From NCBI RefSeq assembly GCF_023115355.1, contig NZ_CP096019.1, forward strand, positions 1,178,001-1,242,000: a stretch of 64,000 nt of DNA, in the 5' to 3' direction. Positions 1 to 64,000 of the stretch are shown in pieces. The position numbers were made by a program, and so were the translations under genes. Position 1 is the stretch's first letter. Every line of letters starts with the position of its first letter. Source of the DNA: Halocatena salina (GTDB lineage: Archaea; Halobacteriota; Halobacteria; Halobacteriales; Haloarculaceae). Under the pieces are notes generated by a model that worked only from the letters and a program-made list of their open reading frames with translations, did no database searches and had not been told where the DNA came from.

Positions 1-416
1 CGGAATACGAAACCACCGTCCAAGCGTTCGATGCCAGATACGTGGTCGACCGAACCCACCTCCGACGGGCGCTCTCGCTCGCAGACCGCGCCATCGAACG
101 CGAGGAGAACGTCGCCCGGCAGCGATCGGTCGAAACGCTGTTGTACGCGGCGGGCCGCCGGCAGATCGATCAAGCGCTCGAAATCGGCGTCGGAACGGGA
201 GCGACACCGACCGTCGTGCTCGTCGACGGCGGCAAGGAACACGCGGCCGCGGACGCGGTTCGTGAACTACTCGACCCTGAACCAACCCTCGGCAACTACG
301 ACGAGGCCCGTGTTCGGTCGTACTTCGACATCACGGATCGAGAACTGGCGGCGACCGACGCAACGATCCCCGAACTCGTCCGCGAGCGAACGGTGCTACT
401 CGCCGTCGAGAAGTAG
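1..416 (+). CDS. cgi121: KEOPS complex subunit Cgi121, 5' truncated by window edge
   Basis: The reading frame is open from base 3 to a TAG at 414-416 and has no start in the window, so the gene begins upstream. A GTG at 42 is internal. The protein carries the Cgi121/TPRKB core: VQAFDARYVVDRTHL, then a helix ending in SVETLLYAAGRRQIDQAL, then a GVGTGATPTVVLV strand. Cgi121 is the tRNA-binding accessory subunit of KEOPS, which with Kae1, Bud32 and Pcc1 makes N6-threonylcarbamoyl-adenosine at tRNA position 37. The gene converges on phaJ with a 9-bp gap. The family call rests on recognised sequence pattern; only about 137 residues are visible. Confidence 0.85.
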   Translation, partial: EYETTVQAFDARYVVDRTHLRRALSLADRAIEREENVARQRSVETLLYAAGRRQIDQALEIGVGTGATPTVVLVDGGKEHAAADAVRELLDPEPTLGNYDEARVRSYFDITDRELAATDATIPELVRERTVLLAVEK

Positions 417-425
417 AAAAGCCCC

Positions 426-1025
426 TCAATCGTTCGAATCATCGACTAGTATCGTCGCCTCGCCGTCGATGGCGATCTCACCGTTCGCATCGAGCAACTG
501 CGTTCGAAGCCGGTAGCGATCGTCATCGAACGCTTCGAGGAGTTCCACGGCGGCAGTAGCACGGTCGCCCACGGAAACCGGCCGTAGAAACTCCGTTTCC
601 TGTGATAAATAAATTATATCGCCGGGGAGGTGAGCGAGAGCCGCGCTGATCAATCCCGACAGCAACGCTCCATGAACGATACGTCCACCGAATCGCGTCT
701 GTGCGGCCTGTTTTTCGTCGAGGTGGATCGGATTGGTGTCACCGCTGGCAACCGCGAACCGATCGACATCGTCCGCCGAAAGTGGCTTCGAAAATCGGAC
801 GGAATCACCGACTGAAAGGGATCCCGCCTCTTGTAACGACCGCTCGACCTCCCACTCTTCGAGAACGCTGTCGGGCGCGATCCGTTCCTCATCGGACGTC
901 GATCGGGCAGTCGGAACCCCGAGCGTAGCAACAGCGGCCCGGTTCGCCTCGATCATACTGTTGAACAACAGAGAAGACGACCGCGTCCACGCACGGAGTA
1001 TAGACGGGGATGACCCGGAACTCAT
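426..1025 (-). CDS. phaJ: MaoC-family (R)-specific enoyl-CoA hydratase (PhaJ type)
   Basis: This 199-residue hot-dog-fold hydratase has the MaoC signature near the middle (FAVASGDTNPIHLDEKQA, then GRIVHGALLSGLIS), with the Asp and His expected for (R)-specific hydration of enoyl-CoA. A longer frame reaches 1121, but I chose the ATG at 1025: a TATA-like box (GGTTTTTAAC, 1051-1060 read on the minus strand) lies about 30 bp upstream, fitting a leaderless transcript, and the extra residues look non-coding. It is divergent from phaRPEC, as in other haloarchaeal PHA loci, and probably supplies (R)-3-hydroxyacyl-CoA from beta-oxidation to PhaC. The N-terminal ~60 residues are not part of the catalytic fold. 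Confidence 0.85.
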   Translation of the reverse strand: MSSGSSPSILRAWTRSSSLLFNSMIEANRAAVATLGVPTARSTSDEERIAPDSVLEEWEVERSLQEAGSLSVGDSVRFSKPLSADDVDRFAVASGDTNPIHLDEKQAAQTRFGGRIVHGALLSGLISAALAHLPGDIIYLSQETEFLRPVSVGDRATAAVELLEAFDDDRYRLRTQLLDANGEIAIDGEATILVDDSND

Positions 1026-1174
1026 GAACGGTGGTACTTGGCGGTCGGAGGTTAAAAACCATCGGATCCTCACGCAATATTGACATATGTTATGGCATTG
1101 AATGGTATCAAGTGGTACCAAATGGTTTTCAACGAAGTTCTTAAGGTTTTGGCGGTGTTTGATGGTATCAGGCG
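1026..1174. promoter_or_regulatory. phaJ / phaR divergent promoter with phased 10-bp repeats
   Basis: The intergenic region holds three adjacent 10-bp units, AATGGTATCA (1101-1110), AGTGGTACCA (1111-1120) and AATGGTTTTC (1121-1130), preceded by a weaker TATGGCATTG (1091-1100). A fourth good copy, GATGGTATCA, lies at 1161-1170, five bases before the phaR ATG and 60 bp, six helical turns, from the first. A TATA-like TTCTTAAGG (1138-1146) lies between them, and the phaJ TATA-like box is at 1051-1060. The placement, just upstream of TATA and across the presumed leaderless start site, suggests an operator, most simply for the AbrB-like PhaR encoded next to it. Confidence 0.6.
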
Positions 1175-1498
1175 ATGACAGACGAGAACGATGGACCCAT
1201 GTGGCCGCCAGCGCTGTTCACTCGAGGCATGCAGCAGGCCAGCGAGCAAGCGATGGACAACCAGCAGAAGTTGCTCAGTCAACTGCTCGAAATGTCTGAT
1301 CCGTCGAGGATCAATTTCGGCTCCCAGCTGGGCGCGTTGAGCCAAACTGCGACGTTCAAAACCCGAGTGCAAAGCGGTGGCCGACTCAGTATTCCGGATG
1401 CCGAGCGAGAGGCGCTCGACATCGAGGAGGGAGACATCGTTCAGACCATCGTCATCCCAATCAAACGAAACCGAGACACAGGTGAGACCAATGAGTGA
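1175..1498 (+). CDS. phaR: PHA regulator PhaR, AbrB/SpoVT-like
   Basis: A 107-residue protein. The N-terminal ~60 residues are helical and Gln-rich; the C-terminal part (about 64-100) is an AbrB/SpoVT swapped-hairpin domain (QSGGRLSIPDAEREALDIEE, then IVQTIVIPIKRN). In haloarchaea the first gene of the phaRP(EC) operon encodes such a regulator, known in Haloferax mediterranei to repress the operon and answer to granule load. No ribosome binding site is seen, and the ATG follows a possible operator half directly. The stop overlaps the phaP start by 8 bp, so translation is probably coupled. Confidence 0.85.
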   Translation: MTDENDGPMWPPALFTRGMQQASEQAMDNQQKLLSQLLEMSDPSRINFGSQLGALSQTATFKTRVQSGGRLSIPDAEREALDIEEGDIVQTIVIPIKRNRDTGETNE

Positions 1499-2105
1499 GT
1501 ACACAACCCCAATAGCCACGGCGTTCAAGCTTCAACGCACCACGTTCGAGCACAGCAAGCAGCTGTTCGAGCGATCGATCGACCTGCACCGAAACATGAA
1601 TCGAGCGTTCATCGAGAGCCTCGACACACAGGAGGACGCCCAGCGTCGCGGCGTCGAGCTGTCGCGCAAGTCGTTTCATACGTACCTCGACACCGTGGAA
1701 TCAACCGTGCCCGGCCTTACGAAGTCGGTCGAAGAGATCCGCCGGACCGTCGACGAACAGTACGATGCGTTGCTCGAAATTCACGCAGAATCGTTCGAAA
1801 CCGCGGAAGAAGAGCTAGAAAACGGTACAGAAACGTACGACGAAGTGATCGAGGAGTATCTGGAGATGCTCGCGTCGCAGATCGAGATTCTACTCGATGC
1901 CCACGAGGACATCGAACTCCAGACGACCGACGTGTTCGAACAGGTTGGCGAGCAGATGGAAGAGCTGCAATCGGAGATGGAAGAGCAGGCCGAGCAGTTC
2001 CAACAGCGCTTCGAAGAGCAGGCCGAGCAGTTCCAACGGCGCTTCGAAGAGCAGGCCGAGCAGTTCGAAACGGTACAGGGATCGAACGAATCCGGAGCTG
2101 CGTAG
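1491..2105 (+). CDS. phaP: PHA granule phasin PhaP
   Basis: A 204-residue acidic, almost wholly helical protein starting at the ATG that overlaps the end of phaR. It has no membrane span or enzyme motif; heptad-like Glu/Gln/Phe-rich helices fit a phasin, the amphipathic coat protein of PHA granules. Its place between phaR and phaE matches known haloarchaeal PHA operons. The last third contains an 11-residue unit, EEQAEQFQQRF, repeated almost exactly (33 bp, 1980-2066), a hendecad coiled-coil extension likely to vary in copy number. The frame also opens 114 bp earlier inside phaR, but that part is the regulator gene out of frame. Confidence 0.85.
   Translation: MSEYTTPIATAFKLQRTTFEHSKQLFERSIDLHRNMNRAFIESLDTQEDAQRRGVELSRKSFHTYLDTVESTVPGLTKSVEEIRRTVDEQYDALLEIHAESFETAEEELENGTETYDEVIEEYLEMLASQIEILLDAHEDIELQTTDVFEQVGEQMEELQSEMEEQAEQFQQRFEEQAEQFQRRFEEQAEQFETVQGSNESGAA
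1980..2066 (+). repeat. 33-bp tandem repeat inside phaP
   Basis: Units at 1980-2012 and 2013-2045 differ at one base; a third, partial unit covers 2046-2066. Each codes for eleven residues beginning EEQAEQFQ. The period of 11 is a hendecad, so added units lengthen one continuous coiled-coil helix without changing frame. The near identity of the copies points to recent slippage or recombination. Confidence 0.9.
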
Positions 2106-2115
2106 TTGAATAGCA

Positions 2116-2667
2116 ATGGCTACGAGCGATGCAGGTGATGACGTACTGGAGCACTGGAACCAGCTGATCGACCGGCTGAACGGAACGATGGCCCAATCCG
2201 TCGAACAGAACATAGAGGCACAGGCGATGTTCGTCGAATCGTGGGCCGATGCGATGGAGCAGTCGATTCCCGAAGAGGAGATGTTATCGGAGGGGTTCGA
2301 AGCGTACAATCGCGCCTACGAGGCGTGGATGGACGCCGCCGACGAGATGTTCGACCGAACCGCCGACGCCGCCGAGGGTGAGGAGGTTCCGCCCGGCGAA
2401 TTCCGTGACATCTGGCTACGGACCGCCAACGAGGCGTTCAAAGAGGTGATGAGCACCTCGGCGTTCGCGGCCGGAACGGGGAACGTGGTCGAAACGATGA
2501 TGGAACTCCAACAGCAGACCGAGGAGATCAGTCAGGAAACGCTGGCCCAGCTCGGACTCGTGACGCGCGATGAGGTCGACGAAGTAGCTACCCGACTGGT
2601 CGAACTCGAACGACGCCAGCACAGCGTCGAACAGAAGCTCGACCGGATCATAGAACAGCTCGAATAA
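2116..2667 (+). CDS. phaE: PHA synthase subunit PhaE (class III)
   Basis: A 183-residue acidic helical protein, short as in haloarchaea. The C-terminal segment [20 protein letters not shown] followed by a [15 protein letters not shown] coiled coil is the PhaE region that pairs with PhaC. PhaE has no catalytic residues; it activates and partly stabilises PhaC in the class III enzyme. It starts 10 bp after phaP and ends 4 bp before phaC, so the genes must be co-transcribed. Confidence 0.9.
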
Positions 2668-2671
2668 AACG

Positions 2672-4099
2672 ATGGCACCGAACACGAACACGGAGATCAG
2701 TTCGTCGCCGATGGATCCGTTTACGCTCGCACTCAGTGCACAGCGTGAGCTTCTCACGGCAACGACGGAGCCGCTTTCGAAGTTTTCGGTCGCTCCGGAG
2801 CGCGCCGATCAGATGGCATCAGTCGAGGTGGGACAGACGCCGAGTGAAGTGGTGTACACGGAAAACAAACTCGAGCTGCTCCATTACGAGCCGCTGACCG
2901 AAGAGCAAAACGACGTTCCGATCCTCATCGTGTATGCGCTCATCAACAAACCGTTCATCCTCGATCTACAGCCCGATCGGAGTGTTATCCGACGTCTGTT
3001 AGAGGCGGGCCACGACGTGTACCTCATCGACTGGAACGAGCCATCTCGATTGGATTCGGTGCTCACGCTCGACGATTACGTCAATCGATACATCGCAAAC
3101 TGTGTCGATACGGTTCGTGAACGCTCCGGACAGGAGTCGATCAACGTGCTCGGGTACTGCATGGGCGGCACGATGGCCACGATGTACACCGCGATCAATC
3201 CCGATTCGGTCAACGCGCTCGGGCTGATGGCGGCCGGGCTTTGCTTCGACGACACCGGTGGCGTTCTCGAACAGTGGGGCGACGAGGAGTACTACGATCC
3301 GAGCGACGTCACCGAGGCGTACGGGAATGTTCCCGCGGAGATGCTCGATGTCGGGTTCGCGCTGATGGATCCCATTTCGAACTTCGTCAGCAAGTATCTC
3401 CGGCTGTACGATAACCTCGAAAACGAGGACTTCGTGGAGAACTTCGCTCGCATGGAACGGTGGCTATCCGAAGGGATCGACGTCCCGGGCACGACGTACG
3501 TTCAGTTTCTAGAAGACATCTATCAGGACAACAAACTGTACGAAAACGAACTCGTCATCGGGGACGAAAAGGTCGATCTCGCAGAAATCGATATGCCGGT
3601 GCTCCAGATCATCGGGGAGTACGATCACCTCGTGCCCGCGTCGGCGTCGACGCCGTTCAACGACGTGATCGCCAGCGATGACGTGTCCGTGATCGAGTCA
3701 CCAACTGGCCACATCGGTCTGTCCGTCTCGGGAAGCGCCCACGAGGCGGTCTGGCCCGACGTGAGCCAGTGGTTTCATGACAGATCAGAACGAGAATCCG
3801 AACCCGAGGACGCCACGGTCGAGGCGGATAAAAAGAAGCCGGAGGAGGAGACGCCAGAGCGGGACGACGCCGCAATCTCGATCGACGTCGAAGCGGAAAG
3901 TGAGAAGGATGACGAAGCCGCCGACGAAACCGACGATGTCCAATCGATCGAGGGAATCGGCGGGACCTACGCGTCACGCCTTCAGGAGGCCGGGATCGAA
4001 ACGATCGACGATCTCAAAGCTGCGGACGTAGAAACCGCTGCCGAGGCTGCACAGGTCAGCGCCTCGCGGATCGAGCGCTGGCTCGATTCGATCGACTGA
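2672..4099 (+). CDS. phaC: PHA synthase catalytic subunit PhaC, class III, with C-terminal HhH extension
   Basis: A 475-residue alpha/beta-hydrolase that polymerises (R)-3-hydroxyacyl-CoA into PHA on granules. The lipase-like box is GYCMGG with nucleophile Cys163; Asp318 (GEYDHLVP) and His347 (SPTGHIGL) complete the triad. After residue ~370 comes an acidic linker, then at 424-475 a helix-hairpin-helix-like module ([18 protein letters not shown] ... [10 protein letters not shown]) of the kind seen in nucleic-acid-binding proteins. Haloarchaeal PhaC proteins are known to carry a C-terminal extension needed for activity, and 475 residues is usual for them. The gene follows phaE after 4 bp. Confidence 0.95.
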
Positions 4100-4127
4100 G
4101 GAATCCGTCCGTGGTGAGACCTCTGAT

Positions 4128-4148
4128 GTCCCGGATATCGTCCGGGAC
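4128..4148. terminator. Hairpin after phaC
   Basis: A perfect 8-bp inverted repeat, GTCCCGGA / TCCGGGAC with a TATCG loop, 28 bp after the phaC stop. It is followed by an AT-rich stretch (4154-4197) without a clean T run, so it may be a terminator or an mRNA 3'-end stabiliser. The next gene has its own TATA box, consistent with transcription ending here. Confidence 0.4.
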
Positions 4149-4183
4149 ACCGCTATATCATATATAGAATTCGTAGACCAATC

Positions 4184-4189
4184 TTTATA
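4184..4189 (+). promoter_or_regulatory. TATA box for the phaB-like gene
   Basis: TTTATA lies 23-28 bp before the ATG at 4212, the spacing of leaderless haloarchaeal promoters. It suggests the reductase is transcribed separately from phaRPEC. Confidence 0.5.
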
Positions 4190-4211
4190 TTTCTGAATTG
4201 ATACGCAATGT

Positions 4212-4952
4212 ATGTTCGCGGACAAGACGTGTGTCGTTACCGGTGCATCGAGAGGAATCGGACGTGGAATCGCCGAGGAGTTGGGACACAATGGTGCGAA
4301 CGTCGTCGTAAACTACCGGACATCGGAAGGGGCCGCACACGAGGTCGTCGACACGATCGAGGACGCAGGAGCGAACGCGATCGCGTGTCGGGCGAACGTT
4401 GGGAAGTACGACGCGGTGGCGTCGATGTGTGATCGAATCCATGATGCGTTCGGAGCGGTCGACGTGTTAGTGAACAACGCCGGGATCACGATCGATCGGA
4501 CGTTCGAAAACATGACGCCAGCAGAATGGAAGTCGGTATTGGCAGTGAACCTCACTGGCGTGTTCAACTGCACTCACTGTCTGTTCGAGGATCTCCGCCG
4601 GGCGGACGACGGGCGGTTGATCAATGTCTCATCGGTGGTCGGACAACAGGGCAACCACGGACAGGCCAACTACGCCACGACCAAAAGCGGACTGTTCGGA
4701 TTCACGCGCACGCTCGCCTTGGAGATGGCTGAATCCGGTTCGACGGCCAACTGTGTCGCACCGGGGTTCGTCAAAACGGACATGCTCGAAACGGTACCCG
4801 ACCGCGTCAAAACGCATCTTCGAGAACGGATTCCCCTCGATCGGTTCGCCGAGGTCGAAGACGTCACTGGTATCGTTCGCTTCCTCGCAAGTCCAGAATC
4901 GAGATACATGACCGGGCAGGTTATCGGCGTCAACGGCGGGATGGAGTGGTGA
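4212..4952 (+). CDS. phaB: Acetoacetyl-CoA / 3-oxoacyl reductase, SDR family (PhaB type)
   Basis: A 246-residue short-chain dehydrogenase. The nucleotide-binding motif is TGASRGIG at 10-17, NNAG at 88-91, and the catalytic residues are Ser140/141, Tyr154 and Lys158 (YATTK). The end (YMTGQVIGVNGGMEW) is typical of FabG/PhaB. Following phaC, the likely reaction is NADPH-dependent reduction of acetoacetyl-CoA or 3-oxovaleryl-CoA to the (R)-3-hydroxyacyl-CoA used by PhaC. Sequence alone cannot exclude a FabG-like role, so the symbol is an inference from context. Confidence 0.8.
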   Translation: MFADKTCVVTGASRGIGRGIAEELGHNGANVVVNYRTSEGAAHEVVDTIEDAGANAIACRANVGKYDAVASMCDRIHDAFGAVDVLVNNAGITIDRTFENMTPAEWKSVLAVNLTGVFNCTHCLFEDLRRADDGRLINVSSVVGQQGNHGQANYATTKSGLFGFTRTLALEMAESGSTANCVAPGFVKTDMLETVPDRVKTHLRERIPLDRFAEVEDVTGIVRFLASPESRYMTGQVIGVNGGMEW

Positions 4953-5019
4953 TTCAAGGAAAACGACGATGAGAGTGCCAGCGATACGAAGACCAAGTGA
5001 ACAGCGTTGTACTGTTCGG

Positions 5020-6771
5020 TCAGCGAGGACTGTATCGCTGAAACCGGTGGACTGCGTTCCGGTACAGCAGGATGGCGGCGACGACGCCCCCGACCACGAG
5101 AACGACGCCAGCACCGATCCGGAACTGACCGAGGTCGATCGCCTGAATCTCGGTCCCGAGTCCGGCCAACCGATCAACGGCTGTCGCGGAGATTCCAGCG
5201 TCCGAGCCGGGGAGGATCCCGAGCAGGAATGCGGGCACGAAGCCGAAGAGACTAGCGACCACGGTTCGTGTGGCAGACGGATTGACGACGAGCGCCGCTA
5301 ACAACCCACCGGGGAGGACGGTCAGTGCTGCGTGGACGGCGACAGCTCCCATCCGTGGCGGGAGCACATCCTGGCTCTGACCGACGCTGATGGCGCTGAA
5401 ACGCGGCAGCACCATCCCGATCGTCGGCGTGATCATCGTCGAAACACACGTCAGATACGCACACAGCAAGACGAGACCGGCCTGCTCGGTGAGTGTGTAC
5501 GGGGAAACGACGCCGACAACTGCCGTCACGACGACGCCGACAGGAAGGCCAACGAGCAGTCCGGGGAGCACCAGCCCACGCACGTACTGAACTCCTGAGA
5601 CAGCCGTGAGTGTCACTGGGAGCACCGCTCCCTCATCACCCAGTGGATTCAGTGCGAACAGCGAACCGGCGAGCCACGGGAGTCCCACTGCACAGAGCGG
5701 GGCAATCGCCGCCATCGAACCGAGCTGCGCGCCCGGACCGACCAGCGGGCCGACGATCGCAATCAGGGGGAGGAGCACGAACGTCAAGCGGTTCGGATCG
5801 CGCCGCGTTCGCAGGAGCACCCATTCGGCAACGCGGCGCGTCGGTTGACCGACCACGTGGGGAACGACGACGGGCCACACGGCACCAGCGAGGGGATCCC
5901 GTGACTCGTTCGGACGGCTTACCGCGCCGGTGTCGTCCGGATCGACGCTGACGGGTTCGGTGAACCACAGCGCACCCGTCTCGCGTTCGATGAGAACAGC
6001 GCCGACCAAGCCGATCACCACACAACCGAGGACGCCACCGACTGCGTGAGGTGTCGACCCGACGATGGGCGTGCCCAGAACCGCAAGATCGACGAACCAG
6101 CCGGTCGGGAGCCACGCGAACACCGCTTGATCGATCCCGATGTACGGAGTAGCCGAGATGTAGACGGAGTAACCCCCCATACCGATCAGCACGGCGACCG
6201 TGCCAAGCACCGTTTTGTGGCGGGCGACGAATCGGGAGTTCTCAACGAGCCATGCGACCGCATACCCACAGGCGTGCCCCGTGGTGACGGCAGTTCCCAC
6301 GTACAGCACCATCGCCACGGGCACCGCAACGAGGCTCACGACCGAGCCGAACAGGAAAACGAAGCCGCCGGTCACCACGAAGAGCGGAAGTCCGACGTAG
6401 GCGATGGCCCGCAGCCACTCCGCGACGAGGAGACCGCCCGCGACCGTTCGGGCCGAGACAGTCGTCAACAGCAATGGCTCAGCCTCGATCTGCTTTCGGT
6501 GTGAGACAGTACGCTGTCCGATGATGAACACCGCAAACAGCCAGAGGAGCGCGATCGGTCCCCGAAACGAGTCAGATACGGGATACGCTTCGAGACCACG
6601 GATCGTATCGTGGCCCAACACGAAAAACAGGACGCAGACGAGCGTCGGAAACAGTATCCCGGGAATCAAAAACGCGAGTCGGAATTTCTCGCGCCACATC
6701 GCACGGGCTGACCGGCGGAATTCGACCCAACCGATGTGGAACGCGTGGCGCAGCCACCCCGGTTCAGCCAT
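5020..6771 (-). CDS. ABC transporter permease, multi-span
   Basis: A 583-residue integral membrane protein with about twelve hydrophobic segments spread along its length. It starts with a short cytoplasmic MAEPGWLRHAFHIGWVEFRR segment typical of ABC-2-type exporter permeases. Its ATG overlaps the end of the ATPase gene by 8 bp, so the two are co-translated and form one transporter. The substrate cannot be told from sequence. The frame stays open to 5020, close to the convergent phaB. Confidence 0.75.
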   Translation of the reverse strand: MAEPGWLRHAFHIGWVEFRRSARAMWREKFRLAFLIPGILFPTLVCVLFFVLGHDTIRGLEAYPVSDSFRGPIALLWLFAVFIIGQRTVSHRKQIEAEPLLLTTVSARTVAGGLLVAEWLRAIAYVGLPLFVVTGGFVFLFGSVVSLVAVPVAMVLYVGTAVTTGHACGYAVAWLVENSRFVARHKTVLGTVAVLIGMGGYSVYISATPYIGIDQAVFAWLPTGWFVDLAVLGTPIVGSTPHAVGGVLGCVVIGLVGAVLIERETGALWFTEPVSVDPDDTGAVSRPNESRDPLAGAVWPVVVPHVVGQPTRRVAEWVLLRTRRDPNRLTFVLLPLIAIVGPLVGPGAQLGSMAAIAPLCAVGLPWLAGSLFALNPLGDEGAVLPVTLTAVSGVQYVRGLVLPGLLVGLPVGVVVTAVVGVVSPYTLTEQAGLVLLCAYLTCVSTMITPTIGMVLPRFSAISVGQSQDVLPPRMGAVAVHAALTVLPGGLLAALVVNPSATRTVVASLFGFVPAFLLGILPGSDAGISATAVDRLAGLGTEIQAIDLGQFRIGAGVVLVVGGVVAAILLYRNAVHRFQRYSPR

Positions 6772-7525
6772 CGGTCACCACCGTCTCTTCGGCGGGATCG
6801 TCGGCTGTCAGTTCGAGGAACACGTCTTCGAGGGTCTGTGAGTCCTCGGTTCCGACGCTGTCGGTGAGCGCATCGGGATCATCCTCGGCGATGAGTTCAC
6901 CGTCATAGAGGATACCGACGCTGTCGGCGACCGCTTCGACGACGGGAAGGATGTGCGTCGAGAGGAAAACGGTCGTCCCGTCGTCGGCCAGCCCCCGTAT
7001 CTTCTCGCGGATCGTGCGGGCAGCGCGTGGGTCCAATCCGGACGTGGGTTCGTCGAGAAAAACGACCGATGGCTCGTGGAGTATGGCTTGGATGTAGGCG
7101 ACCTTCTGGCGCATGCCTTTCGAGTACTCCGCGATTCGCGTGTCAGCATCCGCCGCGAGATCGAAATCCGAGAGCAGCGCATGGATCCGCTCGCGCGCGT
7201 ACGTTTCGGGAATATCGCGCAACCCGGCGATGTACGCTAGTTGTTCCTCACCCGTCGCCTCCTCGTACAACGGCGGTTCTTCAGGGAGATAGCCGACGTA
7301 GGCGCGAAGCTCGTCTCGGTCCGTGATAGACGCGCCAGCGACGGTGCCCGACCCTTGCGTCGGTGGAGTAAGCCCCGTAAGCAACCGCATCGTCGTTGTC
7401 TTCCCCGCGCCATTCGGACCGAGAAATCCGTACACGACACCGGAGGGAATCGAGAGATCGAGAGCAGAGAGCGCGACGGTCTCACCGTATCGTTTGGTGA
7501 GAGCAGTCGTGTCGATCGCGGCCAT
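6764..7525 (-). CDS. ABC transporter ATP-binding protein
   Basis: A 253-residue ATPase: Walker A GPNGAGKTT near residue 36, signature YSKGMRQKV, Walker B VVFLDEP with D-loop SGLDP, and H-loop LSTH. The signature has SKGM in place of SGGQ, as in CcmA/NatA-type exporters. The frame stays open far upstream, to 8059, through the opposite-strand decarboxylase gene; I place the start at the ATG at 7525 (MAAIDTTALTKRYG), where homology begins. It is followed directly by its permease. The decarboxylase-like gene is divergent with a 100-bp promoter region between. Confidence 0.88.
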   Translation of the reverse strand: MAAIDTTALTKRYGETVALSALDLSIPSGVVYGFLGPNGAGKTTTMRLLTGLTPPTQGSGTVAGASITDRDELRAYVGYLPEEPPLYEEATGEEQLAYIAGLRDIPETYARERIHALLSDFDLAADADTRIAEYSKGMRQKVAYIQAILHEPSVVFLDEPTSGLDPRAARTIREKIRGLADDGTTVFLSTHILPVVEAVADSVGILYDGELIAEDDPDALTDSVGTEDSQTLEDVFLELTADDPAEETVVTDG

Positions 7526-7625
7526 TATCAAATAGAGCGTTCGATGTGACGGTTGAAATATTTGACTTGTTTCGATCATATCCATCGACGGAACAGCTAT
7601 CGGACTACGATCCGAGCGGTGACGT

Positions 7626-8405
7626 ATGGACACACCGACCACGGATGATGTTGCCAGCAGGGAGCAGGTGACGCTGTCGACCGGACAGACGGTATCACTT
7701 CCGTTGTCCACGACGGCGACGATGACGAGCGTCGTGGTTCCAGCCGCGCTCGACGGCGTTCGACCACTGTTGCCGACGGAACTGTCGCCAATCCGCATCG
7801 GTCCAACGACGGCGACAGTGGCGTTTCTCTCCGTCGAGTACCACAGCGTCGACGGTGGAACGATCGAGCCGTACAACGAGTTCGGCGTGCTCGTTCCGGC
7901 GTTCCGGGACGCCTCGAACAGTGGATTCCGTGGACGGCTGCCGAGTGGAATCGGAGGGTACGTCTGGTACTTGCCGGTGACGACCGAGCCAGCACGCGCG
8001 CTCGGAGAGGAGATATGGGGGTATCCGAAGGTCACCGGTGAGATCGAGATCACAGACACCGGAGGATATCGTCACACCACTGTCAGCGTCGACGGGGAGC
8101 ACCTCCTCACCATCGAGATCGATCGTCCGTCCTCGCTGCCGGTCGAGCCGTCGGTCCGGGCTGAAAGCTACACTGTTCAGGACGGAACCGTACTCAGGGA
8201 ACCACTATCGTTTTCGGGACAGTTCGGGATATGGCCACTCAGTACGCGACTGTCGCACACGCTCGGCACTCACCCACGGGCGGACGTCCTCCGAGAGCTG
8301 TCGCTCGGGAACCGGGCGCTCGTTCGGTGTCACGGCACTGGAACGTTCGAAATCCATCCCGGAACGCCGATCGATGGAAAGCGAGAGTCCTCACGCAGTC
8401 GATGA
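7626..8405 (+). CDS. Acetoacetate decarboxylase-family protein
   Basis: A 259-residue protein with the ADC-family core: a central LPSGIGGYVWYLPVTT strand pair followed by EEIWGYPKVTGEI, where Lys135 is in the position of the family's Schiff-base lysine. True ADC turns acetoacetate into acetone and CO2, but many family members do other reactions on oxo acids, so the substrate is open. The ATG follows a 100-bp region divergent from the ABC operon. The last codons overlap, tail to tail, a small gene on the other strand (8391-8585). Confidence 0.7.
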   Translation: MDTPTTDDVASREQVTLSTGQTVSLPLSTTATMTSVVVPAALDGVRPLLPTELSPIRIGPTTATVAFLSVEYHSVDGGTIEPYNEFGVLVPAFRDASNSGFRGRLPSGIGGYVWYLPVTTEPARALGEEIWGYPKVTGEIEITDTGGYRHTTVSVDGEHLLTIEIDRPSSLPVEPSVRAESYTVQDGTVLREPLSFSGQFGIWPLSTRLSHTLGTHPRADVLRELSLGNRALVRCHGTGTFEIHPGTPIDGKRESSRSR

Positions 8406-8585
8406 CGACGCTGTTTCTGTGATGTACGCGAGGACGCCAGTTACACAGCCGACCACGACGGCGACACCGACCATCACGAACGACGTAATATGTTCGGCCG
8501 CAAATAGGTTGTACCCCTGTGCGAGAACGAGAAACGCGAGCGCAGCGATGACGCCCCAAAGGAACGCTCTGTATCGAGTACTCAT
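8391..8585 (-). CDS. Small two-span membrane protein
   Basis: A 64-residue protein with two hydrophobic helices (about residues 8-27 and 34-54) joined by a short loop, ending in a Ser/Thr-rich tail. I do not recognise the family. Its ATG follows at once the TAG of a 44-codon frame, which itself overlaps the mobA stop, so the three probably form one operon. The 3' end overlaps the convergent decarboxylase-like gene by 15 bp. Confidence 0.55.
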   Translation of the reverse strand: MSTRYRAFLWGVIAALAFLVLAQGYNLFAAEHITSFVMVGVAVVVGCVTGVLAYITETASSSTA

Positions 8586-8720
8586 CTATCTCACCTCGGT
8601 TCCGACAGGATCGATCTCGATCGTTGTGACCCACGAGGACAGAGGACCTGTTTCATGGGCTATGCCTTCCGGTCCAGAGGCATAAGCCGTACCACTCTCG
8701 ATGGATTTGTTCTCGGTCAT
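8586..8720 (-). CDS. 44-residue protein between mobA and the small membrane gene
   Basis: A short frame starting MTENKSIESGTAY and ending TTIEIDPVGTEVR. Its ATG overlaps the mobA TGA (ATGA) and its TAG touches the ATG of the 64-residue membrane protein. This tight packing is the main argument that it is translated. It is acidic and has no membrane span or known motif. It could be the small partner of the membrane protein. Function unknown. Confidence 0.5.
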   Translation of the reverse strand: MTENKSIESGTAYASGPEGIAHETGPLSSWVTTIEIDPVGTEVR

Positions 8721-9343
8721 TCGATCCGTTCGGAGACGGCCTGAAGCGCCGTGGGTGTGTTGACGTTCTCGAACGTGGAAGTCGAGCCGTACGTTCGAAG
8801 CTCTGCCGAGGGGACGATGGCGGCGTCCAGAGCAGCTACGGGATCGCGGATCGATCGCTGTCCGTCGGCCAGCGCAGCGTTACAAGCCGCGACCATCTCT
8901 GACGACCGGTAGACAGCATGGAGAGGCTGTATCCGCCCGTCTTCGGTTCTCGGGACTGCTGCATCGTGGCCCCGTCCCCGATCGAACAGGTGAGCGACGA
9001 TGTCGCTATCGATAAGTGGCATATCGCACGCGGTGACGAACGCGTATGCGTCATCCTCGATAGCGCACAAGCCCGCTTTAACGCCAGCCACGGGACCCGT
9101 GTCGGGCGTTTGCTCACAGACGAACTGGACTGGATGATCGTATCCGGCTAACGCCGACCGGATTGCTGACACCTGCTCGGCCCGACAGTTGACGAGAAGA
9201 CGGTCGATCATCGGGGTTATCCCGTCTGCAACCCGGCGGATCATCGGAACACCCGCCAGATCGGCCACCGCTTTGTCGCAGTTCCCAAACCGACGCGACC
9301 GTCCACCCGCAACGATGAGACCAGTGTGTTCACCCCGCGTCAT
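8717..9343 (-). CDS. mobA: Molybdenum cofactor guanylyltransferase MobA
   Basis: A 208-residue nucleotidyltransferase with the MobA N-terminal motif AGGRSRRFG (12-20), lysine in NCDK (24), and the metal-binding ACDMPLID near residue 105. MobA transfers GMP from GTP to molybdopterin to make the bis-MGD cofactor of DMSO reductase-type enzymes. No molybdoenzyme is encoded in the window. The gene is first in a likely three-gene operon with two tiny frames. Confidence 0.85.
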   Translation of the reverse strand: MTRGEHTGLIVAGGRSRRFGNCDKAVADLAGVPMIRRVADGITPMIDRLLVNCRAEQVSAIRSALAGYDHPVQFVCEQTPDTGPVAGVKAGLCAIEDDAYAFVTACDMPLIDSDIVAHLFDRGRGHDAAVPRTEDGRIQPLHAVYRSSEMVAACNAALADGQRSIRDPVAALDAAIVPSAELRTYGSTSTFENVNTPTALQAVSERIE

Positions 9344-9384
9344 AGTTACTACTCAAACCGACAAGCGAAAAAACTGCCCGACAC

Positions 9385-10740
9385 TCACTCCATCGCGCTC
9401 GGTGGAACCTTCATGTACTCGCGGAGGAGCACCGTTGCGTACGCCCCGTTTGGGAGGGAAAACGCGAACGCAACTGCCTTCTCGTCCGTCGCTTCCGTGT
9501 CGATAGAGAGATCCGTCCGGAGGAGAATCGGGCGTCGGGTCCCGGTGGAGTCGAACGCACCGGGCAACTCGAACGCACCGGGTGTAAGATCCACCGCATC
9601 GAGTACCTCGCGTTCGATCTCACCTTGCTCGCCGTCACTCAGTTCCGTGTCGCTTCCGACAAGTGGGGCAGTGACGAACGCCCGACCCCGGTCACAGTGT
9701 CGTGCGATCGTCTCGGTTCGGGAGTCGGTTACCCGCTGGCACCGATCGGGATCGGGACGGTCCTGATCGTCAAGGAAACAGACCACGTCTCCCGCGATCG
9801 GCCGATCGAACGGCAAGCCACGTTCGAAGCGCTGTGAGAGCATTCGGTTGAACAAGTACGACTGGGCCGCGTGAACGAACAGGGTCTGTAGGTTCGTCGG
9901 GACGGCCGTCAGTGCCTTTCGGAAGCGATCCGGGTCAGTCGCGTCCGTTTCGATGAGCCGGTGAGCGATCGCCCGCTCGTGGCGGAGATACGACGGAAAC
10001 CGCTCAACTGCGCCGTCCCAATCGTGGGTCCGCTCGACGTACTCACGTGCGGCTCGCGTCTCGGCCGGTTCGTCCTCGGAAGGGTTTCCCAGATACGCCA
10101 TCACGGCTTGCTCCCAGTTGCCACGAACGATGGCAAGCCCGACCTCGTGGGTAACTGGGCGTATCGTTCCGAAGCGCTGTGGTCCGAAGAAGTTCGGCAC
10201 GCCCACCGTTGTCTCACTTCCGTTGTCCGTCCGCTCACCACCGAACTGTTGGAGGGCTGTCGTGATCGTGGCGGTCCGGGTGGCGGCATTCGGGTGTACT
10301 CCCCGGACGACGATCTCGAAGTCGTTTCCCCGGTGATCGCCGTACAACACCGGGCGACCCATGCGACCAACGATCTCTATTTCCCCGCCGGACACCGACG
10401 GTAGGGTGTTCTGCTCGAAGTCGCGTATCGAAAACAGCTGTGTAGTGATCGCGCGTTTGTCTTTCGTTCCCGCCCACGTGACCCGCTCGCGGCTGATACC
10501 CAGTTGACTGGCGAGGTCGTCTACGAACCCGTTCGTATCCCGGTTTCTGAGTGTCGCACGGAAGACGAGAACAGGGTACGAGCCGATGTCGGCGTCCACT
10601 GGCTGGAGATCAACCGCCTCGCGCTCACGAACCCGGAAATCGGATATGTGATCCCGGAGACGGCCACCGATCCCATCCGCATCGCTCACGTACGTTTCGA
10701 TTCCGATCGACCGTTCGGCTGGCTGTGACCGATACATCAC
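9385..10740 (-). CDS. truD: tRNA pseudouridine(13) synthase TruD
   Basis: A 451-residue TruD-family enzyme. The catalytic motif is AGTKDKRA with Asp94; other family blocks are [19 protein letters not shown] and [11 protein letters not shown]. It isomerises a uridine in the D-loop of tRNA. Length is normal for archaeal TruD. Two Met codons open the frame (10740 and 10737); either could be used. In haloarchaea truD usually sits beside pth2; here a surface-protein gene on the other strand lies between them. Confidence 0.92.
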
Positions 10741-11045
10741 GGTTCCACCCGATGTCCGTTCATGGTTCTACCAGAGCCACCACCAGTATCAGTGTTATAC
10801 TCATGTCTCCCGATGCAATCGAATACATAACATTATTGGTTGTAGCTGGATTTTTTTACAGTGGCTGCCCATCTATACCAGTAATGGTCGTTCCGGTAGA
10901 TGTTCGTGATTGGTTCCGCAACTGAACGTGTAGAAATCAGTTATCGGGTGAATAATAACGCTTCAGTACAAGTACGAACCAGATCCCGAAGCTGGTGACG
11001 ACTGATCGCCGCATCCTTCCGGGACATCCTTTAGACTACCTGGAA
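10741..11045. other. Intergenic region between truD and the surface protein gene
   Basis: About 300 bp without a convincing gene, AT-richer than its surroundings around 10800-10860 (runs such as CATAACATTATTGG and ATTTTTTTAC) and again at 10950. It must hold the truD promoter and that of the surface protein. A GTG at 10995 could extend the surface protein by 17 residues, but the ATG at 11046 puts the membrane anchor at the usual distance from the N-terminus. Confidence 0.4.
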
Positions 11046-12059
11046 ATGAGATACAATCTAACCGAAACCCACATCGCAGGTATCGCGGCTGCCGTGCTCG
11101 CAATCGTCATCATCGTGGTCGCTGTCGGTCTCATGAGCGTCGCTCAACCCTCGGACACCGAGGGGAACGGCACTCTCTCACCGACGGTCGGGGACATAAC
11201 GGAACAGACGTCTCCCGAGACGCACACGCCTGGATTCACACCGGCACCGACAGTAACGTCGGAGCAAACGCCCACGTCGACGACCGAACCGCCGTCGACA
11301 GAGCCACCTCCGAAGGACAACGAAGGGGTTGACCCGAACAAGATCTCGGTCACCCCCATGTGTACCGACTCTAAGAGCGGAGAGGCATGGTACGAACTCA
11401 GTAACAAGAACGCAGAAACCGCCACCCTCTCCTTTAGCTCGACTGCTGGTGGAACGAGCGATTCCATCGCTGTTCAAGGCGGAGGGGGATCGGCCGAAAT
11501 CTCCATTCCAGCGACGAATGGGGCCGCGCTCGTAGTCGAGTTCCCGGGCATCGATAACGGGCAACACAGCGGCACGAGCTACCAGCCGGCGTCGAAAGCG
11601 TGTAACGGCGGCACTGACGGCGGGACCGACAACGGTACCGACGGCGGGACCGACAACGGCACCGACGGCGGCACTGACAACGGCACCGACGGCGGCACCG
11701 GTCTGACTCCGGCAGTCACCCTCTCGGATCAGACACCCTCGGATGACCAGACAGTCACTATCGATGAGGCCTCGCTGCCGAACGGCGGTTTCGTCGTCCT
11801 TTCCACCGAGGACAATCCCCGCGTCGCAGCGTCCCAGAAGCTCGACTCCGGGACCAAAAAAGACGTCACGGTGAGTCTTCCCCAGAAGATAGACGAAGAG
11901 AAGACGTTCACGGCGGCCATATACAACGACACCAACGGGAACAGCCAGTTGGATGAAAACGATATGCCGTACACCAACCAAGGAAGTGTCGTCTCCGATA
12001 CGGCCACCGTAACACCCGGTTCTGAGGAGGGTGACGGTGGATGGTTCAGACTCGATTGA
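11046..12059 (+). CDS. Membrane-anchored surface protein with Thr/Pro stalk, DGGTDNGT repeats and a DUF7282-like domain
   Basis: A 337-residue protein. An N-terminal hydrophobic helix (about 10-32, IAGIAAAVLAIVIIVVAVGL) is a signal anchor. Then follow a Thr/Pro/Ser-rich stalk suited to O-glycosylation, a small beta domain with two Cys (TPMCTDSKSG and ASKACNGG), seven DGGTDNGT-type repeats, and a C-terminal beta domain (ATVTLSDQ-like strand, GGFVVLSTEDNPRVAASQKL, FTAAIYNDTNGNSQLDEND) resembling the DUF7282 domain of haloarchaeal secreted proteins. The acidic DTNGNSQLDEND loop could bind calcium. It is probably exported and faces outside. Function unknown. Confidence 0.7.
   Translation: MRYNLTETHIAGIAAAVLAIVIIVVAVGLMSVAQPSDTEGNGTLSPTVGDITEQTSPETHTPGFTPAPTVTSEQTPTSTTEPPSTEPPPKDNEGVDPNKISVTPMCTDSKSGEAWYELSNKNAETATLSFSSTAGGTSDSIAVQGGGGSAEISIPATNGAALVVEFPGIDNGQHSGTSYQPASKACNGGTDGGTDNGTDGGTDNGTDGGTDNGTDGGTGLTPAVTLSDQTPSDDQTVTIDEASLPNGGFVVLSTEDNPRVAASQKLDSGTKKDVTVSLPQKIDEEKTFTAAIYNDTNGNSQLDENDMPYTNQGSVVSDTATVTPGSEEGDGGWFRLD
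11607..11699 (+). repeat. 24-bp tandem repeat coding DGGTDNGT
   Basis: Alternating 12-bp halves coding GGTD and NGTD repeat about four times. Copies differ only by synonymous changes (GGG/GGC, ACC/ACT), so the peptide is kept while the DNA drifts. It forms a flexible, acidic, possibly glycosylated linker. Confidence 0.9.
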
Positions 12060-12096
12060 GCTGCCGACCGCGTCGGACGTGTTCGGACCGAGCCAA

Positions 12097-12435
12097 TCAA
12101 TACAACGAAAGATCGCCGGTCACGGCGTCGACCGCCGCTTCGCTGGCAGGACCGACGGCGAGTGTCGTGACCGTGTTGGGATCGAGCTGCGTATGGCCAG
12201 CATCCCGGACGATAGCGTGTGGCAGTCCGTTGTGCTGAGCCTCGTCCGCGAGATCGAACAGCGTCCGTTTCCCATCGGCTTTGAGGACGACCTTCTTCTG
12301 ACCACCACCTTTCCAGGCGGTCCGATCCTTTTCGGAGGTCTCTTCGTAGGCTGACAGCGACGCGTGGGCGACCTGTGCGGCCAGTTTGCCCCGACTCATA
12401 CCGAGATCCGTCCGGGCGACGATCGCTTGTTTCAT
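12097..12435 (-). CDS. pth2: Peptidyl-tRNA hydrolase Pth2
   Basis: A 112-residue Pth2: [26 protein letters not shown] at the N-terminus, [10 protein letters not shown] in the middle, and AHNGL-like and [19 protein letters not shown] blocks. It frees tRNA from stalled peptidyl-tRNA. Length is the family norm. It is divergent from dcd and lies in the same direction as truD, but 1.3 kb away because of the inserted surface-protein gene. Confidence 0.93.
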
Positions 12436-12527
12436 ACCGTGTGCTGGATCGGCGGGCTGAAAGCCCTACCGACCTGCGGATAAGGCGTTGCGTTCGTCGG
12501 ACACGACACCGATTCGAGTCCGTTCAC

Positions 12528-12533
12528 TTTTAT
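12528..12533 (+). promoter_or_regulatory. TATA box for dcd
   Basis: TTTTAT, 24-29 bp before the dcd ATG at 12557. No ribosome binding site is visible, so the mRNA is probably leaderless. The spacing supports the ATG at 12557 over an out-of-frame ATG four bases earlier. Confidence 0.45.
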
Positions 12534-12556
12534 CCAGCGGGAGCCGCTGTAGATGT

Positions 12557-13144
12557 ATGATACTCTCCGATGTGGACATCCTCGATCGGCTCGAATCGGG
12601 AAATCTCGTCGTCGAGCCGCTCGACGATGTGGATCTTCAGATCCAGCCAGCCAGCGTTGATCTCCGTCTCGGACGGGCGTTTCTGGAGTTTCAGCGGACG
12701 AACATCTCGTGTATCCACCCCAACAGCGAGCGGGAGGTCGAGGAGTACGTCGAGGAGACGACCGTCGACGAAAACGGTGATTTCATCCTCCATCCGGGTG
12801 ATTTCGTGCTCGGAACGACACACGAGCGAGTCGAAATCCCTCCGGACCTCATCGCACACGTCGAAGGACGATCCTCACTGGGCCGGCTCGCGGTCGTAGT
12901 CCATGCTACTGCCGGTCTCTGTGATCCCGGCTTCCGTGGAAAGATCACGCTCGAACTGTCGAATCTCGGGACGGCTCCGGTCGCGCTCACGCCCGGAATG
13001 CGGATCTCTCAGCTGACGTTCACGGAGTTGACGACCCGTGCAGAACGACCGTACGGCACCGACCGCGGATCGAAATATCAGGATCAGGTCGGGCCAGAAG
13101 CCTCCCGCATCCAAGGCGATCGGGAGTTCGGGGGTGACCAATGA
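12557..13144 (+). CDS. dcd: dCTP deaminase
   Basis: A 195-residue trimeric dUTPase-fold enzyme with [11 protein letters not shown] (29-39), [11 protein letters not shown] (103-113) and [11 protein letters not shown] (126-136), where Glu133 is the deaminase catalytic residue. It converts dCTP to dUTP and may also hydrolyse dUTP as in some archaeal enzymes. A separate dut-like gene lies at 32700. First gene of an operon with the ThiN regulator, whose ATG begins one base after this stop. Confidence 0.9.
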
Positions 13145-13145
13145 G

Positions 13146-14060
13146 ATGCGCTTCATCGAGGAGGTCATCGTCGAGGAGTTTTTACCGACGTTCCGTTCGA
13201 TGCTCGCCGAGGAGCTTCGGGATCGAGGACTCACCCAAAACGAGGTCGCCGGACTGTTGGGGATCAGCCAGTCAGCAGTCTCGAAATACGCCCACGGAGA
13301 GATCGAGCGCCACGAAGCGGTGTTGAACGACACGCGCGTGATCGATCTCGTGTCCCGTCTCGGTAACGGGCTCGCCGACGGAGAGATGAGCCGCGTGCAG
13401 GCGCTCGTGGAGACGGAAGTACTCGTACGCCAACTCGAGCGCGGGGATCTTCTCGCCACCATGCACGAAGAGTCGATGCCGGAGCTATCAGCCTACGACG
13501 GCGGATTCGACATCCACGACGCCGACAGTACGCTCCGAGCCACCGAACAGACACTTTCGTCGGTCCGCCAAGGGCTGCGCATACTCGAACGCACCAGTGG
13601 GTTTGCGACGCTCATTCCTGCTGTCGGCTCGAACCTCGTGGAGTGTCTCCCGGGTGCGACGGGCGTCGATGACGTGGCGGCTGTCCCGGGGCGGATCCTC
13701 GATGTGAAAGGACGGGCAACCGTTCCCACAGAGCCCGAGTTCGGCGCGAGTGGGCACGTCGCAACGGTCCTTCTGGTGGCTCGTGAGGCTGGTGTCGACG
13801 CTCGCGGAGCGCTGAACATCGCCTACGCTCCGGAGATCATCGACCGACTCGAAGCGACGGGACACTCGACAGCAGCCTTCGATCCCGAACCGGAGTTGTC
13901 TACCGCCATCACCGAGACGATGGACGAACAGATCGATGCCCTCTACCAGACCGGAGGAATGGGCATCGAACCAGCTATTTATCTTCTGGGAACGGACGCG
14001 CCGACCGTCTCGACGATCGCCCGGGATCTCACCGATGTCGGATCGAGGACCGAATCGTGA
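13146..14060 (+). CDS. HTH-ThiN transcriptional regulator (ThiR-like)
   Basis: A 304-residue protein. The N-terminal ~65 residues form an XRE-type helix-turn-helix (LTQNEVAGLLGISQSAVSKYAHG). The C-terminal half (about 130-300) matches the ThiN thiamine-phosphate synthase fold: LIPAVGSNLVECLPGA, DVAAVPGRI, REAGVDARGALNIAY. Archaeal HTH-ThiN proteins, called ThiR where studied, repress thiamine genes when thiamine phosphate binds the ThiN domain. Catalytic use is less likely in this fusion. It begins one base after dcd and its stop overlaps the next GTG, although no thiamine gene is near. Confidence 0.8.
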   Translation: MRFIEEVIVEEFLPTFRSMLAEELRDRGLTQNEVAGLLGISQSAVSKYAHGEIERHEAVLNDTRVIDLVSRLGNGLADGEMSRVQALVETEVLVRQLERGDLLATMHEESMPELSAYDGGFDIHDADSTLRATEQTLSSVRQGLRILERTSGFATLIPAVGSNLVECLPGATGVDDVAAVPGRILDVKGRATVPTEPEFGASGHVATVLLVAREAGVDARGALNIAYAPEIIDRLEATGHSTAAFDPEPELSTAITETMDEQIDALYQTGGMGIEPAIYLLGTDAPTVSTIARDLTDVGSRTES

Positions 14061-14746
14061 CGACGCCGAACAGCCGAATCGAGTCGTTTTACGGGCGCTG
14101 GGTGGGTGTATACGACATTCTCGCAACGGCCATCGCTCCCACCGCGTGGCGGGCGCGGGCGGTCGACGCACTCGAACTCTCGCGGGGCGATACGGTCGTG
14201 GAACTGGGCTGTGGGACGGGCGCGAACTTCCCGCTACTCCGAAAACGGGTTGGACCGAGCGGTCGCGTCGTGGGGGTCGATCTGACGCCAGCGATGCTAC
14301 AGCGAGCACGACGGCGCGTCGAACGCGCCGGCTGGGACAACATCACGCTGCTCCGGGGGGACGCAGGCCAGCCCCCTATCAGCGATGCGAACGCGGTGTT
14401 GGGCACTTTCGTCGTTGGGCTGCTTTCCGATCCGGCGGCGGCTGTCGAAACGTGGTGTACCCTTGCCACAGATCGTATCGCGCTGCTTGACGGTGCTTCG
14501 AGTGCCCACCCGATCGGACGGCTCTGCAACCCCCTGTTCGGCGCGTTCGTCGCCGCCGGAACCCCTGCTGACTCGGTTCGGGAGACGGTTCGTCGGATTA
14601 TTACATGCGATGATGCTCGGCAACGACTCGACGACGCCGTCCGTCGCTCCCGGAACGCACTCCGTGACCACACCACGAATCACCGGATGGAAACGTTCGC
14701 GATGGGGTTTCTTGGACTCATGAGCGGCACACCTGTACGTTCGTGA
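14057..14746 (+). CDS. Class I SAM-dependent methyltransferase
   Basis: A 229-residue protein with motif I VVELGCGTGANFP (about 47-59), the acidic motif II GVDLTPAMLQRA, and motif III region LLRGDAGQPP. It resembles the UbiE/PhcB-like small-molecule methyltransferases of haloarchaea. It starts at a GTG that overlaps the regulator's TGA, so it is coupled to it. The substrate is unknown. Confidence 0.75.
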   Translation: MTTPNSRIESFYGRWVGVYDILATAIAPTAWRARAVDALELSRGDTVVELGCGTGANFPLLRKRVGPSGRVVGVDLTPAMLQRARRRVERAGWDNITLLRGDAGQPPISDANAVLGTFVVGLLSDPAAAVETWCTLATDRIALLDGASSAHPIGRLCNPLFGAFVAAGTPADSVRETVRRIITCDDARQRLDDAVRRSRNALRDHTTNHRMETFAMGFLGLMSGTPVRS

Positions 14747-14923
14747 GGATGGGAGAGCGACGGATCGTCCGAACCGGAACGTTCCCACGATCACAAACGG
14801 ACCGAATCTGTCGTACACGGACCAGCAGACCGATAAATCGGTCGAATGGACGGTTTTCGAGGGAGGTTCGGGTATCCTGCACGAAAGATAATCCTTTTGA
14901 GCATAGCTCTGGAATCGAAGAGT

Positions 14924-16060
14924 ATGTCCGAGGAACTGAAAAAGGGGCTAGAGGGCGTGCTCGTTGCCGAGTCCAAGTTGAGCTATATCGATGGGGAGGC
15001 TGGGCAACTCGTCTATCGTGGTTATTCGATCGACGATCTGGCCCGTGAAGCCAGCTACGAGGAGGTGTTGTATCTCCTCTGGCACGGTCGATTGCCCAAC
15101 CACGACGAACTGCAATCGTTTAGCAATGCGATGGCTAGTGAACGAGCCATCGATGGGGACGTACTCGACAGTATCGAGGCGCTCGCCGCCGCCAATGAGG
15201 ACCCGATGGCTGCGCTTCGAACGGTCGTGTCGTCGTTGTCGGCATCCGATCCCGACACCGACGCCAATCCGACCGACCGCGACACCAATCTCGAGAAGGG
15301 ACGGCGTATCACTGCCAAGATCCCGACGGCGCTCGCAGCGTTCGTCCGCCTGCGTAACGGGGATGAGCCGGTTGCGCCGCGAGAGGACCTCTCTCACGCC
15401 GCGAACTTTCTCTACATGCTCAACGACGAAGAGCCGGACGACGTGCTCGCCGAAACGTTCGACATGGCGCTCGTGTTGCACACGGACCACGGACTGAACG
15501 CCTCAACGTTCGCCGCGACGGTTACGGCGTCGACGCTGGCGGATCTTCACAGCGCCATCACCAGCGCCGTCGGAACGCTCAGCGGATCGCTGCACGGTGG
15601 CGCAAACCAGAACGTGATGTCGATGTTGAAAGAGGTCGATGACAGTTCCAAGGATCCGACCACGTGGGTGGAAGACGCGCTCGAAGACGGACGTCGCGTT
15701 CCCGGGTTCGGTCACCGCGTGTACGACGTCAAAGATCCCCGTGCGCGCATCCTGAGCGATAAATCCGAGGAACTCGGGCGTGCTGCCGGAGACACGAAGT
15801 GGTATGAATACAGTGCCGCCATCGAGGAGTACATCCAATCGGAAAAAGGGCTGGCACCGAACGTCGATTTCTATTCGGCGTCGACATACTACCAGATGGG
15901 GATCCCGATCGACACGTACACACCCATCTTCGCGTTGTCACGCGTGGGTGGATGGATCGCTCACGTCCTCGAACAGTACGATGACAACCGGCTCATTCGC
16001 CCGCGCGCTCGCTACACTGGCGACATGGAGCGCGAATTCACACCAATCGACGATCGATAA
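14924..16060 (+). CDS. gltA: Citrate synthase
   Basis: A 378-residue type-I-like archaeal citrate synthase: LEGVLVAESKLSYIDGE, GQLVYRGYSIDDL, the active-site His in LHGGANQNVM and in GFGHRVYDVKDPR, and the Asp in NVDFYSASTYYQMGI. It joins acetyl-CoA and oxaloacetate at the entry of the citric acid cycle. The frame is open from 14846, but homology begins at the ATG at 14924. Some members use propionyl-CoA (2-methylcitrate synthase); the sequence does not settle that here. Confidence 0.93.
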   Translation: MSEELKKGLEGVLVAESKLSYIDGEAGQLVYRGYSIDDLAREASYEEVLYLLWHGRLPNHDELQSFSNAMASERAIDGDVLDSIEALAAANEDPMAALRTVVSSLSASDPDTDANPTDRDTNLEKGRRITAKIPTALAAFVRLRNGDEPVAPREDLSHAANFLYMLNDEEPDDVLAETFDMALVLHTDHGLNASTFAATVTASTLADLHSAITSAVGTLSGSLHGGANQNVMSMLKEVDDSSKDPTTWVEDALEDGRRVPGFGHRVYDVKDPRARILSDKSEELGRAAGDTKWYEYSAAIEEYIQSEKGLAPNVDFYSASTYYQMGIPIDTYTPIFALSRVGGWIAHVLEQYDDNRLIRPRARYTGDMEREFTPIDDR

Positions 16061-16372
16061 CGTCATTTTCGGTTTGCCATCATTCCAACGCTGTTCGGTC
16101 CATCGCGCGGATCGAGTTCATATTCAGTTTCACTTTCAGTCCGGATGGCGGACGTTTATGACTGAAGGGATTCATGGAGTGACTGTCACACGCTCTGATA
16201 TTCCTTATTTTTGAGCGTGTACCGTTCAGGAGTAGCCGACGGTGTCGCTCGGATTCCATCGGTTCGGAGAGCCGTCAGAGCTTCATGCTGGTCAAACGGC
16301 ATGAACGGCCGCGTGTTGGCCTGAGTCGCGGGAGGACGTCAAACGTAACCCTGAGCCGGGGCTATCCCATGT
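16061..16372. other. Intergenic region between gltA and ilvA
   Basis: No convincing gene. It holds an inverted repeat, ACACGCTC (16188-16195) and GAGCGTGT (16213-16220), around a T-rich 17-base loop that could end gltA transcription or act as an operator. The promoter of the threonine ammonia-lyase must lie in its last part. Confidence 0.45.
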
Positions 16373-17584
16373 ATGCTTTCGTTCGACGATGTTTTTGTTG
16401 CCCGCGACCGGATCGAAGGAACCGTTCGACAGACACCACTCGAACGGTCGAATACGTTTTCCCAGCGTACGGGAGCGGACGTTCGGCTGAAGCTCGAACT
16501 GTTCCAGCGGACGGGAGCGTTCAAGCTCCGGGGGGCGACGAACCGTATCAAGACGTTGAGCGAGTCAGAGCGCGAGTCCGGTGTCGTTACGGCCAGTGCT
16601 GGCAATCACGCCCAAGGGGTGGCGTTAGCCGCAAGCAGGGCGGACGTTGATTCGACGATCGTCATGCCCGAACACGCTCCGATCTCGAAAGTCGACGCGA
16701 CCGAGGGGTACGGTGGCACCGTCGTTCTTCACGGCCAGGATTACAACGAGGCACAACGCCGTGCACACGCGATCGAACGCGAAGAGGATCGCATCTACCT
16801 CCACGCGTTCGACGATCCGGCCGTGATGGCTGGCCAAGGAACGATCGGACTGGAGATCATGGACGACTGTCCGGAGGTCGACACTGTCATCGTGCCGATC
16901 GGTGGGGGAGGACTGATCGCGGGTATCGCAACCGCCATAAAGGGACTCGATCCCGACGTGCGCGTGGTGGGGGTACAAGCGAGCGGAGCCGCAAGCGCCG
17001 CAAAATCGTTCGAGAACAACGAAATCGTCGAATTGGACACGGTCGATACGATCGCTGATGGCATCGCAACCCGCCGGATCGGGGAGAAACCGTTCGAAGT
17101 CATTCGAGAACGGGTTGATTCGGTCGTGACCGTCTCGGATGCGGAGATCGCCATGGCGATCTCGTTGCTGGTCGAGCGCTCGAAGATCGTCGTCGAAGGG
17201 GCCGGTGCGACTGCGCTTGCGGCCGTGCTTGCCGGCGCGGTCGAGTACGACACCGATGAAACGATCGTCTCGCTGTTGAGCGGCGGAAACATCGATCCGA
17301 ACGTACTCACGACTGTCCTTATGCGGGGATTGGTCCAAAGCGGACGGTACGTCAAACTCAAGACCGTGCTGAAAGATCGCCCCGGCGCGCTCATGGATCT
17401 CACCCGGATCATCGCCGACAACCGCGCGAACGTGTATGGCATTCAGCACGATCGGACGGCACGGGACATCGGGATGGGATCGGCGGAGGTCGTGCTCGAT
17501 CTCGAAACGCGGGGTCCCGACCACGTTGATCAACTCATCGATTCGCTCGAAGAGAACGGCTACCCGATCGAAATGCTCGTGTGA
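16373..17584 (+). CDS. ilvA: Threonine ammonia-lyase with ACT domain
   Basis: A 403-residue PLP enzyme. The cofactor lysine is Lys51 in GAFKLRGA; ASAGNHAQGVA binds the substrate and GGGGLIAGIA the phosphate. A C-terminal ACT domain (about 325-403, LKTVLKDRPGALMDLTRII) suggests allosteric control, as in the short biosynthetic or catabolic type with one ACT unit. It turns threonine into 2-oxobutyrate, feeding isoleucine or, by oxidation, propionyl-CoA. No ribosome binding site is seen. Confidence 0.9.
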   Translation: MLSFDDVFVARDRIEGTVRQTPLERSNTFSQRTGADVRLKLELFQRTGAFKLRGATNRIKTLSESERESGVVTASAGNHAQGVALAASRADVDSTIVMPEHAPISKVDATEGYGGTVVLHGQDYNEAQRRAHAIEREEDRIYLHAFDDPAVMAGQGTIGLEIMDDCPEVDTVIVPIGGGGLIAGIATAIKGLDPDVRVVGVQASGAASAAKSFENNEIVELDTVDTIADGIATRRIGEKPFEVIRERVDSVVTVSDAEIAMAISLLVERSKIVVEGAGATALAAVLAGAVEYDTDETIVSLLSGGNIDPNVLTTVLMRGLVQSGRYVKLKTVLKDRPGALMDLTRIIADNRANVYGIQHDRTARDIGMGSAEVVLDLETRGPDHVDQLIDSLEENGYPIEMLV

Positions 17585-17657
17585 TGAAGTCGGCAGGAGC
17601 AGGTGTGAACGATCCTCCTTCCCGGGATGTTTTGTGTGTCGTCTCTGAGGAGGTCGT

Positions 17658-18332
17658 ATGGAATTCGATTCGTTCGTGCTCGCGGCTGCCACAGACGATC
17701 TCTCTCAGTCCGTTACTGGAGAGTACGCCGACGCGGTGGAGTTTCGGATCGATCTCGCAGACGAGCCGCTCGAGCAGCTTTCGGAATACGATGGAGGGTT
17801 GCCGATCATTGCGACCAACCGCGTCGAGTGGGAGGGCGGTGAGGCGAGCGACACGCCCGATCGGCTCGAAGCCCTCCGAACAGCAACGGAACATCCACGG
17901 GTCGAGGCGATCGATGTGGAACTGTCGGCCGTCGCGGCGGGCGATGGGTTGGCGGTGATCGAGGACGCACGGGACCGTGATGTATCGGTGATCGTGTCAA
18001 CCCACGACTTCGAGGAGACGCCCAGCGGACCGGAGATGCAGCGCCTCCTCTCTCGGGCTGGTGAGTACGGCGATGTGGGAAAGCTGGCGGTGACTGCCTC
18101 AACGCTCGACGACGTGTTACAGTTGCTTGCTGTCACGCGAGCGCGTACGCAGACCGGCCAGCAGGTGGCAACGATGGCGATGGGAGCCGTGGGACGTCAC
18201 TCCCGGGCTGTCGCCCCGCTGTACGGCTCACGGATCGGCTATGCACCGGTCGATCCCGATCACGCGACCGCTCCCGGCCAGTACGACCTCGAAACGCTCA
18301 GACGCCTGATCGAGCAGCTCAAAGCGGAGTGA
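17658..18332 (+). CDS. aroD: 3-dehydroquinate dehydratase type I
   Basis: A 224-residue TIM-barrel dehydratase. Schiff-base Lys142 (GDVGKLAV) and His116 (VSTHDFEETP) are in place; EFRIDLAD and the late MGAVGRHSRAVAPLYGS are family blocks. It makes 3-dehydroshikimate for aromatic amino acids. Unusually for this genome it has a strong ribosome binding site, GAGGAGGT, ending 3 bp before the ATG, so it may be translated from a leadered mRNA, perhaps shared with ilvA 73 bp upstream. Confidence 0.92.
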   Translation: MEFDSFVLAAATDDLSQSVTGEYADAVEFRIDLADEPLEQLSEYDGGLPIIATNRVEWEGGEASDTPDRLEALRTATEHPRVEAIDVELSAVAAGDGLAVIEDARDRDVSVIVSTHDFEETPSGPEMQRLLSRAGEYGDVGKLAVTASTLDDVLQLLAVTRARTQTGQQVATMAMGAVGRHSRAVAPLYGSRIGYAPVDPDHATAPGQYDLETLRRLIEQLKAE

Positions 18333-18832
18333 GTGACGGACCGAGTGGAGTTAGTGAGCAGCTATACCAGAATAGAATTCTGACCCGGTGTCCTATCTCT
18401 TCACTCCGATCGCGTCAATACGTTGTTAGTACGTCTCCAGAGTCAGCGACGAGATCGAATGGGAGAGCTTGGATCGCAGTCAACAGCGGGCGGAAGCGTG
18501 TCCGCGGTGTGGCACCGAGTCGGATCTGCGGATCGGCCCGGAACACCGGGGTGGTAGATCCGGAGGCGACCGCCCCCAGCTCTGCGTCGTGGAGTTGGCA
18601 GCGAGACGCTCGATGACTGTGGTTTCGCGCTGCGGTGTAGAGCTGCATGCAAACGTTTCAAAACGGGGCCGTCCGTACATCGAATTACGGCAATCAGTCC
18701 GCATCATCAGCTGCGCTCGATGCTGGAACGGTCATCGAAGGGAACGTTATCGGGGCGGATCTACGTGGACCTTTATACCATCTGTGTACAGGGGGGTCCA
18801 CGAAGATCGGTCGGACTCTCACTGAATGAGAA
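18333..18832. other. Gene-poor stretch upstream of the TnpB relic
   Basis: About 500 bp without a recognised gene. A 77-codon frame on the minus strand (18415-18648, MQLYTAARNHSHRAS to DSGDVLTTY) has codon use close to that of real genes and could be a small gene or the remains of one, but I cannot name it. Other frames here look random. With the TnpB fragment next to it, the region is best read as eroded insertion DNA. Confidence 0.3.
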
Positions 18833-18937
18833 ATGTTTATGAGACCTATCCGTGAGTATTCACCACCTGTTACAACAGGGCAGAAACCCACTACGGGACT
18901 AGGATCACTGGAAGCCCCGCAGCGGTGTGGCTTGTGA
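18833..18937 (+). pseudogene. C-terminal relic of an IS200/IS605-type TnpB
   Basis: A 34-codon frame contains REYSPPVTTGQKPTTGLG followed by SLEAP, which I recognise as the conserved C-terminal tail of haloarchaeal TnpB proteins of IS200/IS605 elements. The rest of TnpB, including the RuvC and zinc-finger parts, is gone. The fragment runs antisense into the 3' end of the PAC2 gene, whose last codons (TPLRGFQ) are the reverse strand of the SLEAPQR codons. So an old insertion seems to have supplied the present PAC2 stop. Confidence 0.6.
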
Positions 18938-19687
18938 GCTCTCTTCAGTTTTGGCTTGTTGCATTTGCGTGGCCAGTCGTTGGCGCGCCGTTTGGATCTC
19001 CTCGGCTTGCTCGGTGAGGGGAGAGGTGTCGATATCGAGTCCTGTGATGGGCGCGATCCCGTGGTCGAGCAGGGCTTTCGAGGCATTGGGATCGGGAAAC
19101 TGCGGGTTCGATTCGACGACGAGACCGACGCTCGTCAGTCCCCTGTCGAGTGCTTCGTGGAGCAGCGCCCCTGTGGGTCCGCTCATGGCACCGCTCTGTT
19201 TGGGAGGAACGATCCCAGCGGCGTCGAGGTGGTCGGTTCCGTCTCCCGTGGCGACGCCGAACAACTCCGGGCTGTGTTCTCCGCCGATCTTCGTGCGCTG
19301 CTCCTCGTCGTCCGTCTGTCCTTGACCCTGCTTGGGCAGCCCGCTGAGAAACAGTGGCGTTACGTCGTTCGATTCGAGCCACCCGACGACGCAGTTCGCA
19401 AACGCCTCTCGGCTTTCGGCGGCGATCGGAACCTCGCTGTGCAACACCAACAGGTCGCGCTCGGCGTCGGCGTACAGCCTCACGGGCGGTTTGAGTTCGG
19501 AGTCTTCGTCGTGGTAGATGGCCACCGGCGGTAGCCCCGAACACTGAACGGCAGCGTGGTACGTCATGTCAAACGTGTCTATGATGTGGTCTGCGGCGAT
19601 CTTCCCCACGAGACCGACGCCCGGTAGCCCCTCGATACACGTCGGTTCCTCAAGATCGACCTCGTTTTCGATGGTGATCGTCGCCAT
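18905..19687 (-). CDS. Proteasome assembly chaperone family (PAC2) protein
   Basis: A 260-residue protein with the PAC2-family start, EPTCIEGLPGVGLVGKIAADHII, and the later GPTGALLHEALDRGLTSVGLVVE block. Archaeal members resemble PbaA/PbaB-type factors; some help proteasome assembly, others have unclear roles. A charged helical C-terminus (AEEIQTARQRLATQMQQA) follows. The last residues overlap an antisense TnpB relic and may not be ancestral. Transcribed alone, with the dispersed GC-rich repeat upstream. Confidence 0.8.
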   Translation of the reverse strand: MATITIENEVDLEEPTCIEGLPGVGLVGKIAADHIIDTFDMTYHAAVQCSGLPPVAIYHDEDSELKPPVRLYADAERDLLVLHSEVPIAAESREAFANCVVGWLESNDVTPLFLSGLPKQGQGQTDDEEQRTKIGGEHSPELFGVATGDGTDHLDAAGIVPPKQSGAMSGPTGALLHEALDRGLTSVGLVVESNPQFPDPNASKALLDHGIAPITGLDIDTSPLTEQAEEIQTARQRLATQMQQAKTEESSQATPLRGFQ

Positions 19688-19714
19688 ACCTCACGTAGGG
19701 ACTCCAGCGTTTTG

Positions 19715-19920
19715 TACACCCACCTTTTTTACGCGAGGGTGGCCGTCAGCCACCCGAGCGGAAAAAATCTGCATTGCAAGAGCTTCGCTCTTGCAGGCTC
19801 CCACTCGCTTCGCTCGCGGGAAGACCAAAAAAAAGCCGCTCACTCCGCTCCGCTTCGTTCGCGGTGACTACACCTGCGTCTCCCGCCTCCGCGACCGCTT
19901 CCGCCTCCGCCGACTCTGTT
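19715..19920 (+). repeat. Dispersed GC-rich intergenic repeat, copy A
   Basis: It begins with ACACCCACCTTTTTT (about 19716-19730), then a 7-bp hairpin GGGTGGC / GCCACCC (19737-19755), repeated GCTTCGCTC palindromic motifs, and CGCTTCGCTCGCGGGAAGACC followed by an A8 run (to 19835) and GCCGCTC. The same order and near-identical stretches occur at 40463-40672 and, reversed, at 39555-39695. It carries no gene. The T run and A run could end transcription on each strand. Confidence 0.7.
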
Positions 19921-19924
19921 GTTC

Positions 19925-20476
19925 TCAATCGTCGGCGTGGACGATAGGCGGCTCGCTAACGGCGCGTGCGACCTCGGGATAGTGTTGGCGCAATCCATCG
20001 AGGTCGCCGCGCTGGCGATAGTGGCAGTACTCCGCCAGCGTCGTGACTAACGCTGCTGGCGCACTCCCTGCCTCGGGTTGTTCGGTCACTTCGGCAGGCT
20101 CTCGATCGTTTTCGGGTGTGTACACCGACTGGACGACGGTCCCATCACGTTGTTCGTGATAGCGCACCCGGCCGCCGTTCTCGAACCACCCCGCGACGAC
20201 CAGCTCTTTCGCCGCCTCGTAGCGCGTGATGTTCGCAATCCCGGGCAAATCGTCGTAGTCCGCTTGTGACCGACCAAGCCCGGCCGTCGCTAGAATCTCC
20301 TCGATCTGCGTGGCGTGCGCGCAACCCGAACTCCGACAGGGACGGCACCACGTCCCTGTCCCCACATCCACAACGTGGTACAGCTCTGCCTTCGAGATTG
20401 TCCCTCGATCCGCCACAGTCGAGAGGTTTACCGATTCATCCTGCCGATCCCAGAACTGAAACACTGGTAACGTCAT
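19925..20476 (-). CDS. Hypothetical protein with Cys/His cluster
   Basis: A 183-residue protein, not a family I can name. The start MTLPVFQFWDRQDESVN is chosen because its ATG overlaps the stop of the upstream zinc-finger gene (ATGA); a frame eight residues longer exists. A possible zinc site, CRPCRSSGCAH (about residues 44-54), recalls a SWIM-like cluster but lacks the exact spacing. ITRYEAAKELVVAGWFENGGRVRYHEQ looks like a small mixed alpha/beta module. Placement between repeats and a TnpB relic suggests accessory, mobile-element-derived DNA. Confidence 0.55.
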   Translation of the reverse strand: MTLPVFQFWDRQDESVNLSTVADRGTISKAELYHVVDVGTGTWCRPCRSSGCAHATQIEEILATAGLGRSQADYDDLPGIANITRYEAAKELVVAGWFENGGRVRYHEQRDGTVVQSVYTPENDREPAEVTEQPEAGSAPAALVTTLAEYCHYRQRGDLDGLRQHYPEVARAVSEPPIVHADD

Positions 20477-20619
20477 CGGCGGCCCTCCAATAGGGGGCAA
20501 TCAACCCGATGTGCGTACCGCAACCGAACCGGCCGACCACAGTTCCGACAGCGCTGGCGCTGTTCATATTCTTGATACGATTCGACACCGTTACATGTCT
20601 CTGTTGCGTTCCCAATCAT
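20473..20619 (-). CDS. Small zinc-finger protein
   Basis: A 48-residue protein starting MIGNATETCNG. It has CRNCGRPVRLRYAHRVDC, a CxxC pair followed by His and Cys at zinc-finger spacing, and ends LLEGRR. A longer start at 20664 is open. Its stop overlaps the ATG of the 183-residue gene, so the two form an operon. Such tiny zinc proteins are common in haloarchaea; the function is unknown. Confidence 0.5.
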   Translation of the reverse strand: MIGNATETCNGVESYQEYEQRQRCRNCGRPVRLRYAHRVDCPLLEGRR

Positions 20620-20818
20620 GGGTTCTTGCACCGCAGAGGACCCAGCGTCGGGTGCTCTTGACACCCGGCGCGTTCACTATGAACGCACACGCCTTGGGGC
20701 GCTGCTGGCGTCCTCGTTTATCGTTCCTTACCCCTTCACATATAAAGGTACTGATCGTATCGGGTATATTATGATACGCTAACAACTCGTCCAGCGCGAT
20801 CGCGCAGGGATCGCGGCC

Positions 20819-21484
20819 CTACCGGTTCCCGTCGACGCCGAGTTCATCAGCGAACCGGTCGAAAAACGCCTCCATGAACTCCCAGCGGGCAGTTCCGAGC
20901 TGTTTCGCTGGTAGCGTGTACAACCGATCGAGACGCTCACGTGCCCACTTCCGAAGAAGCGTCACGTCCGGGCGATCCGATCCGATCGTATCCGACGCTG
21001 TCGCGTCGTCGATCACGGCGTACTGCTCTCCGGTTCGCCCCGAGCGTTCCCCGATGATACAGGCCAGCCGAACGATCCCACGCGCCCCAGCGGCGTCCAA
21101 CTTGTCCGCATCGAACAGCAGTTTCGCTTCGATCGTCTCCGGTTCTGGAGAACTCGACCGAATGCTGTGCGCTCGGATGCAGTGTGTGATCGCATCGATT
21201 CGGGCACTCGCTACGCCTTCGGCGTCGAGCAGCGCCGCCGCTTTCGTCGTCGCCCACTTGTCGTGATGATCGATCTCTCCGACTCGCTCTCGTGGACGGC
21301 CGATATCGTGGAGCCACGCCGCTGCAGACAGGATGGCACGGTCGACGGCGGTACCACACTCATCCGCCAACCGAACGGACAGATTCCGCACGCGCTTGGC
21401 GTGGAATTCATCGTGCGCCGGAAGCGCATCTTCGTAGTAGGGCATCGCCAACCGTCGAGCAAGCGAACTCAATTCCTCCGTCAT
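20819..21484 (-). CDS. HD-domain phosphohydrolase
   Basis: A 221-residue protein of the small HD family. Metal ligands: His in AHDEFHAKRV, His-Asp in AAWLHDIGRP, His in AITHCIRAHS and Asp in LLFDADKLDA. These proteins hydrolyse nucleotides or phosphoesters; the exact substrate is unknown. It is monocistronic, between a gene-poor stretch and an IS-like hairpin. Confidence 0.8.
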   Translation of the reverse strand: MTEELSSLARRLAMPYYEDALPAHDEFHAKRVRNLSVRLADECGTAVDRAILSAAAWLHDIGRPRERVGEIDHHDKWATTKAAALLDAEGVASARIDAITHCIRAHSIRSSSPEPETIEAKLLFDADKLDAAGARGIVRLACIIGERSGRTGEQYAVIDDATASDTIGSDRPDVTLLRKWARERLDRLYTLPAKQLGTARWEFMEAFFDRFADELGVDGNR

Positions 21485-21650
21485 AGGCGGGATCGACCCC
21501 CGGACAGTATAGCGATTGTGGCTGGGAATCCCCAGAGGGCAAAAGTCACATCAATCTCTCAAGTCTCCTCAGAGAGTGTATCGACAACAAACGAAAGGAA
21601 TCCGGTTCAGCCGACTAACGGCAGTTGATCAGCACCATGTCGCATTCCCG

Positions 21651-21668
21651 CCCGGCCTGAAGGCCGGG
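21651..21668. repeat. Hairpin like the right end of an IS200/IS605 element
   Basis: CCCGGCC and GGCCGGG flank a TGAA loop, itself flanked by ATTCCC on both sides (21644-21649 and 21669-21674). This form is typical of the right-end hairpins of haloarchaeal IS200/IS605 elements and their remains. No transposase frame is next to it. It could also act as a terminator between the convergent-side genes. Confidence 0.4.
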
Positions 21669-21692
21669 ATTCCCTGCTTGTAAAAGATGGCA

Positions 21693-22478
21693 CTACCGAC
21701 CGATGAACTCCGGATCGTCGTCCTCGAAAAACGCTGCATACCCCCGTTGATAATCCTCGGTTCGGGCGGCAGTTGCGATAGCGTCGGTTTCCTTTGCGAG
21801 CTGTTGGGCGAGATCCCGGTCGAAACTCTCGGTGAGCAGCCGCTTGGTCGCGCTGAGCGCGGCGGTCGGGCCGTCTGCGAGCCGCTGGGCGACGGCGTCG
21901 AGTCGCTCGTCGAACGAGTCGGCGGGAACGCTCTCGGTAACGAGACCGAGACTCACAGCGTGATCGGCCCCGATGGGTTCGTCGAGCAGAGCGATCTCTT
22001 TGGCCCGGCGAAGCCCGACCAGTCGGGGCAACAGAAACGTCGCACCACCGTCGCCGGTGAGTCCGATCTCCGGATACGCGAACTGGATCGTGGCATCCTC
22101 TGCCATCACGACGAGATCTCCACCGAGCGCCAACCCGACGCCCGCACCAGCGGCGACGCCGTTGATCCCGGTCACGACCGGCGTATCCGCCTGATGGAGC
22201 TGGATCACGCTGTCGTGAAGCGTCGAAGCGAGCCGTCGCAATCGTGGCGCATCCCGCTCGTCACCATCCAGTGCCGTGAGATCGGCTCCCGAACAGAACG
22301 CTTCGGTGCCCGTAAGCACCAAACACCGAACGGTTTCGTCGTCGTTTAGCGCCGTGATTACCGTGAAGAGTTCCTCAGCCATCGTCGTCGTGAGCGAGTT
22401 GAAACCAGCTGGGCTGTCGAGCGCGATCCGAGCGACCGACTCGTCGGTCTCGACGTGAAGGGTCTTGTAATCGGTCAT
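21693..22478 (-). CDS. Enoyl-CoA hydratase / isomerase family
   Basis: A 261-residue crotonase-fold protein. Oxyanion-hole segments are AFCSGADLTALDG and GVAAGAGVGLALGGDLVV; PEIGLTGDGGATFLLPRLVG carries the position of the usual catalytic Glu, here partly changed. The tail (QRGYAAFFEDDDPEF) is typical. Start chosen at the ATG at 22478, where homology begins; the frame opens 33 bp earlier. It probably acts in beta-oxidation, giving the (S)-3-hydroxyacyl-CoA used by the dehydrogenase at 47707. Confidence 0.82.
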   Translation of the reverse strand: MTDYKTLHVETDESVARIALDSPAGFNSLTTTMAEELFTVITALNDDETVRCLVLTGTEAFCSGADLTALDGDERDAPRLRRLASTLHDSVIQLHQADTPVVTGINGVAAGAGVGLALGGDLVVMAEDATIQFAYPEIGLTGDGGATFLLPRLVGLRRAKEIALLDEPIGADHAVSLGLVTESVPADSFDERLDAVAQRLADGPTAALSATKRLLTESFDRDLAQQLAKETDAIATAARTEDYQRGYAAFFEDDDPEFIGR

Positions 22479-22523
22479 GACCGGTGTACAACTGCAGCTG
22501 TGATAAAGCAAGTGGAGTGAAAT

Positions 22524-23972
22524 TCACTCCGCTGTCGATGTGTGGATCGACTCACCACGGTGGAGGCGATCAGCGATCGTGTACGTCTGTTCGGCTTCGC
22601 GGCGCGTCGGGAAGTGGGCGGCCATATACCGAGCGGTCGCCATGAGCGCCACGCGTCGGTCACCGTCGCAGTCAGCTCGGTCGAACTGTGCAAACGCGGC
22701 CTCGACGTTTTGGAGCGTGTGGAAGTTCGCGTCTTCGCCCAACAGCCCCGTTCCCAGCGTCCGTTTGAGTGCTGCTGGATCACCACCCGCGTCGAAATGC
22801 TCATTTACCAGCCGTGTAGCGCGGTCGACCTCTCCCTGTTCGTCGAACGTTTCAAGCAGTGTCTCCCGAATCTCGGCCGGATCTCGGTCAGAGGCAACCG
22901 GCTCAGGGATCGGGGCGGGGGGCGTGTTGAGAAATCGATCGAGATAAACGCTCATCGCGGCGTCGATACAGCCACGATACACCTCGATCGCGTCGGTTCG
23001 TCGGGCCATGCCGTGAACGGCGTTCGCGTAGGAAAACGTGTGATGAACGGTGTTCCAGTCCGAGAACTCGTTGCTGGTCGAAAACTGCACGATCCGGCGG
23101 GCGGCGGCAGTGGTAACCGCGTGGGCGAGCTGTTCGTGCGTCGCTCCTGTGCGGATGGCGTCGGTGAGCGCCTCCGTGATCGCGTGGGGATCGTCCCCAA
23201 GTAGCGTTTCGATGAATCCCGCTGGGCGCTCCCACGTTCGACCCTCGCCCGCGGCGACCAGTTCCGACAGCCGATCATCGGCGTCGAAACACAATTGAGC
23301 CACGTCGATCGGTTGGCGCCACGCCGAGCGTTCCTCACTCCGACTCGCGTCCGTAATCTGCTGGACCGTCGCTGCGAGGATCGAATCGGCGTGCTCCCAC
23401 CCGAGATGGTCGACCATTTCGAACGCTTTGTTGATGAAATCGAGCGTATGACCCGTGTTCATGTACAAGTGATCGGTGGCAGCAGCGGCCAGTATCCCCG
23501 CGACCTGCGGCGGAGCGAGGTTCTCGACAGCAGTGAGCAAACACCGTTCGGCCCCGTCAGTGTCGCGTACTTCACACGTCTCCCGAAACCACGACTTCAA
23601 CCGGTCGTAGCCCAACGATCGATTCGCAAACTGATACTGGCTGAACCGTGGCGGCTCGTCCGCACAGTCGTCGGCGACGTATCGAACGCCGGTGTACAGC
23701 GCGCGGGTCCGATCGGCAACCGAGAGATCGTCGTAGACGTTCGCCATCGCAGCCAACACTGTCAATCCTGACCCCCACCCCATATCACGGTAGTTCGTTC
23801 CGAAGTTCACCGCAGTCTCGATAGGGGTGTAAAACCCCTCATTCTCGGCATCGAGTCCGATGACCGCCTTCGCCATGACGAGCGGAAGGTTCTCTTGAAG
23901 ACCGTCCGCGAGCCGGTTACGCCAGTAGATCGATTCGGAAACGGTTCGTTCGGGATCCGGGTCCAGATACAC
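22524..23972 (-). CDS. C-terminal helical part of an interrupted Rieske fusion protein
   Basis: The frame codes 482 helical residues from a GTG at 23972. It has no membrane span or Tat signal. Blocks such as NTGHTLDFINKAFEMVDH and LGWEHADSILAATVQQ look like a conserved alpha-helical domain of unknown function found behind Rieske domains. The frame is the same as that of the Rieske ORF upstream: only one TGA (24018-24020) separates them, with ADDVQTYPVELREDG between that stop and the GTG. I therefore read both as one original gene. Whether this part is still translated alone is unknown. Confidence 0.6.
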   Translation of the reverse strand: MYLDPDPERTVSESIYWRNRLADGLQENLPLVMAKAVIGLDAENEGFYTPIETAVNFGTNYRDMGWGSGLTVLAAMANVYDDLSVADRTRALYTGVRYVADDCADEPPRFSQYQFANRSLGYDRLKSWFRETCEVRDTDGAERCLLTAVENLAPPQVAGILAAAATDHLYMNTGHTLDFINKAFEMVDHLGWEHADSILAATVQQITDASRSEERSAWRQPIDVAQLCFDADDRLSELVAAGEGRTWERPAGFIETLLGDDPHAITEALTDAIRTGATHEQLAHAVTTAAARRIVQFSTSNEFSDWNTVHHTFSYANAVHGMARRTDAIEVYRGCIDAAMSVYLDRFLNTPPAPIPEPVASDRDPAEIRETLLETFDEQGEVDRATRLVNEHFDAGGDPAALKRTLGTGLLGEDANFHTLQNVEAAFAQFDRADCDGDRRVALMATARYMAAHFPTRREAEQTYTIADRLHRGESIHTSTAE

Positions 23973-24017
23973 GCCGTCCTCGCGTAGTTCGACCGGATAC
24001 GTCTGGACGTCGTCCGC

Positions 24018-24269
24018 TCAGATGTCGAACGTATCTCCCTCCGCGAGTTCGAACCGGGCGTGGTGCCAGTGACACGTCAGTATCCCGTCGTCGATCGTAC
24101 CCTGTGAGAGAGGAAATCCCATGTGGGGACACCGGTTATCGACCGCGTACGCCGTTCCATCGCGATGAAAAAGCGCGATCGCTCGCCCCGGATTGACGAC
24201 CATCTGCCCGTCGGCCACGAGCGTCGACCGATCGGCGACCCGGACGAACGCTGATTCATCATCATTCAT
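24018..24269 (-). CDS. Rieske [2Fe-2S] domain, ended early by an in-frame TGA
   Basis: An 83-residue Rieske ferredoxin domain starting MNDDESAFVRVAD. Cluster ligands are Cys47 and His49 (NRCPHMG) and Cys66 and His69 (TCHWHHARF). It ends ...GDTFDI then TGA, where related sequences have Trp (FDIWADDV), and the same frame continues into the helical domain. A TGG to TGA change is the simplest cause. A longer start at 24374 is open, but its residues look non-coding. Divergent from dnaJ. Confidence 0.7.
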   Translation of the reverse strand: MNDDESAFVRVADRSTLVADGQMVVNPGRAIALFHRDGTAYAVDNRCPHMGFPLSQGTIDDGILTCHWHHARFELAEGDTFDI

Positions 24270-24387
24270 ACAGTGACATGGTATCCCAACACACAAAACA
24301 GTTCCCTGAACAGTATTTTTGTAAGGAAATGCGATAGATCTGGAGGCGTTCTTTTCAAGTATCTCAACAGCCAATAGTCTCTAACGA

Positions 24388-25530
24388 ATGAGCGACGATT
24401 TTTATGACGTACTTGGCGTCTCTCGTGATGCAAGCGAGGACGAGATCAAATCGGCGTACCGGAAGAAGGCTGCGGAGTATCATCCGGACGTGAGCGACGA
24501 TCCCAACGCAGAAGAGAAGTTCAAGCAGGTCAAGAAGGCCAAGGAGGTGCTCACCGATGATCAGGCCCGCCAAGCGTACGACCAGATGGGCCACGAGCGC
24601 TTCGAGCAAGCGGAAAAACGCGGTGGGTTCGACGGCGGGCCCGGAGCGGGTGCGGGCGGGGATCCGTTCGGTGGTGTCGGTGGGGACAGCCCATTCGGAG
24701 ACATTTTCGATCAGTTTTTTGGCGGTGGAAACGGTCGTCGCAGCGGTGCGCGTCCGGGTCGTGATCTCCAGACCCGGCTGCGGATCGATCTCGAAGACGC
24801 CTATCACGGCGTCGAAAAACGGATGACAGTCAACCGGCCCGAACAGTGTGACGAATGTGACGGGACGGGACATCCACCGGACGCGGAATCTCGGACCTGC
24901 TCGGTGTGTAACGGCAGGGGGCAACGAACTACCGTTCAGCAAACGCCGCTCGGACGAGTCCAGCAAACACAGACGTGCCGGGAGTGTGAAGGGACCGGCA
25001 CGGTTTACACGGCAAGCTGTTCGACGTGTGATGGCGACGGACAGGTCGTCAATGAAACGACGCTCACGGTCGACGTTCCAGCCGGGATCAGCGACGGACA
25101 GACGCTCCGATTGGAGCGCGAGGGCGCACCAAGCGAGAGCGGCGGCCCGAACGGCGATCTACTCGTCGAGATCGCCGTTGAATCGCATCCCGACTTCGAA
25201 CGCGACGGCAACGATCTCGTCCATCGACTTGCAGTGTCGTTCCCGCAGGTGGTGTTCGGTGATGAGGTCGAAGTGCCGACGATTGACGGGGCCGCATCCT
25301 TCGAAATCCCGTCTGGAACGCAAAGCGGCGAACGGTTCCGGCTACAAGGGAAAGGGATGCCTCGATTGCAACGCCGGGGGCAGGGCGATCTCTACGTGTA
25401 CGTGCAGGTCGTCACGCCCGAGAGCATGAACGAAGAGCAGCGTGAGGCGCTACGGGCGTTCGCCGAAGCTGGTGGCGAGGAGATCGACGTGAGCCAAGGA
25501 TTCTTCGAGAAGCTCAAACATTCGTTGTGA
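24388..25530 (+). CDS. dnaJ: Chaperone DnaJ
   Basis: A 380-residue full-length DnaJ. J domain with HPD at 32-34, a Gly/Phe-rich linker (about 75-125), four zinc-binding CxxCxGxG repeats (CDECDGTG, CSVCNGRG, CRECEGTG, CSTCDGDG) and a C-terminal substrate-binding domain. It activates the ATPase of DnaK. No dnaK or grpE lies on either side in this window, while many haloarchaea have them close by. Confidence 0.95.
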   Translation: MSDDFYDVLGVSRDASEDEIKSAYRKKAAEYHPDVSDDPNAEEKFKQVKKAKEVLTDDQARQAYDQMGHERFEQAEKRGGFDGGPGAGAGGDPFGGVGGDSPFGDIFDQFFGGGNGRRSGARPGRDLQTRLRIDLEDAYHGVEKRMTVNRPEQCDECDGTGHPPDAESRTCSVCNGRGQRTTVQQTPLGRVQQTQTCRECEGTGTVYTASCSTCDGDGQVVNETTLTVDVPAGISDGQTLRLEREGAPSESGGPNGDLLVEIAVESHPDFERDGNDLVHRLAVSFPQVVFGDEVEVPTIDGAASFEIPSGTQSGERFRLQGKGMPRLQRRGQGDLYVYVQVVTPESMNEEQREALRAFAEAGGEEIDVSQGFFEKLKHSL

Positions 25531-25585
25531 GACGAAACACACTGGTCTCTCCTGGTGAGGCTCCCGAACGAGGGGAATATCAGAC

Positions 25586-26290
25586 GTGACCGGCCTTGAG
25601 GAGCTACTCACCCGCGATCGGCGAACTGATTCGACGGCGCTTCGAGACGAGGCAAACGACCACCAGTACGACTATCGACGGTTCTGTACGACGGTGTGGA
25701 AAGTCGGAAACCTGCTCCATCACTTCGGCGTACGGTCGGGGACGCCAGTCGTCATCGCCGGGGACCGACAGCCGGAGCCGGTACTCTCGGTGCTCGCAAC
25801 GGCGATGCTCGGCGGTGTCGTTCGTTTCGGGAGCGAAGCAACCACCGAAGCGAAGGTGATCGTCGCTCCGACCCCCGATTTAGAGCCGAACTGTCCGCCC
25901 GGAACCCACCGGATCGGCTACGGTGAGCGACCGGACGACCCGGGCGACACCTTCTTTGAGCAGGACGTATGGCGCGAGAACCCCACGGAGCCACCGGCTA
26001 CTGTCGACCCAGACGCACCGGTGCTTCAAGCGGGAGAAACGATCTACACCCACAGGGCGCTGCTCAACTCGGCCCAGTCAGTCGTCGATCGGCAGAAACT
26101 CACCGCCGATAGCACGGTCGCCGTTCGCGCGCCGCTCGAACGACCCGAAACGATCGTGGCCGGGATCATCGCACCATTGGTAGCTGGCGCGACCATTCTG
26201 CTTCCCGACGACGGCGTGGACGACTGTCTCATCGTCGTCGAAAACGGATCGGACTCCCAACGCCGCGTGATCGATGCGGTTGAGCTGTGA
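25586..26290 (+). CDS. Short AMP-ligase-like protein
   Basis: A 234-residue protein beginning at GTG, resembling a cut-down acyl-CoA synthetase: RRFCTTVWKVGNLLHHFGVR and SVLATAMLGGVVRFGSEA match the N-terminal part of AMP-binding enzymes, and ETIYTHRALLNSAQSVVD the region after the P-loop, but the SSGTTGxPKG loop itself and the C-terminal domain are missing. It is unlikely to adenylate acids. It converges, 13 bp apart, on a full acyl-CoA synthetase, and may regulate it or be a relic. Confidence 0.6.
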   Translation: MTGLEELLTRDRRTDSTALRDEANDHQYDYRRFCTTVWKVGNLLHHFGVRSGTPVVIAGDRQPEPVLSVLATAMLGGVVRFGSEATTEAKVIVAPTPDLEPNCPPGTHRIGYGERPDDPGDTFFEQDVWRENPTEPPATVDPDAPVLQAGETIYTHRALLNSAQSVVDRQKLTADSTVAVRAPLERPETIVAGIIAPLVAGATILLPDDGVDDCLIVVENGSDSQRRVIDAVEL

Positions 26291-26303
26291 CCGATAGGAC
26301 CGT

Positions 26304-28271
26304 TTAGCGCGCGTCTTCAAGTCGTTCGAGTGCACCGGGGTTCTCGATGCTCGAAAGATCGCCGAGTTCCTCGTCGTTGTACACCGATTCGATCGCGCGA
26401 CGGACGATCTTTCCGGATTGAGTTTTCGGAAACTCGTCGACGAACAACACGTTTCGGGGACGGAACGGCTTTCCGAGCGTTTCGCCAACCTGCTCGCGCA
26501 GTTGTGTCCGGAGATCATCGGACGCCTCGACGCCCGGTGCCGTGATGACATACGCGACGACCGCCGTTCCGGTCGTGGCGTCCTCCGCACCGATGGCTGC
26601 GGCCTGGTTGACGAGATCACTGTCCATGAGCGCGCCCTCGACCTCGGCGGGACCGACCTTCCGTCCGGCAACGTTGAGCGCGTCGTCGGCGCGGCCGTGG
26701 AGGAACCAAAAGCCGTCTTCATCCTGTTGTGCCCAGTCACCGTGGTCCCACATCGGTGGATCCTCGAACGTCGACCAGTACTCCGTGAGATACCGCTCAT
26801 CACCCGACCAGAGCGATTTCGTCATCGAGGGACACGAATCCCGGGCGACGAGAAATCCGCGTTCGTTGTCTTCAGCAACACTCTCGCCCGATGCGTCCAC
26901 GATGTCGACGGCCATGCCGAGTCCGGGTTTGCCGAGGGTACACGGTTTGAGCGCCATCCCGGGAAGGGGCATCAGGAAACAGCCACAGATCTCGGTGCCC
27001 CCGGAGATGTTGATGATGGGAATCTCGCCACCACCTACGTTCTCGAAGAACCAGTGCCATGACTCGGGGTCCCACGGCTCACCGGTCGATCCGAGTAGCC
27101 GAAGCGAAGAGAGATCGTGATCGGAGAGCCACCCGTTGCCCTGTTTGCGAAGCGCCCTGATCGCGGTGGGAGAGATGCCGAACACCGACAGCTCGTGACG
27201 GTCGATCATTTTCCAGAAGCGATCCGGCTGGGGGTAATCCGGCGCACCCTCGTAGATGAACACCGTGCCGCCGAACGTGTGGTTGCCGATGAGCGTCCAT
27301 GGCCCCATCATCCAACCGATGTCTGACACCCAGAAGAACCGATCACCGGGTTTGTGATCGAAACCGAAGTACATCTCCTTTGCACACTGCATCTGGATTC
27401 CAGCGTGGGTGTGAACGATGCCTTTCGGCATTCCGGTAGTGCCCGAAGAGTACAACAACATCGATTCGGCGCTCGCATCGAGTTCGCGGGTTTCGAACGC
27501 AGCCGAGCACGCACCGACGGCCTCGTCCCACCGTTCGTCCCGGGAATCGTTCCACGGAACGTCGGCACCGAGTCGGTCGTAGACGATCGTGTGCTCGACG
27601 TGGCCTGCCACGTCGATCGCCTCGTCGGCGGTGTCTTTCAGAATGACGTCGCTCCCGCGCCGACGGAAGCCGTCCCCAGTGAACAACACCGAACATTCGG
27701 CGTCCCCAATCCGGGTTGCGGTGGCATCGACGCCAAAGCCCGAAAAGATCGGCACAGCGATCGCACCCACCTTGAAACACCCATACAAGATCGACACGAC
27801 CTCGGGGACCATCGGCATGTACAGTCCCACCGTATCGCCGGTCTCGATCCCTCGCTCCACCAACGCGTTGGCTACCTTGTTCGACTCCCGATGCAGTTCG
27901 TGGTAGGTGACCTCTCGAACGGTACCGTCCTCGCCCTCCCAGATCGTCGCCACCGAGTTTCGGGTGGGACTGTCCGGCCGAGCGTGCCGATCCACCGTGT
28001 TGTGGGCGATGTTGATCGTCCCACCGGGATACCAATCAGTGAACTGAGGACCCTCCGTATCGTCTCGAACGCGGTCGTACGGCTCGTAGAATTCGATGCC
28101 CAAGTACTCCACCAGCTCGTCCCAGAACCACTCTACGTCCTGACTGCGTTCGATCAACGCATCGTGGTCCGTGATGTCGTACTCGTCCATGAACTCGAAG
28201 ACGTTCGTCGATTCGACGGTCGTCCGGTCTGGATCGTAGACGATCTCGTCCATCATCGAGGTGTCGCTCAT
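26304..28271 (-). CDS. Acetyl/propionyl-CoA synthetase, AMP-forming
   Basis: A 655-residue ANL-family ligase. P-loop LLYSSGTTGMPKGIVHTHAG, ATP site ISGGTEICGCF, WDHGDWAQQDEDGF, and the C-terminal catalytic lysine in FPKTQSGKIVRRAI. Length and the N-terminal PGGTINIAHN block match acetyl-CoA synthetases in a broad sense. It activates acetate, propionate or another short acid to acyl-CoA using ATP. With methylmalonyl-CoA mutase and epimerase 1-3 kb away, propionate is a plausible substrate; this is inference. Confidence 0.85.
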   Translation of the reverse strand: MSDTSMMDEIVYDPDRTTVESTNVFEFMDEYDITDHDALIERSQDVEWFWDELVEYLGIEFYEPYDRVRDDTEGPQFTDWYPGGTINIAHNTVDRHARPDSPTRNSVATIWEGEDGTVREVTYHELHRESNKVANALVERGIETGDTVGLYMPMVPEVVSILYGCFKVGAIAVPIFSGFGVDATATRIGDAECSVLFTGDGFRRRGSDVILKDTADEAIDVAGHVEHTIVYDRLGADVPWNDSRDERWDEAVGACSAAFETRELDASAESMLLYSSGTTGMPKGIVHTHAGIQMQCAKEMYFGFDHKPGDRFFWVSDIGWMMGPWTLIGNHTFGGTVFIYEGAPDYPQPDRFWKMIDRHELSVFGISPTAIRALRKQGNGWLSDHDLSSLRLLGSTGEPWDPESWHWFFENVGGGEIPIINISGGTEICGCFLMPLPGMALKPCTLGKPGLGMAVDIVDASGESVAEDNERGFLVARDSCPSMTKSLWSGDERYLTEYWSTFEDPPMWDHGDWAQQDEDGFWFLHGRADDALNVAGRKVGPAEVEGALMDSDLVNQAAAIGAEDATTGTAVVAYVITAPGVEASDDLRTQLREQVGETLGKPFRPRNVLFVDEFPKTQSGKIVRRAIESVYNDEELGDLSSIENPGALERLEDAR

Positions 28272-28421
28272 ACTGGCGAATGTTACCCAAACAGCAAGTA
28301 ATTTCGGATGGGCACGACGGGGTAGGTGTTATCACCACCCGGTCAGACGAGTGAACGGCACGATCGTTGCAACGGAAAGCGGCGATAAACGCTTTTGTCG
28401 GCTGCTAGCTAATCATCGAGT

Positions 28422-29033
28422 ATGTACGTCCGGGACGCCAAAAACCGAGAAGAAGTTTGGTTGCTCGACCACATCGAGGAGATGGGGCTCGATGAAACCA
28501 CGTTCCGGTCACGCGATTACGTCATTGCCATCGACGAGAAGACGAGCAAAAAAGCAGGATTCGGCCGGATCAGACTGCATAAAACGGGCAAAGAGACCGA
28601 ACGAAGTCCGAGCGGACAGGGCACGGGCGGGGAAATCTGTGAACTCACGAGTATCGGTGTACTCGACGACTGGCGTCGACAAGGCGTCGGTGCACACGTC
28701 GTCGAGCGCCTCGTCGAGACCGCAATGGACCAAGGATTCGAGACGGTGTACTCCCTCACCGACGAGCCGGAGTATCTCGGCCAGTTTGGGTTCGAGGTGA
28801 TCGAACCCGATGAGCTTCCCGAGGTTCTGCAAAACCGGCTGTCGGAAAAACGCGAGTCGCTCGCACCAAAAGCGGTTCCGATGGCGATCAACAGCGGCGC
28901 GTTCGAGATGCCGGCTCGGCTCCGAGAGCGGTTCAAACACGCCGCCGAACAGGTCTCGGAGGATGAACCGAAAGAAACACCGGAAGATTTCGGTATCGAT
29001 TCCGAATCAGCAACGTACAAATATGACATATAA
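28422..29033 (+). CDS. GNAT-family N-acetyltransferase
   Basis: A 203-residue protein with the GNAT acetyl-CoA loop DWRRQGVGAHVVERLVE and a following strand FETVYSLTDEPEYLGQFGFE. The C-terminal ~50 residues are an acidic tail. Protein or small-molecule substrate unknown. A TATA-like GATAAACGC lies about 30 bp before the ATG. It lies between the acyl-CoA synthetase and the mutase; a role in controlling the synthetase by lysine acetylation is possible but not shown. Confidence 0.8.
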   Translation: MYVRDAKNREEVWLLDHIEEMGLDETTFRSRDYVIAIDEKTSKKAGFGRIRLHKTGKETERSPSGQGTGGEICELTSIGVLDDWRRQGVGAHVVERLVETAMDQGFETVYSLTDEPEYLGQFGFEVIEPDELPEVLQNRLSEKRESLAPKAVPMAINSGAFEMPARLRERFKHAAEQVSEDEPKETPEDFGIDSESATYKYDI

Positions 29034-29151
29034 TGATTGTGTGTCGTGGACTTGTCGCAGACAGAGCTGGCTCTTCCCAATAATATAAATACGATAACTT
29101 TTCAGCGACGACCCACCAAGGGTTAAGCCTGCCCGTCGCCACGGTCCACGC

Positions 29152-30834
29152 ATGTTCGACGAGGAAGAGCTCCGTTCGATTCGAGATGGTCGAGACAAGT
29201 GGGAGGAAAACTCCTATCAACCTACGCTCGATCGGTTCGGTGAGCGAAAGGAGCAGTTTACGACCGACACGGGCGGCCACGAGGTTGATCCCCTGTACAC
29301 ACCGAACGATGTCGCTGATCTCGACTACGAGGATGACCTCGGATTTCCGGGAGCAGAGCCGTATACGCGCGGTGTTTATCCGACGATGTACCGGGGCCGG
29401 TTGTGGACGATGCGCCAGTACGCCGGGTTCTCGACGGCCGAAAAGACGAACGAACGGTATCACTATCTGCTAGACGAAGGCCAAACGGGGCTATCGATGG
29501 CGTTCGATCTGCCCACGCAGATGGGATACGACTCCGATGCGGAGATGGCAGCGGGGGAAGTCGGTAAATCCGGGGTCGCTATCGACTCGTTACACGATAT
29601 GGAGACGGTGTTCGACGGAATCCCCTTGGACGAAGTGTCGACCAGTATGACGATCAACGCACCAGCCTCGGTGTTGCTGGCGATGTACATCGCCGTCGGT
29701 GATCGGCAGGGTGTCGATCGCTCACAGCTTCGGGGGACGATCCAAAACGACGTTCTCAAGGAGTATATCGCCCGAAACACCTATATCTACCCTCCCGAGC
29801 CGTCGATGCGGATCATCACCGACATCTTCGAGTTCTGTGCAACGGAGGTACCCAAGTTCAACACGATCTCGATCTCGGGATATCACATTCGAGAAGCGGG
29901 TTCGACCGCTGCACAGGAGATCGCCTTCACGCTCGCAGACGGGATGGAGTACGTCGAAACGGCACTCGACGCAGGGCTGAACGTCGATGAGTTCGCCCCG
30001 CAGCTATCGTTTTTCTTTGCAGCGTACAACAACATCTTAGAGGAGGTTGCGAAGTTCCGCGCCGCTCGACGGTTGTGGTACTCGCTGATGGAAGATCGAT
30101 ACGGCGCGGAAAACCCGAAATCGAAGCAGTTGAAGTTCCACACCCAAACAGCGGGATCGGCGCTCACCGCACAACAGATCGAGAACAACGTCGTCCGTGT
30201 CGCGTATCAGGCGTTAGCAGCCGTTCTCGGGGGAACACAGAGTCTTCATACCAACGGGAAAGACGAGGCGCTGTCACTTCCGACAGAGGAAAGCGTCCGA
30301 ACCGCGCTGCGCACACAGCAGATCCTCGCCCACGAATCGGGAGCGGCCGACACGATCGATCCACTCGGCGGGAGCTACTACGTGGAACATCTCACCGACG
30401 AGTTAGAACAACAAGCCCGAGAGATCATCGAGGAGATCGACGAGCGCGACGGAATGCGCAACGCAATCGAAGAACAGTGGGTACAACGCCAGATCCAAGA
30501 TGCTGCATTCGAACGCCAACGCGAGATCGAGGCGGGTGAACGGATCATCGTGGGAGTCAACGAGTTTACGGTCGACGAAGAACCGACCGAAGACATCGAA
30601 GAGGTAAATCCCGAGGACGAACGACGCCAGATTGAACGCTTGGAAGGCGTTCGAAAGCGCCGTGACGACAGTGAGGTCGAAGACGCCCTCGGAGCGCTTC
30701 GAACAGCTGCTCGTGGCGAGGACAACCTGATGCCGTACCTCATCGATGCCGTCAAGGCGTACGCGACGACCGGCGAGATCTGTAACGCGATGCGAGACGT
30801 GTTCGGAGAGTACCAACCCGGTACCGCACTGTGA
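29152..30834 (+). CDS. mcmA1: Methylmalonyl-CoA mutase, catalytic (large) subunit
   Basis: A 560-residue mutase domain: [20 protein letters not shown], the substrate block [31 protein letters not shown], and [15 protein letters not shown]. It interconverts (R)-methylmalonyl-CoA and succinyl-CoA with the help of a B12-binding subunit, which archaea encode separately and which is not in this window. It lies 81 bp before the epimerase, which has its own possible TATA box. The pair completes propionyl-CoA breakdown with the carboxyltransferase at 43106. Confidence 0.93.
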
Positions 30835-30915
30835 ACGATACATCACAGGGAGAACTACCGTCCCTCCCTGCCTGTTCCCGGGTGCTTTATTCGTGGGGGC
30901 AGTTACCAATCACAT

Positions 30916-31299
30916 ATGGATTTCGACCACGCCGGAATCGCTACCGACAACGCGGAGGCACTTGCCGAACAGTACTGTGAACTGTTCGAGACGAGCGTCG
31001 TCCACGAGGAAAAACTCGATGATCTTCGTGTCCGCTTTCTCGACATCGACGGCGGCTACTTCGAACTGCTCGAACCGACCGAACAGGGAACGGTTCAACG
31101 ATATCTCGATCACAACGGACCCGGTATCCACCATCTTGCGCTCACGACAGCAGACATCAAAAGCGCACTCGAACGCGCACGCGATATGGGAATCGACCTT
31201 ATCGATACGACGCCCCGGCCTGGCGCATGGGGACACGAGGTCGCGTTTCTGCATCCGAAATCGACGGGCGGTGTCCTCATCGAATTCGTCCAACACTAA
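30916..31299 (+). CDS. mce: Methylmalonyl-CoA epimerase
   Basis: A 127-residue vicinal-oxygen-chelate protein: MDFDHAGIATDNAEALAE with a metal His, YFELLEPTEQGTVQRYL, GPGIHHLALTTADI and the end STGGVLIEFVQH with the last Glu ligand. It converts (S)- to (R)-methylmalonyl-CoA. It follows mcmA1 as expected. Confidence 0.93.
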   Translation: MDFDHAGIATDNAEALAEQYCELFETSVVHEEKLDDLRVRFLDIDGGYFELLEPTEQGTVQRYLDHNGPGIHHLALTTADIKSALERARDMGIDLIDTTPRPGAWGHEVAFLHPKSTGGVLIEFVQH

Positions 31300-31400
31300 T
31301 GCCGATCGTGATGCGAATTCACACTGCTAACGTCAGCAACGAACGCAATAAATAATAAGTGATAGAAACGCTTACGGATGTGGCTGCGATGGAGTAACTA

Positions 31401-31862
31401 ATGACCGTATCGATAGATCATTCAATTATGAAGATAGAAGATGATAAAACATCTAAACGGGGGGAACTCAATGAGGCATTTATTCGACGACAGAAAGAGC
31501 ATTTAGCGAACATCGAGAAGCGGGATGATTACGTCATTTACGATCGTCCTGCTAAGCTCAGAATTCAGGCCGTTAAAGGGAGGGATATCTCCGAATGGGA
31601 CATCGACTTCGAGACGGTCATAGAGGGGGGAGGGTCGACCACGTTCACGGTCGCTGGCCATGAATATCGAATCAAACTGTACGGCATCGAGAAACGGGAG
31701 GCTCACATTCACCAGTTACAAAGCGGATTGCACGTTTGTGTTTCAGTCGACCGGTTCGAAGACGGCAGGTGGGTCGAGTACATCGACAAGGGCGGAAGCC
31801 ACCACCACGATCTGCGATGGGACATATCATATGATATCGAATTTCTCGAATTTATGGAATAA
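31401..31862 (+). CDS. Hypothetical protein in AT-richer island
   Basis: A 153-residue protein with a charged N-terminal helix (LNEAFIRRQKEHLANIEKR) followed by beta strands (VIEGGGSTTFTVAGHEYRIKL, HVCVSVDRFEDGRWVEYI) and a GGSHHHDLRWD motif. No membrane span, no known family. GGAGTAACTA just before the ATG may serve as a ribosome binding site. Its codon use is more AT-rich than its neighbours' and the surrounding DNA is AT-rich, suggesting horizontal gain. Confidence 0.5.
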   Translation: MTVSIDHSIMKIEDDKTSKRGELNEAFIRRQKEHLANIEKRDDYVIYDRPAKLRIQAVKGRDISEWDIDFETVIEGGGSTTFTVAGHEYRIKLYGIEKREAHIHQLQSGLHVCVSVDRFEDGRWVEYIDKGGSHHHDLRWDISYDIEFLEFME

Positions 31863-32699
31863 ACCGTTTTTGAGTCGTTTTCCGTAGTATCCGTCCATCG
31901 TGATCTGACACACCGTCGTTCGATTTCGTCTCGCCACAGGTGCAGAAAGTTTACCACGATCATATTCATAAACGGATACCAACTGGTATGGAGTTCACTG
32001 CGATCGATAGGTTAAAGCTGTATGAGTTCGTAACACATTCGCGCGCAGATACTATGGAGGGTGAATATGCTGATTCGGTGTAACGAATGTGGCAGTAAAA
32101 ATACCGTGATTACCGAGGACAGGGAATTCATCCGTTGTCTTGAATGTGGTAACACTGAAGGATAGTCTGAACGAGAGACGGTAGAACCTCCCGCTGTCCG
32201 CCAGTTTTTCCGCAATTGGATCCCTGATAATATCCACCGCACGATTATATAAACTATACTTGTTATTCATTCTGGTTATACGAACGGATGTAAATGAATT
32301 CCCCATCCGCTACTGTTTTTATGAATAATATACATCATATTTCCAATCATGTATGATACGTATCTTTTTATCGACGGTGTATCGGTGATCGAACCGGGTC
32401 GTAAAGTGAGTGCCCACATCTCCAAGCACGACTGCGTTTTCGATCACCGTCGGTGGTGAGAGAACAGCACCTCGATTCATACTCGGTGGATCTCTGCTAA
32501 CGGAGCAAACGGACTCGTCCGCCTCAGTAGCTTCCTGCTTTTGAAACTTCGATGCCCGTCCCGGGTATCCGTGAAACACACCACCTCTAATCAATATATT
32601 GTTATGTACAATATTATTATAACATCAATAGGATCATTTCATTCATTATGGAAATAGGTACATAGAAAACATCATTTCGGATGCGCTCGGATGCAGGGT
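31863..32699. other. AT-rich, gene-poor stretch
   Basis: About 830 bp, clearly AT-richer than the rest, with runs such as 32596-32650 made mostly of A and T. Only one frame here is convincing, the 32-codon zinc ribbon at 32067. A 91-codon minus-strand frame (32319-32594) and others lack haloarchaeal codon use and acidic composition. It looks like an accessory or insertion region. Confidence 0.5.
32067..32165 (+). CDS. 32-residue zinc-ribbon protein
   Basis: A tiny frame with two CxxC knuckles, RCNECG (4-9) and RCLECG (23-28), 15 residues apart, the minimal form of a zinc ribbon. A strong ribosome binding site, GGAGGGTGA, lies 3-11 bases before the ATG, unusual here and good evidence of translation. 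Zinc micro-proteins of this kind are known from haloarchaea. Nothing indicates the partner. A GTG two codons earlier is an alternative start. Confidence 0.55.
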   Translation: MLIRCNECGSKNTVITEDREFIRCLECGNTEG

Positions 32700-33188
32700 A
32701 TGTTCCGACGTGGTACGTTCGTTCGTGAACAGTGTACACCAGTTTCGGATGATCAGCTACAGCCAAATGGAATCGATCTCACAGTGAGCGATGTGTTCGA
32801 ACAGATGGACGCAGGACATGTAGGTCGTGATGGCAAGGAGATCGGCGATCGTCGGAGCCGCACTCCGCAATCTCTGACAGAAAATGAAGCACCAACGTAC
32901 TATCTCGAACCGGGGGGATACATCGTCCGATACGGTGAAACGGTGACCATTCCGGACGGTCACGTTGGGTTCGTGTATCCTCGCTCGACGCTCATGCGCA
33001 ACTCCTGTATGCTCAATACAGCCGTTTGGGACGCCGGATACGAGGGCAAGGGAGAAGGACTGTTACAGGTTCACCATGACATCGAACTCGAACAGGGCGC
33101 ACGAATCGCACAACTCGTACTCGCACGGGCAAACCACGAGGAGACGTACGATGGAACGTACCAAGGTGAAAACGTCGATACGAAGTAG
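32700..33188 (+). CDS. dut: dUTP diphosphatase / dCTP deaminase-like (Dut, haloarchaeal type)
   Basis: A 162-residue protein of the dUTPase fold. LQPNGIDLTVSDVFEQ is the first family motif, VTIPDGHVGFVYPRSTLMRNS carries the PRST-type serine, NTAVWDAGYEGKGEGLLQV has the Asp of the nucleoside site, and GARIAQLVLARA is the fourth block. It keeps dUTP low. A start three codons earlier (32691) is open; MFRRGTFVREQ fits the family start better. It complements dcd at 12557. Confidence 0.82.
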   Translation: MFRRGTFVREQCTPVSDDQLQPNGIDLTVSDVFEQMDAGHVGRDGKEIGDRRSRTPQSLTENEAPTYYLEPGGYIVRYGETVTIPDGHVGFVYPRSTLMRNSCMLNTAVWDAGYEGKGEGLLQVHHDIELEQGARIAQLVLARANHEETYDGTYQGENVDTK

Positions 33189-33270
33189 AATGGTCGACAC
33201 AGCCGTCAGTGTACTGATCAGCTACTGAGATAGTACGGATAGATTCAGACGGTGTTATAGAACAGCAACG

Positions 33271-34818
33271 ATGGTCTCACAACACTCGAAACGGGTAGCA
33301 CTCACAGTCGTGTTCGTGATCGCTGTACTCGTTCCGGTGTTGGGTACATCCGTTGCTCATCCAGTGGACAGAAACACGACACCCAAAGACGATACATCGG
33401 TTCGCGAGAATCACCGTTCCGATGACTGTCGGTTATCGGTCCGATCGGCAGTGGTAGCGGACGGGAAAGCAGACATCGACACGACATCGGTTGCCACACC
33501 GTCCAACGCCAGCGAACGGGATGAACGCAGTTTCTCCGTAGACAGTGGTGATGAAACGATCAAGGAGACGCTCCAATTTTTACTCCCATGTCAGAATGTG
33601 ACGGGACGCGAAACTGACGACGGAACTCTTCTGCGGCTAGAGCAGATCACCACTGCAACGCTCGGAACGCTAAACCGAACTGGGAGTGGGGTCACTACTG
33701 TCGTTGATACAGGAGAACACAGCGTCGTGGAGATCGTCAACGGGACGGTCGCCGTGGTGCGTTCGACGATCGGGACGGAGCAGCCCCCGACGCCGACGGA
33801 ATCAGACGAGAAAGCGCCCGGTGAACCCGAGGTGGAACGAACGGAACCGCCACCGATCGAACGAACGACCAGCACCGACACCCGACAGCGATCCGTGTCG
33901 CCCACTCCGGTCGAAGAAGTAACTCCCACCGCACCGCCGACAACGTCGTCCCCAACAGCGACGACGACACCAGAACCGACGACACGTTCAACAACCACTG
34001 AAACGACGACACCAGAACCGACGACCGCAGATCGATCGCCCGATCGAGAAACGTTGACGGCCGTTTCCCTATCGGTTCCCGTCCGATCATCCTCGAACGA
34101 CAGCGATGATGGCTCGAACCCACCCAGTGGAAAGGGACTGCCGTTCGAACCGGAACGGGAAACGGGGGCTGCTGTCGGTTTGGGGGCAACTGTGGTTCGG
34201 ATGCTTTTCACACACGGTAGCACCGCGTCCGAAACGATATCGAGACCACACGACGTGGGATCCATTCATATCCGGCACACGACCGTCATCGACTCGCTAT
34301 CACGGGTAATGGTGCTGTTACGGTACAGCCGGTACGACGATTCGGATCCACTCGAACACGACGGACGCGCGATCGTGTTCGAAGCCATCGAGGAGACGCC
34401 GGGGATCTATCTTTCGGCGATAAGCGATCACACGGAGTACTCGCTCTCGACGCTGCGTCACCATCTCCGAGTCCTAGAACGAGAGGGACTCATTATGAGT
34501 GTCAAAGTACACGGAAAGCGACGGTTCTATCCCGTCGATACCGAATGGATCGAACTCACGGCTGCGTTGGGGGAAGAGGCGACTGCGAACGTCATCGAAG
34601 CGCTCTGTCACCTCGGTCCCGCGACAGTGTCGGAGCTGGCCGACGAGTTGGATCGGGATCCAAGTACCGTAACACACCACCTACAACGGCTCGATGACGA
34701 TGAGATCGTTCGCCGGCAGCGGTCGGGGCGTGTCGTAATGAATCGCCTCTCGGACGACGTCGTGACGTATCTCACGGAACGACCGGAGCGGCTCCCGATC
34801 GCATCGAGTGCTGATTGA
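33271..34818 (+). CDS. Membrane-tethered protein with two C-terminal winged-helix domains
   Basis: A 515-residue protein. Hydrophobic segment at about 9-28 (signal or anchor), an extracellular-looking region with a long Thr/Pro/Glu-rich stalk (about 170-265), a weak second hydrophobic stretch near 300 (TGAAVGLGATVVRMLF), then from about 365 two winged-helix units: TEYSLSTLRHHLRVLEREGL and GPATVSELADELDRDPSTVTHHLQRL. Two membrane passes would put the DNA-binding part inside and the stalk outside, a one-component surface sensor. Haloarchaea have related membrane HTH proteins, but the ligand is unknown. Confidence 0.7.
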   Translation: MVSQHSKRVALTVVFVIAVLVPVLGTSVAHPVDRNTTPKDDTSVRENHRSDDCRLSVRSAVVADGKADIDTTSVATPSNASERDERSFSVDSGDETIKETLQFLLPCQNVTGRETDDGTLLRLEQITTATLGTLNRTGSGVTTVVDTGEHSVVEIVNGTVAVVRSTIGTEQPPTPTESDEKAPGEPEVERTEPPPIERTTSTDTRQRSVSPTPVEEVTPTAPPTTSSPTATTTPEPTTRSTTTETTTPEPTTADRSPDRETLTAVSLSVPVRSSSNDSDDGSNPPSGKGLPFEPERETGAAVGLGATVVRMLFTHGSTASETISRPHDVGSIHIRHTTVIDSLSRVMVLLRYSRYDDSDPLEHDGRAIVFEAIEETPGIYLSAISDHTEYSLSTLRHHLRVLEREGLIMSVKVHGKRRFYPVDTEWIELTAALGEEATANVIEALCHLGPATVSELADELDRDPSTVTHHLQRLDDDEIVRRQRSGRVVMNRLSDDVVTYLTERPERLPIASSAD

Positions 34819-34922
34819 TGCGAGCGCCGGTTCGGCAGTCAGTGGTTGCGTGAGCGGTGAACCGTCTCGGGGGCAACGGAAATCGCGGAGCGATGTGTGA
34901 GACTCCGAGGTACTCGCCGTGA

Positions 34923-37637
34923 TTAGCTGTAGATGAGGATCGTGCCCTCATCCAGTTCGATCACGTCGACCTCCTCGCCGCTTGCAGCGCGCTGTTCTTC
35001 GAGGATATCGACCGCTTCGGGATCAAGCACGACCGTATCGTCCTCAACGTCGACGGAGATTTCACCGTTCGTTTCGATCTGTGCTTTCAGTTCGGCGGGA
35101 TCGGTGGCTTCGAGAGCAGAGACGACAGCACCGGCTCGGTCGCGGAACTGTGGACCGATCACCGAGTGGTCGGGATCCACACCGACGGGAACGAGTTCGA
35201 TGTTTGGCCGACCGGTTTCGATGTAAACGGGAGCGTTGACAGCCGAGCTAAGGTCGTAGGTGTCGATCGCTGGCCGTTCTCCATCGCGGTCCACGAACAG
35301 CTCGATCCGGTCCAATTCCGCGTTGAGGGCCATTCCGGCGTCTGACTTCCAGCCACGGATCGCGCTTGCGACGTCCACAATGAGCTGTCCTCGTTGGGCG
35401 GCGTCCGCATCGAACGTCTGGAGTGACGGCCACGTCTCCGTATGAACGCTTTCAGCTCCGGCGGGAAGCGTCTGATACGCTTCTTCGGTAAGGAACGGGG
35501 CGAACGGGGAGAGCATCCGAAGCGAAGCCGACAACGCGGTGTACAGAGCATGACGGGCCGCGTTTCGCTCGCCGGGACGTCCCTCATACAGTCGTCCTTT
35601 GAGCAGTTCGAGGTAGTCGTCGGCGAGATCGTGCCAGATGAATTCCCGAAGTTCGCGCAGCGCTGCGTCGAACCGGTGGGCGTCCATATGCTCTTGGACT
35701 CGGTCGGCAACCTCCGCACAGCGGATCAAGATCCATTTATCGGCGTCGCGATAGGCCGGATCCTGAATCGATGGGGTGTCCGCATCGAAATGGTTCGAGG
35801 CGAATTTGGTGATGTTCCACACCTTCGTGAGAAACCGCGAGGCCGACGTGACTTCCTTCCACTGGAACTGGATGTCGGTGCCGGGCTGGCCACCGAGCGC
35901 GATCGCCTGCCGGAAGGCGTCGGCAGAGTGTTCCGAGATGACTTCCTTCGGCTCGACGAAGTTCCCTTTCGATTTGCTCATCTTGTGGCCGTCCTCTCCG
36001 AACACCATGCCGTTGATCAGCGCGCGATCCCACGGACGTTCGTCTTCGAGCGCAGCCGTCCTGAGGATGGTGTAGAACGCCCACGTTCGGATGATGTCGT
36101 GTCCCTGTTCGCGCAACTGAACCGATTCAAACGACGATTCGGGCCAGCCAGTCACGTACAGAGGCGTGATCGAAGAGTCCATCCACGTGTCCATGACGTC
36201 GGTCTCGCCCACCCACTCGGTGCTTTCACACTCCGGACACGGATGACCGGGATCGGTCTCGGTCGGATCAACCGGAAGAGCGTCTTCATCGGCGGTGTGA
36301 ATGTGACCACATTCTTCACAGAACCACGCGGGGATGGGTGTCGCAAACACCCGTTGGCGGGAGATGACCCAGTCCCAATCCATCCCTTCGGCCCACTCTT
36401 CAAGACGGGCGTACATGTGCTCAGGAATCCATTCGATCTCACGGGCCGTTTCGAGGATCTCCTCCTGATTCACCCGGACGAACCACTGATCTTTGCTCAG
36501 AATCTCGATCGGTGTGTCACACCGCCAGCAGATCCCTACCGACTGTTCGATGGACTCGCGGTCGTTCAAAACGTCCGCCGCCGCAAGGGCCTGAGCGATC
36601 TCCTCTTTTGCCTCGTTCACCCCGAGTCCTTCGAACTCACCTGCGAGTTCAGCGAGGTGTCCGGACTCGGTAATGACTGGTCGGAGATCCAGATCGTGTT
36701 CGGCCCACCACGTGACGTCCTGTTTATCACCGAACGTACAGACCATCACAGCACCGGTGCCGAACGTGCTGTCGACCTCGTCGTCGGCGAACAACTCAAC
36801 CTCCTGCTCGAACAGCGGCACCTCGAACGTCTCGCCGATCCGGTCGGCGTAGCGCTCATCATCGGGATCGACGGCGATCCCCACACACGCAGCGAGCAGT
36901 TCGGGTCGCGTCGTTGCGATCTCGATCGCGTCGCTGTCGCCGGACTGCGTCCGGCTGCCCGAGGTATGTTGTTCCTCGCTGTCGCCGGACTGCGTCCGGC
37001 TGCCTGAGGAACGTTGTTCCTCACTGGCGCTGGAGAACGTGAGATAATACAGCGTTCCGGTTCGATCGTCGGTTTCGACTTCGGCGTCAGCGATCGCAGT
37101 TTCACAGCGCGGACACCAGTTGACAGGGTGGTCGTCGCGGTAGACGTAGCCCTCCTCGGCCATCCGAACGAACGAACGTTGTGTTTCCCCCCAGTATTCG
37201 GGATCCATCGTCCGGAACTCGTGAGACCAGTCCTGAGAGAAGCCGAGATCAAGCATCGTCTCGTACATCGCATCGATCTGGGACTCGGTGTGTTCGATGC
37301 ACAGCTCTCGAAACTCTTCGCGGGGGACGTCCGTCCGGTGGATGTCGTGGTTCTCCTCGACTTTCACCTCGGTCGGAAGGCCGTGACAGTCCCATCCCTG
37401 AGGAAACAACACGTCGTCGCCGCACAACCGATGATAGCGGGCAGCAAAATCCATATAACACCAGCCGAGTGAATTCCCGATGTGGAAGTTCCCGGTCGGG
37501 TAGGGCGGCGGCGTGTCGATCACGTAATCGGGGCGCTCCTCGTCGTCACGGTACTGGTACACACCCATCTCCTGCCACCGCTCGCGCCACTTCTGCTCGA
37601 TGCTGTCCGGATCGTATTCGTTCTCTATCTCTGTCAT
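34923..37637 (-). CDS. valS: Valyl-tRNA synthetase
   Basis: A 904-residue class I synthetase. HIGH-type motif as HIGN in [19 protein letters not shown] in [14 protein letters not shown], the editing (CP1) domain with [16 protein letters not shown] and [16 protein letters not shown], zinc-like CPRCE and CEECGH clusters, and a helical anticodon-binding domain. Two copies of a 15-residue unit ([13 protein letters not shown]) interrupt the CP1 domain just before the ATTRPE motif (see repeat at 36931). It charges tRNA-Val and clears mischarged threonine. Confidence 0.95.
36931..37020 (-). repeat. Tandem 45-bp palindromic element in frame in valS
   Basis: Units at 36931-36975 and 36976-37020 differ at only three positions. 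Read on the coding strand each contains GCCGGAC-GCA-GTCCGGC, a perfect 7-bp hairpin, and GAGGAAC-AAC-GTTCCTC in the junction, a second one. The length of 45 keeps the frame and codes [13 protein letters not shown]-like hydrophilic residues. The site is a surface loop in the editing domain. Peptide units of this kind recur in haloarchaeal proteins as far as I recall, so it may be a mobile palindromic element. Confidence 0.8.
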
Positions 37638-37804
37638 AGCTTACGGAGTGGTCGACGGTCGTACCAACTGAAAAGAGTTGTAACTTCGATGTGTGCGTTC
37701 CGGTTGCGACACTCACACACGTACTACCGGCGACCAACGCATACCCGTCCGTTGTGTGGTTGTGCGTATAAACGTGTTCCTCCGACGTGGGTTTGTTGGG
37801 AATG

Positions 37805-38223
37805 TCAAGCCGGATCGCCACGGAATCGCTCGATCGAAACAGTCGTCATATCATCATAATCGTCATCTGCGTCCACGAGAAGCGTTCCGTCAACGGCTTC
37901 AGCAGTCGCCAGCGCAAACGAATCGCCCAAAGCAGGATTGTATTCGACGACATACTCGGCAGCGTTATCCCAGAGTGCCTCGGTATTAACCGGTGTCAGT
38001 CCGAGATCAAAAAGCCAGTCGAGATATTCATCAGCCACGTTCCGATCGTATTTTCGCGCGATGATGTAGCGGATTTCCGTGAGATCACCCGGCTGATATA
38101 CCCGTTGGCGTTCTCTGCGGTAATAGCGTTCAGATACTCTTCGACCGACTCACTTCCGGGTTCGTCGTCAGCGTGGGCAACGATCGGTTCTGTGTCAAAA
38201 ACGACGCGATCGGGAACCGACAT
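37805..38223 (-). pseudogene. vapC: VapC-like PIN toxin, frameshifted
   Basis: Two frames together give one PIN-domain protein. The first (38223 down to ~38086) starts MSVPDRVVFDTEPIVAHADD with the first catalytic Asp and has YLNAI and ENANGYISRV; the second continues LTEIRYIIARKYDRNVADEY, then EYNPALGDSFALATAEAV and LLVDADDDYDD with the other acidic residues. One missing base near 38084-38086 (GTG-AT-CTC for GTG-AAT-CTC) separates them. PIN toxins cut RNA; this copy is probably inactive unless the deletion is a sequencing error. The antitoxin-like frame upstream is also broken. Confidence 0.75.
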
Positions 38224-38436
38224 TCACTTCTCCAACGATGGACCTCCTCTCAGTCTTGCTTTTCCGCTCGCGCTTCTCTCGGAGGAGTTGCGTTGCGGGT
38301 TTGTCGGTCGTCGTCTCGCCGTGTTCTTTTGCGAAACCTCGCATCTCACACGGGAAACGAACGTGCTCAACCACGATCGTACCCTCTTCTGTTTCACGTG
38401 TGTGGTTGCAGAGACAACCTTTTTCTCTGAATCATT
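38224..38436 (-). pseudogene. vapB: VapB-like antitoxin, frameshifted
   Basis: The minus strand in front of vapC reads SDNDSEKKVVSATTHVK in one frame, then TEEGTIVVEHVRFPCEMRGF and AKEHGETTTDKPATQLLREK in the next, joined by a missing base near 38391-38394. The second part overlaps the vapC start. This is the form of haloarchaeal antitoxin partners of PIN toxins. No intact start codon can be assigned: a nearby ATG (MNTEWIEV) lies in the third frame. Broken with its toxin. Confidence 0.5.
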
Positions 38437-38610
38437 ATCTGACTTCGATCCACTCAGTATTCATAACTCCAATATAATTATATAATGCCTCTATTATTTG
38501 TAAGATTGGAGAAGATGGTAGTCAGCATATAGTCAAGAATGCGATAAATCCCATCGAAAGCTGTTCCACTGAACCACAACACACACCGTCGTGACCGTCG
38601 AACGCCGTGT

Positions 38611-39504
38611 ATGCAACTCGGAGTCGTTGGTCTCGGACGGATGGGACAGATCGTCGTCGATCGCGTTCTGGCTGCTGGTCACGACGTGGTGGCGTTCGAT
38701 GTGGATGAGACGGCGGTGGCAGAAGCGGCCGATGCGGGCGCACAGCCAGCGGATTCGCTCGCCGATCTCGTTGCGCGATTGGACGATCAAAAGCGGATCT
38801 GGCTCATGGTACCTGCGGGAGATGCGATCGATGCCGCACTCTCCGATCTCGAACCGCATCTCGACGGAGACGACGTCGTGATCGACGGCGGCAACTCCCA
38901 TTTCGAAGCGTCAGTTCGACGAGGAGGGGAGACGAGCGCCGCGTATCTCGACTGTGGGACGAGCGGCGGACCGGCCGGTGCGGAGTTGGGCTTTTCGCTG
39001 ATGGTCGGTGGTCCTGAATGGGCCTACGAGGCGTGCGTTCCGGTCTTCGATGCGGTCGCCACCGGACCGAACGGCCATGCGCGGATGGGACCGTCGGGAG
39101 CCGGACATTACGTGAAGATGGTTCACAACGGGATCGAATACGCCCTGATGCAGGCTTACGGCGAGGGATTCGAGTTGCTCGCAAACGGACGGTACGATCT
39201 CGATCTCGAAGCCGTGGCACACACGTGGAACAACGGGGCCGTCATCCGGTCGTGGCTGCTCGAACTGTGTGAGGAGGCCTTCGCGGAGGAAGGGAACGAC
39301 CTCGGGGACGTGGCCGACCACGTGGCTGGTGGCTCGACGGGGACGTGGACCGTCGAAGAGGCACTCACACAGGAAGTACCAGTACCACTCATCTACACCG
39401 CGCTATCCGAACGGTTCGGTAGCCGGTCGGATCGGTTCTCGCGGCGATTGGCCAACCGACTCCGGTATGGGTTCGGACGGCACGAAGTGGCGCGCACGGA
39501 GTGA
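38611..39504 (+). CDS. gnd: 6-phosphogluconate dehydrogenase (decarboxylating)
   Basis: A 297-residue short-type enzyme: Rossmann GLGRMG at 7-12, DGGNSHFEAS (92-101), GTSGGPAGAELGFSLMVGG, and catalytic Lys169 and Asn173 in YVKMVHNGIEYALMQ. It makes ribulose 5-phosphate, NADH or NADPH and CO2; in haloarchaea it belongs to the oxidative pentose phosphate route. Its 3' end faces the reversed repeat copy C and tRNA-Arg. Confidence 0.92.
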   Translation: MQLGVVGLGRMGQIVVDRVLAAGHDVVAFDVDETAVAEAADAGAQPADSLADLVARLDDQKRIWLMVPAGDAIDAALSDLEPHLDGDDVVIDGGNSHFEASVRRGGETSAAYLDCGTSGGPAGAELGFSLMVGGPEWAYEACVPVFDAVATGPNGHARMGPSGAGHYVKMVHNGIEYALMQAYGEGFELLANGRYDLDLEAVAHTWNNGAVIRSWLLELCEEAFAEEGNDLGDVADHVAGGSTGTWTVEEALTQEVPVPLIYTALSERFGSRSDRFSRRLANRLRYGFGRHEVARTE

Positions 39505-39554
39505 CTACCCCCGTGGATAGATGAGCCCACCGTAGACGAATGAGTGACCGTCAC

Positions 39555-39695
39555 CATCCGAGATCACACGAGCAGTGACAGAGCGGAAGCGGAGGGCGGT
39601 CGCGGTGGCAGAGGCAGTCGCGGGGCGGAGCGGACAGGACAGGTCACGCACTGGAGCGGTGCCGAAGGCCACCTGAGCGCAAAAAAGTGGGTGTA
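39555..39695 (-). repeat. Dispersed GC-rich repeat, copy C (reversed)
   Basis: Read on the minus strand it starts ACACCCACTTTTTTGCGCTC and runs into GTGGCCTTCGGCACC and Cys-codon-poor, GC-rich DNA with CGCGACTGCC and CGCGACCGCC motifs, like copies A (19715) and B (40463). The T run, read on the minus strand, directly follows the tRNA-Arg 3' end and so is well placed to end its transcript. Confidence 0.55.
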
Positions 39696-39768
39696 CGAGC
39701 CCGACGGGATTTGAACCCGCGACGTCTTGGTCCGGAACCAAGAACTCTGTCCACTGAGCTACAGGCTC
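39696..39768 (-). tRNA. tRNA-Arg (CCG)
   Basis: A 73-nt cloverleaf on the minus strand: acceptor GAGCCTG / CGGGCTC with discriminator G, D-arm with AGCTCAGTGGACAGAG, anticodon stem CTTGG / CCAAG around loop TTCCGGA (anticodon CCG), and T-arm with GGGTTCAAATCCC. No intron. No CCA is encoded. Confidence 0.95.
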
Positions 39769-39830
39769 ACATCGTAGGGTTTTCGGTGGGTAGATATAAC
39801 GGTTTTGAGTCGTCGATTCGAGGTAGTGGG

Positions 39831-40418
39831 TTACGGTGACTCGCCGGTTTCGAGGCTGAGATCAGCGGTCGGATAGGCGACACAAGTGAGGGTGTATCCG
39901 TCGGAGAGTTCGGCTTCGCCGAGCATCTGGTTGGTGTGGTGCTCGACGTACTCCTCAGCGTGACCGTTCGTAATGTGACCACCACAGGAGATACATTGGC
40001 CTTCACGGCACGCGTAGGGGAGATCCCACCCCTCCCCTTCGCCGGCTTCGAGAAGTGTGGTGTTCTCTTTGACGTCGATCGTTTTCCCTTGTTTGACGAA
40101 TTCGACTTCGTACACCTCGGCTTCGTCGTCGGGAATTGCGGAAGGATCGTCGCCACCAACAGCCTCTTCACCCTCTTCGAGTTCCCCTTCGGCTTCGGTT
40201 TCACCAGTGACAGCTGCTCCAACACCGGCTGCCCCCCCACCGATCGACCGGTTCATCGGCTCGGGAAACGCCGTCTCGGGCACGGTGGCAGCACGGTGTT
40301 CGAGCACCTCATCCGAGATGTCTTCCCGGGGCTGCCACCCCGTCCCTTTGGAGAAATGGAACACGATCATGATGAGCGTGAGCGTGATCCCCACCCCGAG
40401 ACCCAGTGTGTCTACCAT
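39831..40418 (-). CDS. Membrane-anchored [2Fe-2S] ferredoxin
   Basis: A 195-residue protein: one N-terminal membrane span (about 3-22, LGLGVGITLTLIMIVFHF), an acidic linker, and a C-terminal plant-type ferredoxin domain with ACREGQCISCGG (Cx4Cx2C) and the fourth Cys in TLTCVAYP. The anchor ties electron transfer to the membrane, perhaps to a quinone or cytochrome partner. Most haloarchaeal ferredoxins of this kind are soluble, so the fusion deserves note, though anchored types also occur. Divergent from maoC across repeat copy B. Confidence 0.85.
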   Translation of the reverse strand: MVDTLGLGVGITLTLIMIVFHFSKGTGWQPREDISDEVLEHRAATVPETAFPEPMNRSIGGGAAGVGAAVTGETEAEGELEEGEEAVGGDDPSAIPDDEAEVYEVEFVKQGKTIDVKENTTLLEAGEGEGWDLPYACREGQCISCGGHITNGHAEEYVEHHTNQMLGEAELSDGYTLTCVAYPTADLSLETGESP

Positions 40419-40462
40419 GACTCTCGGTTAGAAGCAAGCGTTTAACAGCGTTGTGATTCCGC

Positions 40463-40672
40463 ACATCCACCTTTTTTCCGCTCGGGCGAGCAGAGCTCAC
40501 CGCTCGCCCGGCGAGACGGCCGCTCACTCCGTTCGCGCTGTGACTCGCGGGATCCCCCTTCGCTTCGCTCGCGAGAAGACCAAAAAAGGCCGCTCGCTGA
40601 CGCTCGCGGTACTACGTCTTACCCGCTTCCGCCACCGCACCGCTACCGTCTCCGCGACCGCTACTGTTTGGA
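40463..40672 (+). repeat. Dispersed GC-rich repeat, copy B
   Basis: It starts ACATCCACCTTTTTTCCGC, followed by a 9-bp hairpin CGGGCGAGC / GCTCGCCCG (40483-40510), GCTTCGCTCGCGAGAAGACC with an A6 run (to 40587), GGCCGCTCGC, and CGACCGCTAC at the end. The block 40561-40596 is almost identical to 19806-19842 of copy A. It lies between two divergent genes, so it is not simply a terminator. Confidence 0.7.
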
Positions 40673-40729
40673 TGTGTCCGTGGCACGGTATCCCCATCTA
40701 TTTAGCCCGTTCGCCAATGAATTCAGGAT

Positions 40730-41188
40730 ATGGTCGGTCGATACTACGAGGAGTACGAGATCGGGGAAACGATCGAACACGAAAAACGACGAACGATCAG
40801 CGAAAGCGACAACCAACGATTCTGTGATATGACGATGAATCAACAGCCCTTGCATCTCGATCAGGAGTTCGCCGACGACACCCAGTTCGGGCGGCAGTTG
40901 GTCAACGGGCTGTACACCATGTCGCTGGCCGTCGGACTGTCCATCCCCGACACCACGGATGGGACCATCGTCGCCAACCTCTCCTATGACAACGTCGAGC
41001 ACCCCAATCCGGTGTTCCACGGGGACACGCTCCGCGCACAATCGACGGTGACGGACAAACGCGAAACCTCTGATGGGGAACGCGGCGTCGTTACGATGCA
41101 CGTCGAAGCGTTCACAATCGACGGCGAAACGGAAACGCTCGTCTGTGAATTCGATCGGACCGCACTTTCGTTGAAAAAACAACGCTAA
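40730..41188 (+). CDS. MaoC-family dehydratase
   Basis: A 152-residue hot-dog-fold protein with the hydratase block SESDNQRFCDMTMNQQPLHL (Asn replacing the usual Asp), then FGRQLVNGLYTMSLAVGLS. Haloarchaeal relatives include mesaconyl-CoA hydratase-like and other acyl-CoA hydratases. With several acyl-CoA genes about, hydration of an enoyl-CoA is likely, but the substrate is open. Confidence 0.75.
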   Translation: MVGRYYEEYEIGETIEHEKRRTISESDNQRFCDMTMNQQPLHLDQEFADDTQFGRQLVNGLYTMSLAVGLSIPDTTDGTIVANLSYDNVEHPNPVFHGDTLRAQSTVTDKRETSDGERGVVTMHVEAFTIDGETETLVCEFDRTALSLKKQR

Positions 41189-41206
41189 CGCGAAGGGATA
41201 CGGAAA

Positions 41207-41833
41207 TTATGCTTCTGAACCGTTAGACTGTGCCGAATCCAGCGCTCTGAGACGGTGTCGAGCGGTCGGCCACGGATAGCAGTAATCTACCAGCCGCGCA
41301 ATCCCAGAGGAGTGGTTACGATCAACGACAGCAGATTCAAAGAGCGCACGAAACGGCGCTGTCGAGCCGAGCAGCGTTGCTCCACGGCGATCGGCTGCGA
41401 ACTCCAACCGTCGAAGTAGCACAGAACCGCCGGAAATCGATCCCACCACGAACACAGCGACAACGACCGGATACACTGCCTACGGACCAGTGGACGTGAC
41501 ATCAGCGAGTACCGATCCGATCCATCCGATCAATCCAGCGGAGAGAAACACGACGAGTTTGTACATCCCAAGCAACAGCGGATGCCGACCTCGGTGGTGA
41601 CCGATCTGATGAGCAACGAGCGCGTGCAGTTGCTCATCATCGAACCGATCGAAACTCCGGTCAGCGAGCACGGCCCGACGCGTATCGCGCCACCAACCGA
41701 TCGCTTTGCCATTCAGCCGGAGGACCTCGCTTGATCCCATCTCGGCTGAGACCCTCACCGGGATGTTCGTTTTCGAAAGCACGGGTTCCAACCGGTCGCG
41801 TTCATCGTCTGTCAAAGTGCGGGGATCAACCAT
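41207..41833 (-). pseudogene. Degenerate M48-like membrane peptidase, interrupted by TAG
   Basis: Two same-frame ORFs (41480-41833 and 41207-41476) are separated only by a TAG at 41480-41482 and one Ala codon. Together they encode about 207 residues like a small M48/HtpX-type protein: AHQIGHHRGRHP in place of HExxH (Glu changed to Gln), two hydrophobic spans, and LEFAADRRGATLLG with the third-ligand Glu. With both the catalytic Glu changed and a stop inside, it is probably inactive. It is divergent from two PH-domain genes. Confidence 0.65.
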
Positions 41834-41911
41834 CGTTTCATCTTTGTAGTTTACTGTTATAAATTAGGAGGAGCGATCGGATAGCACCACCCAACAGTTA
41901 TCAGCCGTGAT

Positions 41912-42523
41912 ATGAGTATCGAACACATGGACACGCCATCAGCGGATGAATTCGAGTGGCTGACGCTCGATGAGGACGAGGAACTGCTGTGGGGGGACAC
42001 TCCACACCGGCTCAGTTTGTTGTTGTCGATCGGCGTCGGGCTCCCGTTGTGTTTGGTGATCGTCGGAATCCCACTCGTCGTTTCGTCGTATCTACATCAC
42101 ACGAACACGAACTACGTGATCACGACCACAGCCGTGTACAAAAAGCGGGGTATCTTTTCACGGAGCGTCCAACGGGTCGAATTCGACAAGGTGCAAAACA
42201 CCTCTTACCAGCAGTCGATGATGGGATCGTATTTCGGCTACGGAACGGTCGAAATCGCCACTGCCGGCACCGGTGGGGTCGAGATGCGGTTTCGAAACGT
42301 CGAATCGCCACGAGAGGTACAAACGAAGATCAACGAGCGCAGCGCGGAGACAGAGAACGGAACGAACGGGGAGGACGCCGAGGCGGTCCTCGATGAGATT
42401 CTCACGGAGCTACAAGCGATCCGTCAAAGTATTGATGAGCCTGCTGAGGCATCAAGCGCGGAAAGCGACCGCTCGAAAGCGGAACCGGCGGCCAGTGGAA
42501 CTGGGACTGAGGAGTCGCTATGA
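41912..42523 (+). CDS. bPH2-type PH domain membrane protein
   Basis: A 203-residue protein with one or two membrane segments (about 36-58, LSLLLSIGVGLPLCLVIVGIP) and the bacterial PH2 (DUF304) strand pattern NYVITTTAVYKKRGIFSRSV, VEFDKVQNTSYQQS, YFGYGTVEIATAG. The C-terminal part is an acidic disordered tail. Its stop overlaps the ATG of a paralogue. Function unknown; such proteins lie at the membrane. Confidence 0.8.
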   Translation: MSIEHMDTPSADEFEWLTLDEDEELLWGDTPHRLSLLLSIGVGLPLCLVIVGIPLVVSSYLHHTNTNYVITTTAVYKKRGIFSRSVQRVEFDKVQNTSYQQSMMGSYFGYGTVEIATAGTGGVEMRFRNVESPREVQTKINERSAETENGTNGEDAEAVLDEILTELQAIRQSIDEPAEASSAESDRSKAEPAASGTGTEESL

Positions 42524-43098
42524 GTTCTGTCTCTGCGCTTTCACTCGACGCCGAGGAAACGGTTCACTGGACCGACCACCCTCGACTGGTGCTCATCATA
42601 CCCGACACGGTGGTCGGAACGATGCTAATGGTGGTCGGAATCACGGCAATCCTCGTTCCAGAGATCGCAACGCCGCTTCTGTCTGCGGAGATCACGCCGT
42701 GGCTGGGGGTACTCGTGCTCCCCGGAATCGCACTCCCGGCGTGGTCGTATCTAGTCGTCGTGAATACGGTGTTCGTGATTACCGACCGAGCGCTGTACGT
42801 GAAACAGGGCGTCTTCCGCAAGCGCGTCGACCGTATCAGACACAGCCGCGTTCAAAACAGCTCGTTCTCACAAGGATATCGAGAGAAGATTTTCGGGTAC
42901 GGAACGGTGTCGGTCGACACGGCCGGCGTTTCGGCCGCGATCCGATTTTACGACATCGACAACCCGGAAGCCGTCCGCGAACGCATCGATGCGCGCGCCT
43001 CTGAATCAGGTGAAACGGGGATTCCAGGAAGTATCGAACAGTGGAACGCTGTCCTCGAAGAAGTACGGGCGCTCAGGGCTGTGGTCGAATCGAGCTGA
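42520..43098 (+). CDS. bPH2-type PH domain membrane protein, paralogue
   Basis: A 192-residue paralogue of the preceding gene: two membrane spans (about 22-45 and 55-73) and the PH2 block NTVFVITDRALYVKQGVFRK, HSRVQNSSFSQGYREKI, FGYGTVSVDTAG. It begins with ATG overlapping the preceding TGA. The pair probably forms a heteromer in the membrane. Convergent with the carboxyltransferase. Confidence 0.8.
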   Translation: MSSVSALSLDAEETVHWTDHPRLVLIIPDTVVGTMLMVVGITAILVPEIATPLLSAEITPWLGVLVLPGIALPAWSYLVVVNTVFVITDRALYVKQGVFRKRVDRIRHSRVQNSSFSQGYREKIFGYGTVSVDTAGVSAAIRFYDIDNPEAVRERIDARASESGETGIPGSIEQWNAVLEEVRALRAVVESS

Positions 43099-43105
43099 AC
43101 GGAAC

Positions 43106-44812
43106 CTACAACACGGTTCCGTGTTTCTTATCGGGAAGATCCTTCTCGACGGTCTCGTAGAACGCAAACCGGTTTGCGAGCTCTTCGCGCAGGCTACTCG
43201 GGGGAACGATCTCGTCGATGACCATCTCGCTGGCCATGCGGTGGATGTCGATGTCCTCGCGGTACTCCTCCCGGAGCTGTCGTTCGCGTTCTTTGCGTTC
43301 ATCGGGGTCGTCGATCGCGTCGAGTTTGTTGGCGTAGACGGCGTTAATGGCTGCTTCCGGACCCATAATTCCGATCTCACCGGACGGCAGTCCGATCGTG
43401 GATTCGGGACCGTAGGCCGGTCCAGACATGGCATAGATCCCCGCACCGTAGGCTTTCCGGACAACGACACACTGTTTGGGAACCGTCGCTGAAGAGGTGG
43501 CATAGATCATTTTCTTGCCTTTTTCGAGGATTGCCTCTTTCTCGACGCCGGACCCAGCCATGAAGCCAGGTGTGTCACACAGATACAGCAGGGGGATCTC
43601 GAACGCGTCGCACTTCCAGATGAACCGGGCGGCCTTCTCGGCCGCATCGGGGAAGATGGCACCGGCGCGCTGGGCTGGCTGATTGGCGACGATGCCGACC
43701 GGTCGTCCGTCGATGCGCGCGAACGCGGTGATGATCTCCGGTCCGAACGACGGTTGAAGTTCGAGAACCGAATCGCCATCGACGACACGGTCGATGAGGT
43801 CGTGCATGTCGTACCCCTTGTTGGGGTGGTCGGGAATGACGCGATCGGTGGTCGACGGCGGGATGGTCGGAGAGACGGTGTCTGCCGTCGTCGGGGACGC
43901 CTCGCAGTTGTCCGGGAGATAGGAGATCAGTTTGGCGACCAACTCTCGGGCGTGTTCTTCGTCTTCGGCGATGAGATCGGCACTGCCGGATTGGGTGGTG
44001 TGAACTTCTGGACCGCCGAGATCCTGCATGTCGATCGTCTCGCCAGTGACCATCTCCACCATCCGCGGGCTAGCAATCGCCATCGCCGACACGTCCCGAA
44101 CCATGACTGTGAAATCAGCGAACACGGGGGTATACGCAGCACCGGCAATACAGGGCCCGTACAGCACACAGATTTGGGGCACTCGTCCCGAGAGCATCGA
44201 GTGGTTGTAGTAGTACTTTCCGATCCCTTCCCGGTTGGCGAAAAAGCCGGTCTGCTGGTCGATGCGTCCGCCCGAGGAGTCCATCAGATACAACACCGGA
44301 CGGCCTGTGTCGAGCGCGCGCTGTTGCATTCGGAGGAACTTCTCGACACCTTTCTCGGCCATGCTCCCCGCTTTCACAGTGAAGTCGTTGGCCATGAAAT
44401 GGACCGTTCGGCCTTCGAACTCCGCGCCGCCAGTGAGAAGACCATCTGCCGGGAGTCGATCGTCAGCGTCGAACTCCGCGAATTTTCCGTCTTCGAACAG
44501 CACGTCATCAAACCAGAGATCTAGCCGGTCCCTGACGAACAGCTTGCCTTGTTCTGCTAGTCGTTCTTTGTACTTCTCCGGCCCACCCTGTTCGATGCGA
44601 GCGATCTCCTCGATGAGCGCGATCTCCCGCTCTGTCGGCCCGATATCGTCGTCTGGAACCGCGTCTCCCACTTGATCGCCGCCGTGAACGACGGCCGGCT
44701 CGGCTGCGTCTCCGATGTACACTTCGACCTCCTCGACGGCGTGACGGGCGAGCGCAGCAGCAGTAGCGCTTGCTTCCTCCGCACTCGCGTCCGTATCGAT
44801 CCGCACCTTCAT
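43106..44812 (-). CDS. pccB: Acyl-CoA (propionyl-CoA) carboxylase carboxyltransferase subunit
   Basis: A 568-residue carboxyltransferase with two crotonase-like halves: ANDFTVKAGSMAEKGVEKFL and MDSSGGRIDQQ in the first; GIVANQPAQRAGAIFPDAAE and LCDTPGFMAGSGVEKEAI in the second. It transfers CO2 from biotin to acetyl- or propionyl-CoA. The first ~70 residues (MKVRIDTDASAEEASATAAA...) extend beyond bacterial homologues. The biotin carboxylase subunit is not in the window. Methylmalonyl-CoA goes on to the epimerase and mutase. Substrate preference is inferred. Confidence 0.85.
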   Translation of the reverse strand: MKVRIDTDASAEEASATAAALARHAVEEVEVYIGDAAEPAVVHGGDQVGDAVPDDDIGPTEREIALIEEIARIEQGGPEKYKERLAEQGKLFVRDRLDLWFDDVLFEDGKFAEFDADDRLPADGLLTGGAEFEGRTVHFMANDFTVKAGSMAEKGVEKFLRMQQRALDTGRPVLYLMDSSGGRIDQQTGFFANREGIGKYYYNHSMLSGRVPQICVLYGPCIAGAAYTPVFADFTVMVRDVSAMAIASPRMVEMVTGETIDMQDLGGPEVHTTQSGSADLIAEDEEHARELVAKLISYLPDNCEASPTTADTVSPTIPPSTTDRVIPDHPNKGYDMHDLIDRVVDGDSVLELQPSFGPEIITAFARIDGRPVGIVANQPAQRAGAIFPDAAEKAARFIWKCDAFEIPLLYLCDTPGFMAGSGVEKEAILEKGKKMIYATSSATVPKQCVVVRKAYGAGIYAMSGPAYGPESTIGLPSGEIGIMGPEAAINAVYANKLDAIDDPDERKERERQLREEYREDIDIHRMASEMVIDEIVPPSSLREELANRFAFYETVEKDLPDKKHGTVL

Positions 44813-44883
44813 ACATAATATTCCTAAACGGTCCTAATAGGGCTTTGCGAATTATCTGCCGGATTCGGCGGACGGCCGTTCGG

Positions 44884-45858
44884 TCACCAGTTGGCTTCGT
44901 GGAGTTCACCGACGCCGGGGAGTTCGATCGTCCGATCGCCGAGCGTTCCCCGCCATCGACCGAACGGTTGGACGATGCGGTGTGAGATCGGGCCGAAGGA
45001 GATGGTTCGACGGTGGGGGTACTCGACATCGAGAGAGACGGAAAGATAGCCGTCTTCGGTCTCGATCCGCCACTCCTCGGGAACGATGGTCGTCGGGCCG
45101 ATACCCCGAGGCACCCCGTCGATCCAGACGACGTTACCCACACCCTCCGGGTCCGTCCCGATGGAAAACCCCACGGCCGTGCCATCGGCCGCGTGTCCGC
45201 TGGCAATCGCTCCATGCCATGTCATCGTGGCAGGTACGAGCCCGTGGGTGTAATCGAGCATCCCCACAGCGTTCTCGGAAAACCGGTGGCGATGACCGTC
45301 GGCGTTGAGCCATCCAGTCACCGGAAGCGAAGCCGACTGCTGGGAGATCACGACGTGTCGGGAAGAATCCTCACCATCGGTAGCCGGACGGACGGCAGTT
45401 ACCGGCTCGGCTGCCGGTGTGTCGTAGCCAACCGTGAACTTCGTCGTTTCCATCCGGCCCGATCCCCGGGTCGTATCACCACGATTATCGAGAGTTACGC
45501 GATGGTCTAGAAATCGTGCGACTGCGACGGGGTCAGCCGTGGGATCGTCGTCGATTCGAACGACAAGCGGTGGGAGTATCGACGTGCTGTCGGCGAGCAC
45601 CGTCCCGTCGGCACGGTCGAACACCCACAACGAAGCCATCCCGATCGGCCCGGCGTCGACGACCGAGCCGTACAACGCAAGCGCATCGTCGACGGCCCAA
45701 AACTGCTGGAGTTTTTTCTCGTGGCGCAGTCGAACGAAGCGACCGAGCCGAAACCGAACGTCGAGGTCGATAGCCGTCGAAGAGCACGAGCCTCGATACG
45801 TGCCGAACGCGATATCACCGTCGGATACGGGAGCGGACGGCGCGGTCCCAAGATCCAT
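44884..45858 (-). CDS. DUF2804-like protein
   Basis: A 324-residue soluble protein resembling DUF2804: HRFSENAVGMLDYTHGLVPATMTWHGA, GFSIGTDPEGVGNVVWIDG and a late GRWRGTLGDRTIEL. The family is a beta-rich fold related to lipocalin-like or hydroxyneurosporene-synthase-like proteins with no known reaction. It stands alone between the carboxyltransferase and fbp. Confidence 0.65.
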   Translation of the reverse strand: MDLGTAPSAPVSDGDIAFGTYRGSCSSTAIDLDVRFRLGRFVRLRHEKKLQQFWAVDDALALYGSVVDAGPIGMASLWVFDRADGTVLADSTSILPPLVVRIDDDPTADPVAVARFLDHRVTLDNRGDTTRGSGRMETTKFTVGYDTPAAEPVTAVRPATDGEDSSRHVVISQQSASLPVTGWLNADGHRHRFSENAVGMLDYTHGLVPATMTWHGAIASGHAADGTAVGFSIGTDPEGVGNVVWIDGVPRGIGPTTIVPEEWRIETEDGYLSVSLDVEYPHRRTISFGPISHRIVQPFGRWRGTLGDRTIELPGVGELHEANW

Positions 45859-45928
45859 ACGTTATTAACACATACCCTATTAAGGTATTTGTTATGGTTA
45901 TGATGTATCTTTCAGCCGTTCGAAGGCT

Positions 45929-46774
45929 CTACGAGTCATCATGCAGCGCTTCCTCCAATCGGGTGATGTATTCTGGGTTGCCCACGTGGACAGGGACGCG
46001 TTGGTGAAGCGAACTTGATGTAACGTCGAGTAACGATCGTGCGCCGTCCGAAGAGCGGCCGCCTGCCGTTTCCACGATGTACCCGATCGGAGCGCCTTCG
46101 AACAGTAGCCGGAGTTTTCCGTCCGGATGCGATTCGAGCGCTGGATAGGCGAAGACACCCCCGTAGGTCATGATCTGATTGACGTCGGCGATCATCGCAC
46201 CGCCGTATCTGAGTTTCAATTCCTGTTCGACAGATGAGACGAAACCCGAGAAATCGTCCGGCCACTCCGGGACGCGGCCACCAAAGCCGTACACCACCGG
46301 ATCATTGGGCAACGTAACGTTCTCTCGGACCGGTTGGCGTTCACCGTCTTCCACGACGTACTCGGTAACGGTTCCGTCGTGAGCGGTCATCATCGTCGTC
46401 AGCGGACCGTACAACACGTAAGCGGCTGCAATGAGGGATCGACCGGGTGCCGGCAGCTCGGCGTCGTACACGCCGAGTACGGTTCCCATGGCGTTGTTAG
46501 ACTTCACGTTCGAGGAGCCATCGAGCGGATCGACGGCGACGGACCATCCGTCACCATCGGTGATGACCTCATCACGTTCTTCGCTGGCGTACGCACCGAC
46601 AGAATCGAGCGCGAGGAGTCGCTCTTCGAGCAGTTGATCGGCGTGCACGTCCGCCGCGAGCTGTTGCTCGCCGCTTGGATTTTGCTCCTCTGCGTACGTC
46701 CGCCGTCCGGTTAAGCTGCCTCGAATATCGTCGGCACTCGACGCGACGACGTCGAAGATCGCCTCAACGGTCAT
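45929..46774 (-). CDS. fbp: Fructose-1,6-bisphosphatase, class I
   Basis: A 281-residue FBPase: metal site DPLDGSSN at 82-89 with Glu65/66 (ASEERD), then AYVLYGPLTTMM, KLRYGGAMIADVNQIMTYGG and LRLLFEGAPIGYIVETAGG. It removes the 1-phosphate of fructose 1,6-bisphosphate in gluconeogenesis. Its ATG overlaps the TGA of the aldolase gene, a co-translated gluconeogenic pair. Confidence 0.95.
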   Translation of the reverse strand: MTVEAIFDVVASSADDIRGSLTGRRTYAEEQNPSGEQQLAADVHADQLLEERLLALDSVGAYASEERDEVITDGDGWSVAVDPLDGSSNVKSNNAMGTVLGVYDAELPAPGRSLIAAAYVLYGPLTTMMTAHDGTVTEYVVEDGERQPVRENVTLPNDPVVYGFGGRVPEWPDDFSGFVSSVEQELKLRYGGAMIADVNQIMTYGGVFAYPALESHPDGKLRLLFEGAPIGYIVETAGGRSSDGARSLLDVTSSSLHQRVPVHVGNPEYITRLEEALHDDS

Positions 46775-47559
46775 GTTTCGAGTGCGGTGTCAACTGAGGC
46801 CCCCTCGTAGATGATCCGTTCGAGCGAATCGAGGATCCGTTCGGGGTTCTCCCGCTGCCAGACGTTCCGGCCGACGGCAAGCCCCTTCCCACCAGCGTCC
46901 ATGACGGCTTTGACGCTTTCCAAGAACGCTCGATCGGATCGTTTGGATCCACCGCTCATGATGACGTTCGTCTTTCCGGCCATTCTGACTGCCTGCTCCA
47001 TCCCTTCCTTCGAACCGGGATACTTCACTTTCGCCACGTCGGCACCGAGTTCGAGCGCGAGACGGGACGCGTATGCGATGACGCTGGACTTCGTATCGTT
47101 TTTCAGCCCTTGGCCGCGCGGATACGACCACATCACCACCGGCATGTCGTGGGCCCGAGCGTTCTCTTGGATCTCTCGGAACTCTTCTGCCATCTCGATC
47201 TCGTGGTTTGCGCCGCCGTACAGCGTGAAGCCGACGGAACTCGCCCCGACCTCGCGGGCGTACTCGACGGAACAGTTGACGGCGCTGTCGGGTTCACCCA
47301 TCCAGAGGTTGGACGTGCCGTTGAGTTTCATGAGCAGGTCCACGTCGTCCGAATACGACGGATAGTACGCCTCGGCGATCCCCTTCTGTACGGCGATCGA
47401 CGTGACCGCCGGATGGGTGGCCGCCTCGAACGTCCGAGATGGATCGGCGCTTTCGGGTACGTCCGTGAAATCGGTTGGACCGTGCTCAAGCCCGTGATCG
47501 TACGCTAAAATGAGTACGTTACCATCCCGTGTGAGCGGCGATTCGGTGATTGGGATCAT
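46771..47559 (-). CDS. fba: Class I fructose-bisphosphate aldolase, archaeal type
   Basis: A 262-residue DhnA-type TIM-barrel aldolase: LILAYDHGLEHGPTDF, AVQKGIAEAYYP, VVMWSYPRG, the Schiff-base lysine in ADVAKVKYPG (Lys177), NVIMSGGSK and GLAVGRNVWQRENP. It condenses glyceraldehyde 3-phosphate and dihydroxyacetone phosphate. Related haloarchaeal proteins include an enzyme for aromatic precursor synthesis, but the coupling to fbp favours the sugar role. Confidence 0.9.
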   Translation of the reverse strand: MIPITESPLTRDGNVLILAYDHGLEHGPTDFTDVPESADPSRTFEAATHPAVTSIAVQKGIAEAYYPSYSDDVDLLMKLNGTSNLWMGEPDSAVNCSVEYAREVGASSVGFTLYGGANHEIEMAEEFREIQENARAHDMPVVMWSYPRGQGLKNDTKSSVIAYASRLALELGADVAKVKYPGSKEGMEQAVRMAGKTNVIMSGGSKRSDRAFLESVKAVMDAGGKGLAVGRNVWQRENPERILDSLERIIYEGASVDTALET

Positions 47560-47706
47560 AGATGGAATCTTGCAGAGCGGAGTAATCAGTGTACCGGCCT
47601 GCGATTTTCAAAATATTAACTCGTCTCGAAATTCAGTATTTCAAGTGATACAAGGAAAGTCATCGAACCTCGGCAGCTTTAGGGTCAGCCCCCATCCACC
47701 GGTAGT

Positions 47707-48567
47707 ATGCGCGAGTTAGATGCGATCGAGCGCGTCGCCGTCGTCGGGACGGGGACGATGGGTAGCGGTATCGCCCAAGTAGCAGGGATGGCTGGCTACA
47801 ACGTGGTGATGCGCGACATCGACCGGGACCGCGTCGATGCGGGGTTCGGGTCCATCGAGGAAAGCCTCTCACGGCTCGTGGACAGCGGGACGCTCACGGA
47901 GTCGGAGGCGACGGCTGCCCGTGAACGGATCTCCGGAACCACGGCGCTTTCGGAGTTGTCGGACTGTGATCTCACCATCGAGGCCGCCGTAGAGTCGATG
48001 GAAATCAAGCGAGAGATCTTCGCAGAGCTGGATGAGGCACTGGATGAGGACGTAGTGTTGGCGACGAACACGAGTACGCTGTCGGTCACGACCATCGCCA
48101 GCGCGACCGACCGGCCTGAGCGCGTCGTCGGACTCCACTTCATGAACCCCGTTCCCGTGATGGACGGCGTCGAGATCGTCGTTGGGGAGAAAACCGCATC
48201 AGACACCGTCGACCTCGCCGACGGGTTCGCAGAGGAACTGGGTAAAAAGACGTGGAGATCGGACGACAAACCCGGCTTCGTCTCCAATCGGATTTTGATG
48301 CCGTGGATCAACGAGGGTATCCGCGCCTACGACGAGGGCGTCGCCACCATGGAAGACATCGATCGTGGCATGAAACTCGGCACGAACGTCCCGATGGGAC
48401 CGCTCGAACTCGCCGACCACATTGGACTAGACATCTGTCTCGACGCGACCGAGACGCTCCATGAGGAACTCGGTGACCGGTACAAACCCGCCTACCTACT
48501 CAAGCGGAAGGTCCACGCCGGAGATCTTGGAAAGAAAACCGGGGTTGGGTTCTACGAGTACGAGTAA
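47707..48567 (+). CDS. hbd: 3-hydroxyacyl-CoA dehydrogenase
   Basis: A 286-residue NAD-dependent enzyme with GTGTMGSGIAQVAGMAGYNV at 14-33, catalytic His in GLHFMNPVPVMDGVE, and PGFVSNRILMPWINEGI; the end GDLGKKTGVGFYEY is diagnostic. It oxidises (S)-3-hydroxyacyl-CoA in beta-oxidation. Transcribed alone. Confidence 0.93.
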   Translation: MRELDAIERVAVVGTGTMGSGIAQVAGMAGYNVVMRDIDRDRVDAGFGSIEESLSRLVDSGTLTESEATAARERISGTTALSELSDCDLTIEAAVESMEIKREIFAELDEALDEDVVLATNTSTLSVTTIASATDRPERVVGLHFMNPVPVMDGVEIVVGEKTASDTVDLADGFAEELGKKTWRSDDKPGFVSNRILMPWINEGIRAYDEGVATMEDIDRGMKLGTNVPMGPLELADHIGLDICLDATETLHEELGDRYKPAYLLKRKVHAGDLGKKTGVGFYEYE

Positions 48568-48676
48568 CGGACAGTTGAAACCAGTCCAACCCATTCATGG
48601 GACATATTGAATAGAAAATACGATACACATACGTAATAGCTCCTGCTGTTATATGATTCTATTATAATAATTTCCC

Positions 48677-49135
48677 ATGGGAAACGAGTCTGATCTGCTA
48701 TTTCCGGGCGTATCGACAACCAATCTTCTTCTCACAGGTAGTACAGGGGTGATGAACGTATTCGTATACAGTCACACCCTCGTGGAAGCTAATTCCGTGG
48801 CGTGGAACTACATCGTTGGGGGGACTCTGACGACCGGGAGTGTCCTATTAGTTCGGTTTGCTCCTGATATCGGTGTGTATTCCGGACGGTGGCGATGGCT
48901 CGCTTCCGTGTGGTCCCGACTCGGCACGTACGGCCGAGCGATTTTCTGGATCGTAGCGATCGTGGCAATAAGTGTGGTTCCAGGGGTGGTGCTTCTCACG
49001 CGATTTCCCACGACAAACGTCCGATTTTACAGCTACTATCTGGGGTTTGTGCTCGGTTTCACTATCCCGGCTCTGGGCGTTCTCATCCAACGGTTCGTGC
49101 ACAACAGACGCCAGATCGAGTCACAGGCCGAGTGA
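48677..49135 (+). CDS. Hypothetical four-span membrane protein
   Basis: A 152-residue protein with about four hydrophobic helices (near 10-32, 42-60, 85-106, 115-137), a basic C-terminal end (RFVHNRRQIESQAE) and no family I recognise. It follows 109 bp of AT-rich DNA after hbd and stands 67 bp before the acyl-CoA dehydrogenase. Confidence 0.5.
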   Translation: MGNESDLLFPGVSTTNLLLTGSTGVMNVFVYSHTLVEANSVAWNYIVGGTLTTGSVLLVRFAPDIGVYSGRWRWLASVWSRLGTYGRAIFWIVAIVAISVVPGVVLLTRFPTTNVRFYSYYLGFVLGFTIPALGVLIQRFVHNRRQIESQAE

Positions 49136-49202
49136 GACAGCGCAATGGTACATCTGACAGCGGATGCTAACAATCAAGAGCCGGTGGGACTCACGATCGT
49201 TC

Positions 49203-50345
49203 ATGGACTTTAGCCTCACGGCTGAGCAAAAGCAGATCAAAGAGATGGTGTCGGAGTTCGTCGACGAGGAGATAAAACCCGTTGCGGACGAGATCGACGC
49301 GACCGACGAGTTCCCATCCGAACTGATCGAAGAGATGGGCGAGCTTGGCTTGATGGGAATGCCGTTTCCCGAGGAGTACGGCGGCGCGGGACTGGACTAC
49401 CATTCGTACGCCATCGGGCTGTCCGAGATTAGCCGCGGGAGCGGCGGACTCGGAACCGTCGTCGCCGCCCACACCTCGCTCGCGGGAAACATGCTGTACG
49501 CGTTCGGTGACGAACACCAAAAGGAGACGTATCTGACGCCACTCGCAGAGGGCACCGATGTCGGAGCATTCGCCCTGTCGGAAGCGGGAGCCGGTAGCGA
49601 CGTCCCCGCCATGGAAACGACCGCAACGAAAGACGGCGACGAATACATCATTGAGGGGGGGAAGCTGTGGATCTCGAACGGGTCGGTCGCGGACACTGTC
49701 ACGCTGTTCGCCAAAACCGATCCCGACGCCGGCACCGACGGCATCTCGTCGTTCGTCGTCCGCCCGGAGGAAGACGACGGCTTCTACGTGGAAGGCACCG
49801 AGCACAAACTCGGAGACAAGGGCTGTCCGACCGCCGAACTCCGGTTTTCCGATCTCCGGATACCCGCCGACCGACGGATCGGTGCGGAAGGCGATGGGTT
49901 CGTCCAAGCGCTGAAAACCCTCAACGGCGGACGGATCACGATCGCCGCGCGAGGGGTCGGTATCGCACAGGCCGCCTTGGACGCCGCCTTAGAATATGCC
50001 GAGCAGCGCGAACAGTTCGACCAGCCGATTTCCGAATTCCAATCCATCCAGCACAAGCTCGCTGATATGGACACGAAAGTGAGCGCGGCCCGTATGCTGA
50101 TGCACAAGGCCGCAGACCGGAAGATCAGGGGGGAGTCGTTCATCAAGGAGGCCGCACAGGCAAAGCTGTACGCAAGTGAAGTGTCCCGAGAGGTCGCAAA
50201 CGAGGGCATCCAGATCCACGGCGGCTACGGCTACACGAAGGATTTCCCTGCCGAGCGGTTCTATCGGGACGCAAAACTCAACGAAATCTACGAGGGAACG
50301 AGCGAAATCCTCCGGAACACGATCGCCCGGCAGCTTCTGGAGTGA
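49203..50345 (+). CDS. acd: Acyl-CoA dehydrogenase
   Basis: A 380-residue flavoenzyme: [19 protein letters not shown] and [19 protein letters not shown] bind FAD and substrate, [20 protein letters not shown] and [17 protein letters not shown] are helical blocks, and the catalytic base lies in [12 protein letters not shown] (Glu). It makes trans-2-enoyl-CoA, passing electrons to an electron transfer flavoprotein. The frame is open from 49164, but homology starts at MDFSLTAEQ (49203). Confidence 0.93.
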
Positions 50346-50359
50346 GTACAAACAGACAG

Positions 50360-50651
50360 CTACGTTTCACCGTCCCAATAGTCGACCTCCGCGTCCGCCC
50401 GGAACGGCGTTCTGTTCTGGTGAACCGGTGTGCGTCCTCGCCGACGGAAAACGCCACGTAATCACCTTCTGAAAGCTCCGTTTCGCCCGACGTGCTCCTG
50501 AGCGTTCCCGTTCCGTCGAGCACGTAGAGGGACACCCATCGTTCGCAGTGTGGTAGTGATAGGGCATTGACTGCGTCCCGGCGGCAAACGTCTCTCCGTG
50601 TAACGTTCCATCCAGTCCGCGTCATCAGTGATAACCACGTTTGGAGTCATC
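50360..50651 (-). pseudogene. Cupin-domain pseudogene with several frameshifts
   Basis: Pieces in different frames spell one small cupin: MTPNVVITDDADWMERYTER from 50651, then PYHYHTANDG, then WVSLYVLDGTGTLRSTSGET and ELSEGDYVAFSVGEDAHRF, then NRTPFRADAEVDYWDGET and a stop at 50360. At least three shifts separate them, so decay is real and not a single read error. The order HYHTAN, LYVLDGTGTL, GDYVAF and AHRF matches haloarchaeal cupins. Confidence 0.7.
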
Positions 50652-50804
50652 GTGTTGGGCCTCTCGATCCAAGATGCGATCGGTAGACGATGTAGCTGCG
50701 CCAAGCACGGCGGAAGCGGACATGATACTCCGCTACGCACCGATCGGCTGTTGGGGACGAGAGACGACCGACAGCTACGACAGGGTTCCGGTCGAACCGA
50801 CGTT

Positions 50805-51074
50805 ATGGACGAAGTAGAGACAGGCGACATCACGGCTCGTTACTATGAGACCGAAGGCGAGCGCGTGCTTTCGTTCGAACACGCCGGCGAGACGGCTACG
50901 ATCGCACAGAACACCGATGGCTACGCGATGGTATCAGTCCGAACATCACCGACAGGCGAAGAGCTACAACGATACTACGGGTTCGATATGGCGCTCGATC
51001 ACGCTGCCGAGCGACTCGGCGTTCGAACGGACGAGCTGCCGATACCCGAACGCGCGGCCGACATGGGGATGTGA
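50805..51074 (+). CDS. Small conserved haloarchaeal protein
   Basis: An 89-residue acidic alpha/beta protein starting MDEVETGDITARYYETEG. No cysteine, membrane span or enzyme motif. The frame is open from 50628, but the upstream part overlaps the cupin remains and is not acidic. It ends next to the convergent membrane gene. It resembles short uncharacterised haloarchaeal proteins; the function is unknown. Confidence 0.6.
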   Translation: MDEVETGDITARYYETEGERVLSFEHAGETATIAQNTDGYAMVSVRTSPTGEELQRYYGFDMALDHAAERLGVRTDELPIPERAADMGM

Positions 51075-52010
51075 TTACTCGATCACGGTAGTTCCATCAG
51101 ATGCCGGATCGTCGGCCGCCGATAGGAGATCGAACTCGACGTTCGTCTTCCCCAGGACCAGCAACGAATAGTACCGGAAATAGATCCCGATCAGGATCAA
51201 AAGGGCACACAAGCTTCCTAGTATGAGCAACACTCCCAACAGCCCGACCACCATGAGCAGGATCAACCCGATCGTATCGGAAACGACGAAGCCGAGAGCC
51301 GCTATCACCACGATTCCGACGACGATCAGTAATCCGACAGCCATGATCGCTACCGCGCCGATGATGGAAGCCATGATGGTCAAAAGGCCATTCAACAGGA
51401 CGTACAACACGTACTGCTTCCATTCGGTTTTGAGCGTCGGCCAAAACTGTTGCCAGCCGTCGATGACACCCCGGTCTTCAAGTAGCATTACTGGCGCGAC
51501 GAAGCTACTCGTGAAATCCAACAGTACCCCTATTGAGAACACGATCACCGCTATTCCCAGGAACACAAGCGCCATCGACGTCGCCTCGCCCAGCAGATCT
51601 GGACCGAACACCAGACCGAAGGACACAGACAAGAGGAACACGACGAGAATCACTCCGGTCTCGAACAGAAACAGCCGCACGCCGTTCCAAAACTGCTGAC
51701 GGAAATACTGTCTGAGATGAATCGAATCGGTTCGGAGGGACTCGAGAAGAACGAATCTCATGACCGAACCGATCAGACCGAAGAAGACGAACAACACGAG
51801 CATGAAGACCGCACCACCGATCAACAGTTCGGGAGTAACGTTTGCTGAAGAGGATAACGAAAAGTCGGTCGACCCGGATCGCGCCGGGGCACCTTCGAGC
51901 AAAAAGACGATGATGAGAAGCCGGAACCATCGCCCAACGCTGAATGGAAAGAGAAACGAGCGGGTCTTCTCGACTGCTTCGTCGATCGCGTCAGCTGCAT
52001 GCCATGACAT
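51075..52010 (-). CDS. Multi-span membrane protein (DUF7544-like)
   Basis: A 311-residue membrane protein with about six hydrophobic helices, a cytoplasmic start MSWHAADAIDEAVEKTRSFL, and a short C-terminal tail LLSAADDPASDG. The start and RFVLLESLRTDSIHLRQYFR recall haloarchaeal DUF7544 proteins. Function unknown; it stands convergent with the small protein gene. Confidence 0.7.
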   Translation of the reverse strand: MSWHAADAIDEAVEKTRSFLFPFSVGRWFRLLIIVFLLEGAPARSGSTDFSLSSSANVTPELLIGGAVFMLVLFVFFGLIGSVMRFVLLESLRTDSIHLRQYFRQQFWNGVRLFLFETGVILVVFLLSVSFGLVFGPDLLGEATSMALVFLGIAVIVFSIGVLLDFTSSFVAPVMLLEDRGVIDGWQQFWPTLKTEWKQYVLYVLLNGLLTIMASIIGAVAIMAVGLLIVVGIVVIAALGFVVSDTIGLILLMVVGLLGVLLILGSLCALLILIGIYFRYYSLLVLGKTNVEFDLLSAADDPASDGTTVIE

Positions 52011-52149
52011 AGATATAATAAGAAGTAGATACTAATAATGTTATTGATAAATATTGATTAAAATCGTCTGAGCGGGTACAACACCCACACAGCGAACTCG
52101 AGGTTTGAACTCTGATCTCGAAAGGGTACGATAGTCAGAGCCAGTTGCT
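52011..52149. other. Short AT-rich gap
   Basis: AT-rich around 52015-52060. It holds the promoter of the membrane protein on the left (TATA-like ATATAATAAG) and the 3' end of the Tat-exported protein gene on the right. No gene seen. Confidence 0.3.
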
Positions 52150-53295
52150 TTACTGACGGCTACACGCGCCGGAGATGGCGTTTTTGACCTGCGTCGTCTC
52201 CTCGGAGTCGGTGGCGGATTTGACGTTGAGCTTTTCCGTCTCTGACTTGATGTTCGCGCCGAGTTTTTCGAGATCGACTGGTTCGTCGTTTCGAAGGACG
52301 TCGATCGGCTGTGTGAGCGTGAGATCGGTGATCTCACCGGTGTAGGCGAAGGTGTCCTTCCACGGTCCGACACCACCGCTTGCGGTCGAGCCGTCGATGA
52401 CATCCGAATCCTCGATCGAGGAATCCATCGACCGGTCTTGCTTGAACTCACCCGAGACGGTGATTTCGTACTTCGCCCAGCCCTTCGCGGAGCTGCCGTC
52501 GAACGTGATCGTGTTCGTGGCGTTGCCGCTTGCAGAACCGCTACTCTCTCCGGAGCTCACATCATTGGAGTCTTCCTTTGGCAGGAGAGTGTCTGCCTTC
52601 GAGAGGTTGGCTTTGATAAAGCTCACGAGATCGCTGAGATCTTCCGGTTTCGGGCCGACGAACGTCGAGTCGGCGATCTCGAACGTCGGGGTATGCTCTA
52701 TCTTCAGGTCGAGCGCGGACTCGTGGGAGTCTTTCACCAGACTGTCGTATTTCCCTTTGTTCACTCGCGCGACGATTTCCTCGGGATTATCGACGCCCGT
52801 TTTGTCCATGACGGGTTTGAGCTTCTCCGGAGTGACGGTCCCGCTGACGAGCGAGCCCGCAAACATCGACTCGAAGTACTTCCAGTACGACTCGGGATCT
52901 TCTTCCCACACGCCCAGATGGGTCGCACTGATCTTGGGGTCGCTGTCGGAGATGAACGCGTTGGACTGCGTGCCGTGGGTCTTACCGCGCCCGTAAGGCT
53001 CGAAGGAAATCGTACGGAAACAGATGTTCAGTTTTCCCTTCATGACGTATTTATCGACGAGGTCAGGGAGAACGTTGTTCACGAAGTCCTGCGTGAACGG
53101 GCATTTGAAGTTTCCGTACACCGTCGCGGTCGGATTCTCCGCATCCGTTCCCATCACGGGATACATCTGCGAGGTGTTGTCCGGTACTGGAACGTTACTG
53201 ATCGGAGTAGCGGCACTCGCAGAGCCGACACCAGCAACGCTCGTAACCGCAGCGCTACCTGTAACTGCCAGGAACTTTCGACGTGATGGCTTCAT
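52150..53295 (-). CDS. Tat-exported thioredoxin-fold (DsbA-like) protein with extra C-terminal domain
   Basis: A 381-residue protein. The start MKPSRRKFLAVTGSAAVTS is a Tat signal with twin Arg, cut near AASA-A (about residue 29). A thioredoxin-4/DsbA-like domain (about 45-235) has GNFKCPFTQDFVNNVLP, where the second active-site Cys is Thr, so it lacks a CxxC. The second domain (about 255-370, TITFDGSSAKGWAKYEITVS) is beta-rich and of unknown role. The final CSRQ brings another Cys. It acts outside the membrane. Confidence 0.8.
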   Translation of the reverse strand: MKPSRRKFLAVTGSAAVTSVAGVGSASAATPISNVPVPDNTSQMYPVMGTDAENPTATVYGNFKCPFTQDFVNNVLPDLVDKYVMKGKLNICFRTISFEPYGRGKTHGTQSNAFISDSDPKISATHLGVWEEDPESYWKYFESMFAGSLVSGTVTPEKLKPVMDKTGVDNPEEIVARVNKGKYDSLVKDSHESALDLKIEHTPTFEIADSTFVGPKPEDLSDLVSFIKANLSKADTLLPKEDSNDVSSGESSGSASGNATNTITFDGSSAKGWAKYEITVSGEFKQDRSMDSSIEDSDVIDGSTASGGVGPWKDTFAYTGEITDLTLTQPIDVLRNDEPVDLEKLGANIKSETEKLNVKSATDSEETTQVKNAISGACSRQ

Positions 53296-53300
53296 CCGTC

Positions 53301-53323
53301 TACCCCTGCATCGAACAGGGGTA
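53301..53323. promoter_or_regulatory. Palindrome in the leader of the Tat-exported protein gene
   Basis: TACCCCTG and CAGGGGTA flank a 7-base loop, 6 to 28 bp before the start codon (gene on the minus strand), immediately after a TTTTTT run that could be the TATA-like box. An operator across the transcription start or an mRNA hairpin are both possible. Confidence 0.5.
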
Positions 53324-53627
53324 AAAAAGCAAGCGGTCGTTTATGACCATTTACCTACAGTTTTGACTGTTGCAACTGTTGCAAGGGATCGTTTAACCGC
53401 AGTACGAAGGCGGTTTGGAACCCCCTAAACAGCGGTTTTGGGTGGGTGGAGACGAGATGGTCGTCTCAGTCGGTACAGAGTCTACTACATGCCCCACGAT
53501 ATTATTACTTTTTGTTAAAATATTGAATAAATATGGTGGGTGTGTGAGACGCTGCTGGAGTGGTGATGGAAACCAAGCGGTACAATCGTGAACAGCAGTC
53601 CTCATGAATCGAAGGTACGGGAAAAAG
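53324..53627. other. Gene-free intergenic region
   Basis: About 300 bp between the Tat-exported protein gene and tRNA-Asp. It holds AT-rich DNA near 53495-53535, a direct repeat of TGCAACTGTTGCAA-type sequence at 53370-53385, and no convincing frame. Confidence 0.4.
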
Positions 53628-53700
53628 CGCCCGAGGCGGGATTTGAACCCGCGTCACGACCGTGACAGGGTCGTATGATGGGCCACTACACCACCCGGGC
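53628..53700 (-). tRNA. tRNA-Asp (GTC)
   Basis: A 73-nt cloverleaf on the minus strand: acceptor GCCCGGG / CTCGGGC with discriminator G, D-arm GTGTAGTGGCCCATCATAC, anticodon stem CGACC / GGTCG around CTGTCAC (anticodon GTC), T-arm CGGGTTCAAATCCCG. An upstream TTAAAT box (minus strand, about 53735) fits its promoter. Confidence 0.95.
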
Positions 53701-53891
53701 ACGCTGCATTCATTGGTATTGCGGTCTTTCATTTAAGCCTTTCTAAAGTAGCTGGCTGGATGTGGGATATCGAACATGGATTCACGGGCGAGCGTGCTGC
53801 TAGCCGTCGGTAGTAACTCTTATGCCGGTCGCCCCGGTATCAATCTGTAGTATCTCGAGATAGCCTTCTCCCTCACTGGCCAGAGACACAC

Positions 53892-54122
53892 ATGGTAGAC
53901 GCAACCGAACACGAGCTCGTCCCAGAGCACTCACTCGTTGACGAAGAGACGCTTGAAGGAGTGCTTGACGAGTACAACATTGACCGAACAGACCTTCCAA
54001 AGATAAAGAGACGCGACCCAGCACTCGCTGATATCGATGCCGAGGCTGGAGACGTGATTCGTATCGTTCGTGATTCACGAACCGCAGAAAGGGCCGTGAT
54101 ATACCGACTCGTAATAGAATGA
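53892..54122 (+). CDS. rpoH: RNA polymerase subunit H
   Basis: A 76-residue subunit (Rpb5-like C-terminal domain): [20 protein letters not shown], then [20 protein letters not shown] and [19 protein letters not shown]. It is the first gene of the RNA polymerase operon, and its stop overlaps rpoB'' by 4 bp. Length is the haloarchaeal norm. Confidence 0.97.
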
Positions 54123-55681
54123 ACAGAGAAAGCAGACGCGCCATTTCCCGGGAATATTTCTCACGAGATCGTCTTGCAGCGCACCACTTCAGATCGTTCA
54201 ACGCGTTCCTCAACCGAGGAATGCAGGAGGTAGTCGACGAAAAGGAAACCATCGACACCGACATCGGTGATAAAGAAGGACAAGAGCCGGTATGGGTGGA
54301 GCTGGGCAACGTCCGCGTGACTACCCCGCGTGTGCGCGAAGCCGATGGAAGCGAGGAGCTTCAGTATCCACAGGAAGCCCGCCTTCGGAACATCACGTAC
54401 GCAGCTCCGGTATTCATGGAGATGACCATCGTCCGTGGCGGGGCCGACGAAGAAGAGCATATCGTCGACCAGGCCGAGACGAAAGTCGGCCGAATGCCCG
54501 TCATGGTCGGCTCGGAGAAATGTAATATCACAGGATTTTCAGAGGAAGAACTCATCGAAATCGGGGAAGACCCGGCAGATCCGGGCGGTTATTTCATCGT
54601 CAACGGTTCCGAGCGAGTGTTGATGACCTCCGAAGACCTCGCTCCGAACAAGATCCTCGCAGAAGAGGATACGAAATACGGAGAGACGATACAGGTCGCA
54701 AAGACGTTCTCCCAGCGCCGGGGGTATCGCGCGCTCGTGTTGTGTGAGCGCAACCGCGAGGGATTGCTCGAAGTATCGTTCCCGTCCGTTTCGGGCAGTA
54801 TCAACTTCGTGACGCTCGTTCGGGCGCTCGGGCTGGAGTCGGACGAGGAGATCGTTCACCGCGTGAGCGACGATCCAGAGGTCGTGAAGTTCATGCTGGA
54901 GAACTTAGAAGCGGCGGAGGTCCAATCCACGACCGAAGCGATCGAAACCCTCGGGCAACGCGTCGCTCAGGGTCAAGGGAAAAACTACCAGCTCAAGCGA
55001 GCCAACTACGTTATCGACCGATATCTGCTGCCACATCTCCACGAGGACGGGGTCCCGGAGGAGGAAGTTCGGTTGAACAAGGCGTTTTATCTCTGCCGAA
55101 TGGCCGAGGCGTGTTTCGAGCTCGCGTTGGGCCGTCGAGAAGAAGACGACAAAGACCACTACGCCAACAAGCGGCTAAAGGTGTCCGGTGATCTGATGCG
55201 GGATCTCTTCCGAACGGCGTTGAACAAGCTCGCCCGAGACGTGAAATACCAGCTCGAACGGGCCAACATGCGAAACCGGCAGTTGTCGGTGAGCACCGTC
55301 GTCCGATCGGACGTGCTGACTGAGCGGCTCGAACATCCGATCGCGACCGGAAACTGGGTCGGCGGTCGGTCGGGCGTCTCCCAACTCGTCGATCGGACCG
55401 ACTACATGGGTGTGCTTTCCCACCTCCGTCGGCTCCGGAGTCCGCTGTCTCGCAGCCAACCCCATTTCGAGGCGCGGGATCTCCACGCAACCCAGTGGGG
55501 ACGTATCTGTCCGTCCGAAACGCCGGAGGGACCGAACTGCGGACTCGTGAAAAACTTTGCGCAGGCGATGGAGCTCTCACAGAACGTCGAAGACGAACGG
55601 ACCTTAAAGCGAGAGCTATCGACGATGGGAGTGCGTGGCATCGCGGGGATCGATACACTCGAACGAACAGCGGGCGACTAA
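54119..55681 (+). CDS. rpoB2: RNA polymerase subunit B''
   Basis: A 520-residue protein, the N-terminal half of the beta-like subunit: [60 protein letters not shown] and [15 protein letters not shown] near the end. The split into B'' and B' is normal in Halobacteria. It starts at an ATG that overlaps the rpoH stop. Confidence 0.97.
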
Positions 55682-55690
55682 CAGCAAACA

Positions 55691-57517
55691 ATGAGTCAGG
55701 GACAAAACGCGAAAGTCTACGTTAACGGTAGTTTGGTCGGAACGCATCCCGAACCCGAGCAGCTTGCGAGCGACATTCGAGAAGCACGCCGGCGCGGGGA
55801 CGTCAGCGAGATGGTGAACGTCGCGGTCAAAGAACGCACCAGTGAGGTCATCGTCAACGCTGATGCAGGACGCGCACGGCGGCCGCTCATCGTCGTCGAG
55901 AACGGCGAGCCGCGGGTAGACGACGAGGACATCGAGGCGATCAGAAACGGGAATCTCGAATTCGAAGATCTCATCGCCAGCGGTGCAGTCGAGTTCATCG
56001 ACGCTGAAGAAGAAGAGGACATCTACGTCGCGGTCGATGAGTCGGATCTCACCGAGGACCACACTCACCTCGAAATCGATCCACAACTCATGTTCGGGAT
56101 CGGTGCAGGGATGATCCCCTACCCCGAACACAACGCCTCACCGCGTATCACGATGGGATCGGGGATGATCAAACAGTCGCTGGGGCTTCCATCAGCGAAC
56201 TACCGGATTCGGCCGGATACGCGCCAACACCTGTTGCATTACCCTCAGCTATCGATGGTCTCTACCCAGACCACAGAACAGATCGGATACGACGATCGTC
56301 CGGCTGCCCAGAACTTCGTCGTCGCCGTGATGTCCTATGAGGGGTTCAACATCGAGGACGCGCTCGTGTTGAACAAGGGGAGCGTCGATCGCGCCCTCGC
56401 GCGGTCGCACTTCTTCCGGACGTACGAGGGAGAAGAACGCCGGTACCCCGGTGGGCAGGAAGACCACTTCGAGATCCCCGACGACGAGGTTCGTGGCGCA
56501 CGCGGCGAGGAATCGTACAACCACCTCGACGAGGACGGTCTCGTCAATCCCGAAACCGACGTAGACGAAAACGACGTGCTGTTGGGTAAAACCAGCCCAC
56601 CTCGCTTTCTTGAAGAGCCAGACGACATGGGCGGGCTGGGACGACAGAAACGCCGCGAAACAAGCGTAACGATGCGCTCGGGGGAGAACGGTGTGGTCGA
56701 CACGGTCACGCTCATGGAGGGTGAGGACGGTTCGAAGCTCTCGAAAGTGAGCGTCCGCGACGAGCGGATTCCCGAACTTGGCGATAAGTTCGCGTCCCGG
56801 CACGGCCAAAAAGGCGTTATCGGACACATCGCCCCCCAAGAAGACATGCCGTTCACCCAGGACGGCGTCGTTCCGGATCTGATTCTCAATCCCCATGCGC
56901 TTCCGTCACGGATGACCGTCGGCCACATCTTAGAGATGCTCGGTGGAAAGGTCGGCGCGCTCGAAGGCCGACGGGTCGACGGAACACCGTTCCAAGGCGA
57001 AGGCGAGGAATCGCTGCGTTCGGCACTCGAAGACCACGGCTTCAAATCCAGCGGCAAGGAGATCATGTACTCGGGCGTGACCGGTGAGAAGATCGACGCG
57101 GAGATCTTCGTCGGTGTCATCTTCTACCAGAAGCTCTATCACATGGTCTCGAACAAGATTCACGCCCGCTCGCGGGGGCCTGTGCAGGTGCTTACCCGCC
57201 AACCGACAGAAGGACGTGCTCGGGAAGGTGGTCTCCGCGTCGGCGAAATGGAACGCGACGTGCTCATCGGGCACGGCGCGGCGATGGCGCTCAAAGAACG
57301 CTTGTTGGATGAATCCGATCGAGAACAGGTGTACGTGAGCGCAGACACCGGAATGGTCGCCGTCAACGACGTCAACCAACGACGAGTGTACGATCCGCTC
57401 ACCGGTGACGAAAGCGACATCCACGAGGTGGAGATCAGCTACGCGTTCAAACTCCTGCTGGACGAAATGATGGCGCTCGGCATCCGACCACGACTCAACC
57501 TGGAGGACGCAGTATAA
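55691..57517 (+). CDS. rpoB1: RNA polymerase subunit B'
   Basis: A 608-residue C-terminal half of the beta-like subunit: [59 protein letters not shown] and [20 protein letters not shown]. It forms half of the catalytic wall. The TAA shares its last A with the next ATG (TAATG), giving translational coupling. Confidence 0.97.
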
Positions 57518-60453
57518 TGTCAATCCAAACGCCAAAAGATATCAGTTCGATCGACTTCGGGCTGATGGATCCCGAGACGTATCGTGACATGTCAATAACG
57601 AAAGTTATAACGGCGGACACCTACGACGACGACGGGTTCCCGATCGACATGGGGTTGATGGATCCGCGGTTAGGCGTGATCGATCCGGGGTTGGAGTGTC
57701 CGACGTGTGGGCAGCGATCGGGCTCTTGTCCCGGACACTTCGGTCACATCGAACTCGCAGCCCCGGTCATCCACGTCGGTTTTTCGAAGCGGGTTCGTCG
57801 GCTGCTTCGAGGAACGTGTCGGGAGTGTTCACAACTGCTGTTGACCGCAGAAGAGCGGGGTGAATTCAGGGATCGACTCCAACGGACGATCGAGTTGGGC
57901 GACGATCAAAGCGACGTGATGAAGGCGGCGATCCGTCAAGCCCGGAAGAAAGACCAGTGTCCCCACTGTGGCGAAAAGCAGTTCGACATCAAACACGAGA
58001 AGCCGACGACGTACTACGAAGTGCAGGACGTTCTCACGAACGAGTATCCCGAGTTGATCGCGGCGGCGATGCAAGGGGAGGCGATCGGCGATGAGGATCC
58101 CGAGTCGGTGTCCCGCGAACCGAAGTCACCCGACGAACTCGCGAACGAGACGGGGATCGATCTGTCGCGTATCAACGAGATCCTCTCGGGGACGTTCCGA
58201 CCTCGTCCGGAGGATCGCAAATCGATCGAGTCGGCGCTGTCGGCCGATCTGACCGAGGAGGACATGAACAAGCTGATGGCTTCGGACATCCGGGACTGGT
58301 TCGAGGACATCCCGGACGAGGACCTCTCGGTGTTGGGAATCGATCCCGAGAACTCCCGTCCGGAATGGATGATCCTCACCGTGTTGCCGGTGCCGCCGGT
58401 GACTGCCCGGCCGTCGATCACGTTGGACAACGGCCAGCGCTCGGAAGACGATCTTACCCACAAGCTGGTGGACATCATCCGGATCAACCAGCGGTTCATG
58501 GAGAACCGCGAGGCAGGCGCACCTCAGCTCATCATCGAGGATCTGTGGGAGTTGCTCCAATACCACGTGACGACGTTCATGGACAACGAGATCTCCGGAA
58601 CGCCACCGGCCCGGCACCGTTCCGGTCGACCGCTGAAAACGTTGTCTCAGCGGTTGAAAGGCAAGGAAGGTCGGTTCCGGGGGAGCCTGTCCGGCAAGCG
58701 GGTGAACTTCTCGGCCCGGACGGTAATCAGCCCCGATCCGACGCTGTCGCTGAATGAAGTTGGCGTTCCCAGACGGGTTGCAAGCGAAATGACCCAGACG
58801 ATGAACGTCACAGAGCGCAACGTCGAACAAGCGCGCCAGTACGTCCGCAACGGACCGAACAGTCATCCGGGCGCGAACTACGTGAAACGACCGGATGGAC
58901 GGCGGCTGAAGGTAACCGAGAAGAACTGTGAGGAGTTGGCAGAGAAGGTCCAAGCTGGTTGGGAAGTGAACCGACATCTCGTCGACGGCGACATCGTGAT
59001 CTTCAATCGTCAGCCGTCGCTACACCGGATGTCGATCATGGCCCACGAGGTCGTCGTGATGCCGTACAAGACCTTCCGACTCAACACGACCGTCTGCCCG
59101 CCGTACAACGCCGACTTCGACGGCGACGAGATGAACATGCATGCCCTCCAAAACGAGGAGGCACGGGCTGAAGCGCGTGTGCTCATGCGTGTCCAAGAGC
59201 AGATCCTCAGCCCTCGGTTCGGTGAGAACATCATCGGCGCGATCCAGGACCACATCTCAGGGACGTATCTGCTCACCCATGAGAACCCCACCTTCAACGA
59301 GACCCAAGCGCTCGATCTGCTCCGGGCGACCCGGGTTGACGAGCTTCCCGAACCCGATCACGTCGAGGGACAGACCGAGTACTGGACCGGTCGGACGCTC
59401 TTTTCGGAACTGCTTCCGGCTGAGTTGAATCTCGAATTCACAAGCTCGACGGGCGATACGGTCGTCGTCGAGAAGGGACAGCTCACAGAGGGCACCGTCG
59501 ACGAGGACGCAGTCGGTGCGTTCGGTGGCGAGGTGGTCGACACGATCTGCAAACAGTACAGCACGACCCGAGCGCGGATGTTCGTCAACGAAGTGGCCGC
59601 GCTTGCGATGCGTGCGATCATGCACTTTGGGTTCTCGATCGGGATCGACGACGAGTCGATCCCACAGAACGCGCAAGCGGAGATCGAAGAGACCATCGAC
59701 AACGCGTACGACCGCGTCGAGGAGCTGATCGAGGTGTACGAAAACGGGGATCTGGAGTCGCTACCCGGTCGAACGGTGCACGAAACCCTCGAAATGAAGA
59801 TCATGCAGGCGCTCGGAAAGGTGCGTGACACCGCCGGTGACATCGTCGGCGATCACTTCGGAAGCGATAACCCTGCGGTCGTGATGGCTCAATCCGGCGC
59901 CCGTGGTTCGATGCTGAATCTCACACAGATGGCTGGCTGTGTTGGCCAGCAGGCAGTGCGTGGCGAGCGGATCAATCGGGGCTATGAGAACCGTACGCTG
60001 AGCCACTATCAAGAGGACGATCTCGGTGCCGACGCCCACGGGTTCGTGGAGTCGTCGTATCGTAACGGTCTTTCTCCGCGAGAGTTCTTCTTCCACGCTG
60101 TGAGTGGTCGCGAAGGGTTGGTCGACACGGCGGTTCGAACGTCGAAATCCGGGTATCTCCAGCGCCGGCTCATCAACGCACTGTCGGAGCTAGAAACCCA
60201 ATACGACGGAACGGTGCGAAACACGAAGGACACGATCGTTCAGTTCGAATTTGGAGAGGACGGCACCAGTCCGGTGAAAGTCTCCTCTGATAAAGATCAC
60301 GAGATCGACATCGAGGGCATCACCGAGTCGGTGCTCGAAGCCGAGTTCGAAGACGAAGGGGCCGTGTTCCTTGGCGAGGAGCGTGACGCGACCGACACCC
60401 GAACGAACCTCTCCGAACGCATGGACGCGACGATGGTTCAAGGTGATGACTGA
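57517..60453 (+). CDS. rpoA1: RNA polymerase subunit A'
   Basis: A 978-residue N-terminal part of the largest subunit. Zinc sites near the start ([17 protein letters not shown]) and later (CRECSQ, CPHCGE), the active-site motif [20 protein letters not shown] with three Asp for Mg, and the bridge-helix region near the end ([20 protein letters not shown]). It stops one base into the A'' start (TGATGG). Confidence 0.97.
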
Positions 60454-63125
60454 TGGCAGTAAGTGACGATATCGAACTCGTCGTCGAGGACACGGAACTC
60501 CCACGACGGCTCAAAGATAAGGTGTACAGCGTTATCAACGAGAAAGGCGTGACCGACATCGAGGCCGCCGATCAGATCGCCCGTCGGGTCGAACGGGAGT
60601 ACGTCGACACGCGCGTCGATCCGCTCGATCCCGTGGGCACTGTCAGCGCCCAATCCATCGGGGAGCCGGGGACGCAGATGTCGGTTCCACATGACGAGCG
60701 GATCCTTCTCCGCCGTGACGGAGAGACAGAGGCGACCGAAATCGGGCCACTTGTCGACTCACTCATGGAATCTCGGGAGACGCGAGCGTTCGACGATCAC
60801 GAGGTTGCGCTCGCTCCCGATGATCTCGAAGTGTTGAGTCTCGGGCGGGACGAGCAGGTGCAATGGAAGCCCGTCGAAGAAGTCAGTCGCCACAAGACGC
60901 CGGATGAACTGCTTCGGTTCACGCTCGAATCTGGGCGAACGGTTCGGGCGACGAAAGCCCACTCGTTCGTGACGCGAGAAGACAACGAGATCGTACCTGT
61001 GAACGGGTCAGATCTCGAAGCTGGCGACTGGCTTCCAGTCGTAGGTGAATTCTCAGTCGAGGATGGGACCGAAAGTACAGACCTCAGGGAATATCTCCCA
61101 CCAGATGAGTACTGGTACACATCATCCCTCACAGACGGTGGGACCGAGACAGCAGTGCCAGCCGGTCCTGACCAGATTCGTAATAAGCGGAAGGCACTCA
61201 CAGCGGGGGAGATTGAAGAACGTGCCGTATATCCCGTTCAGGGGACTGTTGGCTTTCCCGAACGGTTCTCTCTCGACGAAGAGACGGGTTTCTTCGTTGG
61301 CGCGCTGCTGGCCGAGGGCAACGTCACAGATTACTACGTATCTGTCTCGAACGTCGATCCAGCGTTCCAAGAGCGTATTCGGTCGTTCGCCCACAGATTC
61401 GGTCTCTCAGTAAACGAGTATAAGAACAAAAGTGGATTCACCGACGGATACGATATCCGGGTGAACGGAAAGGTTCTTGCTGACTTCATTAGGTCGGCGT
61501 GTTTCGAGGACGATAATAAAATCGTCCCGGACTTCGCTTTCGGCGCGTCTGAGGAATTCGTTGGGGGACTCCTCAACGGTTACTTCAGCGGAGACGGCAA
61601 CGTAAGCGCCTCAGCAATTCGGGCTAGTTCCACATCCGAACAGCTCATAGAAGGGATAGCGCTGTTGCTCGCACGTGTTGGTGTCTATGCCACACGGTCT
61701 AGTCAGGAGAAGTCACACACACTCCGCATTCCGAATAAATTCGTACCGCACTTTGCCGAGCAAAGCGGAATGATCGGCGAACGCGGCGAGCAACTATCCG
61801 AGCTTGCAGCGGAGGTAGATTCGGCTGGACCGGATACCACGGATCAGATACCCAACTTTGGTGATGTCATAGAATCCGTAGCGAAGGCCGGAAACATTCC
61901 TCAACGGCAGTTTAACAGCGCGACAAAACGCCAGCGAATCGGTCGTAATCGTCTCGCGCGTTTGGTATCACGTATTGAGGATGAAGTGGACTCAACACCT
62001 GAGGAACTCGATGTACTCCGGAAGGCTGTCGAAGGGGATGTCGTCTGGGACCGTATCGAGTCCATCGAGCGGATCGAAAGCGAACACGAACACGTCTATG
62101 ATGTGTCAGTTGCAGGGTTAGAGACGTTCACGACCGGTCAAGGAGTCGTGACGCACAACACGATGAACACCTTCCACTACGCGGGGGTCGCGGAGATCGA
62201 CGTGACTCAAGGGTTGCCGCGTCTCATCGAGTTGGTCGACGCGCGGAAGACACCGGACACGCCGACGATGACGGTGCATTTAGAAGACGAGTACGCCGAC
62301 AACCGCGAGAAGGCCCACGAAGTGGTGTGGAAGATCGAGGCGACCCGCATTCTCGCGTTGGGTGACGTGTCGACCAACGTCGCTGACATGCTGGTGCGGA
62401 TCGATCTCAACGAGGAGACCCTCCACGAGCGGTGGCCGACGGTCGAGAGTTTGGACATCATCGTCACCGAGATCGCCGACACGATCGAGAGCGAGCTGGG
62501 CGTCGAGACCTACCATCAAGGAACGATGATCGAGTTCGGCCCGGACGAACCGAGCTACCGCGATCTCCTCCAGTTGGTCGAAGAGCTTCGTGACATCGTG
62601 TTCAAAGGGATCGGAGACATCTCCCGGGTCGTCATCCGGAAAGAGGACCGCGATGACAGGGATGGTCAGGAGTTCGTGTTGTACACCGAAGGGGCAGCCT
62701 TCAAGAAGGTGCTCGAAATCGAGGGCGTCGACGCGAGCCGAACGACGACGAACAACATCCACGAGGTGTACCGCGTGCTGGGTGTCGAGGCCGCCCGCGA
62801 ACGCATCATCGAGGAGACGATGGACACCCTCGAAGAGCAGGGTCTCGGTGACGTGAACATTCGGCACCTGATGTTGGTCGCGGACATCATGACCAACCGA
62901 GGAACGATCGAATCGATCGGCCGACACGGTATTTCCGGAAACAAAGAGAGCGTCCTCGCGCGTGCTGCGTTCGAGGTGACCGTCAACCACCTGCTCGACG
63001 CCGCTGTTCACGGTGAATCCGACGAACTCGACGGTGTGACCGAAAACGTCATCGTCGGCAAACCGATCAAACTCGGTACTGGAGATGTCACCCTCCGAAT
63101 GGGATCGACGGCAACGGACGAATAA
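60453..63125 (+). CDS. rpoA2: RNA polymerase subunit A'' precursor with intein
   Basis: An 890-residue precursor. Exteins are residues 1-76 and 570-890, together 397 residues, the normal A'' size. The 493-residue intein sits between GEPGTQM and TMNTFHYAG, in the trigger-loop region that closes over incoming NTP. The C-terminal extein has [20 protein letters not shown] and VRRGE-like elements, and [20 protein letters not shown] near the end. Splicing is needed to give active polymerase. Last RNA polymerase gene in the operon; nusA does not follow. Confidence 0.95.
60681..62159 (+). mobile_element. Intein with LAGLIDADG homing endonuclease in RpoA''
   Basis: It starts with Ser ([14 protein letters not shown]) in place of the more usual Cys, block B is [10 protein letters not shown] (TxxH-like), and it ends [14 protein letters not shown] then VVTHN before a Thr as +1 residue. 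The endonuclease has two LAGLIDADG motifs, [10 protein letters not shown] (about 289-298 of the precursor) and [14 protein letters not shown]. The acidic residues of both (Glu, Asp) are present, so it may be active. The DNA from about 61050 to 62060 is AT-richer than the exteins, a sign of transfer. Confidence 0.93.
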
Positions 63126-63152
63126 ACGTCCGACCACCAGTCGAACTCCGGC

Positions 63153-63422
63153 CTACCGAACGGACATGACGAGCAACACGACCAGTCCGACCAGAACGAT
63201 GACGGCTGCGAGCGAATAAGACATACCGACGAGGACGCTGATCATCGTGGAGTGACCGATCAGTCCCGTGTTGATGGCCACCCAGTCGAGCAGGCGACCG
63301 AACACGAACAGGAAAACGACGAATGCTGTTATTTTTCCGCCAATGCTTGCGAAAAATTCGCTGAGTTTGTGACCGAGGGAGCTATCGGAATCGGCCTGAT
63401 CCGTCCGGGAGACGTTGGACAT
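63153..63422 (-). CDS. Small two-span membrane protein antisense in the RNA polymerase-ribosome operon
   Basis: An 89-residue protein: a polar N-terminal ~28 residues, then hydrophobic helices at about 33-48 and 62-86 (SLAAVIVLVGLVVLLVMSV). It lies on the opposite strand where archaea commonly carry nusA between rpoA'' and rps12. I do not recognise the family. The start is at 63422; a TATA-like AATAATAGAG lies just before it. Confidence 0.55.
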   Translation of the reverse strand: MSNVSRTDQADSDSSLGHKLSEFFASIGGKITAFVVFLFVFGRLLDWVAINTGLIGHSTMISVLVGMSYSLAAVIVLVGLVVLLVMSVR

Positions 63423-63548
63423 ATCCTACCAATAATAGAGCAGGCGTAATGAGCATGGTGATCGGTTCGGCCGGAACTCGTACGGCTTTCCCCCGAACGA
63501 GGGCGAAAAGGGAGCCTTAAGTAGCTCGATCGGGTACAGGGGCGTACT

Positions 63549-63977
63549 ATGGCGAACGGCAAGTACGCCGCGCGGAAACTCAAGAAGGACCGCCAGAACC
63601 ATCGGTGGTCCGACTCGGAGTACGCGCGACGCGCTCGCGGACTCGGGGAGAAATCCGATCCCTTAGAGGGTGCTCCTCAGGGACGAGGTATCGTGCTCGA
63701 AAAAGTTGGCGTCGAGGCAAAACAGCCCAACTCGGCCATTCGGAAGTGTGTCCGGGTACAGCTCATCAAAAACGGAAAGCAGGTAACGGCGTTCTGTCCC
63801 GGCGACGGCGCGATCTCCTTCATCGATGAACACGACGAAGTGACCATCGCCGGGATCGGTGGTGCGAAGGGTCGCGCGATGGGCGACCTGTCGGGCGTGA
63901 ACTACAAGGTCGAAAAGGTAAACGGCGTCAGCCTGATCGAACTCGTCCGCGGGAACGCGGAAAAGCCGGTGCGATAG
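63549..63977 (+). CDS. rps12: Ribosomal protein uS12
   Basis: A 142-residue uS12: [60 protein letters not shown] and the conserved [20 protein letters not shown]. It sits at the decoding centre of the small subunit. Followed by rps7, as usual. Confidence 0.97.
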
Positions 63978-63978
63978 T

Positions 63979-64000
63979 ATGAGCGGCTCAGAAACACCGG
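63979..64000 (+). CDS. rps7: Ribosomal protein uS7, first codons only
   Basis: An ATG one base after the rps12 stop opens MSGSETP and runs off the window. Archaeal rps7 always follows rps12 and begins this way, so the assignment rests mainly on gene order. Confidence 0.7.

Follow-up and report, generated by a model that had tools for sequence, protein, structure and literature searches.

In the haloarchaeon Halocatena salina, an open reading frame (ORF) for a Rieske protein and another for a large helical protein follow each other with a single TGA between them. We asked whether this stop marks a broken fusion gene, an error in the sequence, a codon that is read through or the border between two genuine genes. 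The locus lies in a 64,000-nucleotide stretch of contig NZ_CP096019.1 (assembly GCF_023115355.1, positions 1,178,001 to 1,242,000), which we call the window and to which all coordinates refer. The original prediction held that the two ORFs are in frame with only the TGA between them, that Trp is expected at the stop (FDI-W-ADDV), and that the joined protein would have about 580 residues, with a Rieske domain ahead of a large helical domain; all three points were borne out. Both the Rieske ORF and the 482-aa ORF lie on the minus strand in a single frame, which runs from ATG 24269 to TGA 22524 and is open but for the TGA at 24018–24020, in the protein context GDTFDI-stop-ADDVQT. Although the ORF lister placed the start of the Rieske ORF at TTG 24374, homologue starts fall near ATG 24269–24267, so that the 5′ part comprises 83 codons, the TGA occupies the position of residue 84 and the Rieske–helical protein has 581 residues if the TGA is read through (Table 1). 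The gene occurs once in its own genome, and a whole-genome search found no second full-length copy.

Table 1. Coordinates of the interrupted Rieske–helical gene in the window
Feature	Position	Strand	Description
5′ part of the gene	24021–24269	−	83 codons from ATG; carries both cluster-binding motifs, C47-P-H49 and C66-H-W-H69; final strands of the Rieske fold missing
In-frame TGA	24018–24020	−	Residue 84; Trp in 102/109 and Phe in 6/109 aligned sequences; TGG in the closest relative
Remainder of the frame	22524–24017	−	End of the Rieske domain (residues 85–103) and all-helical domain (about 110–571); terminal TGA at 22524–22526
482-aa ORF	22524–23972	−	Possible start GTG 23972–23970 (residue 100), at the domain border; separate translation is a candidate only
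Codon 511	22737–22739	−	Gly in the window copy; Arg in 105/109 sequences, including all 11 bacterial ones

Fusion is the norm among the relatives of this gene. The gene is fused in all 108 homologues outside the window, which come from haloarchaea and from four bacterial phyla. Residues 1–581 of the window copy, with the TGA read through, are collinear with them and have the same layout, a Rieske domain at the N terminus and ~470 aa of helical domain at the C terminus. Because the full-length homologues span both halves (54–94% identity in haloarchaea and 41–45% in bacteria), the arrangement is not a product of chance. About sixty of the 146 genomes in the window's taxonomic family have a full-length or near full-length homologue in one frame. 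The genome collection yielded 61 further loci (60 in haloarchaea, the other in a Trueperaceae bacterium), three of 111 Deinococcota genomes carry a homologue, and plasmid records add others from Paraburkholderia, Microvirga, Sinorhizobium, cyanobacteria, Priestia and Metabacillus. At residue 84, the 109 distinct aligned sequences have Trp in 102 cases, Phe in six and a stop in the window alone; the window copy therefore lacks both the Trp or Phe that precedes ADDV and an uninterrupted frame, and is a disrupted member of the family. Homologues that stop after the Rieske domain, with a separate helical gene, had been named in advance as the observation that would overturn this interpretation. 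We looked for them and found no naturally separate Rieske and helical genes among the 108 homologues examined, and a split ancestral state was rejected accordingly.

The nearest named relatives of the window copy are those of Halocatena pleomorpha (94% identical, with TGG at the stop site), 'Halobacteriales archaeon YIM A00010' (85%) and Halocatena marina (79%). The H. pleomorpha region is syntenic with that of the window and 87% identical in DNA over 4.6 kb. The 'Rieske (2Fe-2S) protein' family of ~580–595 aa (from Halorussus, Haladaptatus, Paraburkholderia, Microvirga, Nostoc/Aulosira/Gloeothece, Priestia and Metabacillus) has the same length and domain order and shares the cluster motifs, the FD-x-W/F-ADD motif and the helical-domain His residues; the window copy differs from it in the stop at residue 84 and in two unusual residues, H36R and R511G. 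The chromosome of Haladaptatus pallidirubidus (NZ_CP085301.1) holds two gene copies of equal length, ~550 kb apart (loci L110 and L112).

Residues 20–91 of the read-through protein match the Pfam Rieske family PF00355 (E = 5e-14), and the cluster ligands C47, H49, C66 and H69 (CxH...CxxH) are present in all 109 sequences, including the window copy. Residues 1–103 resemble the Rieske-type ferredoxins of aromatic dioxygenase systems (5bok, 2qpz; PF00355) both in sequence (E = 5e-8) and in fold (TM 0.88 normalised to 5bok), but those ferredoxins are separate electron carriers of ~105 aa, whereas in this family the domain is fused to the helical part. An AlphaFold2 model of the read-through protein (pLDDT 87, pTM 0.88) places strands at residues 93–96 and 99–102, beyond the stop. 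Modelled alone, the helical domain is all-helical (pLDDT 90.6, pTM 0.91); it matched no family in Pfam or NCBIfam, and Pfam matches to MgsA_C and CMD were at chance level and were discarded. Across the 109 sequences, His 274, 410 and 517 of this domain are invariant, as are K134, D277, E313, D404, Y442, E512 and Y548, and His 552 is found in 107. Three of the His residues begin similar motifs (HTLDFxNKAF, HTFxYANA and HTLQNxEAAF), and these look like the units of an internal repeat, with a single His in each.

Could the two parts still act as two polypeptides? A truncated Rieske protein might cooperate with a helical protein whose translation starts anew at GTG 23972, 15 codons past the stop, and the position of this codon at the domain border, a GAGG five bases upstream and the low dN/dS of the part beyond the stop (0.07 against H. 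pleomorpha) would all fit such an arrangement. The low ratio, however, mostly reflects evolution that preceded the stop, none of the homologues is divided at residue 84, and the truncated Rieske part would be without the conserved ADDV stretch and two strands. We consider this reading very unlikely.

The least probable of the accounts considered is read-through of the UGA, with Trp or another residue inserted and full-length protein still made at some level. The residue expected at this site is indeed Trp, which is the usual near-cognate reading of UGA, and the frame past the stop is well conserved. However, among the 43 tRNA genes found, all assigned by ARAGORN (two of them after introns were allowed), none has a UCA anticodon; this list is incomplete, as the tRNA-Trp was not recovered, presumably owing to the long intron that this gene has in haloarchaea. 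Nor did the genome yield the tRNA-Sec expected with a selenoprotein: no match to RF01852 exceeded the cut-off, and those below it were ordinary tRNA-Arg and tRNA-Ser genes. Stop-codon reassignment or suppression was rejected on these tRNA results. The read-through cases covered in a review of recoding in archaea are those of Sec and Pyl (PMC8211752). If selection maintained a recoding site here, moreover, relatives should show it as well, and the stop is conserved in none of them.

The age of the break was estimated from substitution counts. Between the window gene and that of H. pleomorpha, dS is 0.38 and dN is 0.03. With changes polarised by two outgroups, the window branch has gained 14 missense and 26 silent changes since the split from H. 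pleomorpha, compared with 15 missense and 27 silent changes on the intact sister branch. Under neutrality, ~80 missense changes would be expected on the window branch, and the 14 observed reject an old pseudogene. An unconstrained share of the branch of at least 20% is unlikely (P = 0.003) and one of 10% is borderline (P = 0.07). Because the ratio of missense to silent changes resembles that of the intact branch, any loss of constraint falls within roughly the final 10% of the time since the split, if it happened at all. The substitution counts fit three cases equally: a young stop, an error in the sequence and a protein that is still functional. Two of the few derived changes in the window copy, H36R and R511G, affect strongly conserved residues and may give a weak hint of decay; R511 and H36 vary in a few other homologues too. 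A set of three altered invariant positions (H36R, T285M and R511G) was reduced when more sequences were added, position 285 being variable.

The main rival to a real mutation is a sequencing or assembly error in an intact gene, which we regard as unlikely but of more weight than re-initiation or read-through. No part of the frame shows relaxed constraint, one base only separates the window sequence from an open frame, and the closest relative, H. pleomorpha, has TGG at the site. These points would suit an error, but the change that creates the stop (TGG to TGA) is not an indel; it is a G>A substitution, and natural changes on the window branch are most often of this kind, with G>A and C>T together making up 24 of the 41 that were polarised. 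Nor does the rest of the window hold a comparable interruption in flanking genes with close homologues (dnaJ, an acyl-CoA synthetase-like gene and others), the stops listed for these genes falling, in our reading, in antisense or over-extended frames. The assembly itself, with five contigs for 4.0 Mb and the gene on a contig of 2.5 Mb, also counts against an error.

The explanation that we favour, with a probability of about two in three, is that an intact Rieske–helical fusion gene was very recently inactivated by a single G>A that turned Trp codon 84 into TGA. The mutation would then be real rather than a base-calling error, and the 83-residue product would probably be non-functional, being without the conserved W/F-A-D-D-V stretch and the last Rieske strands. 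Fresh inactivation, sequencing error and read-through had been put forward together in the original prediction. The first is now favoured by the single G>A, the lack of a missense excess and the independent lesions in other copies, and the third is disfavoured by the lack of a UCA-anticodon tRNA and of tRNA-Sec; the second keeps its place as the main rival.

The gene is probably an accessory one, easily lost from individual lineages. Within the taxonomic family, a match of any kind turned up in only 46 of 96 good genomes, and in some of these it covers the Rieske part alone. A copy 65% identical to that of the window (locus L020, genome G092) has an independent in-frame TGA at ORF codon 440, which corresponds to query residue 435. 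Another (L047, genome G057, an incomplete draft of metagenomic quality) has a frameshift between the Rieske and helical parts, at about 4420–4440, with an in-frame stop shortly after. Two further loci are remnants in which the two ends are kept and ~430–460 middle codons are deleted (L046 in genome G011, 3004–3428; L049 in genome G124, 3004–3314). Absences and independent lesions together form the pattern of an accessory gene. In Natronococcus sp. A-GB1 (L083), H552Y and D322N replace one of the four conserved His residues and a further residue, and to judge from these changes the copy is possibly inactive.

In part of the haloarchaea, the gene sits in a dnaK–dnaJ neighbourhood: dnaJ adjoins it in 13 loci and dnaK in nine (24388–25530 in the window; L063 and similar loci). 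Neighbours vary between lineages, and gene context yielded no clue to function. Alpha/beta hydrolases lie near five bacterial copies and are not mutually homologous at E = 1e-3, except for those of Priestia and Metabacillus.

What might the intact protein do? When the helical domain was searched against the PDB with Foldseek, a single candidate stood out from noise: 8yxs, a non-heme iron dioxygenase from a fungus (probability 0.99, E = 0.0096). The match extends over the whole length, but TM is only 0.34–0.36 and identity 11%, and 8yxs is a chain of 446 residues with no room for a Rieske domain. We take 8yxs to be possibly an anthraquinone ring-cleaving enzyme of the questin-oxidase type; a fungal anthraquinone-cleaving dioxygenase of this type binds iron at a site with several His residues. 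Such ring-cleaving dioxygenases are described in a 2022 review, which, however, calls GedK cofactor-free (PMC9890505). Searches for the questin oxidase-like profile PF14027 found nothing in 43 members (E cut-off 1), in 10 bacterial members (cut-off 5) or in A3 (cut-off 10), and the lead towards questin oxidase is weak, resting as it does on the single fold match to 8yxs.

A tentative possibility is that the helical domain acts as an oxygenase with a non-heme metal and is supplied with electrons by the Rieske domain fused to it, which would make the family a self-sufficient enzyme class spread across haloarchaea and several bacterial phyla. In such a protein, the Rieske cluster would pass electrons to a putative metal site in the helical domain, formed, to judge from conservation, by H274, H410, H517 and H552 and perhaps K134, and the intact enzyme may act as an oxygenase or oxidase on a small organic molecule. 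The putative four-His (plus Lys) site would differ from the 2-His-carboxylate site found in classical Rieske oxygenases. We found no description of a Rieske–helical fusion in the literature searched.

As an event, the stop is ordinary: one recent nonsense mutation, or an error, in an accessory gene. If it is real, the window strain is a natural null beside a close relative with an intact copy and, should the oxygenase reading hold, a natural knockout of such an enzyme. The family is of more interest than the stop itself. The locus points to a conserved and widespread Rieske–helical family without an assigned function, for which the conserved residues and the weak fold match suggest an enzymatic role that can be tested.
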